IMG/VR virus record: IMGVR_UViG_3300033388_005273
Location: 1-43,616 of that record
Source of the DNA: a virus
Length of the DNA: 43,616 nt
Strand: one strand, 5' to 3'
The position numbers were made by a program, and so were the translations under genes. Under the pieces are notes generated by a model. It had not been told where the DNA came from. It saw only the letters and a program-made list of their open reading frames with translations, and searched no databases. Positions 1-43,616 of the stretch are shown piece after piece; positions within the stretch are counted from its first letter, which is position 1, and each line of letters starts with the position of its first letter.

Positions 1-113
1 TCTTTACATATACGACGAGTCAACTCAGTATTTTCTACATAGATATGGTATCCGAACTCTAGCTTAGACACCTCGTTGCGAATACCTTTTTGGGCAACCT
101 CTTTATCTAACAT
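1..113 (-). CDS. Partial small protein, N-terminal 37 residues
   Basis: An ATG at 113 opens a frame that stays open to the window edge (begins MLDKEVAQKGIRNEV). It overlaps the stop of the upstream gene by a few bases, which is the coupling style of the whole left block. The product is not recognised and the C-terminus is outside the window. Confidence 0.6.
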   Translation of the reverse strand, partial: MLDKEVAQKGIRNEVSKLEFGYHIYVENTELTRRICK

Positions 114-289
114 TTGGCTTTTAAGAAGTAACGGCCTGCCCCACCTCTTTTCACCAATCGAGCACCATTGGTCTTCAGGAAGGACTTAACAGCTTTTTGG
201 TCGTTGAATTCTTCTGTAAAACCGTGAGTAGATGATGAGATATAACCTCCACCACCTTTAATCTGTGTGTATTTATCATAAGTTTTCAA
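107..289 (-). CDS. Small hypothetical protein, 60 aa, TTG start
   Basis: The frame starts with TTG at 289, about seven bases after an AAGGA ribosome site, and its start lies inside the end of the upstream gene. The protein is basic and glycine-rich. It resembles the product of 5803-6000: both carry an [TA]-H-G-F-[ST]-E stretch and a basic K-x-G-K/R-Y segment near the C-terminus, so the two may be diverged paralogues. Function unknown. Confidence 0.6.
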   Translation of the reverse strand: MKTYDKYTQIKGGGGYISSSTHGFTEEFNDQKAVKSFLKTNGARLVKRGGAGRYFLKAKC

Positions 290-464
290 GTTTTTTCCTT
301 AATTCAGCGGCTACTGCCTTGTTTTCTAGAATAATGTTTTGGTTAGTCTCAAGTTCATATACTTTATTCATCTGCATAATTGCAAAGATTGATAAGATTG
401 CTATATATATGCAGACAAATATTAGGAACCATAAGGGTATTGGGACCATCATCGTCATTAGCAT
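276..464 (-). CDS. Small membrane protein with coiled-coil tail, 62 aa
   Basis: Residues about 5-30 form one hydrophobic membrane span (PLWFLIFVCIYIAILSIFAI). The remaining ~30 residues are charged and look helical (ELETNQNIILENKAVAAEL). An AAGGAG ribosome site sits six bases before the ATG at 464. The size and layout (one span plus a short cytoplasmic or periplasmic helix) would fit a spanin-like or i-spanin-like lysis protein, but there is no lysis cassette next to it, so that remains only a possibility. Confidence 0.6.
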   Translation of the reverse strand: MLMTMMVPIPLWFLIFVCIYIAILSIFAIMQMNKVYELETNQNIILENKAVAAELRKKLENL

Positions 465-835
465 TCTGGACTCCTTAAGATAGTGATTTCACCAAGAGGT
501 TGTTTAAATTCTACCAAAGGTCTTGGTGAACAGTCTGGTCGTCCATCCAGATAGATAAGCCCAAGGTTCTCTCTTGGTGGATGGTAAGTTCGAGTAACAA
601 TCGTTGTGCCTCGTACAGCATCGTTGTGAACGCCTTCAGCATGCTTTATACGTTCAGTGTGACCAACTGGTCTATCTTCAATCTGCACGTCTCTTACGCC
701 AAATACATACATAGTGAATACTATAGCTGATACTGCATAGAATAGGATAGTAGCTTTAACTACATTTTGCATATCGTTGGTAAGATTTAAGTACCATGTT
801 TGGGTTTCTAACCATAGTTGTTCTGTTTTAGTCAT
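458..835 (-). CDS. Single-span membrane protein, 125 aa
   Basis: The frame is open from 922, but the start at 835 (MTKTEQLWLETQTW) is preferred because GGAG lies just before it and it overlaps the upstream stop as ATGA. Residues about 30-50 are a membrane span (ATILFYAVSAIVFTMYVFG). The rest is a polar domain with several prolines and two cysteines. No family recognised. Its stop overlaps the start of the next membrane protein (464), so the two are probably co-translated. Confidence 0.65.
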   Translation of the reverse strand: MTKTEQLWLETQTWYLNLTNDMQNVVKATILFYAVSAIVFTMYVFGVRDVQIEDRPVGHTERIKHAEGVHNDAVRGTTIVTRTYHPPRENLGLIYLDGRPDCSPRPLVEFKQPLGEITILRSPEC

Positions 836-1025
836 GATTTCTCCAATGATTTGGCCCAAGTGAACATTTACGAGAGCGTTTTGTGTATTTCTTAGGCTTC
901 TTCTTAGGAAGAGCCACAACATTATTAGTGCTTATGCACCCATCACAGAGTTTACCAACAGCCATAATCTGACTGACCGTATGCTCACCTTGAACCACAT
1001 CTTCACATTGTTTACAATGAAACAT
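828..1025 (-). CDS. Small zinc-ribbon-like protein, 65 aa
   Basis: Two CxxC pairs (C4/C7 in HCKQCEDVV and C27/C30 in LCDGC) have zinc-ribbon spacing. They are followed by a strongly basic tail (PKKKPKKYTKRSRK) that could bind nucleic acid. The start overlaps the stop of the signal-peptide protein upstream. Function unknown; a small nucleic-acid or RNA-polymerase binding factor is possible. Confidence 0.55.
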   Translation of the reverse strand: MFHCKQCEDVVQGEHTVSQIMAVGKLCDGCISTNNVVALPKKKPKKYTKRSRKCSLGPNHWRNHD

Positions 1026-1314
1026 TATGAATTCTTATATGTGATTCAATCTTAGTAATATTTCTTTTGATAGTCGCAAGGTCGCTAGTTCTAGCACGCT
1101 TTGCTTTAAGACCAATATGCATACCACAATCTTTAATGTATGTTGTTAAACCACGTTCCGCTTGCTTGAACTCAAAAAGGGTGATTTCGTGAGCACCCTC
1201 AGCATTATGTACAAAACCACTTAGTAGATGTCCTTCTATAACATTAATATCTTCTTCACAAGACCCTGCAAGTAGTGCTGATGCCATTGCGGCAAGTAAA
1301 ATAATCTTCTTCAT
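1012..1314 (-). CDS. Exported small protein or lipoprotein, 100 aa
   Basis: The N-terminus MKKIILLAAMASALLAGSC is a typical Gram-negative signal peptide. The C at residue 19 could be a lipid-modified cysteine, although the -3 residue is Ala rather than Leu, so ordinary signal peptidase cleavage is also possible. The mature part has one more Cys and a basic C-terminal region. An AAAGGA ribosome site lies 10-15 bases upstream. An exported phage protein in an early-type block could act in superinfection exclusion; that is inference. Confidence 0.65.
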   Translation of the reverse strand: MKKIILLAAMASALLAGSCEEDINVIEGHLLSGFVHNAEGAHEITLFEFKQAERGLTTYIKDCGMHIGLKAKRARTSDLATIKRNITKIESHIRIHNVSL

Positions 1315-1344
1315 GATAATATATCCTTTAGTTTAGTTATGACG

Positions 1345-1402
1345 CTGAGTAAAACCATAGGTAGGAGGCGCTATGGCTTAACTCAGAGACATTAGTCTCT
1401 GA
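1345..1402 (-). ncRNA. Intercistronic competing-hairpin element 1
   Basis: Two hairpins share bases. TCAGAGAC (1383-1390) pairs with GTCTCTGA (1395-1402), with the TAA stop of the upstream gene in the four-base loop. CTGAGT (1345-1350) pairs with ACTCAG (1381-1386) and encloses an inner CCATAG/CTATGG stem (1355-1360/1371-1376). The arms overlap at 1383-1386, so both outer stems cannot form fully together. Confidence 0.45.
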
Positions 1403-1634
1403 CGAACATGTATCTAATGCTCCATGTTATTGGTCTGGTAACTACGACTGCCACAAATAATAAGTGAACTACCACATTTACTATGGTATTTTCAGCTTTA
1501 CTTAGAGACGGGTCTTCAGAATGTTTCAAATCCAACCAAGCGTTGTCCATAGTAGTATACAGTAGTCCTATAATGAACCCTGCAAGTAAGAAGGCTAATA
1601 TCAGCAGTAAAAATATCTCTTTAAGTAGTTCCAT
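1392..1634 (-). CDS. Two-span membrane protein, 80 aa
   Basis: Residues about 5-27 (EIFLLLILAFLLAGFIIGLLY) and 51-68 (TIVNVVVHLLFVAVVVT) are hydrophobic and are separated by a polar loop. AAAGGA precedes the ATG at 1634, and the start overlaps the upstream gene. No family recognised. The TAA stop lies in the loop of a perfect hairpin. Confidence 0.65.
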   Translation of the reverse strand: MELLKEIFLLLILAFLLAGFIIGLLYTTMDNAWLDLKHSEDPSLSKAENTIVNVVVHLLFVAVVVTRPITWSIRYMFVRD

Positions 1635-1863
1635 AATCTAAATCCTTTCGGTATTGCCATGCTTCCTTATACGTTGAGAAAAGCATGCAGTTTTTAAGTA
1701 TCTCATCACCAACACATATTGGGTGAATTCCTATAGTGTAATTAGGGAATGAAATACATAGACAGTTGTGAATGAATGACCACACAAAGAATATCTCATA
1801 TTCTGAGTCAGCAGTTGCTACTCCACCATGTTGAACATGACACAACATCTCTTCTTTAGTCAT
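1621..1863 (-). CDS. Hypothetical protein, 80 aa
   Basis: A cysteine- and aromatic-rich protein with no visible membrane span or known motif. It ends in STYKEAWQYRKDLDYGTT. It is translationally coupled on both sides: its ATG lies in the stop region of the GNAT gene, and its end overlaps the membrane protein at 1634. Confidence 0.55.
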   Translation of the reverse strand: MTKEEMLCHVQHGGVATADSEYEIFFVWSFIHNCLCISFPNYTIGIHPICVGDEILKNCMLFSTYKEAWQYRKDLDYGTT

Positions 1864-2131
1864 ACCAGTATCTCAGCAACTGCATACCACTTGGTGATGC
1901 AGAAACTACCTTAAAGCCACCTTTAGCATAGAAGGACACCATGCCCTTCTCACACTTAAGCCTATGATTACCCTTAGGAAGTGTCTTAATGTGTGCTGTG
2001 AGCTTTGCCAAGAGCTTTAAACCATGCCCTTTACCTCTATGATGCGGATTAATAAAGAAGTTAGAGATGAATGCTCCTTCTTCGTCTATGAAGACCATAA
2101 CTTGACCTTCTGGTATTTTTACAATCTTCAT
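1856..2131 (-). CDS. GNAT-family N-acetyltransferase, 91 aa
   Basis: The core FINPHHRGKGHGLKLL contains the R-x-x-G-x-G acetyl-CoA pyrophosphate loop of GNAT motif A, preceded by a beta strand (EGAFISNFF). A typical GNAT beta5 region follows (MVSFYAKGGFKVV). At 91 aa it is a minimal GNAT that keeps the CoA-binding half but little of the N-terminal substrate region. In phages such enzymes can acetylate host proteins; the substrate here is unknown. Confidence 0.8.
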   Translation of the reverse strand: MKIVKIPEGQVMVFIDEEGAFISNFFINPHHRGKGHGLKLLAKLTAHIKTLPKGNHRLKCEKGMVSFYAKGGFKVVSASPSGMQLLRYWYD

Positions 2132-2162
2132 GTTCTATCCTTATAAGATTTGGGTAACCTTT

Positions 2163-2456
2163 CTAATGCCTTTCATATGACTCAAAGATACGAGGCACAA
2201 ATTTTACCCACAAGACAATGATTAACACCCCAATCGAGTAAGGCACTAAGTCAACTACGAGTGTATTAAAAGCCCAATTTTTATCTTCTGGCTGCAAAGA
2301 TATAAACCTATGGAACGATACACAACCAGCCAATACTAACTGAAGTACAAATACCGTTAATGCTATTGGTTGATATGCCTCCATTATGAAGTGTCGTAAG
2401 CATTGCAAAAAGCTCTTAGCCTCTGCAGTAAGTCTTATACCTTTAATCTTTCTCAT
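2163..2456 (-). CDS. Two-span membrane protein, 97 aa
   Basis: The protein has a basic N-terminus (MRKIKGIRLTAEAK) and hydrophobic stretches at about 30-50 (PIALTVFVLQLVLAGCVSF) and 68-86 (VVDLVPYSIGVLIIVLWV). The ATG at 2456 overlaps the TGA of the small upstream gene as ATGA. No family recognised. Confidence 0.65.
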   Translation of the reverse strand: MRKIKGIRLTAEAKSFLQCLRHFIMEAYQPIALTVFVLQLVLAGCVSFHRFISLQPEDKNWAFNTLVVDLVPYSIGVLIIVLWVKFVPRIFESYERH

Positions 2457-2623
2457 CCTTCACTCTTTTTCTTAAACATCTTAGCCATACCATCTGCAAA
2501 GTCTGCAAGACTATCAACTGACATCTTTCCTATAACCTTCTTAAGTCCGAAGACTACAACTCTTAGGTACACAATGTACACTACCAAAACCACAAGTACC
2601 ACGTATAATATACTATTTTCCAT
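2453..2623 (-). CDS. Small membrane protein, 56 aa
   Basis: This is a short frame (begins MENSILYVVLVVLVV, ends MFKKKSEG). An AGGAGA ribosome site lies 5-6 bases before the ATG at 2623, and the TGA overlaps the next ATG. The first ~25 residues are a membrane span. The rest is an amphipathic basic helix (MSVDSLADFADGMAKMFKKK). The tight coupling makes it likely to be real. Confidence 0.65.
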   Translation of the reverse strand: MENSILYVVLVVLVVYIVYLRVVVFGLKKVIGKMSVDSLADFADGMAKMFKKKSEG

Positions 2624-2631
2624 ACTATCTC

Positions 2632-2856
2632 CTATAAATTATAAATATCGCTCAATACATCTGGTTCTATCTTAATCCACAAATCTCTGTTCTCAAACAT
2701 AGTCCAGCCAGTATCTATATCTTCGACACTCCAACCATTGTATCCTTGCTTAACCCATATAACAACACCTGCACTACCATCTTCGTCAGTAAGTCTTACC
2801 TTAAACTTAACCTCAGCACCACTACCATGATAACCATAAACCTCACCTTTAGCCAT
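2632..2856 (-). CDS. Small beta-rich protein with C-terminal IY signature, 74 aa
   Basis: First gene downstream of the promoter copy at 2885-2911, with AAGGA before its ATG. The body (GEVYGYHGSGAEVKFKVRL) looks like a small beta barrel. It ends in EPDVLSDIYNL, one of eight C-termini in this block with hydrophobic-x-x-[IL]-Y near the end. The last residues align closely with the end of 3142-3372 (EPDVLKEIYDTL). Function unknown. Confidence 0.65.
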   Translation of the reverse strand: MAKGEVYGYHGSGAEVKFKVRLTDEDGSAGVVIWVKQGYNGWSVEDIDTGWTMFENRDLWIKIEPDVLSDIYNL

Positions 2857-2868
2857 ACTTGTTCCTTT

Positions 2869-2933
2869 CTCAGCCTAGAGTCTTATTATACCCAAAAAAC
2901 CTTAATGTAAGCTGAAATTTAGAAAGAATTGTA
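2869..2933 (-). repeat. 65-bp repeat, copy 1 (gene end plus promoter)
   Basis: This segment is matched without gaps by 5044-5108, with only a handful of mismatches. It contains the last five codons (Y-N-S-F-stop) of the upstream gene, a promoter-like region and the leader up to CTCTAGGCTGAG on the minus strand. Confidence 0.85.
2885..2911 (-). promoter_or_regulatory. Promoter-like site, GGGTATAAT
   Basis: On the minus strand, TATAAT (2890-2885) is preceded by GGG. A CTTACA -35-like hexamer (2911-2906) lies 15 bases upstream. The arrangement is conserved at 5060-5086. It would drive the genes from 2856 leftwards. Confidence 0.6.
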
Positions 2934-3155
2934 AATTTCTTTTACATCAATGACATTGTAAGCCTCGAAACCGCCTTCATTAAAACATTCAGATGGGGTA
3001 TACTTGTATTCTGTAGGCCAAAAACATGCTTGTGCCTTGTTATCAGCCCTATTAAGGCGTTTTACTGTGTATATATCACCAACTTTACATTGATATGAGG
3101 AACGTTCGGGCTTTTTCACACAGATAACTGTTTGTCCAATCTTAAAGCGTGTCAT
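2919..3155 (-). CDS. SH3-like small protein with C-terminal IY signature, 78 aa
   Basis: The start is taken at 3155 (MTRFKIGQTVICV), which follows AGGAGATTT; the frame is also open from 3173. The body, F-K-x-G-x-x-V-x-C-x-x-K-P-x-x-S-S-Y-x-C-x-V-G, is clearly paralogous to 4435-4668 and has the look of an SH3/KOW-like barrel. The C-terminus is VIDVKEIYNSF. The last five codons belong to the 65-bp repeat shared with 5094-5363. Confidence 0.7.
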   Translation of the reverse strand: MTRFKIGQTVICVKKPERSSYQCKVGDIYTVKRLNRADNKAQACFWPTEYKYTPSECFNEGGFEAYNVIDVKEIYNSF

Positions 3156-3372
3156 AAATCTCCTTAAGTACATCAGGCTCTATAAATTCAAAGGTAGGGT
3201 AATCGCTCTTTTTGTTCATGGAAGCAATCGGAGGTCTTCTATCCCCTTCGTCGTCATATAGGAATGGCTTACCTTGTCCTTCTATGCGTACTTCTAGATA
3301 CGCTTTTCCAAGTTCCCAATAGGTTGCCTCGGATTCAGGAATCTTTATACACTTCCAATACTTAGCAATCAT
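3142..3372 (-). CDS. Small protein with C-terminal IY signature, 76 aa
   Basis: The ATG at 3372 lies within the end of the upstream gene. The body (YWKCIKIPESEATYWELGKAY) looks like the same beta-barrel class. It ends in EFIEPDVLKEIYDTL, nearly the same as the end of 2632-2856 although the bodies differ. Function unknown. Confidence 0.65.
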   Translation of the reverse strand: MIAKYWKCIKIPESEATYWELGKAYLEVRIEGQGKPFLYDDEGDRRPPIASMNKKSDYPTFEFIEPDVLKEIYDTL

Positions 3373-3628
3373 AGATACCCGATATATCTACCCTATCAGC
3401 TATGTAGTGACGTGTCTCGCCATCCGTAGGCATACTGTGGCTGAAACTTAGCTGTTTACCATCACCACATAAATATAACACTATATGTTCCTGAGCCCCA
3501 CCACGTGTTAAGGACTCCATATCTAAGGTGCTTCTAACCCAATAATACTCGCCTTTTTGTAATTCTTTGAGGGCTGACTCATAGTCTGCCTCTTGAACTA
3601 CCAAACCTCCAGGATATTTGGGTATCAT
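3362..3628 (-). CDS. Small KYP-family protein with C-terminal IY signature, 88 aa
   Basis: Paralogue of 5094-5363. Both start with a short leader and KYPxG, then show Y-x-x-A-x-x-E-L-x-K-x-x-Y-x-W, S-L, VLYL and KQL at matching places. It ends in RVDISGIYDC, a variant of the block's C-terminal signature. Function unknown. Confidence 0.65.
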   Translation of the reverse strand: MIPKYPGGLVVQEADYESALKELQKGEYYWVRSTLDMESLTRGGAQEHIVLYLCGDGKQLSFSHSMPTDGETRHYIADRVDISGIYDC

Positions 3629-3885
3629 TGCTGACGCTTAATCGCTTGTTCTAGCGTTTTCAGACCAAATATAATCAGTGGGTCATGACATGAATACTGA
3701 GCGTTTCTCACCTTACCCATAAGGACTCGTAATCTCACTTGTCTTATGCGATTTGAGTCTGTGGATGTGTTGTCTCTTACGTCATCAGAAAACTTATGGA
3801 CTTGATTAAGGTCAAATTCACACATTGCACTCTCGGCATGAGCCATAGTAGCCACTAAACTTAACATAATTAATACTTTTTTCAT
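3625..3885 (-). CDS. Exported small protein, 86 aa
   Basis: MKKVLIMLSLVATMAHA is a clear Sec signal peptide, with an AHA cleavage site before ESAMCEF. The mature ~69 residues are charged and mainly helical, with two cysteines (CEFDL and SCHDP) that could form a disulfide in the periplasm. It lacks the IY signature carried by most cytoplasmic-looking neighbours. Function unknown. Confidence 0.7.
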   Translation of the reverse strand: MKKVLIMLSLVATMAHAESAMCEFDLNQVHKFSDDVRDNTSTDSNRIRQVRLRVLMGKVRNAQYSCHDPLIIFGLKTLEQAIKRQQ

Positions 3886-4088
3886 TTAACATCCTTTAGG
3901 TAAACTTCTGCGACTACTTCAAGTCGTTCAATTTTGTAACTTATCATACTAGGGATTAGCACAGATGGACTGACGACGTTGTATAAACTCTCCATACGTT
4001 TGATGTAGCTTCGTACAGAAGATGGACGTTGAAGGAATTTTACAACCTTCGTACTCTTGTGGCGTTTGGTTACTGTAATTTTATACAT
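3882..4088 (-). CDS. Basic hypothetical protein, 68 aa
   Basis: A lysine- and arginine-rich small protein (MYKITVTKRHKSTKVVKFL) that overlaps both neighbours by four to eight bases. No motif is recognised. The charge suggests nucleic-acid contact, but nothing more can be said. Confidence 0.6.
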   Translation of the reverse strand: MYKITVTKRHKSTKVVKFLQRPSSVRSYIKRMESLYNVVSPSVLIPSMISYKIERLEVVAEVYLKDVK

Positions 4089-4350
4089 CAGTAAATTCTC
4101 CGTATAGTTTATCTAAGTCCATACCTTTGGGTGCATAATCAACCCAACCTGAACCCAACAAGATACCATTTTTCGACATGTACTCATGACCATAAGCCTT
4201 CCTATTAACCTCATCTCGGTAAAATATGAATGTTTCTCCATACTTACCTGCAATGTGGTCTGATGCTTGCATAGACTGAGCATGTATTGATTTAGTGCTG
4301 TAATATTCTATTAAGTCTTCCCTATTTGTAAATCGTAGTTTTTGTAGCAT
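4081..4350 (-). CDS. Small protein with near-C-terminal LY signature, 89 aa
   Basis: The ATG at 4350 is preceded by an AAGGA ribosome site (4363-4359) that lies inside a 10-base inverted-repeat arm, so translation may be gated by RNA structure. The C-terminus GMDLDKLYGEFTDV carries the block's signature with three extra residues. The body has no known motif. Confidence 0.65.
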   Translation of the reverse strand: MLQKLRFTNREDLIEYYSTKSIHAQSMQASDHIAGKYGETFIFYRDEVNRKAYGHEYMSKNGILLGSGWVDYAPKGMDLDKLYGEFTDV

Positions 4351-4355
4351 AATTG

Positions 4356-4447
4356 AGTCCTTAAGTAAACCTACGTTCCATAATTGGCAAGTGCCGAAAG
4401 CATGGATTAGGTAGTTAATAGGTTGGCTTAAGGACTAAAAGTCCTTA
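4356..4447 (-). promoter_or_regulatory. Competing-hairpin element 2, possible SD switch
   Basis: In RNA sense, segment A (4447-4440, end of the upstream ORF), segment B (4436-4427) and segment C (4365-4356) can pair in two ways. A:B is an 8-bp hairpin around the TAG stop with a three-base loop. B:C is a perfect 10-bp stem closing a 61-base loop. Segment C contains the AAGGA ribosome site of the next gene. The loop holds nested AACCTA/TAGGTT, CCAT/ATGG and GGCA/TGCC stems. Confidence 0.55.
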
Positions 4448-4668
4448 TAGATATCGGTGATGCATACCTCTTTTACTTCTTCAAAGAAGTGTTGAAAATA
4501 GCAAACGTGCTCTTTTGGGTATTGTGAAGCAAGAGGACTAGGCTCTACTGGATAGAATATTGTACCGTCCATCGTACGAACTACCAAAATCTCACCTACA
4601 TCACAATGGTAAGAACTTTTAGGAGGTTTCTCAATACATCTTACTTTCATACCTACTTTAAAACGCAT
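4435..4668 (-). CDS. SH3-like small protein with C-terminal IY signature, 77 aa
   Basis: Paralogue of 2919-3155: MRFKVGMKVRCIEKPPKSSY aligns residue for residue with its N-terminus, with the same CDVG continuation. It ends in VKEVCITDIYKDF. AAAGGA sits five bases before the ATG. Its stop codon is inside a hairpin that competes with the ribosome site of the next gene. Confidence 0.7.
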   Translation of the reverse strand: MRFKVGMKVRCIEKPPKSSYHCDVGEILVVRTMDGTIFYPVEPSPLASQYPKEHVCYFQHFFEEVKEVCITDIYKDF

Positions 4669-4689
4669 ATTTTTCCTTTGATTAGAACT

Positions 4690-4787
4690 CCATAGAAGGC
4701 AGGTGAGGCGGAACTTAGAAGTTCGTGAGTATCCTATGGATTGACTCCAAATGTGCCTTGTGTGCCTTCTATGGAAGCCTAGCTTCC
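4690..4787 (-). ncRNA. Intercistronic structured element 3
   Basis: A perfect 12-bp inverted repeat (4690-4701 with 4763-4774) closes a 61-base loop. The loop contains GAACTT/AAGTTC and a GAGT..ATCC/GGAT..ACTC hairpin. A second hairpin, GGAAGC/GCTTCC (4773-4778/4782-4787), follows the upstream TAA at once and shares two bases with the long stem. The design matches the elements at 1345 and 4356. Confidence 0.5.
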
Positions 4788-5006
4788 TTAAAGTGAATAA
4801 ATCTCATCTAAGCCGAATGGCTCAACATATTTCTTAAAGTTGGTTGGTACCCAACCATTAGCACGACCATTGGAGTCCTTTGTAACTGCAACCCATTCTT
4901 GTTCTGCTACATCTGCGCTTAAGAAGTAAACATTCCCCTTCACAAATCCACCACAACCTGAAGACTTAGTATCTACAACCTTAGCACCCTTCTTAAGAGT
5001 TAGCAT
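4788..5006 (-). CDS. SH3-like small protein with C-terminal IY signature, 72 aa
   Basis: The body begins MLTLKKGAKVVDTKSSG and is probably a third, more diverged member of the SH3-like set. The end, YVEPFGLDEIYSL, shares EP and the LxxIY signature with 2632 and 3142. AAGGA lies seven bases before the ATG. It is the first gene after the second 65-bp repeat. Confidence 0.65.
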   Translation of the reverse strand: MLTLKKGAKVVDTKSSGCGGFVKGNVYFLSADVAEQEWVAVTKDSNGRANGWVPTNFKKYVEPFGLDEIYSL

Positions 5007-5043
5007 ATCATAATCCTTATGTGGGAAGAATGCTTTGTCCTTC

Positions 5044-5108
5044 CTCAGCCTAGAGTCTTATTATACCCAAACTTTCTTAATGTGAGCTGAAATTTAGAAA
5101 GAATTGTA
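5044..5108 (-). repeat. 65-bp repeat, copy 2 (gene end plus promoter)
   Basis: Ungapped match to 2869-2933. It again spans the last codons (Y-N-S-F-stop) of the upstream gene, the promoter-like region and a leader ending CTCTAGGCTGAG. Confidence 0.85.
5060..5086 (-). promoter_or_regulatory. Promoter-like site, GGGTATAAT
   Basis: TATAAT (5065-5060, minus strand) is preceded by TTTGGG, with CTCACA at 5086-5081, 15 bases upstream. It is the same arrangement as at 2885-2911 and would drive the genes from 5006 leftwards. Confidence 0.6.
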
Positions 5109-5363
5109 TAATTTGTTCATATTTACACTGGGTTTAGGGGTAAATACTCGCAAACCTTTGTGAAATGTTGAACCCCAAGTCAGTTGCTTAGAACCTACAT
5201 CCTTAAGGTATAAGACCATAGCTGTCTTGTTTTTACTTGAAAGGCTACGTACTGTAACTTCGTCAGCTCGCCAATGGTAGCCACACTTATTTAACTCAGC
5301 GACAGCCTCGGCATAATGCCTACTATTTACCAAAATCCCATCAGGGTACTTTTGTATATTCAC
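5094..5363 (-). CDS. Small KYP-family protein with C-terminal LY signature, 89 aa
   Basis: The frame is open from 5387, but GTG at 5363 (MNIQKYPDGILV) is preferred. It follows AGAGGA at six bases and aligns with the start of its paralogue at 3628 (MIPKYPGGLVV). It ends in PSVNMNKLYNSF. The YNSF end and the DNA after it are shared with 2919-3155, although the protein bodies are unrelated. Confidence 0.7.
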   Translation of the reverse strand: MNIQKYPDGILVNSRHYAEAVAELNKCGYHWRADEVTVRSLSSKNKTAMVLYLKDVGSKQLTWGSTFHKGLRVFTPKPSVNMNKLYNSF

Positions 5364-5418
5364 ACCATGTCCTCTCAATAACCACAACTATAATTAATGC
5401 CATTGCCAAAATGTCCAT
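5341..5418 (-). CDS. Possible 25-aa membrane peptide
   Basis: The ATG at 5418 follows the upstream TAA by one base (TAACATG), and the frame runs to a TGA at 5341. The peptide has a short hydrophobic run (MDILAMALIIVVVIERTW). It overlaps the N-terminus of the next gene. Ribosome-site support is weak, so this is tentative. Confidence 0.35.
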   Translation of the reverse strand: MDILAMALIIVVVIERTWCEYTKVP

Positions 5419-5419
5419 G

Positions 5420-5638
5420 TTACAAAAGGTCTTTTACATTCAGAAATTCCATACATTCTTCTTTAGAGTTTACTACTGCCATCCAAGTATGGAATTCATT
5501 TGTATCAAAATCATAATTCATCAGGGCATCACCGTGAGTTACCACAAAAATACCTTCGGACGTTACAGATACAACCTCCTTAACTTTGAGGTTACGAGAG
5601 ATATGACCTAAGGCTTTAGATAATTTTAGTAAATCCAT
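5420..5638 (-). CDS. Hypothetical protein, 72 aa
   Basis: The start is taken at ATG 5638 (MDLLKLSKALGHISRNL), coupled by TAATG to the preceding mini-gene; a GTG at 5647 is an alternative. The body (VKEVVSVTSEGIFVVTHGD) looks beta-rich. It ends in FLNVKDLL, which recalls the block's C-terminal signature but lacks the Tyr. Confidence 0.6.
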   Translation of the reverse strand: MDLLKLSKALGHISRNLKVKEVVSVTSEGIFVVTHGDALMNYDFDTNEFHTWMAVVNSKEECMEFLNVKDLL

Positions 5639-5709
5639 TACATCCACCCTTTACATTCAAGATATGCTACTATTTGGTCACACTTTTTGTCAAACTTACG
5701 CCACATCAT
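5638..5709 (-). CDS. Possible 23-aa mini-gene
   Basis: ATG at 5709 follows an AGAGGTG ribosome site and lies inside the end of the upstream gene. The frame ends in TAATG coupled to the next gene. The peptide (begins MMWRKFDKKCDQIV) is basic with two Cys. It may be a leader peptide that only couples translation. Confidence 0.4.
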   Translation of the reverse strand: MMWRKFDKKCDQIVAYLECKGWM

Positions 5710-5803
5710 AATCACCTCTATCAAATTTTACATTAACTCTCCATAAAATAGAGAAACCCGTAAATAAACCTATACCCATCATTACCATTAAATATTCAGC
5801 CAT
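5696..5803 (-). CDS. Small membrane peptide, 35 aa
   Basis: ATG at 5803 is coupled by TAATG to the gene ending there, with AAGGA in that gene's last codons. Residues 3-20 (EYLMVMMGIGLFTGFSIL) are a membrane span, followed by a short polar tail. The coupling on both sides supports a real gene. Confidence 0.5.
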   Translation of the reverse strand: MAEYLMVMMGIGLFTGFSILWRVNVKFDRGDYDVA

Positions 5804-6000
5804 TATTTTGTGTCCTTCTTCTTTACAATTCGTACGGCATATTTACCCTTCGTGCCCATTCCAACTTTTGGACAACTCTTAATGAAAGCAGTTCTAGCCT
5901 TCTTTTTAAGTTGTGGAACTATCGTGTCGGGAAAATTCCCAATTCTTTCGGTAGGCTCAGAGAACCCGTGAGCTGATACTGTTGTTTTAAAACCTTGCAT
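5803..6000 (-). CDS. Small basic protein, 65 aa
   Basis: A strong AGGAGGT ribosome site precedes the ATG at 6000. The protein is basic, with an SAHGFSE motif and a Lys-rich end (KGKYAVRIVKKKDTK). It resembles the 60-aa product at 107-289. It is the first gene of the block after the terminator at 6014-6046. Function unknown. Confidence 0.65.
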   Translation of the reverse strand: MQGFKTTVSAHGFSEPTERIGNFPDTIVPQLKKKARTAFIKSCPKVGMGTKGKYAVRIVKKKDTK

Positions 6001-6013
6001 AATTTACCTCCTA

Positions 6014-6046
6014 CAATAAATTTATAAAGGAACCCCGAAGGGTTCT
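6014..6046 (-). terminator. Rho-independent terminator with UUCG loop
   Basis: On the minus strand a GAACCC-TTCG-GGGTTC hairpin (6045-6030) is followed by CTTTATAAATTTATT. It sits directly after the stop of the 276-aa gene. Confidence 0.75.
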
Positions 6047-6055
6047 AAAATAAAG

Positions 6056-6886
6056 TTATGCAGTTGCTTCAGCTTCTTCAGCCTCAGCTTCTTCATCTTT
6101 AGTATTTACAGCCGTTTTATGGGCTTCAAGACGACCTAATAAGTCACCTTCAACGTCAAACTTACCACTTGCTAAGAATTTATCCATAGTTTCAAGGAAT
6201 TTCTCATATCCCTTAACTTCGTCCTCTTCGGGCTTATAAGTAAACTCTAAGAATTCGATTTCATCACTTAAAGTGTTATTATACATCTTTTGGTGAGAGA
6301 ACTCAGCTGGAATTAAGGTATCCACCTTAAGAGCCTTCTTAGCAATACCAGAAATACGAGTTACACGGTTCTTAATATTCTTAAGAGCAGTATCTTTGGT
6401 AACTTTTGTTACTTTAATTGTACCGTCACTCTCTTTAATACGCTTATCAATAGCTACACCGTCCACTTTTTGGATTTTAGAAATCATACGAACCAAAGTT
6501 TCGACATTGTGGAATGTTACCATATCCAAAGGCAGAACAATTTTAAGCTCAAAGAATGTACGAGCCGTTTTATTAACCATTTTAAGACGAGAAATCGTTG
6601 ATTTTAAGGCAAAAGCTTCGGGAATGTTATCATTAATAATCTTATTGATAGCGTCTTCAGCACTTTGGGCATTTTCAACACCAAAATCTTTATAAATCTC
6701 TTTGGCAGTTTGAATGAATACCATTGAAGCGATAGAGAAATTGTGTACCAATTCCGAGGCAGTTACGGCAAAATCCGTGATAATTACAGCATGAGCTTCG
6801 GAAATCTTCTTACTATTATCGGCAGTTACGGCAATTTCTTGCAACTCTTTGTTTTCTTGTGCTTGTACTTGTTGTTCTTTAGACAT
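6056..6886 (-). CDS. Acidic-tailed hypothetical protein, 276 aa
   Basis: The largest gene of the left arm, on its own transcription unit. It has a structured leader upstream (6924-7074) and a UUCG terminator downstream. The protein is mostly helical, with a basic middle (KVTKVTKDTALKNIKNRVTR) and a strongly acidic end (KDEEAEAEEAEATA). An acidic tail on a basic body is seen in SSB-type and other DNA-binding proteins, but there is no OB-fold signature I can point to. Regular codon use and dedicated control signals suggest strong expression. Function unknown. Confidence 0.75.
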   Translation of the reverse strand: MSKEQQVQAQENKELQEIAVTADNSKKISEAHAVIITDFAVTASELVHNFSIASMVFIQTAKEIYKDFGVENAQSAEDAINKIINDNIPEAFALKSTISRLKMVNKTARTFFELKIVLPLDMVTFHNVETLVRMISKIQKVDGVAIDKRIKESDGTIKVTKVTKDTALKNIKNRVTRISGIAKKALKVDTLIPAEFSHQKMYNNTLSDEIEFLEFTYKPEEDEVKGYEKFLETMDKFLASGKFDVEGDLLGRLEAHKTAVNTKDEEAEAEEAEATA

Positions 6887-6923
6887 TATAGTCCCTTTTA
6901 TATGTTAGTTGAGAGGTTAAATT

Positions 6924-7074
6924 CCCACTTGTAAAAACTCATAGAATTCTTATAAGTGAAAATTTCTAAGTTAATGTTGGGTGAAATTCCCTAATCTTAG
7001 AAACTCTTTGAAGCTCTTTAGCTTCTTTGTTTGGTTAAGGTTTTTTCTTAACCGACACTTGATTATTAATCAAG
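6924..7074 (-). promoter_or_regulatory. Structured 5' leader of the 276-aa gene
   Basis: Five consecutive inverted repeats lie just upstream of the gene: 6927-6934/6952-6959 (one wobble), 6963-6970/6996-7003 (8 bp), 7010-7015/7020-7025 (6 bp, CTTT loop), 7033-7039/7047-7053 (7 bp) and 7058-7065/7067-7074 (8 bp, one-base centre). None has a clear terminator T-run on the minus strand. Confidence 0.5.
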
Positions 7075-7620
7075 ATTAAACAGCGTTTATTAACTCCTAA
7101 GGCTAGAAGTTATCCGCTATTTTTATACGGGCTTTTATGCCCTTCAAAATTTTACCCCGTTCTAAATGTTTTCAGTTTGCGAAACTTACTAACACACTCT
7201 AATTTTTCGTATTACATGGAATTTATGAGGAACGCTAAGAACTTACTAAGAAGCTCTTAAAATCCTTTAATCATTTTCGCCCTTGCTTATGCGAATATCA
7301 TGTTTATACTAATAGATTAGGTATCTACTAAGGATAGATTTTAACCTTTAAGGCTTAAGCCTCAAAGGATTTTAACAATATTGTTTAATAAAAAGAAGTT
7401 GTTGCTTTATGCCTTCCTTATACTTTAAAACTCAAAGAGTGTTAAGTAAGAAGCTAAACTTTTAGTTATTAAAACTGTTTTCAAATAAACTTTAATGTTT
7501 GAAGAGATTTAAAACTCTTTGACTTAAGAATGATACTCCTTTAAAGCTTAAAAGCTTCTTAGGGCTTAAATGCTTTCTAGGGGTAAAACTCTTTGTTACC
7601 TTAGAATGATACCCTTTTAA

Positions 7621-7706
7621 CCTTCAAGTAAACTGAAGGCTTAAAGAGTGTTTCTTTCTAAAGTGAGTTGGTATTGTACTCTCTTAACCTTCAATGAAAC
7701 TGAAGG
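7621..7706. repeat. Pair of CCTTCA-N7-TGAAGG hairpins
   Basis: Two inverted repeats, 7621-7639 and 7688-7706, have identical arms and seven-base loops ending AAAC or GAAAC. They are embedded in similar flanks (TTAACCTTCAA before, ACTGAAGGCT after) 67 bases apart. Confidence 0.7.
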
Positions 7707-8041
7707 CTCCAACCCCTTAAACATTAAGAGGTGGTGTTGAAGTGAGAGTATAACACGTTTTTACCTCTTTTGAGTAACAAATTAATAAATTCTTTTTTCT
7801 TTGTAGTTGCTTATGTATAGTTAATATAATTAGCGAATTGTTGCTTAAAGTATGCTTAAGGAATTAATTTTCTTAATTTTTACTCTTTTTTTACAGTGGG
7901 TTTGCCTTCAGCTTACCTTAAGGTTGGTGTGCTAGAGCCTTTTAGCCCTTAGCGTATTACTCTTAGTCCTACCTTAAGCCCTCCCTAGAGGGTACTTTTA
8001 GAGGCACTTATATAACATTTACTTATGGTACTACCCTAGGT

Positions 8042-8430
8042 GTTACTTAAGGTAACAGCCCTAGGTGTAACGATAGAGTACCCTTAAGCCCTTAAGCCCT
8101 CTTTAGGTAGTAGGGTATTAATCCCTTTAGTTAAGCCCTTATACACCCCTTAGAGGCTCTTTGCGAGTCGTTATCAGTTAGTACATTCAGCTTACTCTAA
8201 GGTATATTATGCTAGGCAGGTGTGTTACGTATGGTAACACCTAAGGGTACAAGATGACAGCCTAAGGTACTACTTAAGGTTGTATTAAGGTACACTGTGA
8301 GTGAGTAGTTAAGTAACAGGTCGAGCCTTAAGTTAAGCTTGGGGTCACTCTTTAAGGAGAGGTTAAGGTACACTGTGAGTGAGTAAATAAGTAACACCTT
8401 GCGTTTTCCTTAAGTGTTACCTTAGGTAAC
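8042..8430. repeat. Three GTTAC-N5-GTAAC palindromes
   Basis: Copies at 8042-8056, 8224-8238 and 8416-8430 are spaced 182 and 192 bases apart. The five-base centres differ (TTAAG, GTATG, CTTAG) while the arms are identical, as expected for binding sites of a dimeric protein. Confidence 0.7.
8285..8396. repeat. Direct repeat pair, ~33 bp
   Basis: TTAAGGTACACTGTGAGTGA occurs at 8285 and again at 8363, each followed by GTA, a few variable bases and AAGTAACA. The period is 78 bases. It lies between the second and third GTTAC palindromes. Confidence 0.75.
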
Positions 8431-8597
8431 GAGTGACGAAGGAACGAGTGGAAGGGGGGTGGGTTCAGTTGCTTTTAAGCTTACTTTGGGTATGTGGGAC
8501 CTAGAGAAATTCGTGGGGAGTTTTTCGGGACTTTGTCCCTCTAGCGAAGCGTGACTTTTTATGGGGAAGGGCTATATGGGTATTTTATGGGGAGGGC

Positions 8598-9692
8598 CTA
8601 TTGGCGTCTCCCTGAGGTAAGGTTATAAGGTATTGCTTTATGAGGATTCCTGAGGTAGTACTCTAGGAGTGGGGGAAGCTCTTGAGGGCTTCTAAGGGGA
8701 TTCTTATGAAGTTCCTGACACCTTAAGTACCACCCTTGAGTGGGTAGAGTGCGGAGGTCTTCTCTAAGCTTAAGGATATCCCGGAGGTGTTTCCTCAGGA
8801 GGTGCGTTGTGCGATGCCTGAGGTGTCTGTCCTTAGGGAACTCTTCAAACCTTCTTACCTGTAAGAATGGCACGAGCTTCTTGGGGTATGAGATGAGCTT
8901 TAAGTGTGGACTAGAGTTCTTCCTAAATACCTTAAGTATAGGAAGATATAACTTTGTGTACAGCTTAAGGACTTCCTGGTTAGAGTCCTCAGCAGATGTA
9001 AGGACGTTAAGCAACGGATGGCTATCTGGGAGCTTAGGCTCTAGTACCGCCCCGTCAGGGAAGACAACCTTGCGCCGTCCCCCAACCGTAACCAGCAGGA
9101 CTATAAGGAAAGTATTCGCATAGTTCTTATAGAAGTCCAGCCTAGTGATGTCTGGCGGATACGGTAGGAATTGGCGTTGATTCTTTTCGGTAACTGCCCA
9201 TAGGTTAAGATGATTAACCATATCGTAGTCAGTCTTACGTCCTCTCACCTCCGGTGTGTAATCGTAAGGTTGGTCTACCCAGCCTTCAACTACCTTACAT
9301 AAGCTTAAGTTCTGTGTCGCAAAGGCCTGTGTGGTTAACCCCAGCAGTGGGAATAACACACTGACCTTTGCGCTGTCGTTACTATAGACTCTGGTACGCC
9401 CCTTATGGTCTACCAATACACCAAGCTCTTCGCACCCACAGTGCTGTAAGCCTTGGGGCATATAGGTAGAGAACCTTGTGGATAAACCCAGAGTGTTAAC
9501 CTTCTGTGTGCGAGAACGATGCCTATAAACATTAACCCCATCACCACAATGTAGACACAAGACTTGTTCCTTGCACTGTTCATTGAGGAGCCATGGTTGA
9601 TGACTCAGCGCTGCCTTATAGGAGTCAACCCGCAAACCATACTTTAACGGTGGGATTCTAATTTCATAGAGGATTTCTTCTCTACGAGTCAA
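8598..9692 (-). CDS. Hypothetical basic protein with Cys cluster, 364 aa
   Basis: TTG start at 9692, after a GGGAGG ribosome site and overlapping the upstream TGA as TTGA. Residues about 46-90 contain CLHCGDG and, ~35 residues later, HCGC, a possible zinc site. The C-terminal third is very rich in Arg, Lys, His and Leu (RRFEEFPKDRHLRHRTTH). Base composition is richer in G and C than its neighbours and shares CTTAAG words with the adjacent non-coding region. It is the last gene of the operon that contains the probable small terminase. It may bind DNA, possibly in packaging; no family recognised. Confidence 0.65.
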   Translation of the reverse strand: MTRREEILYEIRIPPLKYGLRVDSYKAALSHQPWLLNEQCKEQVLCLHCGDGVNVYRHRSRTQKVNTLGLSTRFSTYMPQGLQHCGCEELGVLVDHKGRTRVYSNDSAKVSVLFPLLGLTTQAFATQNLSLCKVVEGWVDQPYDYTPEVRGRKTDYDMVNHLNLWAVTEKNQRQFLPYPPDITRLDFYKNYANTFLIVLLVTVGGRRKVVFPDGAVLEPKLPDSHPLLNVLTSAEDSNQEVLKLYTKLYLPILKVFRKNSSPHLKLISYPKKLVPFLQVRRFEEFPKDRHLRHRTTHLLRKHLRDILKLREDLRTLPTQGWYLRCQELHKNPLRSPQELPPLLEYYLRNPHKAIPYNLTSGRRQ

Positions 9693-9982
9693 ATCTCACC
9701 CTCCCTAAACTTAACCTCATCGACCTTTGCGCTGTCTAAAGGTTGTAAAACTACCACCATATTAGTGTTATGCTGAACTAAGTCCTTACGAGTATTACCC
9801 CATGGAAGTAATTCTATCAGTACATCAGGATGGATTCCTAGTACATGAGACATGTCACCAAGCGAGAAGGTCTTAAAGTTGCTTTTAACAAACTTCTTTA
9901 ATTGCTCGCGTATCTCAGGAGTTTGTGCTAACTCCATTTGCTCTGCCGTATAGTTAGGCACATCGACCATAGACATTTTCAT
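9689..9982 (-). CDS. Hypothetical protein, 97 aa
   Basis: ATGA-coupled to the small-terminase gene upstream and TTGA-coupled to the gene downstream. A helical segment (FSLGDMSHVLGIHPDVLIEL) could be a helix-turn-helix. It is acidic at the C-terminus. Function unknown. Confidence 0.6.
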   Translation of the reverse strand: MKMSMVDVPNYTAEQMELAQTPEIREQLKKFVKSNFKTFSLGDMSHVLGIHPDVLIELLPWGNTRKDLVQHNTNMVVVLQPLDSAKVDEVKFREGEI

Positions 9983-10404
9983 TTCATAATCTTACTAAGG
10001 ATGTTAGCATACTTATCAGTCTCTTCAGCATGCTCCTGCCCTTTAATAATCTGGTTACTAATATCAGCAAGCAATCTCATAACTTCCAAAGGGTCTTTAC
10101 GAGTCAACTCATCTAGGCTATCTACGTTATCCATCTGTGCTTCAAGAACACCTGTAAGTACTTGCTGTAGTTTAAGCTGAGTGCTGGCCGCTACAACTTC
10201 CTTAATGTCTCTCATATAGGTTTTAACCTTAGGTCTATTAAGAAGAGCCCTTACGAATGTTTGTGGTACCTGATATTGAATAGCCACTTGTTTAATAGAG
10301 CGTCCTTCTAATGTCTTCTCTATAATGTCTGTTTCTAACTTTGTGAACGATGGTATCAACTTTGAGTCTTCTGTTACCAGCTCATCTCCTACTACTTCTT
10401 GCAT
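9979..10404 (-). CDS. Probable terminase small subunit, 141 aa
   Basis: The N-terminal half carries a helix-turn-helix of the type found in small terminases (EGRSIKQVAIQYQVPQTFVR, then LLNRPKVKTYM). Long helices follow (QLKLQQVLTGVLEAQMD and MRLLADISNQIIKGQEHAEE), matching the oligomerisation part of the family. AGGAG sits six bases before the ATG. A small terminase recognises the packaging site and recruits TerL. It is on the opposite strand to terL, about 1.3 kb away, which is unusual. The call rests on fold-like features, so it is moderate. Confidence 0.6.
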   Translation of the reverse strand: MQEVVGDELVTEDSKLIPSFTKLETDIIEKTLEGRSIKQVAIQYQVPQTFVRALLNRPKVKTYMRDIKEVVAASTQLKLQQVLTGVLEAQMDNVDSLDELTRKDPLEVMRLLADISNQIIKGQEHAEETDKYANILSKIMK

Positions 10405-11006
10405 TCATTGCTCCTATTCTCTTCTTTGGGCATGTAACCCGCATTGATTTTAATCTGTCTAATACTAACTGCTGATGTGGCTAAAGGTCGGCCATTCAAC
10501 ATACAGAAGTTCATTTGGTATGCCATAAGGTCTACTGGTTCACCCCAAGAGTTTAAAGGAGTTTCCTTAAACCCATTAAGGCTAAATAACGTCGTAAGAA
10601 GCTCGTGGTAGGCTTTAGAACCTCTAGGCATGCTACCCCCTTCTCTAGCTATATATTGTAGCTCTGATAGCACCATAGTGGCTGTGTTCTCACATAGCTT
10701 ACATATGGCTACAAACGAACTAGGCTTCTTGTTATTCCTAAACCTTCTGAAGTCTTCTTGTAGCTTACTGAAGGTATGAGCCTTATGCCCACAACAGTCA
10801 CACGTCTTTAAAGCTTTTGGCTTCTCACGTAATGACCTATGCTCTCCTACAATAGTTGCCTGTGTTTTATCTTTACGAATCAACACCAATAGTGTATCAC
10901 ATCTTCTACATCTGTTAATAATACTACCGTTCTTTCTAGTGTAGTCTTTCATTAATACTTTGATGTCATTATCGGTACGCTTGCAGTAAGAACATGTTTT
11001 TGTCAA
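10392..11006 (-). CDS. Double zinc-finger protein, 204 aa
   Basis: TTG start at 11006 (MTKTCSYCKRTDNDI) after AAAGG. There are two similar Cys4 modules: CSYC...CRRC (residues about 5-36) and CDCC...CKLC (about 69-103). Each has a conserved ~30-residue spacing with an aromatic/basic stretch, as in the zinc-binding part of phage HNH/endonuclease-VII-like or treble-clef proteins. I see no complete HNH active site. The C-terminal 90 residues lack known motifs. It is first in the operon with the small terminase, so a role in DNA binding, late control or packaging is plausible. Confidence 0.65.
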   Translation of the reverse strand: MTKTCSYCKRTDNDIKVLMKDYTRKNGSIINRCRRCDTLLVLIRKDKTQATIVGEHRSLREKPKALKTCDCCGHKAHTFSKLQEDFRRFRNNKKPSSFVAICKLCENTATMVLSELQYIAREGGSMPRGSKAYHELLTTLFSLNGFKETPLNSWGEPVDLMAYQMNFCMLNGRPLATSAVSIRQIKINAGYMPKEENRSNECKK

Positions 11007-11216
11007 TTTGTGCCTTTGTTAATTTTGCCCAACTATAAATTCATATTATTGGTATAATTCTAAGTAAGTATCCTAGTTGAATCTTAAGTAAACCTTAGAT
11101 TCTAGTAGTACTTTCCTCGTTGTCTCTATGTAGTAAATACTGTTTTTGCTTTCCGTAACCTATAGAATATATAGTAGGTATGTGTACGGGTTTCTGTTAT
11201 AGAATTTACGAATTCT
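11007..11216. other. Intergenic region with a possible promoter and hairpin
   Basis: The plus strand has an extended -10 (TGGTATAAT, 11050-11058). It is followed 20 bases later by a bulged hairpin GAATCTTAAG/CTTAGATTC (11079-11102). A short plus-strand transcript is possible, but nothing here proves it. No ORF seen. Confidence 0.3.
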
Positions 11217-11549
11217 TTATTCGTGGTAGGCCTTATCAAGGAAACTCTGCGTAACCCATGGGTACCATCTAAGTTCATGAATCATTAAGTCCTTAGCTTT
11301 CGCCTTAATATCCTTAAACTGCTTATCTCTCCAGTCATTATCCATCTCTGAGTCCTCTATTGTAACGTAAGCTACACGTAAAGTCTTGTGGTAGTCAGAT
11401 AGTATCTCATGTACAGCAGGCATATCTTTGATTCTACTACGCATATCAGCACATACCTCAGGCTCTATTTGGTATGATATAGCTTTCATAAGCTTGATTG
11501 CTCCTACAAGTGGTGCGTATTCAACAACTAATTCAGTATTTGAGTACAA
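11217..11549 (-). CDS. Hypothetical protein, 110 aa
   Basis: The first canonical start is TTG at 11549 (MYSNTELVVEYAPLVG), with only a weak ribosome site. The frame remains open upstream to an ATA at 11597, placed six bases after AAAGGA, which would add 16 residues (ETSLIKRIRTKYHSG). The protein is helical and acidic with several Trp near the C-terminus (MIHELRWYPWVTQSF). No family recognised. Transcribed away from terL. Confidence 0.6.
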   Translation of the reverse strand: MYSNTELVVEYAPLVGAIKLMKAISYQIEPEVCADMRSRIKDMPAVHEILSDYHKTLRVAYVTIEDSEMDNDWRDKQFKDIKAKAKDLMIHELRWYPWVTQSFLDKAYHE

Positions 11550-11623
11550 ACCTGAGTGGTATTTCGTTCTAATGCGTTTAATTAATGAAGTTTCTATGGT
11601 ATATCCTTTGTTTTATTACCGTT

Positions 11624-11629
11624 ATTATA
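11624..11629 (-). promoter_or_regulatory. Possible -10 for the 11549 gene
   Basis: Minus-strand TATAAT sits within GTTATAATAAC about 80 bases upstream of the gene. There is no good -35 at the expected distance. Confidence 0.35.
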
Positions 11630-11688
11630 ACGTAAACAACCTTAAAACCTCCTTAAATTACAAAAGAATTGTAGAATTTGTACAAATA

Positions 11689-11718
11689 TAACAGAATTTG
11701 GTACGGAATAGCTAGAAT
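11689..11718 (+). promoter_or_regulatory. Conserved late-promoter-like motif, copy 1 (terL)
   Basis: TAACAGAATTTGGTACGG followed by AATAG (11689-11711) matches 14676-14698 at all but one position. A -10-like TAGAAT lies at 11713-11718, and terL starts 34 bases downstream. Confidence 0.6.
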
Positions 11719-11752
11719 TCTAGTGTATAAGTTAGTTAAAAGGCTTAAATAA

Positions 11753-13111
11753 ATGATTATAAACAAAGAAATACAGACATATCAACAGGTTTCTAACAAG
11801 GTTTCACTACGAAAAGTGTGGGATTTAGTTGATATGACACCACACGAGGGACAAGCACCCATCGTTGAGGACTTTGACAACAAAGACCACATTAACTGCT
11901 TTGTTGTTTGTCTTGGTCGTCGTTCTGGTAAGTCAGCTTCAACATCATTAATAGTACTTAGAGAGATGTTAATACCTTTCTCTAACACTATATTACTTAC
12001 ACCTTCTTATAAGAATAGTAAGATTCTATTTAAAGAAGTCCTTAAGTACGTCAAACAGTTAGACCTACCAGTAGCTGAAATTAATAAAGGGGCATTTACT
12101 ATTACATTAGATAATGGTGCTGCATTTGGTTCGTATACTACAACCAATGTTAGTTCCGCTTTGGGTTCTAGATGTTCCTTACTTGTTGTGGATGAGACTC
12201 AGAGTGTTAACGGAGTCTTAGACATCCTTAACCAAGAGTTAGGACCGATGCTCCTGGATTACGGTGTTAGAGATAATGGAAAGCTGTATGCTAATATGGT
12301 ATTCCTAGGGACTCCTCGTGGTAAGAACACAGAGTTCCATGAGTTATTCCTCAGAGAGGATAAGTACTCAAATTACAAGTCGTATCAGTCACCATCTACA
12401 TGTAATCCATTGCTACCTAAACAGTACTTGGAAGACCAGAAGGATATCCTACCTGAGCTTACGTATAGACAAGAGATTCTGGCGGAGTGGGTATCTACAG
12501 GTTCTGGGGTGTTCCATGCGTTCAACCAAGAGCTTAACTTATATGACCCAGATGAGATTGACCTAAAGGGTGTTAAGACCATCGCGGGCTATGACTGGGG
12601 TCTATCAGATAGTACAGCAATGATTACTACATACGTTTCTAGCAACGGTGACTACTATATAGCTGATGCTTATATGCAGAACATGTTACCTACCAAGAAA
12701 CACCTAGATAACTTTGAGGCTCAAGATGCTAGGTTCAGTGGGCCTAACGTAGGGCGTTACGGTGACCCTTCAGCTGCCCAAACAATGCTTGACCTATCAA
12801 GTACTTATAATTACTTTATAAGTAAGGCTAACAATAAAGTTGCTCCAGGGCTTCAGTGCTTAAATGACCTGATGGCACCACAGGGTATGAATAAGAAACC
12901 TAAGTTGTACATTAATAAAAACCTAACAGACCTAATCCATCAAGTCTCTAATGTAGAGTATAAGAATGGTTCTGGTTCTACTAGTGCTAGTGGTGATTTA
13001 TTTAAACCACCTCCTGCTAAAGACCATCACTGGGATTTAATTGCAGCGTTACGTTATTGTATATACACACACTTTCGACAAGATGCCGCAGGCTCTATTG
13101 TCGTATCATAA
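11753..13111 (+). CDS. terL: Terminase large subunit (TerL), 452 aa
   Basis: The DNA packaging motor and head-filling nuclease. ATPase motifs: Walker A LGRRSGKS (residues 54-61), Walker B SLLVVDE (142-148) and coupling motif FLGTPRG (184-190). The RNase-H-like nuclease has acidic residues at D281 (AGYDWG), D338 (YGDPS) and D428 (HHWDLIAAL). The length is normal for a TerL. It is the first gene of the plus-strand structural operon and is preceded by a conserved promoter-like motif. Complete and apparently intact. Confidence 0.97.
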   Translation: MIINKEIQTYQQVSNKVSLRKVWDLVDMTPHEGQAPIVEDFDNKDHINCFVVCLGRRSGKSASTSLIVLREMLIPFSNTILLTPSYKNSKILFKEVLKYVKQLDLPVAEINKGAFTITLDNGAAFGSYTTTNVSSALGSRCSLLVVDETQSVNGVLDILNQELGPMLLDYGVRDNGKLYANMVFLGTPRGKNTEFHELFLREDKYSNYKSYQSPSTCNPLLPKQYLEDQKDILPELTYRQEILAEWVSTGSGVFHAFNQELNLYDPDEIDLKGVKTIAGYDWGLSDSTAMITTYVSSNGDYYIADAYMQNMLPTKKHLDNFEAQDARFSGPNVGRYGDPSAAQTMLDLSSTYNYFISKANNKVAPGLQCLNDLMAPQGMNKKPKLYINKNLTDLIHQVSNVEYKNGSGSTSASGDLFKPPPAKDHHWDLIAALRYCIYTHFRQDAAGSIVVS

Positions 13112-13121
13112 AGGAAATTAA

Positions 13122-13475
13122 ATGGGAAACCTATCAAGCTTCTACGATAGAAGTGAATTTGTAGCTAGAACATTAACTAGTAATAAGAAGAAAATTGAAG
13201 TAGATGTACTCTATAAATTAGAGTTAGAAATTATAGATGTACTAGTCCTAGATACTCCAGCAGTTATTACTAGTACGTTATCTACAAGCGATGGTCGTGT
13301 AGTTACGACTCTACCAACAGTAGTAAGTGTTGTTGACTTTAGTAAGTTTACATACCTATTTGAGTTCACTGTAGCTTCTGCAGATTGGGATGGAGAAATC
13401 CCGCTAATCCTAGATATGAGCATAACTGACCATGAGTCGTATGTTTATAAACTAGAATATTTGATAAAGGGTTAA
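13122..13475 (+). CDS. Hypothetical protein between TerL and portal, 117 aa
   Basis: A beta-rich acidic protein (KIEVDVLYKLELEIIDVLVL, then VVDFSKFTYLFEFTVASADW). It ends two bases before the portal start and is in the same operon. The strand pattern resembles the BppU-like protein at 39907, which also describes bounded beta domains, but I cannot assign it. A small structural or accessory head protein is likely. Confidence 0.65.
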   Translation: MGNLSSFYDRSEFVARTLTSNKKKIEVDVLYKLELEIIDVLVLDTPAVITSTLSTSDGRVVTTLPTVVSVVDFSKFTYLFEFTVASADWDGEIPLILDMSITDHESYVYKLEYLIKG

Positions 13476-13476
13476 T

Positions 13477-14151
13477 ATGTTTGAAAAGACTAAAAAGTTC
13501 TTAGGGATTTCTACTAAGAATCCTACCATTAAACAAGATGTGAGTGCGTATATTGATGGAGGCTCTAAGGAGTATTCAGAATCGTATAACTCATTCGTGC
13601 AATCAGTTGAGTCCTTGGATGCTGTTATTCGTACTATAGCTAACATTGCATCTATGGCTACTATTGAGGTAGTTAAGGAGAATACTAAAGGTGAGCGTAA
13701 GCCTCTTAAGATTAAGAATGTAGATTTAGTCTATGATATTAATGAGCTTGACTCTCAGGCTGACTGGATTCGTAAAGTATTCGCAAGTATATTCACACAG
13801 GGTGCTGCAGTAATTATTGCAGAGAAAGGGCCTAGTAAGTTTATTAACTTCTATCCTTATGACCCAGCTAAGTTCGAGATTGACGCCAGTGAGAGTGCTG
13901 TTATAGATAAGTTTACATACTCTAGTGAAGATGGTGGTGAAATAGAATTCGCACCTAAAGATGTTATCTATGTTAATAATACAATCGACCTTACTAACTT
14001 GGTATACGCTATGTCAAGACTTAAACCTCTTAACGATATGCTATTACTACAATCAGGTATGATTACTAATCAGAAGGCTTTCTATGAATCTGGTTCTAAA
14101 GACTCTGTGATTCTTAGTCCTAAAGAACCTATATCAATATCAATACTATAA
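13477..14151 (+). CDS. Portal protein, N-terminal part (interrupted), 224 aa
   Basis: HK97-type portal: early V-x-S-V-E-x-L-D-A-V-I-R-x-I-A region, then INFYPYDPAKFEI, DVIYVNN and the stem helices up to ESGSKDSVILSPKEPIS. In this family the last segment is followed by ~60 residues before the PAYLLGD motif. Here the frame ends at TAA 14151, and PAYLLGD appears 5 codons into the next frame. The family's intervening segment is absent and the reading frame changes by -1/+2. The junction lies in an ATATCA-rich tract (14131-14150). Confidence 0.85.
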   Translation: MFEKTKKFLGISTKNPTIKQDVSAYIDGGSKEYSESYNSFVQSVESLDAVIRTIANIASMATIEVVKENTKGERKPLKIKNVDLVYDINELDSQADWIRKVFASIFTQGAAVIIAEKGPSKFINFYPYDPAKFEIDASESAVIDKFTYSSEDGGEIEFAPKDVIYVNNTIDLTNLVYAMSRLKPLNDMLLLQSGMITNQKAFYESGSKDSVILSPKEPISISIL

Positions 14152-14153
14152 TT

Positions 14154-14678
14154 ATGAAATCATTCGGTCTACCAGCATACCTACTTGGTGACTATGATGG
14201 TTACGTATCAGATGCTGCTGTTGTTAAAGCTAGTCAGATATTCTTCCAGATTCAGATTAGACCTGTATTTAAATCACTGGCTCATCAGATGACTAAGTAC
14301 TTCCGTACAACCCTTAAGTTAAAAGACGCTATTGTAGATTTTAACTTTGAGGATATTGATATCCTACACGATTCACTAGAAACAAAAATGGCTATCACAG
14401 AGAAAGCTTATAAGCTAGGACTATTGTCTATTAATGAAGCTAGAGAGCAGCTTGAACTTGAACCACTTGATACTGAAGAAGCTAACTTACACTTCTTACC
14501 AGCCTACCTACTATCCTCTACCCCTGTAGCTATTGAAAACTACGGAGAGGTTAAGGATACATTATTTGCAGCTGAGACTTCTGAGGAAGGAACTGATGCC
14601 GAAGTGGCAGGAACTAACGAAGACGGTACAGGTTCTGGAGCAACTGGTGGTGCAGATAACGAACCAGCAGATGCTTAA
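14154..14678 (+). CDS. Portal protein, C-terminal part (interrupted), 174 aa
   Basis: Begins MKSFGLPAYLLGDYDG, the characteristic portal motif after the stem, then clip and wing helices (KASQIFFQIQIRPVFKSLAHQ). The C-terminal 30 residues are acidic and Gly/Thr-rich, as in many portals. It is in a different frame from 13477-14151. There is no ribosome site before its ATG, so it is unlikely to be an independent gene. Together the two parts make ~398 aa, with roughly 60 residues of the core missing. Confidence 0.8.
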   Translation: MKSFGLPAYLLGDYDGYVSDAAVVKASQIFFQIQIRPVFKSLAHQMTKYFRTTLKLKDAIVDFNFEDIDILHDSLETKMAITEKAYKLGLLSINEAREQLELEPLDTEEANLHFLPAYLLSSTPVAIENYGEVKDTLFAAETSEEGTDAEVAGTNEDGTGSGATGGADNEPADA

Positions 14679-14704
14679 CAGAATTTGGTACGGGATAGTA
14701 TAAT
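14675..14704 (+). promoter_or_regulatory. Conserved late-promoter-like motif, copy 2 (protease/capsid)
   Basis: TTAACA (14675-14680), 18-base spacer GAATTTGGTACGGGATAG, then TATAAT (14699-14704), 26 bases before the protease start. The spacer sequence itself is conserved with copy 1, which ordinary sigma-70 promoters do not need. Confidence 0.7.
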
Positions 14705-14730
14705 ATCATTTATAACAATAAGGAGTGTGT

Positions 14731-15822
14731 ATGCACTTAGACAAACCAATTAAGCTGAAAAAGACTTTTGAGTTAGACGCAATCAAAGAGATGCCGGGTA
14801 TGGAAGATGAACTTCCTACTTTACATCTATCTGGTTACGCATCAAGAGGCTTCAGTGATAATGGGATGAGAGACATAGATTTAGACGGAGAGACAATCAA
14901 CCAGTATGGAATTGATGTTAGCCGTTTATTAACTAAGAACATTCCATTGCTATTTCAACATGACCAAGCGAAGATTGTAGGTAAGGTTCTAACCGCTGCC
15001 TATGATTCAAAGGGTCTATTTGTAACAGCAGAATTGAAAAAACTCCCAGGTGACGATTTAACCAATTATGTGTACCAAGCAGTGAAAGCAGGAATGCTTA
15101 ACTCTTTCTCGGTAGGACTTATGGTTGAAGACATCGACATGATAGACCAAGACGATTCAACATACTTAGAGATATCTAAGAGTTACTTGTTTGAATTATC
15201 TGTGGTCTCAACTCCTGCGTTAGCATCTGCTACGTTTAGTACACAAGTCATTAAAAGTGCCGACTCGTTAAGTGCTAAAACAATTATTAGTAGAGAAGCT
15301 TTACAAGCAGATAACGATAACCTATGTGATACACTAGGTTGTTTAATGAAGAAATCAGTCACAGAAAAGGTATTAAACGTGAAAGATAAAATTGTAAAAG
15401 AAGTTGATCCTGTTATCGAACCTGTAGTAGAACCAGTCGTTGAGCCTGTTATCGAACCAGTGGTTGAACCTGTAGTAGAACCAGTCGTTGAGCCTGTTAT
15501 CGAACCAGTAGTTGAACCAGAAACTAAGGAAGAGGAAGCGCCTTCAAAGACTTCGGAAGAACAAGAACCAAAAGAGAAAGAAGCTACTATCGACATTGAA
15601 GAGAAAGTAGAAAAAGTTTCAGAGCCTGAAGTTACGCCTATTAATATGGCTGATACTATTGAGTTCCTGTCTGGTATTGATGTGAAGACACTATCTGAGG
15701 ATGACTTAGAAAAAGTGTACGAAATCGTATCTACTCTTTCAGACGCTGTTGAGGAAAAGATTGTTGCAGATGTAGCAGCTGAGTACCTAGAGCTAATGAA
15801 AGAATCCAACGAAGGCGCTTAG
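14731..15822 (+). CDS. HK97-family prohead protease with PV[VI]E-repeat tail, 363 aa
   Basis: Start at ATG 14731, five bases after AAGGAG; GTG at 14725 is inside the ribosome site region. Residues about 25-185 are the protease: HLSGYASRGFSDNGMRD, LFQHDQAKIVGKVL (with the catalytic-type His), then GMLNSFSVGLMV (with the Ser) and LFELSVVSTPALASATF. The family processes the capsid protein delta domain and itself. After residue ~220 come nine PV[VI]E tetrapeptides and a long acidic tail, possibly a scaffold-like part. Length is well above the usual ~200 aa because of that tail. The TAG stop lies in a hairpin loop. Confidence 0.9.
   Translation: MHLDKPIKLKKTFELDAIKEMPGMEDELPTLHLSGYASRGFSDNGMRDIDLDGETINQYGIDVSRLLTKNIPLLFQHDQAKIVGKVLTAAYDSKGLFVTAELKKLPGDDLTNYVYQAVKAGMLNSFSVGLMVEDIDMIDQDDSTYLEISKSYLFELSVVSTPALASATFSTQVIKSADSLSAKTIISREALQADNDNLCDTLGCLMKKSVTEKVLNVKDKIVKEVDPVIEPVVEPVVEPVIEPVVEPVVEPVVEPVIEPVVEPETKEEEAPSKTSEEQEPKEKEATIDIEEKVEKVSEPEVTPINMADTIEFLSGIDVKTLSEDDLEKVYEIVSTLSDAVEEKIVADVAAEYLELMKESNEGA
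15409..15516 (+). repeat. Tandem 12-bp repeats encoding (PV[VI]E)9
   Basis: Nine 12-base units alternate in a higher-order pattern (CCTGTTATCGAA, CCTGTAGTAGAA, CCAGTCGTTGAG and variants). The unit number is likely to vary between isolates. Confidence 0.9.
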
Positions 15823-15831
15823 TAGCCTTCG
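15810..15831 (+). terminator. Hairpin enclosing the protease stop codon
   Basis: CGAAGGC (15810-15816) pairs with GCCTTCG (15825-15831); the TAG stop is in the eight-base loop. No T-run follows, so it may be an attenuator or RNA-stability hairpin rather than a full terminator. Confidence 0.5.
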
Positions 15832-15866
15832 CTCCCAACCTTAATCAAAAAACAAAGGAAGTTTAT

Positions 15867-17069
15867 ATGTCTAAACTTAAATCTTTAGTAGCTGACGCTA
15901 TTAAATCAATGAAAACTGAAATCGATTCTGCTGCTGGCGCAATCGCTGCTACTCCTGAAGCATCTGCTCCTATGGAAGCACAACGTACTGCAGAAATTGG
16001 AATGATTATTAAATCTATCCGTGGTGGTAAGGAATTACTTAAATCTGAGCATGCAGAACTTGACCGTAGAATTAAAGCTGTTGGTGTTACAACTGATATT
16101 GCTGAATTACTACCAACTGGTTTTACTGGTTCACTATGGCATGATATCCAAGAACGTTTAGTTATTACTAAGCTTTTCCCATTTAAGACTACTTCTCCTG
16201 GTCAGTACGATTCAATCGCTACTCACGGTATTGAAGGTTTCTTAACTGGTGAAGCTAATGACGGGACTGACTCGGCAGAAAGCTACATCACAATGATTTA
16301 CCTTGTATCTAAATGTATGGCTGTTGTTCGTAAATCTTACGAAGCACTAGACGATGCACTTATTGACCTTGCAACTGAAGTACGTAACGGAATCGTTGAC
16401 GCTCTTGCTCGTGCAATTGAACAAGCTGTAATTTCTGGTGATAATACTGCTACTCACATGGATTCTGGTGTTGCTGCATCTTCTTTCAAGAAAGCGTTCA
16501 AAGGTATTCGTAAACTAGGTCTTGGTAAACAAACTGTTGACTTTGGTGGAGCTGCACTAGATGAAGCTGACTGGTTAAAGAATATCTCTGCAATGCAAGA
16601 ACTTGGTGGTGTATATCTAGATGATTTAGAAGTTTCAATGGGTAACGTATTTATTATCGTTGACCAAAACTCTTACAATCAACTTCGTATGATGCCTTCA
16701 TTCTTGACTCGTGATAAGGCTGCAGGTGCTGCGACTCTATTTGGTTCTCCAGTAGATTCAATCTTTAATATCCCTGTTATCATGACTCCTTATTTACCTG
16801 TTGTTGATGCTACTGGTGTTGTTCATGCAACTGGTGGAAACAACGTTACATCTGCTGTGTATATGGTAAACAAAGAGACTTGTGTTTATTACGCAACTGG
16901 TACGCCGTTAATGGAAATTGACCGTAACATTGTTAACCAACACATCATCAACACTGGTTCTGTACGTGTAGGTTTTAACTCTAAGTTTGACCGCCTTGAT
17001 ACTGACCCTGCTGCTATTGATGCAACTCGTAAGAATATCGTTGCTGGTATTAACGTAAACCGTATCTAG
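15867..17069 (+). CDS. Major capsid protein, HK97 fold, 400 aa
   Basis: N-terminal ~70 residues are helical and charged (a delta-domain scaffold, likely removed by the protease). The HK97 core follows: ELLPTGFTGSLWHDIQERL (N-arm), a P-domain spine helix EVRNGIVDALARAIEQAVISG, and A-domain strands (GNVFIIVDQNSYNQLRMMPS, then FLTRDKAAGAATLFG and IPVIMTPYLP). AAAGGAAG precedes the ATG. Codons are regular and T-ending, consistent with very high expression. It forms the icosahedral shell with the protease and portal genes upstream. Confidence 0.93.
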   Translation: MSKLKSLVADAIKSMKTEIDSAAGAIAATPEASAPMEAQRTAEIGMIIKSIRGGKELLKSEHAELDRRIKAVGVTTDIAELLPTGFTGSLWHDIQERLVITKLFPFKTTSPGQYDSIATHGIEGFLTGEANDGTDSAESYITMIYLVSKCMAVVRKSYEALDDALIDLATEVRNGIVDALARAIEQAVISGDNTATHMDSGVAASSFKKAFKGIRKLGLGKQTVDFGGAALDEADWLKNISAMQELGGVYLDDLEVSMGNVFIIVDQNSYNQLRMMPSFLTRDKAAGAATLFGSPVDSIFNIPVIMTPYLPVVDATGVVHATGGNNVTSAVYMVNKETCVYYATGTPLMEIDRNIVNQHIINTGSVRVGFNSKFDRLDTDPAAIDATRKNIVAGINVNRI

Positions 17070-17087
17070 TCCCACTTGGGATTAGAT
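17064..17087 (+). terminator. Hairpin overlapping the capsid stop codon
   Basis: ATCTAGTCCCA (17064-17074) pairs with TGGGATTAGAT (17077-17087) with one G-U pair. The TAG stop is in the 5' arm. No T-run follows. It may protect the capsid mRNA 3' end or cause partial termination. Confidence 0.5.
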
Positions 17088-17145
17088 TCATAGAGTCTTC
17101 TTAGGAAGTCTTTATTGAGTTAACCAAATTTAAAGGAGAAATATA

Positions 17146-17712
17146 ATGCCAATCCGTAATACCTTAGAAGGTGATTATAAATATAAAACCGTTCAATACC
17201 CTGAAGGCCATGTTGTTGAAAGTGCAGATGAAGTTTACATTCTTGCTAACCAAGCTGCTCGTTTCACAGACCTAGGTGTTGCAATTGTTAAAGGGCAAGA
17301 GATTATCGGCGACTTAACTGTTGTTGGTACTTCTCTTGACCGTGCTTGTTCAATTGCTACACTAGTTGTAACATCTGGAGGTTTCACTCTTGATATTACC
17401 GAAGCTGGTGCTCCTGGCGAGAAAGTAATTGTTAGACTTGGAACTGGTGCAACTGTTCGTGAAGGTCTTTCATACGACCTAGGATTTACTCTTGCAACTT
17501 CAACTGGTGCTCTTGGATTAAACAACGTTTATATAGGACATTCAGAAGCAGTAGCTGGCTGGACTCCTATCGTTGCTGATGGAGCTGTTGCAGTAGCAGG
17601 ACTAGTAGCTCTTGGTCATGGTTTAGAATCTGAAGGCTTTGAACTTGCCTTTGAATTTGATGCCGTTGTTCAGAAGACTGTCTTATCTGTACCAACTTTA
17701 ATCGAAGTATAG
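17146..17712 (+). CDS. Probable capsid decoration protein, 188 aa
   Basis: Directly follows the capsid gene with its own AAAGGAG site. It is beta-rich, with many Gly, Ala and Val. The sequence has the pattern of phage head-fibre or decoration proteins in this position (begins MPIRNTLEGDYKYKTVQYPEG). Followed by a strong UUCG terminator, consistent with a high-copy structural protein. The assignment rests on position and composition. Confidence 0.6.
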   Translation: MPIRNTLEGDYKYKTVQYPEGHVVESADEVYILANQAARFTDLGVAIVKGQEIIGDLTVVGTSLDRACSIATLVVTSGGFTLDITEAGAPGEKVIVRLGTGATVREGLSYDLGFTLATSTGALGLNNVYIGHSEAVAGWTPIVADGAVAVAGLVALGHGLESEGFELAFEFDAVVQKTVLSVPTLIEV

Positions 17713-17722
17713 TAACTTCCTA

Positions 17723-17745
17723 GAGAGGCCTTCGGGTCTTTCTTT
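17723..17745 (+). terminator. Rho-independent terminator with UUCG loop
   Basis: GAGAGGCC (17723-17730), TTCG loop, GGTCTTTC (17735-17742; G-U pairs allowed), then TTT. It lies just after the decoration-protein stop. Confidence 0.7.
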
Positions 17746-17768
17746 GGAATTTAAAATAAAGGAAATTC

Positions 17769-18023
17769 ATGCAAGTAAAATATATTGGTAAAGGTTCTTT
17801 ACATTCTAAGGGACACCGTTTCGAATCAGGAGAAGAGTATACTCTTTTAGAAGATACATTTAATTACATGCTTCAAACATTTCCACTAGCATTTGAGTCT
17901 TTAGAAAAAGAAGTAGAAATTACTAAAGAGCCAGAAGTAGAAGTAGAAGTAGAAGTAGAAGTAGAAGCTCCTAAGCCTAAAAGAAAAAGAGCTAAGAGAG
18001 CTATTGCACCAGAAAAGGATTAA
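17769..18023 (+). CDS. Small head-region protein with (EV)n repeat, 84 aa
   Basis: The N-terminal ~50 residues (MQVKYIGKGSLHSKGHRFES) look like a small beta domain; many phages have such a protein next to the first connector. The middle is an acidic Glu-Val dipeptide repeat and the end is strongly basic (KPKRKRAKRA). The opposite charges could help oligomerisation. Precise role unknown. Confidence 0.65.
   Translation: MQVKYIGKGSLHSKGHRFESGEEYTLLEDTFNYMLQTFPLAFESLEKEVEITKEPEVEVEVEVEVEAPKPKRKRAKRAIAPEKD
17934..17967 (+). repeat. GAAGTA microsatellite
   Basis: Five to six tandem GAAGTA units encode the Glu-Val run of the 84-aa protein. Likely prone to slippage in multiples of six, which keeps the frame. 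Confidence 0.85.
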
Positions 18024-18026
18024 TAG

Positions 18027-18395
18027 ATGAATACTTTTACATTCGGAACATTTAAAGCTGTAATGGATGTATCTGATGTTAATCAGGAAGCATACTCTTT
18101 TATCCTACGGACTATATTCCAATACATGCTCAAAGTACATTCTATAGATATTGATAACTATATAGACTACTCAGACATCACAAGTACTACTGTTATTATT
18201 CCTCCTGAAGATTTACAATACGCTATCTTCAAGCATGCTAAGCATCTATTCGATGTTCAGTCTAAAGGTACTGATAACGTAGATAGTGTTAAAGATTCTG
18301 GCGGTAATACTGTAAAGTACAGAGAGCCTAAGCTTCCTAGTATGATTACAAGTACGTATCGTATGTACTCACCTATTGAGCCTGTGATACTGTAA
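18027..18395 (+). CDS. Probable head-tail connector (adaptor), 122 aa
   Basis: Position and size fit the adaptor that docks under the portal (gp6/gp15-like). Sequence is mostly helical in the N-terminal half (QEAYSFILRTIFQYMLKVHS) with an acidic loop after. It shares a TAATG overlap with the next gene. Assignment by synteny. Confidence 0.6.
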   Translation: MNTFTFGTFKAVMDVSDVNQEAYSFILRTIFQYMLKVHSIDIDNYIDYSDITSTTVIIPPEDLQYAIFKHAKHLFDVQSKGTDNVDSVKDSGGNTVKYREPKLPSMITSTYRMYSPIEPVIL

Positions 18396-18877
18396 TGGCT
18401 CTGCGTAGAAAGCCTATGAAAGGTGGACCTATAGCAATTACTAAGATTGCTTTAAGAGTACAAAAAGATGCATCAGTAAAACTCCGTAAGATTCTATCTA
18501 AAGAGTTTTCGAAGACTGCTAAAGCTTGGCGATTAGAAGCTAAGACTTTATTATCTGGCCCTTGTTATGCTGACCGTGGTACTCCAAATGAAACTAGTTT
18601 TCCTGGTCGTTGTTCAGGAGATTTAGAGAGAAGCTTGAAGCATAGAACTTATGTTACTCGTAGGCAGGAATCAGTTATTAGTGCTGGTTGGGGTAGACAG
18701 TTTACTGGAACCCAAAACGCTAATGGAGTAGATTACAGTAAAATCCTAGAGAATTCTTACAAGAAATACGGTGGATATCAGAGAAGAATCTATGAATCAC
18801 TAGACGAACGTATGACAAAAATTATGGCTAAATACCATGAAACAGAAATAGGGAGGGACGCGTGGCTACGTACTTAA
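18395..18877 (+). CDS. Probable neck/tail-completion protein, HK97 gp10-like, 160 aa
   Basis: A basic N-terminus and helix (VKLRKILSKEFSKTAKAWRL), a middle with RTYVTRRQESVISAGWGR, then VDYSKILENSYKKYGG, the ...Y-x-x-x-L-E-x-x-x-x-K... pattern seen in gp10-like neck proteins. It sits between the adaptor and the tail terminator, as in lambda-like modules. Confidence 0.65.
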   Translation: MALRRKPMKGGPIAITKIALRVQKDASVKLRKILSKEFSKTAKAWRLEAKTLLSGPCYADRGTPNETSFPGRCSGDLERSLKHRTYVTRRQESVISAGWGRQFTGTQNANGVDYSKILENSYKKYGGYQRRIYESLDERMTKIMAKYHETEIGRDAWLRT

Positions 18878-19284
18878 CACAGAAAGTATTAACAGAGTTA
18901 AAAGCAATCCTTATTGTTAGTAAGCTTAAACCTTTAGTTTCTATAAATGAACTTCAATCTACTTCCGAGGCTACTGGTGATGTGTTAGTTGACATATCAC
19001 TAGAGACTGTGCTGTTTTCTCTGAATAAGAGCAGCACTGGGAGAGATGGCTATGAGCGGACATTCTTAATTAATGTACATGTTCTTGCAAATTGTAAGAA
19101 CGATAAATTAAGATTATTTGACATAGTTGACGAACTTGAGAATGATATCCTTAAGGACAATGAACTATGGTCAACTGTAATTAATAGAGATGTAGTTTCT
19201 ATTAACTTTGACCATGGAGAAACACCTTATCGGTCGGCAACATTACTAGTCGAAGCGGTTATTCGCTTAGACTGTACAAAATAA
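18862..19284 (+). CDS. Probable tail terminator (gpU-like), 140 aa
   Basis: GTG start at 18862 follows GGGAGG by a few bases and lies inside the previous gene. The alternating strand pattern (VLVDISLETVLFSL, RTFLINVHVLANC, SATLLVEAVIRLDC) fits the alpha/beta tail terminator that caps tail-tube polymerisation. It lies immediately before the major tail protein, as expected. Confidence 0.65.
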   Translation: MATYLTQKVLTELKAILIVSKLKPLVSINELQSTSEATGDVLVDISLETVLFSLNKSSTGRDGYERTFLINVHVLANCKNDKLRLFDIVDELENDILKDNELWSTVINRDVVSINFDHGETPYRSATLLVEAVIRLDCTK

Positions 19285-19306
19285 AATTAAAACTTAAAGG
19301 AACCTT

Positions 19307-20473
19307 ATGGCATACTTAACTAGGGGTCGTAGTATTGCTGCGATTGAAGAAGCTACATACGCAGCTGGAGGAGTTATCACAGATGGTGATTATTTCGATT
19401 TTACAGCAGGTGATATGTCAGTTGATATTGAACAAATCGAGCGTGAAGTTTTACGAAACTCGCTAGTCAAACTTGCAGGTATTGCAGGACAAGAAACAAG
19501 TTCAGGTAGTGTAACTGTTGAACTTTCTGAAGATAACTTAGTATCTGGAATTAATGGAGATAATCTATTTAGAAACGGTATTGGAGTTTACTTTGCTGGT
19601 ACTGCTGCTGGTGAAACTATCACTGCAGCTGCAGACGCAAACAACTTTACTGTATCTGATGTTACTGGACTAAGACAAGGAGCAATGCTTAAAGTAAAAC
19701 GCGCAGCTAATGCTGTTGATGAATTTGTTGCTATCGTATCTATCACTGGGCTTGACATTGTATGTACACCAGCACTTGGTGCTACACCTGTAGTTGCTGA
19801 TACTATTGAACAAGTAGTTTCATATGTCTTACCAAGACCTAATGACCCAGTTCTTAGTTTAATGGTTCGTGAGCATTTAACTCCTACAGTTATTGCGCAA
19901 GATGCAATTGATTACGATTACCTTGGTGTAATGGTTGATTCAGTTAATCTTAACTTTCCTGTTGGAGCTATTGCTACTGCTGACTTCTCACTAAGTGGTG
20001 CAGGTTCAAGTACTGATACACCAGCTGCTGACCCAACATTAAGTTGTGAAACACTAACTCCTGTAGTTGGTAAGAATGCAACTGTAACTGTACTTGATGT
20101 ACCTTACAATGCTCAAGATTTAAATGTTCAGATTAGTACAACTAACACTGATATCTTATCTATTACAACTGATGGTATTACTAATAAAGTTGGAACTGAG
20201 AAGACTGTTGGTGGTACATTCCGTACTGAGTACGTAGGTACAAATAACTTCGACGCACTTGTTGAATCAACTCGTGGTATTATGCATATCCAAATGAGAG
20301 ATGGTAATTCAACTTCTCCTGTTATTGTTGGTGTGTTTATGCCTCAAGTAAAATTTACAAATGTTGTAAGAACTGATGATGCAGGTATCCTGTATGATGA
20401 AGTAACTTATGAAGCTGAGTCACCTGATTGTGAAGGTAACGAAAGAGCATTGACTCTTTATTTCGCAAACTAG
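19307..20473 (+). CDS. Major tail (tube) protein, 388 aa
   Basis: Begins MAYLTRGRSIAAIEEATYAAG, which is typical for tail-tube proteins of this layout. The sequence is Thr/Gly/Ala-rich beta structure throughout. An inner stretch (SVTVELSEDNLVSGINGDNLF, then AAADANNFTVSDVTGLRQGA) could be an inserted extra beta domain. Followed by a UUCG terminator, as for other high-copy structural genes here. Confidence 0.8.
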   Translation: MAYLTRGRSIAAIEEATYAAGGVITDGDYFDFTAGDMSVDIEQIEREVLRNSLVKLAGIAGQETSSGSVTVELSEDNLVSGINGDNLFRNGIGVYFAGTAAGETITAAADANNFTVSDVTGLRQGAMLKVKRAANAVDEFVAIVSITGLDIVCTPALGATPVVADTIEQVVSYVLPRPNDPVLSLMVREHLTPTVIAQDAIDYDYLGVMVDSVNLNFPVGAIATADFSLSGAGSSTDTPAADPTLSCETLTPVVGKNATVTVLDVPYNAQDLNVQISTTNTDILSITTDGITNKVGTEKTVGGTFRTEYVGTNNFDALVESTRGIMHIQMRDGNSTSPVIVGVFMPQVKFTNVVRTDDAGILYDEVTYEAESPDCEGNERALTLYFAN

Positions 20474-20483
20474 AAGTAACTGA

Positions 20484-20503
20484 GAGAGGCCTTCGGGCTT
20501 CTT
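20484..20503 (+). terminator. Rho-independent terminator with UUCG loop
   Basis: GAGAGGCC (20484-20491), TTCG loop, GGCTTCTT (20496-20503), followed by GATTGTT. It uses the same stem sequence as the terminator at 17723. Confidence 0.7.
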
Positions 20504-20533
20504 GATTGTTAATTCAACTAAAAGGAAAAGTAA

Positions 20534-20938
20534 ATGGCAATTATTGTGAACACAATCCCAAAAGAGGGATTTAAATATATCCCAAAAAACCAGAAAGAGG
20601 AAGAGAAGCCTTTCTTTGTTCATGTTAAACCACTGAACTCTAAAGACCTATTGGAACTAGAAGACTCAGTTGTAGTTAAAAAAGGTGAAGACACTGTCTA
20701 TCTGGCTTCAGGCTCTTTCGCATTTAAAGTAGTTCAGAAAACACTACAAGCATGGGAAGGTATCGAGGATGCTTCAGGTAAAAATTTAGTCCTTAAGAAA
20801 GATATTCATGGACTAGCTTCCGAAGAGTCTATTGGACGTATCCCTACCGAGTATATCACAGAAATCTCAACTGCGATTGCTGCTATATCTAGAGACCCTA
20901 GTTTATACCAGTTATACTTTGATGCAGAGGAAGCTTAA
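20534..20938 (+). CDS. Probable tail assembly chaperone (gpG-like), 134 aa
   Basis: Lies between the tube and the tape measure, where gpG-like chaperones are encoded. The sequence (HVKPLNSKDLLELEDSVVVK, then GSFAFKVVQKTLQAWEG) has the usual 'component of tail protein specificity' pattern. I looked for a programmed -1 frameshift into the next gene: the alternative frame is open only from 20923 and no slippery heptamer is present there. Confidence 0.65.
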   Translation: MAIIVNTIPKEGFKYIPKNQKEEEKPFFVHVKPLNSKDLLELEDSVVVKKGEDTVYLASGSFAFKVVQKTLQAWEGIEDASGKNLVLKKDIHGLASEESIGRIPTEYITEISTAIAAISRDPSLYQLYFDAEEA

Positions 20939-21627
20939 TGCTTCCGTCCATCTTTACAACATCTTTACACTACACACCAAAGTCCGAACGTGACTCAACC
21001 TCCCCAGCAACCTTCAAAATAAAAACATTCCCCTACCATTTCTTATCATTATTTCAGTTAACTAACGACATTAAAAAAATTGATGGAGTATTTTCCGATA
21101 GCGTAGAGCGAGCTTTATTAGAGCACTGTATTGAGGATTTTAGTAATGTAACAGATAAAGACGGCAATAGGCCATCAATTTCTGAAGTTATAGATATATT
21201 ACCTTTTGATATCGTTCAGGATTTATTGGATTTTATATTTGAGATTGGGATGTATAATAATGAGTGGTTAAACATTTTAGATAGCTCGCTACACTCTATC
21301 CTCAATCCTAGGTTTAGTGATGAGAGTTGGGATTGTAACACATGCCAAAGAAGGCGTATGGATAGGTCACGTAACTGTCCGTTCTTACCAGTAGAAGACC
21401 ACGATATACATATCTCATACCCAGTATATGGTGGAGTAGTTAAAGTGTGTCCTATCGGTACAGCAGACCCTTCAGTAACAAGTAAGGCTGTAGAAGCTTA
21501 TAGGTATAGAAAACAAGCGTTGCTTCCAGAAGAAGGAGGTATAAGAAATCAAACAGTATTTTTTATGATTGCCTCCCAGAGAGTGGAAGAGATTAAGAAT
21601 TACTATGAGAGTCAAGAAGAAAAATAA
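20938..21627 (+). CDS. Tail-region protein with Cys motif, 229 aa
   Basis: Coupled to the chaperone by TAATG, in the place of a gpT-like product but longer and not made by frameshift. The middle has CNTCQRRRMDRSRNC and a later Cys (VCPIGTADPS), a possible zinc site unusual for this position. Helical ends (YRYRKQALL and SQRVEEIKNYY). Probably helps load the tape measure; family not recognised. Confidence 0.6.
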   Translation: MLPSIFTTSLHYTPKSERDSTSPATFKIKTFPYHFLSLFQLTNDIKKIDGVFSDSVERALLEHCIEDFSNVTDKDGNRPSISEVIDILPFDIVQDLLDFIFEIGMYNNEWLNILDSSLHSILNPRFSDESWDCNTCQRRRMDRSRNCPFLPVEDHDIHISYPVYGGVVKVCPIGTADPSVTSKAVEAYRYRKQALLPEEGGIRNQTVFFMIASQRVEEIKNYYESQEEK

Positions 21628-21643
21628 TAATTAGGAACTAACC

Positions 21644-24600
21644 ATGGCTATCCAAGGCAAACCAGCAGAGAAATATCAGATTGAGTATGAACACGTATTT
21701 ACTATTGATGAGGCTTCATCTAAAGCTACAGAACTCAGAATTAGACAGATTGGTGATACTACTAAAGTCGTTAGTGGTGAAGATGCACTACTACGTATTG
21801 AGAAGGAGCGTCTAGCTAACCTTATGAGACTGGAAGACGTTCGTGCCAGAACTTCAGTTATTATGAATACTGCCAATATAGTTAGTGGTGAAGAAGCGCT
21901 ATTACGTATTGAGAAAGAGCGTCGTGTTAACTTAGAGCGAATAGAAGCTGTTAGAAGCAAGTCATCTGTTGTAGGTAATGCTGCTAAGGTAATTAGTGGG
22001 GAAGAGGCACTACTACGTATTGAGAAAGCTCGATTAGGTACAATAGAGAAAATCAATGCTGAAAAACATAAGCCTGCCCCTAGAGCTATTGCCATTCCTA
22101 CAGAGGGTGGTATAGTATCTTCTGGAGATGAGGCAGCTAATAGACTTGCAGAACGTAGGGCTGAGGCTGTTAAGAAGTTAGCAAGAGCTAATGAGCTGGC
22201 AACAGGTACATTTGATAGACTAGCTGTTAGTCAGAATGCTGCAAAGAATAAAGGTAAAGCGTTAGAGCTAGCAATGAATGGTACTACTTCAGCTACTAAA
22301 AAACAAATCGCAGCTGTAAAAGAACTTGAGGAGGCACAGAAAGGTCTTACCTCTAAGTCTTTCCTTGGTAAAATATCTAACACTGCTCAGTACGCTGCTG
22401 CTGCTGCTGGTATTTTTGCAGTTACCAATGCGCTACGTGAAGGCGCGATTGCTGTTGTAGAGTTCGATACCGCTTCAAGAACCCTTGCTGCAGTAATCCA
22501 GGATTTATCAGTAGGTAAGGCACGAGTTCTAGAGAAACAATTAATTGATTTAGGACAAGCGTTTGGTAGTACTGTTGAAGAGATTAATAAATCAGCTATC
22601 CTATTAGGACGTGCTGGTATCGCTCAGGAAGACTTAATTAAGTCTACTGAAGTTGTTATTAAGTTATCAAAGATTACTGGAGATACATTAGATTCTACAT
22701 CTGGTGCTCTTATCTCATATATAGAAGTTTTTAGTAAAGCTGGAGAAACTGTAGAGAGTCTTGCAGATAAACTTGCATTCATGGCAAATGAGTCTCGCTT
22801 ATCAACTCAAGATATTGAAACATTCTCAAACTTCGCCTTAGCTGCTGCTGATGCTGCAGGTCTTACTGTCGATGCAGTTGCTGCTCTTGCTACTCAGTTC
22901 TCTAAGGCTGGTGTTAACGCATCGACTATTGGTACACAGATTCGTTCATTAACTAAAGTATTTTTAGATAGTGCTCCTGCCATAGGTACATTCTTCAATG
23001 AACTTGGTATAGTTCAAGGTAACTTCCAAGAGGAACTAGCCGCAGGTGGTGTTAGGTCTAATAAGGCTTTGGTAGATTTAGGAAAGAAACTAGCTAGCCT
23101 TACAAGACAAGAGTTTAATAGAGTAACTTCAAGTATGGATATACTACAGCGTAACTCACTAGCTCTATTAAGACAACAAGCTGAGGGCGTTGGTTCTAAT
23201 ATTAAGACTCTTGTAGATGGGGCTCATGATGGTATTGCTGCCGCTGATGTTATCTTATCTGGTTATGTAGCAAATTGGGAAAGACTTAAGGCTGGTGTAG
23301 CTAGTACAGTAGTAGGACTGGATGAGTTCTTACATGTGTCTGGCGCTATTGATAGTGTTGTTGGTGGATTAGCTACTAGTATTCAATTAATGGAAACATT
23401 CTTTAACAACGGAACATCAGCAGCTAATGACTTTATCAGAAGAGAGAAAGCACTAAGTAATGCTACAGAACTGAATCTAAAGTTAGAAGAACTAAAAGAG
23501 AGTGCAGCTACGGCTGGCTCAGCTTCAAGACTTAAAGCGTATGAGAAAGAAATTAAAGCTACTGAAAAGCTTCTTGTTCTTGAAAAACAAAAGATAGTTA
23601 TAGCTCAGAGAGGCCTCGATATAGAGAAGGGTGTTGTAGACGATACTGCTGCAAAGAATATTGAGAGGGCTGAGGAAGCTATTAGACAGCAAGAAAATTT
23701 AGTTAAGTCATTGACCAAAGCTAAGAACGCTACAAATGAGTCTGGTGGTGCGTACTCTGTACTATCAGCCCAATTAGAAAAAGCTAAGCTTGGATTAAAA
23801 TCTCAGGTAGATGCTAATGAGAAGCTAAAAGTTAGTTATGACGAGCTTAAGGAAGGTAGAAGTAAATACCATAAAGAGGTCTCTAAGACTACAGCATTAA
23901 CTGCTAACTCTGTTGAGATAACAAAAGGCCTTACAAGTGCTGTCTTAGACCTTGCTAAAGCTGGAGAGATTACAGCAGCAAAAGCTGGTGCACCATTTGA
24001 AGCCATAAACTCTTCTGTACTTGCTACTATAGATATTATTAATAAAATTACTAGTAGTGATGCTGCTGGTAATATATTCGATGGAATAAATACTAGTGCG
24101 ACTACTACATCAGGAATACTTAAGACTCATGTTGAACTACTTGAACGGGAGAAGGGACTACAGGAAGAGCTAGTTGGGGCTAATGATGCTCAGACTCTTG
24201 TTATTAATAAGAAAATACGTAGTATACAGTCTGTAAGAAAGCATCTAAAATCTAACGCCGTACAAGCCACAGAGATAGAGAGAATCCATACTGCTATCAA
24301 TACAGCAGTTATTAAAGAGGCTGCGGAGACACTAAAGGTGGTTGATGCTAAGTCTAAACTCTTATTAGTAGAAGAGAAGTCTACAATAAAAGCTGGTGAT
24401 AAAGTATCTATAGCCGAAGCAGAACTGCATGCCGCTAACCGTAAGGTACAAGCAGCGTTTGAAGGGATAAGATTAGACGAAAAGGGAATAGAAATCCTTG
24501 AGACTAAGTTGGCATTCACTAACGCACTTAGAGAAGCTGAGAGTAAGTCTGCGATAGTAGTTCAAGAAGTTAAGAACGACCAGATTTTTAAAGATGAATT

Positions 24601-25186
24601 GAAGTTTACTGCAGAGCTAGAACGTAAGAAAGCAGAGCTAGCACTAAATACATTCTCTATTATATCTACACAGGATTCTAGACAAACGGCCGTAGCGGTT
24701 GCAAGACTGGAGTTAATAGATGATAGGATTGCAAAAGAGAAAGAGCTTCAAGAACAAATCGCAGGTGGACAACTTACTGACCCTGAGGCAGCTGCAGATA
24801 TCCAAGCAGATATTACTAGAGAGTACGAAGCTCAGGATGCGTTACTTGTGAAACAATCACAAAGTCTTGATATTAATTTCCAAATTATGACTCGGACTGC
24901 AGACCTACTTGGTAACCAGCTAGGTAATGCATTATTTGATATGACTCAAGGAGTTGACTCATGGAAAGATGCTGCTGAAGGTTTTAGACAAGGCCTTATT
25001 AAGATAGCTTTACAACTTCTTATAATCCAACCGTTAGTTGAATCGCTTAAAGCGGCAATGGCTGGTGGTGGTGGAATAGGTGGTATTGCTTCTTCTTTCT
25101 TTGCTAGTGCTGATGGTAATGTTATTACAGGTAGTGGTCCTGATAAGAGATATGCTACTGGTGGTATTGTTAGAAGACCTACATGA
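21644..25186 (+). CDS. Tape measure protein, main part, 1180 aa
   Basis: Sets tail length and is ejected with the DNA. N-terminal residues 43-140 hold three 37-residue repeats ([VI]-S-G-E-[ED]-A-L-L-R-I-E-K). A PhageMin-type domain follows (about 280-520: TGDTLDSTSGALISYIEVF, FALAAADAAGLTVDAVAALA, TQIRSLTKVFLDSAP). Then come long coiled coils and a C-terminal helix before GGIGGIASSFFAS and ATGGIVRRPT. The frame ends at TGA (25184-25186) exactly where the family continues to FG...GLMGEAGPEAILPL, which is encoded next in the same frame. Confidence 0.92.
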   Translation: MAIQGKPAEKYQIEYEHVFTIDEASSKATELRIRQIGDTTKVVSGEDALLRIEKERLANLMRLEDVRARTSVIMNTANIVSGEEALLRIEKERRVNLERIEAVRSKSSVVGNAAKVISGEEALLRIEKARLGTIEKINAEKHKPAPRAIAIPTEGGIVSSGDEAANRLAERRAEAVKKLARANELATGTFDRLAVSQNAAKNKGKALELAMNGTTSATKKQIAAVKELEEAQKGLTSKSFLGKISNTAQYAAAAAGIFAVTNALREGAIAVVEFDTASRTLAAVIQDLSVGKARVLEKQLIDLGQAFGSTVEEINKSAILLGRAGIAQEDLIKSTEVVIKLSKITGDTLDSTSGALISYIEVFSKAGETVESLADKLAFMANESRLSTQDIETFSNFALAAADAAGLTVDAVAALATQFSKAGVNASTIGTQIRSLTKVFLDSAPAIGTFFNELGIVQGNFQEELAAGGVRSNKALVDLGKKLASLTRQEFNRVTSSMDILQRNSLALLRQQAEGVGSNIKTLVDGAHDGIAAADVILSGYVANWERLKAGVASTVVGLDEFLHVSGAIDSVVGGLATSIQLMETFFNNGTSAANDFIRREKALSNATELNLKLEELKESAATAGSASRLKAYEKEIKATEKLLVLEKQKIVIAQRGLDIEKGVVDDTAAKNIERAEEAIRQQENLVKSLTKAKNATNESGGAYSVLSAQLEKAKLGLKSQVDANEKLKVSYDELKEGRSKYHKEVSKTTALTANSVEITKGLTSAVLDLAKAGEITAAKAGAPFEAINSSVLATIDIINKITSSDAAGNIFDGINTSATTTSGILKTHVELLEREKGLQEELVGANDAQTLVINKKIRSIQSVRKHLKSNAVQATEIERIHTAINTAVIKEAAETLKVVDAKSKLLLVEEKSTIKAGDKVSIAEAELHAANRKVQAAFEGIRLDEKGIEILETKLAFTNALREAESKSAIVVQEVKNDQIFKDELKFTAELERKKAELALNTFSIISTQDSRQTAVAVARLELIDDRIAKEKELQEQIAGGQLTDPEAAADIQADITREYEAQDALLVKQSQSLDINFQIMTRTADLLGNQLGNALFDMTQGVDSWKDAAEGFRQGLIKIALQLLIIQPLVESLKAAMAGGGGIGGIASSFFASADGNVITGSGPDKRYATGGIVRRPT
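21770..22063 (+). repeat. Three tandem 111-bp (37-aa) repeats in the tape measure
   Basis: Copies begin at residues 43, 80 and 117, each with [VI]SGE[ED]ALLRIEK[EA]R followed by about 24 diverged residues. Expansion or loss of units could change tail length. Confidence 0.85.
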
Positions 25187-25474
25187 TTCGGGCAAACAGA
25201 TGGGAGTACTGGACTGATGGGGGAAGCTGGGCCAGAAGCAATTCTCCCACTTACTAGAATTGGCGGAGACTTAGGAGTTAAAGCTGAAATATCTGGAAGA
25301 ACAGAATCTGGTACAGGTAATACCGAGATTACTATTATAAATGAGTCTGGAATGCCAATGGATGTAGGAAAGGTACTCAGAGGAAAAGATGATAAAGGAA
25401 AAGAGGTTATTAGTATAGTGCTACAAGCACTTAACTATAATGCTGACTTTAGAAAAGCTTTAAAGAATATTTAA
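25187..25474 (+). pseudogene. Tape measure C-terminus beyond the in-frame UGA, 95 codons
   Basis: The frame of the tape measure continues without a gap: FGQTDGSTGLMGEAGPEAIL, which includes the conserved G-x-M-G-E-A-G-P-E-A-I-x-P-L motif of tape measures, followed by ~70 residues to TAA 25474. An ATG at 25217 exists in the frame but has no good ribosome site and would start inside the motif. This is the tape measure's own C-terminal end, made only by readthrough or if the UGA is an error or mutation (for example TGG to TGA). Confidence 0.8.
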
Positions 25475-25485
25475 AAGGATTATAT

Positions 25486-25854
25486 ATGCTAACATTTCCA
25501 ATACTAAGTGTAGCACCAACTACACTAGAGGAGACAATCGAGAATTCAAGTATCAACTCAGAATTTGAGTCAGGTTTTGAATTAGTTAGAAGTAAGTTTA
25601 CTAGAGATAGGGCTACTTTTGATATCTCATACGAGGTACTTCAGAAAGACGACAAGGATTTAGTAATAGATTTCGTACGTACTGTACGAGGTGCTGAAGC
25701 GTTTACATGGGCAAACCATGACCAACCTATTCCTGCAACTAATCCTGTTGAGTATACTACATACATAGTACGTTTTTCTCAATTCCCTACGATACCTGCT
25801 GTAGGTGGGATGTACCAGATATATAATCTAACGTTCCAATTAAGAGAGGTATAA
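25486..25854 (+). CDS. Minor tail protein, gpM-like, 122 aa
   Basis: Position directly after the tape measure and before gpL matches lambda gpM. The sequence is beta-rich with the family-like start and middle (FELVRSKFTRDRATFDISYE, then AEAFTWANHDQP and YTTYIVRFSQFP). Builds the ring above the tail tip. Confidence 0.75.
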   Translation: MLTFPILSVAPTTLEETIENSSINSEFESGFELVRSKFTRDRATFDISYEVLQKDDKDLVIDFVRTVRGAEAFTWANHDQPIPATNPVEYTTYIVRFSQFPTIPAVGGMYQIYNLTFQLREV

Positions 25855-25855
25855 T

Positions 25856-27028
25856 ATGTTATCTCTTAGTTCAGCATCTTTGCTGATAAAAAATAAGTTG
25901 ATTGATACTGGGAGTTGGTTAATTCTATTAGATTTAACTAGCCCAGATACACTTACCAAAATAAGGATATGTTCTAATACTTCTGACATCATTAGGGACG
26001 GGGAGCTTTATGCTGCATTCCCATTTGAGCTTGAAGAGCTTACTGAACAACTTGCAGGAGAATTACCTACATTATCTCTTAAAGTTAGTAACGTTAATCG
26101 CCTTATCCAAGGATACCTAGAGCAGGATGATGCTTTGGGTAGCGGATGGGAAGTACTAGTACAAGTAGTACACTCAACTGACTCTCAGAATATTTTAAAA
26201 TACAGTGAGGAGTTCTCTAATACTTATTGGACTAAATTTAACTGTACTGTTATTACTGACGATACGTCTGTATACGTAGACCCTTTTGGCAATACTAATG
26301 CTTATGAACTTATAGACGATGGAGTACATGCTTCTTCTGTGTTATCAAATACTGGTGAAGTTGCAGCAACTAACCCAAACAACTCCATTTACTTAAAACA
26401 AGCTGATACTGATACAGCATTTAGATTGGGAATACAGTCTGTTACTCAGACAACAGAACTCTATAGACAAGTATTTAATTTTACTGGCGGAGTTCTTACA
26501 GCAGGTGCTGTAGATATTGGAAGTGCTACTATTAATTTGGAACCTCTCAGTAATGGCTGGTATCGTGTAGACTTACTGTCAGGAACATGGGTAGATGAAG
26601 AAGAAGTTGCTATAAATATATACCCTACTGACGGTACAGCTATTAATACTAGACTTCTTGTATTTGGCGGACAGATTGCCGATACGCTTAAAGAGTATAT
26701 ACCAACTTCTGGTATAGCTATCGTAGATAACTTAGTTAACGAACCAGAGCTAGTGACTAGATTCACAACTCTTACTGTAGCTTCCGACCAAGAGTGGGTA
26801 AACTTTCAAATAGGGATGGCTAATCCCTTAAGAATACAAGTTCCTAGAATTAAGTACTTAACTACATTTTGTCAAAATACTTATAAATCTGGTGGGTGTA
26901 ATTACTCTGGAGGCTTACCCTCATGTGCGAAGTCTCTTGCTGACTGTGAAGCACACTTTGCCTCTGATGCCCCGCTACCATTTCTAGGATTTCCTGGTAT
27001 TGTTAATGCCACGATATATACATCATAA
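25856..27028 (+). CDS. Minor tail protein, gpL-like, with inserted lectin-like domain, 390 aa
   Basis: N-terminal part (LSSASLLIKNKLIDTGSWLI, LYAAFPFELEELTEQLAGEL) and C-terminal part are gpL-like. The end has four cysteines, CQNTYKSGGC and SCAKSLADC, matching the iron-sulfur ligands of lambda gpL. Between them, residues ~110-290 form an insert of a type common in phage tails (ILKYSEEFSNTYWTKFNC, YELIDDGVHASSVLS, SNGWYRVDLLSGTW), a concanavalin- or CBM-like beta sandwich. The core would be ~210 aa, so the insert nearly doubles the protein. The insert may contact surface glycans. Confidence 0.85.
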   Translation: MLSLSSASLLIKNKLIDTGSWLILLDLTSPDTLTKIRICSNTSDIIRDGELYAAFPFELEELTEQLAGELPTLSLKVSNVNRLIQGYLEQDDALGSGWEVLVQVVHSTDSQNILKYSEEFSNTYWTKFNCTVITDDTSVYVDPFGNTNAYELIDDGVHASSVLSNTGEVAATNPNNSIYLKQADTDTAFRLGIQSVTQTTELYRQVFNFTGGVLTAGAVDIGSATINLEPLSNGWYRVDLLSGTWVDEEEVAINIYPTDGTAINTRLLVFGGQIADTLKEYIPTSGIAIVDNLVNEPELVTRFTTLTVASDQEWVNFQIGMANPLRIQVPRIKYLTTFCQNTYKSGGCNYSGGLPSCAKSLADCEAHFASDAPLPFLGFPGIVNATIYTS

Positions 27029-27417
27029 TGGATTATTCTACATATATAGGTATACCATTTATAGATAATGGTAGAGACGAAAAAGGCTATGATTGCTGGG
27101 GGTTAGTTAAAGAACTATACCTCAAGTATCATGGAGAGGAACTCCCAGATTTCATGTATACTAAAGCCATAGAGGATGGAGTCTCTTCTTTCTTTATGGA
27201 AGAGCTTTATATTAAGAGAGTTTGGAATTCTGTAGAACCTCAAGAAGGAAGTATCGCAGTGTTCACTGTTGGTGGAGTGGTTAGACATGCAGGATTTATG
27301 ATAAATACTCATGAGTTTATCCATACAATATCTGGTACAGAAACGGTGATAGAAAGTATCAAAGGGCTTAGATGGTCTGCAAGGTATAAAGGAAGCTATA
27401 AATGGCAACAATTGTAA
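27028..27417 (+). CDS. Tail-tip NlpC/P60 peptidase, gpK-like, 129 aa
   Basis: Cys catalytic motif YDCWGLVKELY (Cys ~23) and His motif VVRHAGFMI fit the NlpC/P60 (C40) cell-wall endopeptidase family used at lambda-like tail tips. It lacks the JAB/Mov34 domain present in lambda gpK, so it is the minimal peptidase. Starts at ATG overlapping the gpL stop (TAATG). It probably cuts peptidoglycan cross-bridges during DNA entry. Confidence 0.88.
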   Translation: MDYSTYIGIPFIDNGRDEKGYDCWGLVKELYLKYHGEELPDFMYTKAIEDGVSSFFMEELYIKRVWNSVEPQEGSIAVFTVGGVVRHAGFMINTHEFIHTISGTETVIESIKGLRWSARYKGSYKWQQL

Positions 27418-30400
27418 AAATTAAAAATGTATTTGAACCAGCTAATATAGCTAATAGGGATACTATAAAAGTTAAAGAGGGTAGTTGCCTAGCATTATAT
27501 ATGCATGGTGATTACGTGGCTACTATGAATAGTAAGCAACTTACTTCAGATTATATCATACAGAAGAATGACAATATTATCATTACACCAGTCCTTCACG
27601 GTGGAAGTGGTAGTGGAAAACAAATTCTTAGTGTTGTAGCTATTATAGCATTAACTGCAGTTGCAGGGCCTGCAGGTACTGCCGCAGGACTTTCTGCAGG
27701 TGTTGCTTCTGGGTCTGCTATTATTGGTTACGGTACAATGTACGCAGTACAAGCAGCTATTTTAATTGGTGGAGGTATGCTAGTCAATTCTATGCTAGCT
27801 CCTGATGCTCCTTCTGTAGCAACTTCTGCAGGAATAGAGGCTAGTACTACATATAGCTGGAATGGTGCTAAAACAGGCTCTACTATCGGTAGTCCTCTAC
27901 CTATACTATACGGAACTATGCGTCTTCCGGGAAATGTTATTAATCAGGCTATAGATTATAATGATGGTGATGAGTACCTACGTTTACAACTAGGACTGTG
28001 TCATGGCCCTATTAAAGAAATAGTAGAAGCTGATGTCTTACTTAATGACACCTCATTGACTGAGTTCAAAGGCCCAGAATACCCAACTTCTAATGGCCTT
28101 GTTAGATTCACACATTCTACTGGTGAATTACTGCAGGAACCTAGTATACTATTCAATAACCTTAACACTAGCACTACTATTGGTGCAACATTGGCTTACA
28201 ATACTCCTGTAGTTAGGACTATTGCAGGTACAGGGTATGATATCTTAGAACTAATTCTGAAAGCCCCTGCAGGAGTATACGATATTAGTCAAAGTTCAGG
28301 GAAGGTTCTTAGACGTACAGCTTTTTTAAATATAGAGTATAGAGAAAGTGGGTCAGCTGATGCTTGGGTAACTGCGTTAGATGATGGCTCTGTTGGTAGG
28401 CATCTAGAATATGAAGTTGTTTGTTCAAATGGATATGAAAGTACATTTAGATGGACTGCAAATCCTGATGAAATTCTCCCAGATTTTTGTATCTATTCTG
28501 GAGACCCTCAATACCCTAATGCGTATACTCAATACACAGGTAGAACTAAGGTGGTTGAGGAGACAATAGTAGGTGGATGGTACGCTAATGACCCAGAGTA
28601 CTCTACATATCCAAATTCTACTATGCTTCATGGTAACAGTACTAAGGCAATTACTAGAAATATAGTAATTCCTGTAGACTCTTCCATTGATTACGAGGTA
28701 AGAATTACTAAACTAGACCCTGATGCTACGGCAGTATCTAGCTCTGATACAGTTATATGGGACCAATTTAGAGGTAAGGTTCGTGAAAGACTTAGATATC
28801 CAGGAGTTGCGTCTGTAAGTATAGATGTAAAAGCTACTGACCAAATTAGTGGTGGTGCACCTAACTTCTCTACCTTAGTAACTAGGGAGAGTATCGAAGT
28901 GTATGACGACTCTGGAGTGTTTTATGGGAATAGAGATTCCGCTATACCTGCTTGGGCGGCTTGGGATTTACTAACTAATACAACCTACGGTGCTGCAATT
29001 CCATATACTGATATTGATTTCCAAACTTTTGTAGATTGGGAAACATGGTGTATTGTGCTTGCAGACAACGGTAGGGGAGACCTAATCCCACGTGCCAGGT
29101 TTAATGGTATTTTTGATTATAATACCAATCTATGGGATGCTTTGGATAAGATTTGTAAATCAGGAAGGGCAGCTCCACTATTACGAGGTACAAAATATAG
29201 TGTAGTAGTTGATAAGCCATCTCCTCCTGTACAAATGTTTAATATGGGTAATATTATAAAAAACTCATACAGTACTGTGTATACTCCTATAGCGGATTTA
29301 TCTACTGAAATTGAGATTCAATTCTTAAACAAAGATAAAAATTATGCTAATGACCAAATGTCTGTACAAGTTCCTGAGCTATTTCCAGTAGAAAATATTA
29401 GTAAAAAATCTACCATTAGAACTATGGGTATTGTAAGTGAAGCGGAAGCGTATCGTTGGGGAAGATATTTATTAGCTACTAGTAAGTATCAACGACGTAC
29501 TATTACATTTGAAGCTTCCGTAGACAGCATCGCGTGTACTGTTGGTGATGTTATTACTTTTTCGCATGATATCCCTAAGTGGGGAGAGAGTGGAAGGATT
29601 ACATCTGTTGATAGCTTTAATAAGATTATCTCGTTAGACAGGTCTGTTATACTAGACCCTGGATTAACATATACAATACTTATAAGATTTCAAGACGATA
29701 CTACAGAAGAGCTGGTAGTTACGAATCCAGGTGTAGAAGTTCCTGTAAATACTTTAGAAATACTAGATATGGTTAAAGTTCCAGATATGTACGATATATA
29801 TACTTTTGGGGAAGTTAATCAAGCAACCAAGCTGTTTCGTATTAATTCAATTACGAGAAGCTCTGAGTTGGAGAGAACTATCCAAGCGGCTGAATATGTT
29901 GAGAGTGCTATTAATGATGACATTACTATAATTCCACCAGCAACACCATTTGCACCTCCTGTCATTCCTAGTGTATATAATGTAACTACTAATGAACACT
30001 TGGAGCTTAGACAAGATGGCTCTATTATACCATTTTTAGATGTTGGATGGGATGTATCTACTGAGGAGTCTGCAAATGTTAATGTGTATATATCTGACTA
30101 CGCGTTGGCTAACTATAGGTTAATAGGTACTGAGATAAAAAATGGTAGGTTATCTATGAATGGCCTAGACTTAGTTGAGGGCACTCCATACTACTTTAAA
30201 TTTCAAGTATATAACTCTCTTGGGATTTCAATAGCAGTAGAAGATTTAAATTACTATTCTCATACATATCTTGGAAAGAGTGCGTCTCCTGATGCTACTA
30301 CTGGCTTCACAGCTACTAGAACAGAAGACGGCGCATATTTCTCTTGGGACGCACAAACAACAGACTTAGATTTTAGCTATTATGAACTGAGACTAGCTGA

Positions 30401-32300
30401 TGCAGTTACAGAATCTGTTCTTGTTACTGGACTTGGAGCTACTAACTATAGATTAGTGTCCCCTCTGGTTCCTGGAAGTTATACTGCGAGTCTTTATTCT
30501 GTGGATACAACGGGTAACTACTCAGTTCCAGCAACTGATATATTGACAGTTGATGCTCCTGAAGATGTGCAAAATTTTACAGTTACGATTGAACCAGATG
30601 GTCTTTTATTAAGCTGGGATAACGTATTTAGTAATTTTGCATTGTACAATATAACAGTTGACGGCTCATCTCTAGTATCTCAATTAAAAGCTAATACTTA
30701 TAAATATAGTAATACTAGAGTAGTACATGATTATGTATTTGAGATAGAGGCGGAAAACTCTTTTGGAGGTACGTCCCTTAATAAAACTCAAGTAATATAT
30801 AGTGAAACTGGGCCAGCAGGAGTTACAAATGTACAAGCTAATTTTGCTGATGATGGAATACTTATTAGTTGGTCAGAAAATACAGAGGTAAATAGAAGTT
30901 CTTATGAGATTGAAATAGATGATGCGCTTATTGTAACTGACTTGAAAGCTACTAATTATAAGTACGCAAAACCATTACCTTTTGGAACTTATACAGTAGG
31001 TATTAGAGCTATAGACTCTAATGGGATTAAATCATCAGTAAGAACTGATGTCGATATCTTAGTAACACCTCCTGCAGCTCCAACAGGGTATTACCAGATT
31101 TCTGGAACTGACTTGGAGACTACCCTTACTTTTGTTAAAGGTAGTTTCCCATTTAGTCATTTTAGAATAGTTTATGATGAGATAGATATTAATATTTCTA
31201 GTACTTTCTACACTGTCCCTATCTTTTGGGAAGGTGAGAAACAAGGAACTATTTATGCTGTAGATACTATGGGGAATGAATCAGCACCTCTGGTGCTATC
31301 TGTTGTTATTTTATTATCTGAAGTTACTACTGCATTGCCAGAAGTTATTGATAATAATGTTCTACTTACTTGGGAAGTTACTGAGGGTTCATTACCTGTT
31401 ACTAACTTTAATATTTATAAGGGTGAGTTACTAGAAACTGCAGAACTAATTGGTGAAAAGAAAGGTACATTTACAACTATATTTGAAAGTGTTGCTGGAA
31501 TATTTACATATTGGATAGAGCCTATTGATTCTGCAGGTAATAAAGGAATTGCTTATAGTACTATTGCTAGTGTTAATGAGCCACCTGACTACATACTTAA
31601 TGCTGACTATTCTAGTATCTTTGATGGAACTAAAATTAATACAGTGGCAGATGGTACTACGTTGATAGGGCCTGTAAATCTTACTGAGACATACACGCAA
31701 CACTTCGTTAATAATGGTTTTGCTTCACCTCAAGACCAAGTCACTGCAGGTTATCCTAGATGGCTTAGTCCTTTTGAGAATATAGGTTCTTATGAAGAGG
31801 TACTTGATTTAGGAGTAACGTTGGTGAACTCTTCTATTACTATTATAGATTCAATTACTATAGTTGATGCAGTAGCTTCTGTACAGTTAACTGTTAGTGT
31901 ATCAGAAGATGGAATATCATATATTGATTTTGTAGATACAAGAAAAGTATATGGTACAAACTTTAGATATATTAAAGTACGATATGATTTAGCTAGTGAT
32001 ACCTTTGGCGCGGTAGTTATTAACTCATTACGAATAAAAGTGGACACTAAACTAATAAACGATTCTGGAAGAGATACTGTATCTGCTAATAGTAGTTCAG
32101 GACATGAGGTATTTTTCAATAAAGCTTTTTCAGATATTAGTTCTATTACGGTTACTGCTGGTGGTGTTCTACCTGTTACTGTCATCTATGATTTCGTAGA
32201 TGTACCAACCCCTACCTCCTTTGACGTATACGCTTACGACTCAAATGGAGTGATTATGACAACACCAGTTGAAATAAGCTGGTCAGTGAAAGGATACTAA
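27402..32300 (+). CDS. Central tail fibre / host-specificity protein (gpJ-like, with gpI-like N-terminus), 1632 aa
   Basis: Residues 1-70 form a small beta-grasp-like domain (IKVKEGSCLALYMHGDYVAT). Residues 75-135 are Gly/Ala-rich and hydrophobic. This resembles gpI, which is otherwise absent from its slot between gpK and gpJ, so it looks like an I-J fusion. Then the gpJ core: TIGSPLPILYGTMRLPGNVI, YPNAYTQYTGRTKVVEET, AIPAWAAWDLLTNTTYGA, and VGDVITFSHDIPKWGESG. From ~850 to ~1390 there are four to five fibronectin-III-like repeats (for example FTATRTEDGAYFSWDAQ, FTVTIEPDGLLLSWDN, VQANFADDGILISW). The end is a discoidin-like beta domain. It contacts the host receptor. Confidence 0.9.
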   Translation: MATIVKIKNVFEPANIANRDTIKVKEGSCLALYMHGDYVATMNSKQLTSDYIIQKNDNIIITPVLHGGSGSGKQILSVVAIIALTAVAGPAGTAAGLSAGVASGSAIIGYGTMYAVQAAILIGGGMLVNSMLAPDAPSVATSAGIEASTTYSWNGAKTGSTIGSPLPILYGTMRLPGNVINQAIDYNDGDEYLRLQLGLCHGPIKEIVEADVLLNDTSLTEFKGPEYPTSNGLVRFTHSTGELLQEPSILFNNLNTSTTIGATLAYNTPVVRTIAGTGYDILELILKAPAGVYDISQSSGKVLRRTAFLNIEYRESGSADAWVTALDDGSVGRHLEYEVVCSNGYESTFRWTANPDEILPDFCIYSGDPQYPNAYTQYTGRTKVVEETIVGGWYANDPEYSTYPNSTMLHGNSTKAITRNIVIPVDSSIDYEVRITKLDPDATAVSSSDTVIWDQFRGKVRERLRYPGVASVSIDVKATDQISGGAPNFSTLVTRESIEVYDDSGVFYGNRDSAIPAWAAWDLLTNTTYGAAIPYTDIDFQTFVDWETWCIVLADNGRGDLIPRARFNGIFDYNTNLWDALDKICKSGRAAPLLRGTKYSVVVDKPSPPVQMFNMGNIIKNSYSTVYTPIADLSTEIEIQFLNKDKNYANDQMSVQVPELFPVENISKKSTIRTMGIVSEAEAYRWGRYLLATSKYQRRTITFEASVDSIACTVGDVITFSHDIPKWGESGRITSVDSFNKIISLDRSVILDPGLTYTILIRFQDDTTEELVVTNPGVEVPVNTLEILDMVKVPDMYDIYTFGEVNQATKLFRINSITRSSELERTIQAAEYVESAINDDITIIPPATPFAPPVIPSVYNVTTNEHLELRQDGSIIPFLDVGWDVSTEESANVNVYISDYALANYRLIGTEIKNGRLSMNGLDLVEGTPYYFKFQVYNSLGISIAVEDLNYYSHTYLGKSASPDATTGFTATRTEDGAYFSWDAQTTDLDFSYYELRLADAVTESVLVTGLGATNYRLVSPLVPGSYTASLYSVDTTGNYSVPATDILTVDAPEDVQNFTVTIEPDGLLLSWDNVFSNFALYNITVDGSSLVSQLKANTYKYSNTRVVHDYVFEIEAENSFGGTSLNKTQVIYSETGPAGVTNVQANFADDGILISWSENTEVNRSSYEIEIDDALIVTDLKATNYKYAKPLPFGTYTVGIRAIDSNGIKSSVRTDVDILVTPPAAPTGYYQISGTDLETTLTFVKGSFPFSHFRIVYDEIDINISSTFYTVPIFWEGEKQGTIYAVDTMGNESAPLVLSVVILLSEVTTALPEVIDNNVLLTWEVTEGSLPVTNFNIYKGELLETAELIGEKKGTFTTIFESVAGIFTYWIEPIDSAGNKGIAYSTIASVNEPPDYILNADYSSIFDGTKINTVADGTTLIGPVNLTETYTQHFVNNGFASPQDQVTAGYPRWLSPFENIGSYEEVLDLGVTLVNSSITIIDSITIVDAVASVQLTVSVSEDGISYIDFVDTRKVYGTNFRYIKVRYDLASDTFGAVVINSLRIKVDTKLINDSGRDTVSANSSSGHEVFFNKAFSDISSITVTAGGVLPVTVIYDFVDVPTPTSFDVYAYDSNGVIMTTPVEISWSVKGY

Positions 32301-33419
32301 ATGGCTGATTGGAATCTACCAGGATTAGGAAGTACATATACGGACTTCCAAGCAGAATTAAAAGAAAGAGATGATGACTCTGCTAAAATGTTTGATGGTG
32401 TTGGGACGAATCTCCCAGTAGATACTGTTAGATGGTTTACTGTTAACGACAGATTCGAAAAATGGAATGGAGCGTTATGGGGAGAGCTAAGTACTCTATA
32501 CCAAATCAACGTCGCATCTTTACAAGGTCGTACTGTAAATGACGCAGGTACTGGTGTGAATGTACTGTGGACTGCAGATAAAATTACTAGTACTCTATCT
32601 ACTAATATTGCACCTTCGGCTACTAAGTTAGAAACAGCAAGAAGCTTTACTGTTAGTGGTGATGTATCTGCAACTCCTGTATCTTTTGATGGTACATCAG
32701 ACGTAGATATTTTAGTTACTGTTTCTGACGATTCACATAACCATACTATAGCTAATGTAGATGGGCTACAAACAGAACTAAGTGGTAAACTTGATGATGA
32801 TGCTAAGGCTGTGGATAGTGCGCTATTAAATAATGCTGTTGAATCAGAGACTGCTATAGCTAACACTATTGTTAAACGTGATTCGTCTTCGGATATTTCA
32901 GCAAGAACCATTAAGACTAATATAGCTACTGGTACTGCAGTTCCTGCAGATACTGTAGGTATAGCGTTCAGGATTAATGCATCCACTGACTCATATACTA
33001 GATATATAACACAGGCAAATATGAAAACTTGGATTAGTGGTACTGGCCTTGATGCTGGAACACTAGATACTTTAGATAGTGCTGACTTTGTACAAAATGC
33101 CACTACTTCTAATTTAACTGCTGGGTATACTACTACCGTAGAAGTTCTTGGAAGTAATACAATCGCAGCTAATATGGCTACTTCACACCTTAAGTCAAGA
33201 GTTCTTACTGGAACATTAACTATTAACTTACCTGTAGGTGGAGAAGGCGTCTGTGAAATATTCATAGATGCTGGTGGAGCAAATAGAGCTATCGTATTAG
33301 GAACAGGGGTTAGTGTTGTTGGAGAGCTTCCAGATATCTTAAATACTAAGTCGTACATAGCACATATTACTAGATGGACTGGGGCAGTTGCAACTGTATC
33401 AATCGGGGAGTTAGTATAA
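32301..33419 (+). CDS. Tail fibre protein, 372 aa
   Basis: Begins one base after the gpJ stop. N-terminal ~90 residues are an attachment region (DWNLPGLGSTYTDFQAELKE and WFTVNDRFEKWNGALWG). Then fibre repeats with GDVSATPVSFDGTSDVDI and the classic NTIVKRDSSSDISARTI motif of side-fibre shafts. The C-terminus is a small beta domain. TAATG-coupled to the Gly-rich adhesin. Confidence 0.8.
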   Translation: MADWNLPGLGSTYTDFQAELKERDDDSAKMFDGVGTNLPVDTVRWFTVNDRFEKWNGALWGELSTLYQINVASLQGRTVNDAGTGVNVLWTADKITSTLSTNIAPSATKLETARSFTVSGDVSATPVSFDGTSDVDILVTVSDDSHNHTIANVDGLQTELSGKLDDDAKAVDSALLNNAVESETAIANTIVKRDSSSDISARTIKTNIATGTAVPADTVGIAFRINASTDSYTRYITQANMKTWISGTGLDAGTLDTLDSADFVQNATTSNLTAGYTTTVEVLGSNTIAANMATSHLKSRVLTGTLTINLPVGGEGVCEIFIDAGGANRAIVLGTGVSVVGELPDILNTKSYIAHITRWTGAVATVSIGELV

Positions 33420-34207
33420 TGAGTCATATTATTAATCCAGCTCCTCTTAGTCTATTAGTACCTTCAGACCCTACTATAATAGAGTCTTGGCCTAATTTTG
33501 TTGTTCTGACATCTAGCCAGACTTGGGTTGTTCCTGCAGGAGTAAAAGAGATAGTTGTTGCCGTCATGGGCGGTGGCGGTGGTGGTGGAGCTGGTACTGA
33601 TATAGATACAGGCCCCTATTCTGGAATATATTTTGCAGGTGCAGGAGGCGGAGGTGCTGGTTATAATGTTGACCAGTTTGATGTAACTCCTGGTCAAAAT
33701 ATAAGTATGGTTATTGGTGGTGGTGGAGCTGGAGGCATTCGTTGTACTAATGAAGCTGCAGTAATAGCTGGAGACTTTGTAGGTGCTACTGGTGGGACTT
33801 CATCAGTTGTAGGGTATCTATCGGCTGGTGGTGGTATTGGTGGGTCATGGGGGCCGGAGATTGGCCTAGGAGTTTTTGGTGGTGGGAACGGAGGGAGAGG
33901 GTGGAATAGTAGTGCTCATCCTGATATTCCTGGTTCTTCAGGTCTAGGGGCAAATGATAATGTGCTAGATGAGAATCGTGACAGGGCTGCTATAACTAAT
34001 TACTACGGGACTTTTGGTGATGGTGGGGGTGGTGGAGCCGCTTACCTAGGAAATGGTGGGTACGGTGGACTCAACGGTACCAATGAACCTGCTCGGCGTG
34101 GTGATCCCGGTTCAGGCCCTGGTGCAGGTGGGGGCGGTGGTGCCCAGTACTTATCAAATGTAGGCGGAGCTGGTATAAGCGGCGTAATTGAAATAAGATG
34201 GATGTAA
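33419..34207 (+). CDS. Glycine-rich tail adhesin, 262 aa
   Basis: Start at ATG 33419, overlapping the upstream TAA; the frame is open further upstream but that is gene overlap. After VWTWVVPAGVKEIVVAV-like strands (SQTWVVPAGVKEIVVAVMG) the protein is built of Gly runs (GGGGGGGAG, AGGGGAG, DGGGGGAA, AGGGGGAQYLS). Such Gly-rich cores occur in phage receptor-binding adhesins that pack as polyglycine sandwiches. GC content rises locally because of Gly codons. It probably forms the fibre tip and decides host range. Confidence 0.75.
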   Translation: MSHIINPAPLSLLVPSDPTIIESWPNFVVLTSSQTWVVPAGVKEIVVAVMGGGGGGGAGTDIDTGPYSGIYFAGAGGGGAGYNVDQFDVTPGQNISMVIGGGGAGGIRCTNEAAVIAGDFVGATGGTSSVVGYLSAGGGIGGSWGPEIGLGVFGGGNGGRGWNSSAHPDIPGSSGLGANDNVLDENRDRAAITNYYGTFGDGGGGGAAYLGNGGYGGLNGTNEPARRGDPGSGPGAGGGGGAQYLSNVGGAGISGVIEIRWM

Positions 34208-34216
34208 GGATTAAGA

Positions 34217-34723
34217 ATGCAAATGTATAAAGATGTAAATGGAAAAACAGGGTACTTAAAGATGCGAGGAGACAGTGGTAGGCTATATTCTAATATGAGC
34301 CTATTCTCTGCTGATGAACTTACTGATATTTTAAAAGATGGTATTGAGTTCTATAGTCCTGCAGCTGTAGTGCCAGAAAGTTTAGCTAATCTTAAGCATG
34401 CTAAAGTTCTTAGTATTATTGAAGAAGCTAACCAAAGATTAAAGGGGTTAACAGCTGGGTATCCAGACCATGAGGTGCAGACTTGGCTATTCCAACGCAC
34501 TGAAGCTCAGAATTATATTGATGATAATACTTATAGGTCATCTATTTTAGAGAGTCTGGCAATAGCGTTTGATACTACTGAAAGTAAAGTAGCTTATGGA
34601 ATTATAGAAAAGGCTATTGCATACGAAAGAATTGTTACAGATATTATAATTAGACGTAAAAAGTCAGTGAAGCTTATTGAAGAAGCAAAAGGTCGTGGTG
34701 ATTTATCACTTATAGAACTATAA
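34217..34723 (+). CDS. Tail-fibre assembly-like protein, 168 aa
   Basis: The C-terminal part (YPDHEVQTWLFQRTEAQNYI, ...KVAYGIIEKAIAYERIVTDI and IIRRKKSVKLIEEA) fits the DUF4376/fibre-assembly type found after fibre genes. The N-terminal ~55 residues (YLKMRGDSGRLYSNMSLFSA) are probably the variable part. AAGGA-type ribosome site upstream. Likely a chaperone or cap of the preceding fibre. Confidence 0.7.
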   Translation: MQMYKDVNGKTGYLKMRGDSGRLYSNMSLFSADELTDILKDGIEFYSPAAVVPESLANLKHAKVLSIIEEANQRLKGLTAGYPDHEVQTWLFQRTEAQNYIDDNTYRSSILESLAIAFDTTESKVAYGIIEKAIAYERIVTDIIIRRKKSVKLIEEAKGRGDLSLIEL

Positions 34724-34734
34724 AAGGATGTTAG

Positions 34735-35562
34735 ATGATAGTAGTATTATTAGGGAAGGCTGGTGCAGGTAAAACAACTGTAGCCAAAGCCATGGAAAAG
34801 TATGTGAAGGACTCATTTGTAATAGATGGGGATGAACTTAGAGCTGAGACAGCGAATATGGATATCGCATTCAAAGGGCGTGAAGCTAATATGCACCTAG
34901 GGTTTAGTCGTGCACGACGTTTAAGTGACCTTGGGTTTACTGTGTTCGTTTCTATGCAAGCCCCTATACGTGAGATTAGAGAGCAGTACCTTACAAAGTA
35001 TGATAAACAAATTGTGGTTCATAACCTAGGTGACAATCCTAAAGATGCGAAGGGGTATAACGATAACTTCCATCCAGATTATACAGGAGTAGACTTCGAT
35101 ATTCGTTTAGACTTATTCGATGTTGTAGACTTCTATAAACGAGTGTTCCCTAAAGTATTAGTCCCTGCACGCTTTCAAGGTTTCCATAAAGGACATAAAG
35201 TTGTTCTTGAAGAAGCTAAGCGTATTAGCCCTAACGTAACTGTAGGTCTTAGAGTTGACGATGGTGATGTCGTTGGTCTTGCTGAGAATATTGCCCTACT
35301 TGAGAGCAAGGGATATAACACTATCATCACTCCTAATATAGATGATGACTGGACTCAATTTGCTAACGGATACGATGTATATGTGCAAGGTAATCCTATG
35401 GTTATCGAGAAGTTTACTGATAGTGACTGTGAGCATTATCATGTACCTCGCTATGGTGATGTGTCAGGAACTAATATTCGTCAAGCAATAGAGCTTGGAG
35501 AAGACACATCGTCTCAGGTAGATGAAGATGTATTGCAAGTTCTTAGAAGTGCAATATGTTAA
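34735..35562 (+). CDS. APS kinase / HxGH nucleotidyltransferase fusion, 275 aa
   Basis: Residues 1-130 are APS-kinase-like: Walker A GKAGAGKTT (7-15), DGDELR (31-36, equal to DGDNVR), then FKGREANMHLGFSRARRLSD, a position equal to ISPxRxxR (APIREIREQ) and KDAKGYNDNFHPDYTGVD. Residues 140-275 are an HxGH nucleotidyltransferase domain: RFQGFHKGH (HKGH 151-154) and VSGTNIRQAIELG (244-256). ATP sulfurylases also use an HxxH and an ISGT-x-x-R near the end, so the pair could be a compact PAPS synthase (sulfate to APS to PAPS). The HxGH part looks equally like an NMN/CMP-type adenylyltransferase. First gene of the cassette. Confidence 0.82.
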   Translation: MIVVLLGKAGAGKTTVAKAMEKYVKDSFVIDGDELRAETANMDIAFKGREANMHLGFSRARRLSDLGFTVFVSMQAPIREIREQYLTKYDKQIVVHNLGDNPKDAKGYNDNFHPDYTGVDFDIRLDLFDVVDFYKRVFPKVLVPARFQGFHKGHKVVLEEAKRISPNVTVGLRVDDGDVVGLAENIALLESKGYNTIITPNIDDDWTQFANGYDVYVQGNPMVIEKFTDSDCEHYHVPRYGDVSGTNIRQAIELGEDTSSQVDEDVLQVLRSAIC

Positions 35563-35756
35563 TAGTTAAAACAATACTGTACCGAGTAATTCGGTTGGTA
35601 CTACTATTGGCTGTGGCTTACATCTTCTTAGGAGATATAGGAACAGCATTAAGTATATCTTTCGTAGATACAATAGTTGCTACAATATACTATTATATGT
35701 TCGAGAGATTTTGGAGTAAGTACGCCTTAAGGTTTAAGTACAGAAAGCTCAAGTAA
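35556..35756 (+). CDS. DUF2061-like membrane protein, 66 aa
   Basis: A basic N-terminus, two hydrophobic stretches (RLVLLLAVAYIFLGDIGTAL and SFVDTIVATIYYYMF) and the ERFWSKY end reproduce the DUF2061 pattern (G-D-x-x-x-A-L-S-I ... Y-Y-x-x-E-R-x-W). Proteins of this family are often found next to sulfate-activation genes, which fits this neighbour. Its ATG overlaps the end of the kinase gene. Likely a small inner-membrane protein, function unknown. Confidence 0.75.
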   Translation: MLIVKTILYRVIRLVLLLAVAYIFLGDIGTALSISFVDTIVATIYYYMFERFWSKYALRFKYRKLK

Positions 35757-35772
35757 TAAGAAAAGGATTCAA

Positions 35773-36828
35773 GTGTATTTAGAGATAACAAATAAGTGTA
35801 ATTTTACGTGTAGTTTTTGTATAGCAAGTGCTGTACATAGTAGTAAGGGTAAGTATATGACGTTAGCGGATGTAGACCATGCGCTTAGCTACGCGTCCAA
35901 AGATGAATATATCTTTGTTGGTGGTGGAGAACCCACCTTACATAGAGATGTATTTGAGATTATAGACCTTATATATACTAGAGGGTTTAAGAAGATTCAT
36001 ATAACTACTAATGGTAGTGATGAAGAAGCTATACGTAAACTTATAAAATTAACAGATACAATAGGTCTTATAGTAGTTCTTTCATTAGACAAGTACCATG
36101 ACCCTATAGACGACGAGGTAATAGCATTGTTTGCTAAACCAAGGAGACAATTTACATCTTATAGAGTCGGTATTAGACATACACCTGACACACTTATAGT
36201 TAAAGGTGGTAGGTCTAAAGAAGGCTTCGACGGTTGTCCTCATAAAACCCATGGAGTTCATGTGAATCCTGATGGAACATGGCATATGTGTGATGAATTT
36301 AAAAAGGATAGGGTTAAGGTAGGAGAGGATATTAAAGAGAGTCATATTTGTATTAAACCAAACTACCCGTATCCTCATATATGGTACGCTCCGCCACAAG
36401 ATGTTGTATACCCTTTTAGGCTTGGTGCTTTGGGTCATTACCAAGAGCTTGATGATTTAGATTTACAAGAGCCATATTTACTAGTTGGTTCTGGAGCACT
36501 CACTGGATATGGAATGTACCCATATAATAATGATATAGATATAAAAGTATCTCATGCTGATTTTGCTCGCCTAAAAGAAGTAAATGAAGTAAGCTATGAA
36601 AAGACATGGCCTGCTGATAGACAAGGTAGAGGAGTTATTACAATAGGTAATATACATATTTTAGAAGATTCGTATTTTGGGGCTACTGCTGGGCACCTTG
36701 AAGAAGAGTTGGAAGACTGTGTATTAGCTGTAGGAGAGTTAGGATACGTACAAAAGCAGGAAAAACTACTGCAAAATATACGAGGGTACTCACATATTAA
36801 AGAACATTACAAGGAGTATTTATGGTAG
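35773..36828 (+). CDS. Radical SAM / nucleotidyltransferase-like fusion, 351 aa
   Basis: GTG start at 35773 after AAAAGGA. Residues 1-~200 are a radical SAM domain: C9-x3-C13-x2-C16 (CNFTCSFC) for the 4Fe-4S cluster, GGGEPTL (SAM-binding GGE) and HITTNG. A CPHKTHGVHVNPDGTWHMC stretch is like a shortened SPASM region. Residues ~235-351 begin LLVGSGALTGYGMYPYNNDI, where GSG (239-241) and DID (254-256) match minimal nucleotidyltransferases. Such a fusion is unusual. The substrate is unknown; in this context a modified nucleotide, sugar or peptide for the sulfation cassette is possible. Confidence 0.78.
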   Translation: MYLEITNKCNFTCSFCIASAVHSSKGKYMTLADVDHALSYASKDEYIFVGGGEPTLHRDVFEIIDLIYTRGFKKIHITTNGSDEEAIRKLIKLTDTIGLIVVLSLDKYHDPIDDEVIALFAKPRRQFTSYRVGIRHTPDTLIVKGGRSKEGFDGCPHKTHGVHVNPDGTWHMCDEFKKDRVKVGEDIKESHICIKPNYPYPHIWYAPPQDVVYPFRLGALGHYQELDDLDLQEPYLLVGSGALTGYGMYPYNNDIDIKVSHADFARLKEVNEVSYEKTWPADRQGRGVITIGNIHILEDSYFGATAGHLEEELEDCVLAVGELGYVQKQEKLLQNIRGYSHIKEHYKEYLW

Positions 36829-37604
36829 TAATTAAATACAATGCGATGGCGTCTTATACGAAGATACTGGCTAGGGTTTTTAAACAAGTCTCTACTCGTC
36901 ATTACTCAGATGTAAATGCTAATCGACGTGGTGGTGGTGGAAATAAAAGAGCTGAGAGTGCTGAAACGTATACTGCCCATAAGCTATCAGAGATTAAAGA
37001 TATACCTTCATACCACTCTGCGGATGAGCTATTCTACATTGCTCCGTTTCTATCTGTTTCTGATGAATTCACTGACTCTCCTATGGAGACGATTCATGGA
37101 TATATGAAGGGAATTAAGTATACTGTAATATGTCCTATAGTTCCTTATGAGGAAAGACTGCACGCAATCATACATAGAGGGTCTCTAGGTAACTATCCTC
37201 CAATTAAATATGCAGAGGATGCAATGGTTAATGGGATTAAACATTATATATCTCAAGACCCTCTTAGGAGTAAGAAAGTTGAGAAATGCCAAACTGTTGA
37301 AGAGACTATTATGATGCCTGAGTTTGAAGACTTAGTAGCTAGACATAATAAGGGAGAACTTAATTTGGTAATTCTAACTAAAGATACTATCTTAAATGAT
37401 ACAGGAGCAATCCTAAATCACCTAGGTATTTCTCATGATATGGACTTTAGTTACCTCCTTAGTAAAATTCCTAGGCAGGGTGAAGAGAATGCCCATAGAA
37501 CTAAAGTGTACGCACAAACTATCTCAAAGTATAAAGATATTCTAGATAAGCGGTATGAAGAAATTTATAAGCTTATAGAAGATAATAAGATTCACGTATG
37601 TTAA
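36822..37604 (+). CDS. Unknown protein of the sulfation cassette, 260 aa
   Basis: AAGGAG is five bases before the ATG, which overlaps the previous stop. The N-terminus is basic with RRGGGGNKR. The C-terminal third (LNLVILTKDTILNDTGAILN-HLGIS, then YKDILDKRYEEIYKLI) recalls the end of sulfotransferases (E-D-L-x-x-x-P-x-x-x-L-x-x-I-L-x-F-L-G), but no PAPS phosphate-binding loop is seen at the N-terminus. It could be a degenerate sulfotransferase or an unrelated helical protein. It is the only gene in the cassette without a clear family. Confidence 0.65.
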   Translation: MVVIKYNAMASYTKILARVFKQVSTRHYSDVNANRRGGGGNKRAESAETYTAHKLSEIKDIPSYHSADELFYIAPFLSVSDEFTDSPMETIHGYMKGIKYTVICPIVPYEERLHAIIHRGSLGNYPPIKYAEDAMVNGIKHYISQDPLRSKKVEKCQTVEETIMMPEFEDLVARHNKGELNLVILTKDTILNDTGAILNHLGISHDMDFSYLLSKIPRQGEENAHRTKVYAQTISKYKDILDKRYEEIYKLIEDNKIHVC

Positions 37605-38284
37605 TAGTAGATAACATCGTATTCGTACACTTACATAAGTGTGCTGGAACTTCATTTGGTAATGCAGTACAGAGTCTTAGAGGGGATGATATACAATTTG
37701 TAAGTACTCATGCGCCTGTTACTAGTATCCCTGCTGCGTTTCGCGCATTAAGGAAAGTAACTTTAGTTCGTAATCCATTTGAATGGTATGAGTCATGGTT
37801 CAATTGGTCGGTCAAGAGAGCACAGTTTCTGAGTAATAGACAAAGTAACCCATTCAATATGCTAATGCATAGCGCAGATGGGATGGTAAATATCCATACG
37901 TTTATTGATAGAGCTACTGACTTGCCTCGGTTTTTTAGAGAGAACCCAAAGCAGTTAAAAGAATTTAAGGCTAGTTTAAGAGACCATAAAGTTGCTCAAT
38001 GGTTTAAGGCTATCCTTGGTGATGTCACTAAGCTTGATGCTAATACAATAGCTCCTACTTTGTACCAACTATTGGTAAGTGGTATGGGTGTTGAGGAGTC
38101 TGAGATATACCGTATGGAAGACCAGCTGATTGATGTTATGAATATTGCTGGGATTGGAGAGCGTCGTCTGAATAGAGATAACGAAACATTCCGAATACAG
38201 AAAAGAAACGAAGAAGATTCAGCAAAGATACTTAAAGCAGACTTAAAGCTGTTTGAAATGTTTGGGTACGTTGATAGTATTTGA
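37598..38284 (+). CDS. Sulfotransferase 1, 228 aa
   Basis: 5'-phosphosulfate loop HKCAGTSF (13-20) after the first strand, and 3'-phosphate motif KVTLVRNPFEWYESWFNW (53-70), as in the Sulfotransfer_2 type families. GERRLNRDNETF near the end fits the late conserved Asn/Arg region. The family moves sulfate from PAPS to sugars or proteins. PAPS could come from the kinase encoded four genes upstream. The ATG overlaps the previous stop; the TGA lies inside the next gene. No signal peptide, so it acts in the cytoplasm. Confidence 0.85.
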   Translation: MLIVDNIVFVHLHKCAGTSFGNAVQSLRGDDIQFVSTHAPVTSIPAAFRALRKVTLVRNPFEWYESWFNWSVKRAQFLSNRQSNPFNMLMHSADGMVNIHTFIDRATDLPRFFRENPKQLKEFKASLRDHKVAQWFKAILGDVTKLDANTIAPTLYQLLVSGMGVEESEIYRMEDQLIDVMNIAGIGERRLNRDNETFRIQKRNEEDSAKILKADLKLFEMFGYVDSI

Positions 38285-38948
38285 TAATATAGTGTTTCTT
38301 CATCTTAGAAAATGTGGAGGGTCTTCAATTATAAATAATATTCGTAATGAGAAGAAGATACTGTTTGGAAAAAACCATGGAATACTAGAAGAACTTCCTA
38401 AAGAGTATAGAGGATTTGATATTGTAGCTCAGGTTAGAAATCCATTAACTTGGTATACGTCATGGTATTCGTTTAACAGAGGGCTATTTGAATACGGAAG
38501 TAGAGTGCCTCCGTTCATGCGACTACTCCTATGGGACTATACTATTAATGACTTTGCTTCCATAGACTTATTTATTAGTAGGGCTGCGAACTTACAAAGA
38601 TTCTTCTCTTCTGAGATACTCCGATTATCGGAACTGAGGATGGAATTTGCGGGACTTGAAAAGCCTAGTTGGGTAAGTGCAATTGAAAGTAGCGTTCCGT
38701 ACTGGAAACCAGAAGAGTTTAATGGTTCACTGTACCAGTACTTCGTTGACAGGATGGGGGTTCTTACCACTACAACCTTTCGTGTGGAAGACCAGAAGGA
38801 AGAACTTAAGGAAGTTTTAGGTATTGGAAATATTCCTTACTTAAACAGAACTAAAAAAGTCTGGTCTCCATCTGAAGAGTCACTTAAGTTAGTGATAGAT
38901 GAGGATGAGAGACTATTTAAATACTTTGGATACAGGAGAGAACTATGA
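38271..38948 (+). CDS. Sulfotransferase 2, 225 aa
   Basis: A tandem paralogue of the previous gene: DNIVFLHLRKCGGSSI aligns with DNIVFVHLHKCAGTSF, and QVRNPLTWYTSWYSF with LVRNPFEWYESWFNW. The end (GNIPYLNRTKKVW) also matches. The start is set at TTG 38271 because this aligns the N-termini; TTG 38253 is an alternative. It overlaps gene 1 by 14 bases and is in another frame. The divergence suggests that it sulfates a different target or position. Confidence 0.82.
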   Translation: MIVFDNIVFLHLRKCGGSSIINNIRNEKKILFGKNHGILEELPKEYRGFDIVAQVRNPLTWYTSWYSFNRGLFEYGSRVPPFMRLLLWDYTINDFASIDLFISRAANLQRFFSSEILRLSELRMEFAGLEKPSWVSAIESSVPYWKPEEFNGSLYQYFVDRMGVLTTTTFRVEDQKEELKEVLGIGNIPYLNRTKKVWSPSEESLKLVIDEDERLFKYFGYRREL

Positions 38949-39427
38949 GTAATTGGAGTAAGAACTCTTGGAAGAGTTACAGAGCTTTAGACGTCGATGG
39001 AATGACTGGGCATGCTGGTAAAGGTAATGATGTACAGAATAGATGTGATGTTATCACTCAACTCTTAAAGGATACTGGAATTAAGAATCTAGTTGACTAT
39101 GGGGTTAATGAATACTTATACGTGAAGTTACCTAATGATACTAATATCACTTCTATCGAAATAGATAGTACTTCAAAGAATACCTTGGGTACTTATGAAT
39201 TAGTACATGGAGACTATCGAGAGTTTGTTCCTAAAAATCTTATGAATGATACAGTGTATACTTATCACATATTCAAAGATACTACTGGGGAACAAACTAA
39301 GTTATTTGAGGAGATTCTACTTAAGATGCATGGAGTTATTAACTCATTTATAATTGTATGGATTAGGGATATGGATTTTACTCAGTTCCCTATAATCTAT
39401 AATTTAGAAACAGGAGATAAGAGATGA
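38945..39427 (+). CDS. Methyltransferase-like small protein, 160 aa
   Basis: A Rossmann-like run (KNLVDYGVNEYLYVKLPNDT, TSIEIDS, YELVHGDYREF) resembles class I methyltransferases: a first strand with a D-x-G, an acidic end of strand 2, and a D in the GDY strand. It is short and has lost the full glycine-rich loop, so it may be inactive. ATGA overlaps connect it to both neighbours. Confidence 0.45.
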   Translation: MSNWSKNSWKSYRALDVDGMTGHAGKGNDVQNRCDVITQLLKDTGIKNLVDYGVNEYLYVKLPNDTNITSIEIDSTSKNTLGTYELVHGDYREFVPKNLMNDTVYTYHIFKDTTGEQTKLFEEILLKMHGVINSFIIVWIRDMDFTQFPIIYNLETGDKR

Positions 39428-39642
39428 AGAAGAAGAAAGATTATTGTACGTGGTTTCCAGAGAACTGGTTCGGAACTTATATAGGTGATTGTTGTAAGAT
39501 TCATGATGAGGATTGTTCTACTAGAAAGTTCTTTGTGTGTCTTAGAGACAAGATAGGACATAGTGCTGCTTCATTAGTTACTACTGGTGGCGCACTTGGT
39601 TGTTGGGCTAAGTACTTTAATAAGATGTGGAACAGAATCTAG
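39424..39642 (+). CDS. Phospholipase A2-like small protein, 72 aa
   Basis: DCCKIHDEDC (C23-C24-x-x-H27-D28-x-x-C31) is the PLA2 catalytic signature, with the His-Asp pair. FPENWFGTYIG before it stands where the calcium-binding loop would be. A later C-L-R-D and GALGCWAKYF complete a short helical protein. Small phage proteins of this PLA2-like type are known and may act on membranes in lysis or entry. It ends the cassette and has no signal peptide. Confidence 0.7.
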   Translation: MKKKKDYCTWFPENWFGTYIGDCCKIHDEDCSTRKFFVCLRDKIGHSAASLVTTGGALGCWAKYFNKMWNRI

Positions 39643-39682
39643 TACAGATAAGTTAGACATATGTTGTAATTAGCGTGATACT

Positions 39683-39745
39683 ATGAACAAGCAAGTAATA
39701 AAAATACTTAAGATTCATCTAAGGTATAGAAAAGTGCTTGTTCAT
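39683..39745. ncRNA. Inverted repeat with inner hairpin in intergenic gap
   Basis: ATGAACAAGCA (39683-39693) is the exact inverse of 39735-39745 and closes a 41-base loop. The loop has a 5-bp stem with a 7-base loop (AAGTA/TACTT). It lies in the 264-base gap between the cassette and the next fibre genes. It could be a structured RNA on either strand. Confidence 0.4.
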
Positions 39746-39790
39746 TTCACTCAGCGGGAAAGAAATATAAGAAAGATAATAGTTAATTAA
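39683..39790 (+). CDS. Possible basic mini-protein, 35 aa
   Basis: ATG at 39683 (MNKQVIKILKIHLRYRKVLV) runs to TAA at 39788-39790. There is no clear ribosome site, and the start and middle coincide with an 11-bp inverted repeat, so the sequence may be an RNA or DNA element instead. Confidence 0.2.
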   Translation: MNKQVIKILKIHLRYRKVLVHFTQRERNIRKIIVN

Positions 39791-39830
39791 AAGTAAAATT
39801 ATTAATTAAACTCATAGTATTATTATACCC
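39779..39830 (-). promoter_or_regulatory. Minus-strand GGGTATAAT promoter-like site and AT-rich hairpin
   Basis: TATAAT (39827-39822, minus) preceded by TTTGGG matches the two left-block promoters, but the -35 is poor. TTAATTAA palindromes nearby (39783-39790, 39802-39809) can pair. If active, it would transcribe leftwards over the inverted repeat at 39683-39745. Confidence 0.35.
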
Positions 39831-39906
39831 AAAGTTAGCTTAGAACTTACTTAAATTTTAAAGGAATTTTAGAATTCTTTTCAAGTTTAATTTTAAAGGA
39901 TAGAAA

Positions 39907-40215
39907 ATGGCATGTGAATTACCAGTTTTTGATATATGTATACAAGAGGGTGCGGATTTTAAGATTGTTTTCAGTCTTCTTGACGACAATGGGGATGCAG
40001 TAGACCTATCAGGTGGGTCTGCTGAGATGCAACTTAAGGTTGTTGGGGTAGTTACTCCGTATGCTGGAGTTATTAATGGTAATTCTATTACTTATAATAT
40101 TCCTAATACAGTAGTATTTGATGGTAGAAAAGGTACGTACCAAGCAGAGTATACACTCACTGGTGAGATTGTAAGGTTTCTTAGAGGAGACGTTGAAATA
40201 GAAAGGAATTACTAA
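39907..40215 (+). CDS. BppU-like N-terminal fibre/baseplate protein, 102 aa
   Basis: The beta pattern QEGADFKIVFSLLDDNGDAV, VDLSGGSAEMQLK, NSITYNIPNTVV, GTYQAEYTLTGE is the upper-baseplate/BppU-like fold common before fibre genes. It is preceded by two copies of ATTTTAAAGGA and coupled by TAATG to the large fibre gene. It probably anchors that fibre. Confidence 0.7.
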   Translation: MACELPVFDICIQEGADFKIVFSLLDDNGDAVDLSGGSAEMQLKVVGVVTPYAGVINGNSITYNIPNTVVFDGRKGTYQAEYTLTGEIVRFLRGDVEIERNY

Positions 40216-43200
40216 TGAGTACAGTAGTAGTAACAGAAGTTAGCGGAGGGACAGTTATTGCTGCAGAGCAACCTCAAGGTTCTGTAGAAGTATCTATTAA
40301 TGAAACAGCAATCGTAGTAACAGACGCTGGTACTACACGTACTATTATTATAGAGGAGAATACTCCAGGAAGTGTGATTGTTGGGCCTATAACATCTGCA
40401 GGTTCTTTCTTAGATTTAACAGATACTATATCTACATACGAAGGTCATGCTGGAGATGTAATAGTAGTTAAGAGTACGGAAGATGGTCTAGAACTTGCTG
40501 AAATAACTGGTATTGGGGATATGACTAAGGCTATCTACGATATTGATGAAAATGGAATTGTAGATAATTCAGAAGCTCTTGAGGGTAACTCTGCAAGTTA
40601 TTTTGCTAAGAGTACTGGAGATGAGACTTTACCTTTTGACGTACTTGACGCTACTGCTCCAACAGAAGCTACAAGCCTTTCTCAAGTAGAAGTATTACTA
40701 GAAGATAAAGCTAACAAAGTTGTCCCAGTTACTGGTGGTAACTTAGCTAGTCTTAATAACACTGGAGATTTAGAAGATTCTGGTAGCAAAGTTTCAGACT
40801 TCCTACAAGTTGGATATCAGGATGCACTTAAAGCCGATAAGGTACTGTCAGCTACTGATGGTAACTTTGCTGGTCTTGATGCTAATGGTAATCTAACTGA
40901 TTCTGGAGATAGTAACTCGTCATTCTTACCTACTGGTTATCATGACCCAGACAAGATTGATAAAGTATCTTTGGCTGAAGTAGGTAATATTGTTGTTCTG
41001 CAAGCAGACGGCTCATTAGTAGATGGTGGACAAAATCCTAGTGAATTCTTAGTAGCCTCTGATATTGCTGACAAAGCTGATAAAGCAGTACCTCTGGTTG
41101 CTGATAACTTAGCAACTCTAGATGCTTCAGGTAACTTAACTGACTCTGGATTAAATAAAGATTATATTGGTACCAAAGCTGATAGAGCAACTGGTGCTAC
41201 TATTAATAACTTAGCGGCGTTAGATGCTGCTGGTAATCCTATAGATTCTGGGACTAAACCTTCTGATTTTCTTCAGGTTGGTTATCAAGACCCTGCTAAA
41301 GCGGATAAAGTAATTGGTGCTAATATAAACGCAATAGCTACCTTAGATGCTGCTGGTAATTTACAAGACTCAACTACATTAGTTGCAGACTTAGTTCCAG
41401 TTACTCGCACAATAAACTTACATCCATTAACGGCAGATATAGTACTTAATCCTGATGATATAGGAGCAGACGCTGTAGCCTCTGGTTTAGATGTAGGTGG
41501 GCTTTTAACCCCATTCTCCGTTACAGCAATTACAATAGAAGCTGGTGAGGGGTATATTATTGATGCCTATACTAACTACTTTGAAACTACGTTTCAAAAA
41601 GTAACTTGGGATACGCAGAATTACATAGTAAATACTCCAGAAGAAGTTGGTAGTGCAACAATCTTGATTGACCAAAATGGCACACCTTTTCAAGTAGAAG
41701 GACAAGCTCCAAACTCTGTACGTATGTCTAATATACGTCTTGGTTACGTAGAGTATAAGTCTGGTGCAGTTGAAACTGTTTTACCTTCACCAGATATTCT
41801 TGGGCAAGGTGTTAATACTACTAGAGATTTAGTAGATTTTATTCCAGAAGCTAATAAAATACGTGGCTTAAAGATAACTGCAGTTACTAGTCAGCTACAA
41901 GTATTTAGAGAAGTTGGTTCTGTATTTTGGTTAGGAAGTAACTGGCATACTGATAAAACTAATCCAAATACTCTAGCTATACCTGCTGAAGGTGATGAAG
42001 TAACTCCAGCAGTTTTTGATATTATAGATAGAAATGGTGATTTATACGCAAGTACTACTTCTATTATTCCTAAAGTCTGGGATGATAATGGTGTTATTGC
42101 GGCATTGACAGGAAATACTGCTACTAACCATCGTGTATTTATAAATATTTCTGGTGACTTAGTTATACAACTTGGCCAAGCTACTTATAATCTTCCTTCA
42201 ACTGCTCTAGATTCTGTATCAATTGATACAGATGCTTTTGTGTTATCTAATCTTGCAGAAAATATGGTAGGATTATCTTCATTAACTATAGGAGCTTCTT
42301 CTATAAACTTTGAAGAAGGAAATACCGATAGCTCTTCTGCATTTATCACTAATAACGTTTCTTCTATTAGTACTGGTGGAGGTAGCGGTGGTACAGATGA
42401 CCACACACTATTAATAAATAGAGATGTTGCGGACCAACATCCCGCAACAGCAATTAGTTTTGACCCAATTCCGTCTGGGCTAACAGCTACTAACGTACAA
42501 GATGCGCTTGATGAAGGCTTTGCTACGTTAGCTGAAGACTTTATATCTGTATCAACCACTATTACTAATGGTGGAGTAATGTCAGAAGCGGCTGCTACAA
42601 CTATAGATGTTACTGCGGGTTCTGGTACAATTACAGATTCTGTAACAGACCCTGATAATCCTATTGTTACAGAGATTATTTGGACAGAGCAATTATCAGT
42701 TACTATTCCTATGGCAAGTTCTGTAGGTTCAAGAACAATATTCATGACTTCTCTAGGTATTATATCTCAAGTTGAAGGCCCTATGACAGAGCAACAACGT
42801 AGAGAGAATATTCGTCTAGGTGCTGTTTACTATGCTGGTGGTGCTATTCAAGAAGTTCATAATGAGCATTCTGTTCGTAACCAAACAGCAGATACATTCT
42901 CTGACTTTATACATTTTTTACCTGAGTCTACTAAGACTAAAGGTTTTCTAATATCTAGAGTTGATAATGCTCTTAGTTTCTATAGACATAGTGGAGAGTA
43001 CTTTGGTACTGGTGTAAACTGGACTATAGATAGAAATAACCCTAATACTTTAGTACAACCACAAATAGGTGATAATGTAACTCCTGTTCCTTTCGCTACA
43101 ATGGATAGAGTACTAAATATCTTATCTATAGGAGATACAGTTATCCCACTTGCTTGGGATAATAATGGTGTGATTGAGTTGCTTACTGGTAACGAAGCTG

Positions 43201-43616
43201 TAATCCATTATCTTTACGGTTCTGTTGGTGGAGATATGTATCTCCAATATGGGCAGACTGCTTATCCAAATTTTGTAACTGCCAATAATAATCTTAACCA
43301 CGATTCCGCTAATCTAGTACGACCTTCTATCACAGAAGAGTCTATTTTATTTGCACAGATAGTTGTTAATGACAATGCAGTTGACTTTGAAAATCCAGCA
43401 GAAGCAGTAATTATTAGTCTTACTGGTGCTACTGGTACTGGTGGAAGTTCTAGCCCTATTACAGATGCTGCTGATATAGACTATGATAATACAACCAGTT
43501 TACTCACAGCCACAAATGTTCAGGCAGCTATTGATGAGCTAGCTGATGAGAAAGCCGATAAAGTGACAGGTGCTGTAGATGGTAACTTAGCATCTTTAGA
43601 TGCAAATGGTAATCTT
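40215..43616 (+). CDS. Large repetitive tail fibre, partial, >=1134 aa
   Basis: The ATG at 40215 (MSTVVVTEVSGGTVIAAEQP) opens a frame that has no stop before the window end. After a short beta region and a FLDLTDT...GHAGDVIVVKS shaft motif come tandem ~40-residue repeats with KADKV..., N-[LF]-A-x-L-D-A-x-G-N and DSG. Then two diverged ~300-residue modules (about 430-760 and 780-1090). Both have NIRLG[YA]V.Y, D-F-I-x-F-L/I-P-E, N-P-N-T-L, V-T-P and WD[DN]NGVI. The window ends as the KADKV repeat starts again. Confidence 0.88.
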   Translation, partial: MSTVVVTEVSGGTVIAAEQPQGSVEVSINETAIVVTDAGTTRTIIIEENTPGSVIVGPITSAGSFLDLTDTISTYEGHAGDVIVVKSTEDGLELAEITGIGDMTKAIYDIDENGIVDNSEALEGNSASYFAKSTGDETLPFDVLDATAPTEATSLSQVEVLLEDKANKVVPVTGGNLASLNNTGDLEDSGSKVSDFLQVGYQDALKADKVLSATDGNFAGLDANGNLTDSGDSNSSFLPTGYHDPDKIDKVSLAEVGNIVVLQADGSLVDGGQNPSEFLVASDIADKADKAVPLVADNLATLDASGNLTDSGLNKDYIGTKADRATGATINNLAALDAAGNPIDSGTKPSDFLQVGYQDPAKADKVIGANINAIATLDAAGNLQDSTTLVADLVPVTRTINLHPLTADIVLNPDDIGADAVASGLDVGGLLTPFSVTAITIEAGEGYIIDAYTNYFETTFQKVTWDTQNYIVNTPEEVGSATILIDQNGTPFQVEGQAPNSVRMSNIRLGYVEYKSGAVETVLPSPDILGQGVNTTRDLVDFIPEANKIRGLKITAVTSQLQVFREVGSVFWLGSNWHTDKTNPNTLAIPAEGDEVTPAVFDIIDRNGDLYASTTSIIPKVWDDNGVIAALTGNTATNHRVFINISGDLVIQLGQATYNLPSTALDSVSIDTDAFVLSNLAENMVGLSSLTIGASSINFEEGNTDSSSAFITNNVSSISTGGGSGGTDDHTLLINRDVADQHPATAISFDPIPSGLTATNVQDALDEGFATLAEDFISVSTTITNGGVMSEAAATTIDVTAGSGTITDSVTDPDNPIVTEIIWTEQLSVTIPMASSVGSRTIFMTSLGIISQVEGPMTEQQRRENIRLGAVYYAGGAIQEVHNEHSVRNQTADTFSDFIHFLPESTKTKGFLISRVDNALSFYRHSGEYFGTGVNWTIDRNNPNTLVQPQIGDNVTPVPFATMDRVLNILSIGDTVIPLAWDNNGVIELLTGNEAVIHYLYGSVGGDMYLQYGQTAYPNFVTANNNLNHDSANLVRPSITEESILFAQIVVNDNAVDFENPAEAVIISLTGATGTGGSSSPITDAADIDYDNTTSLLTATNVQAAIDELADEKADKVTGAVDGNLASLDANGNL
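40650..41395 (+). repeat. Tandem ~40-aa repeats in the fibre gene
   Basis: Six or so copies of a unit with K-A-D-K-x, N-L-A-x-L-D-A-x-G-N and D-S-G, several followed by FLQVGYQDPAK-type sequence. Another copy starts at ~43545. Confidence 0.75.

Follow-up and report, generated by a model that had tools for sequence, protein, structure and literature searches.

The tagged genes of the window

Between 0 and 6 kb of the window, by which we mean the whole stretch of 43,616 nucleotides analysed from the viral record IMGVR_UViG_3300033388_005273, the products of 8 of the 23 small minus-strand genes terminate in h-x-x-[IL]-Y-x(2-6), h being hydrophobic (p~2e-8; the chance expectation, estimated at internal sites of these same proteins, is 2.2% per protein). 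The eight open reading frames and their eight ends lie on the minus strand as an initial annotation had described them (Table 1; genes are named by their lowest position), but two of its start codons had to be replaced. For the 2919 gene the start lies near 3155 (ATG ACA CGC, MTRFKIG), within the codon for the Tyr of the gene before it; for the 5094 gene it is most likely the GTG at 5363, in agreement with the end coordinate originally given. As had also been noted, seven of the ends have two or three residues after the Tyr; in LYGEFTDV there are six.

By sequence the eight bodies are of six types (the pairs 2919/4435 and 3362/5094, and four singletons), which is consistent with the minimum of four proposed earlier. 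The 4788 and 2632 products may be distant SH3-like relatives; the former matched the Pfam family SH3_1 at E=0.003, below that family's cut-off. The excess of tagged ends persisted when the two paralogue pairs were collapsed (6/21 small genes, p ~5e-6), and likewise when the two ends overlapping a following start codon were dropped (6/21, p ~5e-6). Neighbours with signal peptides or membrane spans had been said to lack the motif. Indeed, when the window was combined with its relative G2, described below, none of the 10 membrane-like small proteins was tagged, versus 28 of the 63 others (p 0.01). The weak tag form of the 11217 gene reads LAKMYHD and LSKLYHD in the relatives and is absent in the fragment L217.

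Table 1. Tagged genes and copies of repeat D1 in the window
Feature	Positions	Strand	Tag (positions)	Remarks
Small protein, SH3-like by weak similarity	2632..2856	-	LSDIYNL (2635-2655)	Next start not overlapping
Repeat D1, copy 1	2855..2947	-		Tag end of 2919 gene and intergenic stretch with extended -10 promoter-like GGGTATAATAAGACTCTAGG
SH3-like small protein	2919..3155	-	VKEIYNSF (2922-2945)	Paralogue of 4435; 3' end in repeat D1
Small protein	3142..3372	-	LKEIYDTL (3145-3168)	Tag codons contain Shine-Dalgarno AAGGAG and ATG of 2919 gene
KYP-family small protein	3362..3628	-	ISGIYDC (3365-3385)	Tag contains ATG of 3142 gene
Small protein	4081..4350	-	LDKLYGEFTDV (4084-4116)	Next gene's ATG five codons past Tyr
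SH3-like small protein	4435..4668	-	ITDIYKDF (4438-4461)	Downstream 30 nt without start
Small SH3-like protein	4788..5006	-	LDEIYSL (4791-4811)	Downstream 30 nt without start
Repeat D1, copy 2	5030..5122	-		Tag end of 5094 gene (unrelated body) and same intergenic stretch, 84% identical
KYP-family small protein	5094..5363	-	MNKLYNSF (5097-5120)	GTG start; 3' end in repeat D1
Small conserved gene	11217..11549	-	LDKAYHE	Weak tag form

The same ending in a relative

An independent test was provided by IMGVR_UViG_3300006077_000002 (G2; 93.8 kb), whose TerL is 75% identical to that of the window; both genomes are uncultured and possibly incomplete, and their gene calls are computational. Twenty of the 50 small minus-strand proteins of G2 are tagged (binomial p~2e-20; 21 when V may stand in place of I/L), as against none of its 35 large minus-strand proteins (Fisher test of small versus large, p 4e-6). 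The pattern used here had been suggested by the window, and an unbiased scan of C-terminal residue-class triples in G2 was concordant, placing h-x-x-h-[YFW] first (19 versus 2.45 expected, p 2e-11).

The tags thus total 29 across the two genomes, with the consensus [PV]-L-x-x-[IL]-Y-[GDEN]; EPDVLKEIYDTL and NPLKEIYG are examples of the peptide. In both genomes the ending is far above chance, C-terminal and confined to small non-membrane proteins, and non-orthologous proteins of the two bear the same motif. The tagged bodies form about 20 sequence families by phmmer, so that inheritance along with homologous bodies does not account for it. That unrelated small soluble proteins have a tag in common at the protein level, as the initial annotation proposed, is well supported by G2, and neither of the outcomes named there as refuting the idea, a chance frequency or homology of the bodies, was observed. 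An overlap with start sites had been overlooked.

Overlap with the start of the next gene

In 16 of the 29 tags the ATG of the next gene lies exactly in the TAT-G of the Tyr codon, and in most of these a Shine-Dalgarno sequence sits within the two variable x codons. Since more than half of the ends double as the next ribosome-binding site and start codon, the 'KE' and part of the 'IY' of the consensus are accounted for, and the sequence pattern is in part explained at the nucleotide level. The endings could then merely reflect the translational coupling of overlapping genes: the AAGGAG-ATTT-ATG of one gene, when translated in the frame of the gene before it, reads Lys-Glu-Ile-Tyr-Gly, and the ending would have no function in the protein. 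That the KE consensus is mostly restricted to the tags overlapping a start fits this reading. However, the tag also occurs outside overlapping start sites: in 13 of the 29 the Tyr codon contains no start, so the overlap is not a general cause, and these alone (13/57) give p~3e-10. The Tyr is encoded by TAC in seven of the 13, and seven tags have no start within 30 nt. Moreover, the hydrophobic residue ahead of the Shine-Dalgarno codons is left unexplained, and overlapping starts do occur without the ending. Overlapping gene pairs are tagged in 10 of 21 cases among the small genes of G2, but in none of 12 among its large genes and in 2 of 43 among the small genes of other genomes; of the 56 IMG/VR stretches with the start-site string, only those from G2 have tag arrays. 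Column-shuffle tests for amino-acid-level constraint were weakly significant (p 0.05 and 0.009).

As 13 tags do without the overlap and large overlapping genes are untagged, a protein-level motif remains. The non-overlapping tags already go most of the way to refuting the by-product reading, and we regard it as unlikely. The array resembles coupled overlapping phage genes with a nested Shine-Dalgarno sequence and start in the 16 tags that house the next gene's signals, and is unlike them in the other 13 and in that such starts elsewhere lack the ending.

Possible spread of gene ends at the DNA level

The 2919 and 5094 genes, whose bodies are unrelated, have in common, at the DNA level, their final codons and a promoter-like stretch of 62 nt (repeat D1). 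This one pair has a common end because the DNA of gene end and promoter was duplicated. Between the two copies the motif positions are kept (V/M, I/L, Y/Y) and the free positions differ (K/N, E/K). We rejected the idea that a shared promoter gives rise to the common ends, because the element occurs only twice.

More generally, the tag could be inherited or moved DNA, the gene ends with their promoter or linker acting as recombination joints and spreading by duplication while the peptide itself is unselected. D1 would be an instance of such a process, and paralogue families do exist among the tagged proteins. Nevertheless, the D1 pair is the only case found of unrelated bodies with common end DNA, the Leu codons vary (TTG, CTA, CTT, TTA), motif positions are kept while their neighbours change, even inside D1, and the tag is spread over some 20 body families. 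We find this explanation improbable.

Predicted structures and protein stability

In the AlphaFold2 model of a tagged SH3-like protein, the last strand ends at residue 75 and the tag residues 79-82 have pLDDT <50. The tag is thus predicted to lie, disordered, beyond the folded body in one good model. It is also disordered in the model of the 3362 product, a KYP protein, which is of low confidence (pLDDT 60). Some of the tagged bodies are barrels of the SH3-like kind and in this resemble small SH3-like phage proteins, but they differ in that tblastn of the phage collection detected no homologue of the tagged proteins.

Short exposed C-terminal peptides serve as degrons in bacteria, and the tag might likewise be a degradation or stability signal, its exposed hydrophobic/Tyr end setting how fast a protease of the host or the phage turns over early proteins. 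A ClpP-like protease is encoded in G2, and the tag is restricted to small, soluble, probably early proteins, as such a role would have it. On the other hand, the known C-motifs of ClpXP are LAA-type or basic ends, which the tags do not resemble; charged residues often follow the Tyr, and the T5-like phage VCPH, annotated with a Clp-like protease, has no tag. A degradation signal seems to us unlikely too.

Likeness to sliding-clamp-binding ends

The PIP box core has the hydrophobic-x-x-aromatic spacing found in the tags. However, these lack the Gln at its usual place and have a single aromatic residue, and G2 has no PCNA match with PF00705 (PCNA_N). The bacterial clamp motif differs from the tag in spacing. 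Readings as a host beta-clamp, PIP or PDZ-type motif were discarded because the spacing or sequence did not fit or a partner was lacking.

The closest working model is found in T4. The T4 record gives the ends of gp43 and gp55 as SLDFLFG and SPSLDFLYEAND; they have the same pattern as the 29 tags, which carry the C-terminal L-x-x-[LI]-[FY] core of the T4-type clamp-binding motif. The ends of gp55, gp33 and gp43 are interchangeable clamp-binding motifs in T4 (review, PMC2988020). In both systems a C-terminal hydrophobic-x-x-hydrophobic-Tyr/Phe is followed by G/E and is common to otherwise unrelated proteins. Here, however, the bearers are about 30 small proteins, and neither the DNA polymerase of G2, which is of family A (PolA, ending in EIKEILSKS), nor its phage sigma, which contains Sigma70 region 2 and matches phrog_351 (ending in LTKLKGLIDAED), is tagged, though these are the two proteins on which a clamp tag would be expected. 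HMM searches of G2 with four families detected no T4-type, DnaN-type or PCNA-type clamp. For the gp45 type both PF09116 and PF02916 were silent, in a genome that is maybe incomplete and with models that can miss diverged clamps; as a control, PF02916 (the T4-type N-terminal model) recovered T4 gp45 at 2.9e-35, and KVP40 weakly.

As a special case of a docking peptide, the tag could be a true sliding-clamp motif, the hub being either a strongly diverged ring clamp or the clamp of the host, which would gather the small proteins on replicating DNA. The h-x-x-h-[YF] spacing with the following G/E and the presence of the phage sigma are in line with this, but the silent clamp searches and the untagged polymerase and sigma make it as improbable as the spread of unselected DNA. 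Separately, a 280-aa gene product of G2, encoded beside the GltX-like gene, seemed clamp-like in its N-terminal part but matched nothing in Pfam or PHROGs.

Distribution

Tag arrays were found in two genomes only, that of the window and G2; in 13 other phages and viral contigs, including T4, T5, SPO1, VBP47, phiKZ and KVP40, the tag is at or near chance. No convincing homologue of 8 window and 15 G2 tagged proteins was detected by tblastn against 50,697 phage records, and searches against PHROGs and Pfam gave weak matches only. DNA-pattern scans of IMG/VR for the tag codons yielded no further multi-tag contig, the matches outside G2 being single or chance ones. Alignment scans with MCP and TerL returned only G1, G2 and the more distant fragment L217, which has no tags in the small region that it covers, and a scan of bacterial and archaeal genomes gave no match. 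Literature searches turned up no account of a C-terminal motif common to small phage proteins.

A proposed reusable docking peptide

By analogy with the T4 gp43 and gp55 ends, we think that the endings are probably a reusable C-terminal docking peptide. The same five-residue end on about 30 mostly unrelated proteins suggests a single partner into which they all plug, and the bodies may be host-takeover proteins. The peptide would be carried on many small, soluble, fast-evolving accessory proteins of the phage lineage. The folded body would stop ahead of it, leaving an exposed tail whose hydrophobic residue, Ile/Leu and Tyr could insert in a pocket of the common partner, and different bodies would thereby be brought to one place. 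Superimposed on this, the Shine-Dalgarno sequence of the next gene is often placed in the two free codons and its ATG in the TAT-G of the Tyr codon; this nesting makes the array compact and probably translationally coupled. It may also be, though we hold this more tentatively, that the whole is a plug-in system, in which one phage or host hub with an L-x-x-[IL]-Y pocket serves dozens of interchangeable small effectors, new bodies being recruited by acquiring the gene end.

Phage genomes are rich in small genes of unknown function for which there is no grouping criterion. A tag on 8 of 23 such genes in the window and on about 20 of 50 in G2 gives a direct experimental handle: a single peptide should suffice to isolate the partner that they have in common and so assign a place of action to many proteins together. 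The sequence is moreover used doubly, the peptide tag also holding the start signals of the next gene, and the simple test for a C-terminal pattern can be applied to other phage genomes.

A shared C-terminal end on small minus-strand proteins

The initial annotation had singled out eight small genes whose products finish on a similar C-terminal end, and all eight ORFs and ends are present as described. Defined as [LIVM]-x-x-[IL]-Y followed by at most seven residues, this tag occurs in 8 of 23 genes on a curated list of small minus-strand genes from 0-6 kb of the window (p about 2e-8, with a chance rate of 2.2% taken from internal positions). The count rests on the curated list because automatic gene calling missed several short genes, recovering just two to four tags. 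Two pairs of tagged genes, named by their low coordinates, are paralogues (2919/4435, 38%; 3362/5094, the KYP family, 36%); with each pair counted once, six families carry the tag (6/21, p 5e-6). The absence of the tag from membrane proteins, also claimed at that stage, was borne out: it ends 0/10 membrane-like small proteins versus 28/63 others (p 0.01).

The relative G2 (IMGVR_UViG_3300006077_000002), of which the initial annotation had no knowledge, provided an independent test. There, 20 of the 50 small minus-strand proteins are tagged (p 2e-20; 21 with V accepted in place of I/L), with ends such as PLKEIYG, PLKGIYESK, VLSGIYK, PLTNIY, MLKNIYEE, PLSKIYELR and PIKDIYEK, versus 0/35 large ones (small versus large, p 4e-6). 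The motif definition came from the window; a motif-blind scan of G2, taking every residue-class triple in the last ten residues, agrees with it and ranks hydrophobic-x-x-hydrophobic-aromatic first (19 versus 2.45 expected). In T4, T5, SPO1, VBP47, VCPH, phiR2-01 and five further phages or viral contigs, zero to six cases were found per genome, the counts for phiKZ and KVP40 falling in this range and covering half of each genome; among the six in T4 (6/128) is gp55, whose end is a genuine clamp-binding one. The tagged genomes number two, both uncultured and with computed gene starts.

When 30 bodies were compared by phmmer, the tags having been cut off first, about 20 families emerged. In G2 three proteins form an SH3-like family, to which three more proteins are weakly linked; another family also has three members, the two pairs of window paralogues stay together, and many bodies stand alone. 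An SH3-like protein of G2 was modelled with AlphaFold2 (mean pLDDT 82): the last strand stops at residue 75 and tag residues 79-82 fall below 50. The best PDB and viral matches of this model, all weak, were to SH3 domains and to uncharacterised small proteins of phages. A low-confidence model of a KYP protein likewise has a disordered tag. By these models, the tag appears to be an exposed tail attached to different folds.

The two-copy repeat D1 unites the ends of 2919 (SH3-like) and 5094 (KYP), whose bodies are unrelated. The last codons of both copies are identical (TAC AAT TCT TTC TAA), and both stops are followed by a common 62-nt promoter-like stretch (53/62 identical). Directly before these codons V-K-E-I becomes M-N-K-L, the hydrophobic positions staying hydrophobic and the free positions being altered in character. 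D1 shows how an end can be handed to a new body, and its changes agree with selection on the motif positions.

Overlap of the tag with the next gene's start

In 16 of 29 tags the next gene's start codon falls exactly in TAT|G of the Tyr codon, and most of these hold a Shine-Dalgarno sequence in the two free codons (e.g. TTG AAG GAG ATT TAT GGC TAG), which accounts for the K-E of the consensus. The whole ending might then be a by-product of tight gene packing. However, the 13 tags with no start in the Tyr codon are significant by themselves (p 3e-10), seven tags have no start within 30 nt, the Tyr codon is TAC in seven, and a hydrophobic residue precedes the Shine-Dalgarno codons. Overlap with the next start does not bring the tag to large G2 genes (0/12), and overlapping small genes are tagged 2/43 in other genomes versus 10/21 in G2; moreover, YTNAAGGARATTTATGRNTAR is found in 56 IMG/VR stretches, but tag arrays only in those from G2. 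Column-shuffle tests on codons gave p 0.05 and 0.009, weak taken alone. The start-less tags, the TAC codons and the overlaps in large genes and other genomes argue against packing as the full cause. We conclude that h-x-x-[IL]-Y near the end is a protein motif, whose codons the phage often also uses to encode the start site of the following gene.

Genomic setting

The window is an entire linear IMG/VR contig (43,616 bases). From 11.7 kb its plus strand encodes a block of siphovirus-like structural genes, which a block of small minus-strand genes precedes. The large terminase shares about 25% identity with those of T5-like phages (Demerecviridae), and its capsid and tape-measure genes gave no tblastn match among 50,697 phage records. 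Two closer IMG/VR relatives were found, G1 (24.8 kb, terminase 76% identical) and G2 (93.8 kb, 75%); a fragment, L217, is further off (62%). The G2 DNA polymerase belongs to family A, nearest to N4-like phages, and G2 also codes for helicases, a ligase, a ribonucleotide reductase, a ClpP-like protease and a sigma factor.

Positions of repeats, hairpins, gaps and further genes in the window and in G2
Feature	Genome	Position	Observation
Repeat D1, first copy	window	2855..2947	
Repeat D1, second copy	window	5030..5122	
Hairpin, intergenic	window	4351-4434	-23.8 kcal/mol; downstream of tagged gene 4435
Hairpin, intergenic	window	4669-4787	-39.6 kcal/mol; upstream of the start region of tagged gene 4788
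Non-coding gap, 1.7 kb	window	6887-8597	position matches the G2 gap; palindrome GTGTTAC-N4-GGTAACAC three times, found in G2 too
Portal	window	13477-14678	two ORFs (224 and 174 aa) versus a single 445-448 aa gene in G1 and G2
Genes past the tail genes	window	34735-39427	kinase-like, radical-SAM-like and two sulfotransferase-like proteins (translations read by eye, e.g. CNFTCSFCIASAVH); none seen at the corresponding place in G2
Non-coding gap near terminase region	G2	L007:6286-7094	nine TGATAATCATTATCA-like palindromes (0-2 mismatches; chance 0.2 over whole locus)
Reverse-transcriptase-like gene	G2	L068:1701-2426	241 aa, YADD and other such motifs read from the sequence; a metallophosphoesterase gene is nearby (phosphoesterase by Pfam)

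The two hairpins, both very stable and each lying in the intergenic gap that follows a tagged gene, are perhaps terminators or RNase III sites. For the split portal gene, a frameshift, a sequencing error and an insertion are alternatives. The G2 palindrome TGATAATCATTATCA equals the 7-1-7 Fur box, and through these Fur-box-like sequences the phage may read its host's iron regulator; the window gap is possibly an origin or operator region.

A putative docking peptide

The tag is best read as a putative docking peptide for a common partner, because a predicted-exposed C-terminal peptide recurs on many proteins that are small and soluble but differ in fold. In searches of open-access literature we found no description of such a shared-tag system. 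The T4 record contains ORFs ending in SLDFLFG, SPSLDFLYEAND and TLDFLL, which we take, by length and sequence, to belong to gp43, gp55 and gp33; the first two ends match the tags in spacing and in the G or E that comes next. In T4, similar hydrophobic and acidic ends of gp43 (DNA polymerase), gp55 (sigma) and gp33 (coactivator) bind the gp45 sliding clamp and are freely exchangeable (PMC2988020; PMC7892883). These ends are the nearest known working example. However, whereas the T4 polymerase and sigma bear clamp-binding ends, those of G2 lack such an ending, and searches of G2 turned up no clamp of the T4, bacterial or PCNA type, an absence that is not final since G2 may be incomplete; membership of the tag in the T4 clamp-binding group is therefore unsupported. 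As a docking peptide, the tag would use its three fixed hydrophobic or aromatic positions to dock these proteins to a common partner, which could equally be a host protein.

Follow-up and report, generated by a model that had tools for sequence, protein, structure and literature searches.

Bifunctional PAPS synthetases, PAPSS1/2, supply PAPS to sulfotransferases (PMC11697783). In viruses, APS kinases are on record both as cysC auxiliary metabolic genes and from phages such as Ralstonia phage phiRSL1; the papers list them under sulfate assimilation and mention no sulfotransferase (PMC12713726, PMC8066274). A search of the open-access literature found no description of a phage cassette that joins PAPS formation to sulfotransferases. 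Glucosylation and acetylation of host surfaces by phages are known, and in the surface-modification morons of serotype or lysogenic conversion the genes responsible lie close to those for tails or fibres.

The window analyzed here, the whole 43,616-nucleotide stretch of IMG/VR virus record IMGVR_UViG_3300033388_005273, carries eight genes, designated A to H, that probably constitute a phage sulfation operon whose acceptor is most likely a glycan of the host surface or of the virion and its fibres. Like the viral cysC genes and phiRSL1, it places an APS kinase gene in a phage, but here with sulfotransferase genes, which the papers on those genes do not mention. Unlike the glucosylating or acetylating morons, it would modify its target by sulfation and bring an enzyme of its own for making PAPS. 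Protein A resembles PAPSS1/2 in having an APS-kinase-like N-terminal domain followed by a domain of the HxGH nucleotidyltransferase superfamily, but it is 275 residues long rather than about 620, its second domain is NMNAT/TagD-like instead of belonging to the ATP sulfurylase family, and the canonical kinase lid is missing. In domain order and in its sulfotransferase partner genes it also resembles cysC fusions found on three haloarchaeal plasmids (L035, L036 and L039), although there the kinase is canonical and full length, and the other partner genes encode YqcI/YcgG rather than a radical SAM protein, DUF2061 and protein D.

Results

An eight-gene operon between fibre genes

Genes A to H are tightly packed on the plus strand at positions 34735 to 39642 of the window; rechecking of the open reading frames and the DNA bore out the coordinates, strand and packing given in the initial annotation. 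Overlaps of 7 nt occur at A/B, C/D and D/E, and overlaps of 4 nt at F/G and G/H, with a gap of 16 nt between B and C. Genes E and F overlap as well, a TTG at 38271 being the most likely F start according to alignment and DNA. The operon does lie between two fibre groups, as had been proposed, with a J-type tip and, at 32301-34207, one fibre and one Gly-rich fibre protein encoded upstream and a fibre-like open reading frame of at least 1134 residues downstream. Promoter and terminator scans of the window did no better than on shuffled sequence, and an Rfam search of the window returned no match. The gene arrangement recurs in other contigs and for that reason is not ascribed to chance. The terminator scan placed one terminator-like site at 33851-33867, within the Gly-rich fibre gene, and none on the plus strand from 33868 to the operon end. 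The operon directly continues the tail and fibre genes on the same strand, and no terminator-like site immediately precedes it, so late expression is likely; this favours modification of the progeny virion or of the dying cell's surface over early superinfection exclusion.

An APS-kinase-like domain fused to a nucleotidyltransferase domain

The N-terminal half of A (residues 1-95; 34735..35019, plus strand) is an APS-kinase-like P-loop domain, in agreement with its original label of APS kinase fusion. Its match to PF01583 (34.8 bits, 2e-8, cut-off 21.1) is the top Pfam match of the protein by 14.7 bits; the score against NCBIfam model TIGR00455, 33.4 bits, stays far below the curated cut-off of 138.7 even though the Pfam cut-off is exceeded. 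A profile of A matches APS kinases in the PDB at 1e-6, and in a structure model with pLDDT 85.5 the best Foldseek matches of the kinase half are APS kinases throughout. The protein has a Walker A sequence, GKAGAGKT, and DGDELR at residues 31-36, and both the P-loop and DGDxxR are kept in seven relatives, across which R49 and N52 are also invariant. When A is aligned with APS kinases of phages and archaea, R49 and N52 fall on the Arg and Asn of DRxxN, which we take to be the APS-contacting residues. The canonical lid, KGxYxxAxxGxIxGFTGxD, and the Phe of LGFS, both present in haloarchaeal homologs, are absent or replaced in A, and therefore A is named APS-kinase-like rather than certified as CysC, its substrate being inferred from context. 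Short lids are found also in other phage APS kinases (L017, L022-L024).

The C-terminal half of A (residues 138-271; 35146..35547, plus strand) is an HxGH nucleotidyltransferase domain of NMNAT/TagD/PPAT-like type, scoring 29.6 bits against TIGR00125 (cut-off 27.7), with PPAT structures among its Foldseek matches. Its profile finds MJ0541 NMNAT at 2e-5 and TagD at 8e-5 in the PDB, so that an archaeal NMN adenylyltransferase is nearest, and its HKGH is invariant in the alignment with relatives. The ATP sulfurylase motif QxRNPxHxxH does not occur in A, where the sequence ARFQGFHKGH has the NMNAT/PPAT form, and no ATP sulfurylase profile is among the matches of A in Pfam, NCBIfam or the PDB profile search. 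A genome scan with A produced no cellular relatives, and a structural search of BFVD returned phage APS kinases and polynucleotide kinases with no convincing full-length match. A can be aligned with the phage and haloarchaeal fusions along the whole kinase portion, and the alignment extends into the HxGH domain.

Gene B (35556..35756, plus strand) encodes a small membrane protein whose DUF2061 assignment stands, with 53.6 bits against PF09834 (3.1e-14, cut-off 23.1).

Two sulfotransferases

Gene E (37598..38284, plus strand) encodes a PAPS-type sulfotransferase and gene F (38253..38948, plus strand, with 38271 its likely true start) a second one, a paralog 32% identical to E that retains every motif. 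By Pfam scores alone, E reaches 14.5 bits, below the cut-off of 22, and F has no match; the annotation of two sulfotransferases gains its confirmation from relatives that exceed the cut-off, from invariant motifs and from a family profile. An E ortholog in locus L017, 46% identical, scores 23.3 bits against the Sulfotransfer_1 cut-off of 22, and a member of the E/F family in L007 scores 23.6 against the same Pfam cut-off, while a profile of seven E/F family sequences searched against the PDB matches sulfotransferases almost exclusively. E, F and five relatives share, with no variation, HxxKxxGxS (11-19), H38 and RxPxxWYxS (58-66, with R58 and S66), that is, the 5'-phosphosulfate loop, the catalytic His and the 3'-phosphate Arg/Ser pair eight residues apart. 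These features suggest that E and F bind PAPS and pass sulfate to an acceptor.

Genes C, D, G and H

Gene C (35773..36828, plus strand) had been read as a fusion of radical SAM and nucleotidyltransferase domains. The radical SAM portion is secure, with 60.4 bits against PF04055 (3e-16, cut-off 29.5) and a CxxxCxxC motif reading CNFTCSFC, but the C-terminus is nucleotidyltransferase-like by motif only (GS-x13-DID), and Pfam, NCBIfam and PDB searches found no nucleotidyltransferase there. The second half of C contains C155, C173 and C193. A genome scan with C had as its sole match a generic radical SAM protein in Amycolatopsis. Viperin models in a defence-system library resemble C, probably just through the generic radical SAM core, and identification of C as a viperin was rejected.

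Gene D (36822..37604, plus strand) encodes a protein with no match in any profile library searched, as its initial listing as unknown would have it. In both known cases, the window and L017, it is accompanied by C, E and G; the L017 homologs are colinear and 53% (C), 47% (D) and 57% (G) identical. The idea that D is a degenerate sulfotransferase was dropped after a profile comparison against E/F yielded nothing, and a structure model of D built from two sequences, with pLDDT 33, was discarded. Scans with D alone, with the D pair and with the G pair found either nothing or the L017 contig again. For gene G (38945..39427, plus strand), the methyltransferase label was made by eye; profile and PDB searches run to an E-value of 10 gave it no match, and the conserved protein matches no Pfam or NCBIfam family. 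The PLA2 label of gene H (39424..39642, plus strand), a Cys-rich protein of 72 residues, likewise goes unsupported by Pfam, NCBIfam or the PDB, the likeness consisting of a CCxxHDxxC motif, CCKIHDEDC. Protein H weakly matches phrog_6098 (0.011), and a protein of L010 with a genuine PLA2 domain matches this family too.

Recurrence of the kinase, DUF2061 and sulfotransferase genes

Relatives of A occur in ten further uncultured-virus contigs, although a tblastn search of 50,697 phage records with A, E and B found no match for any of the three. Eight A-family loci, the window included, have useful flanking sequence. An E/F-type sulfotransferase gene is near A in seven of these eight, and so is a DUF2061 gene, which adjoins or neighbours the A relative in six contigs besides the window. 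The co-occurrence search called for at the outset thus finds kinase, DUF2061 and sulfotransferase genes recurring together in unrelated phages. In L006, where A and DUF2061 are both present, no sulfotransferase could be detected. In L017, from an unrelated phage, the C-D-E-G block is kept colinear and A is replaced by a clear APS kinase (8.6e-25), a plain one with no fused nucleotidyltransferase domain. This replacement, together with the recurrence, makes a predicted phage-encoded PAPS-plus-sulfotransferase module well supported.

Sister modules are found with glycan-synthesis genes, among them glycosyltransferases and nucleotide-sugar enzymes, at four loci (L002, L007, L010 and L027), and with fibre genes at six (the window, L003, L005, L010, L017 and L031); sister loci that lack C-D-G have glycan genes in their place. 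These neighbours favour a glycan-associated role, a fibre-associated role or both, without deciding the target. There are also independent analogues: a phage APS kinase-HxGH fusion adjoins a DUF2061-like gene in L027, and the three haloarchaeal plasmids encode canonical APS kinase-HxGH fusions (3.5e-45) beside sulfotransferases. The phage APS kinases of L022 and L028 have no sulfotransferase neighbours. Stenotrophomonas phages encode a similar kinase-nucleotidyltransferase fusion with no sulfotransferase annotated nearby, and in one of them, Bhz60, the related fusion adjoins a NADAR gene.

Discussion

From its family and context, A would 3'-phosphorylate adenosine 5'-phosphosulfate (APS) to PAPS, and E and F would take the PAPS and move sulfate onto the acceptor. 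The initial proposal that the phage makes its own PAPS and sulfates something holds for the module, but not for PAPS made fully on its own: no ATP-sulfurylase-type gene or motif was found in any of the loci examined, so APS would come from host ATP sulfurylase or from the fused HxGH adenylyltransferase domain of A, which could have acquired this function by convergence. Weighing against a sulfation operon are the low NCBIfam score and altered lid of A, the kinases with no sulfotransferase detected or annotated nearby (L006, L022, L028 and the Stenotrophomonas phages), the missing ATP-sulfurylase motif and the terminator-like site in the Gly-rich fibre gene. The DUF2061 protein, given its observed association, may be a small membrane protein that assists PAPS formation, and C, D and G would be a conserved accessory block, probably preparing or co-modifying the acceptor. 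Since the neighbours of sister modules are genes for glycosyltransferases, nucleotide-sugar enzymes or fibres, the most likely acceptor is a glycan, either of the host surface or of the virion or fibre. A bolder and rather doubtful version makes A a miniature PAPS synthetase: the NMNAT/TagD-like HxGH domain would take the ATP sulfurylase role, the 275-residue protein and its archaeal cousins would make PAPS from ATP and sulfate, and the phages would sulfate a surface or virion glycan with the help of new C-D-G accessory chemistry.

Conservation of C, D and G alongside E, and extra Cys residues in C that recall SPASM/twitch proteins (with a SPASM match of 0.082 in the Pfam search), would also suit sulfation of a natural product in place of a glycan, the acceptor being a peptide or small molecule from the radical SAM enzyme. 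We consider this unlikely, since no precursor-peptide candidate, exporter or peptidase is recognized among the operon genes and since glycan genes take the place of C-D-G in the sister loci that lack them. The transferred group might be something other than sulfate. The genes cj1415-cj1418 of Campylobacter jejuni are needed for the O-methyl phosphoramidate (MeOPN) of the capsule, with cj1421/cj1422 encoding the transferases (PMC3907429). A, in which a divergent APS-kinase-like domain is fused to a nucleotidyltransferase, could act in parallel: its nucleotidyltransferase domain would activate another acid, such as phosphoramidate, on a nucleotide, and its kinase-like domain would 3'-phosphorylate the product for transfer by the sulfotransferase-like proteins. 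In the Campylobacter pathway the CDP-amidate kinase, Cj1415, is APS-kinase-like, and Cj1416 is a nucleotidyltransferase. Such a donor is quite improbable here, because L017 pairs the same C-D-E-G block with an APS kinase that has no nucleotidyltransferase, the haloarchaeal fusions contain a full canonical APS kinase, and neither a glutamine kinase nor an amidotransferase is recognized among the operon genes.

The similarity of the C-terminal domain to archaeal NMN adenylyltransferase and the NADAR neighbour in Bhz60 could instead mark A as a salvage enzyme that restores NAD+, a nicotinamide riboside kinase joined to an NMN adenylyltransferase, found beside sulfotransferases by chance. That account seems very unlikely in view of the sulfotransferases at seven of eight A-family loci, the canonical APS kinase standing in for A in L017 and the lead of APS kinase among the Pfam matches.

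If the module acts in sulfation, as we favour, the glucosyl and acetyl marks known from phages would be joined by a chemically distinct one with negative charge, and it could alter adsorption, superinfection or virion properties. At least some viral cysC genes, now usually counted as sulfate-assimilation auxiliaries, would be recast as donor synthesis for sulfation. The kinase-nucleotidyltransferase fusion common to phages and haloarchaea is a candidate compact PAPS synthetase that lends itself to direct testing.

Organization of the cassette

The window is a siphophage-like virus record of 43,616 bases, with genes for terminase, major head protein and a J-type tail tip. Eight plus-strand ORFs at 34735-39642, A to H in order, overlap by 4-7 nt, and by more at E/F, with a single gap of 16 nt. 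A 264-nt gap 3' of the operon (39643-39906) holds an inverted repeat, TGAACAAGC ... GCTTGTTCA, and has no match in Rfam. Elsewhere, a portal-like gene (13477-14678) is apparently broken into ORFs 13477-14151 and 14154-14678 in different frames, possibly by a frameshift or a sequencing error.

The N-terminal half of A is APS-kinase-like (PF01583, 2e-8) and the other half is an HxGH nucleotidyltransferase. A profile of seven A-family relatives matches APS kinases (1e-6), an archaeal NMNAT (2e-5) and TagD (8e-5) in PDB; the AlphaFold model of A (pLDDT 85.5) best matches APS kinases, with PPAT for the second domain. ATP sulfurylase also belongs to the HxGH superfamily. Membership of A in the ATP sulfurylase family was rejected, because its HxGH motif is of the NMNAT/PPAT kind. 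A does share its domain order with PAPS synthetase (PMC11697783), and its second domain may still have an ATP-sulfurylase-like function.

By Pfam, B is a DUF2061 protein and C a radical SAM protein. Invariant in E and F are HxxKxxGxS, one His and RxPxxWYxS, which correspond to the sulfotransferase 5'-phosphosulfate loop, catalytic His and 3'-phosphate site, respectively. Their family profile finds in PDB almost exclusively sulfotransferases and the same-fold retinol dehydratase (best 0.0015); two members of the family also score above the Pfam sulfotransferase cut-off. Family and PDB searches gave no dependable assignment for D, G or H. In another contig, a protein with an unambiguous prokaryotic phospholipase A2 domain (L010:7164-7502; PF09056, 2e-7) is encoded about 3 kb from the broken A copy of that contig; it recalls H, yet has no BLASTP similarity to it.

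Co-occurrence and kinase replacement

A or a fragment of it is encoded in ten other IMG/VR contigs, nine at 59-74% identity, the tenth (L031) from a separate search. Eight loci have sufficient flanks to be judged: the window, L002, L003, L005, L006, L007, L010 and L031. The initial annotation, which had phage-made PAPS feeding the sulfotransferases, proposed a check for co-occurrence across phages: an E/F-type sulfotransferase occurs in seven of the eight (two ORFs in L005, a fragment only in L010) and DUF2061 likewise in 7/8, with the caveat that members of the same A-family set seeded some scans. L004, which stops about 0.8 kb past A, and L008 and L009, where A is truncated, have neither. 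Background occurrence is low: at tblastn sensitivity, 50,697 phage records yielded no relatives of A, E or B. The L008 and L009 copies of A keep residues 1-159, followed by unrelated sequence, and the L010 copy breaks after residue ~107; such truncated or frame-broken copies suggest frequent module decay or remodelling.

The strongest evidence that A serves to phosphorylate APS comes from L017, an unrelated phage, where the block C-D-E-G keeps the window order (identities 53, 47, 46 and 57%) and a stand-alone APS kinase (8.6e-25) lies 3' of G in place of A. One block pairs with two different APS-kinase-type proteins, at two positions, and in both phages a Gly-rich fibre protein is encoded shortly upstream.

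Scanning from the L017 kinase retrieved further phage APS kinases. Among these, L026, L027 and L028, and the duplicate L025, are APS kinase-HxGH fusions. The L027 fusion, surrounded by nucleotide-sugar and glycosyltransferase genes, has a DUF2061-like gene directly upstream (HMM 4e-8; Pfam 21.3 bits, slightly under cut-off), and L023 and L026 have sulfotransferase-like neighbours (motifs; PF13469 sub-threshold). On three haloarchaeal plasmids, a fusion of canonical APS kinase with CTP_transf_like (1.5e-8) adjoins a sulfotransferase; the kinase of one (L035) matches APS kinase at 3.5e-45. Related fusions in Stenotrophomonas phages have no annotated sulfotransferase close by, so the fusion alone is no proof of sulfation. 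That of phage Bhz60 (L037:6559-7735) adjoins a NADAR gene, with a MazG-like gene near, and could serve NAD or nucleotide metabolism instead. By eye, three radical SAM-like ORFs in a row (L022:3421-6465) lie 5' of a phage APS kinase. At L031:586-2949, the Walker A of another P-loop protein is split by an apparent intein-like insert (junctions ...ILAGGAGC-FDGDTVINT... and ...NNINVHN-SGKGF...).

Proposed pathway and target

Viral cysC is a listed auxiliary gene whose annotation to sulfate assimilation is unvalidated (PMC12713726, PMC8066274), and an APS kinase is annotated in phage phiRSL1. The literature searched, mostly excluding subscription journals, held no description of a phage PAPS and sulfotransferase cassette. 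We infer that A would make PAPS and E/F would use it, on an acceptor also acted on by C, D and G. No locus contains an ATP-sulfurylase motif, so APS would come from the host or from the second domain of A.

On its upstream side the operon is flanked by one fibre gene, the gene of a Gly-rich fibre protein (PF21722) and an ORF without known identity, and on its downstream side by a phrog_1084 gene and a long ORF that resembles fibres. Six loci (the window, L003, L005, L010, L017 and L031) have fibres or other fibrous virion proteins next to them, and glycan-synthesis genes lie near four (L002, L007, L010 and L027). In the window, the operon runs collinear to the late tail genes; a terminator scan, a weak kind of evidence, found no plus-strand terminator-like site from 33868 to the operon end. 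From these neighbours, the collinearity and the terminator result we infer, as the favoured reading, a late-acting modification of a glycan, host-surface or virion.
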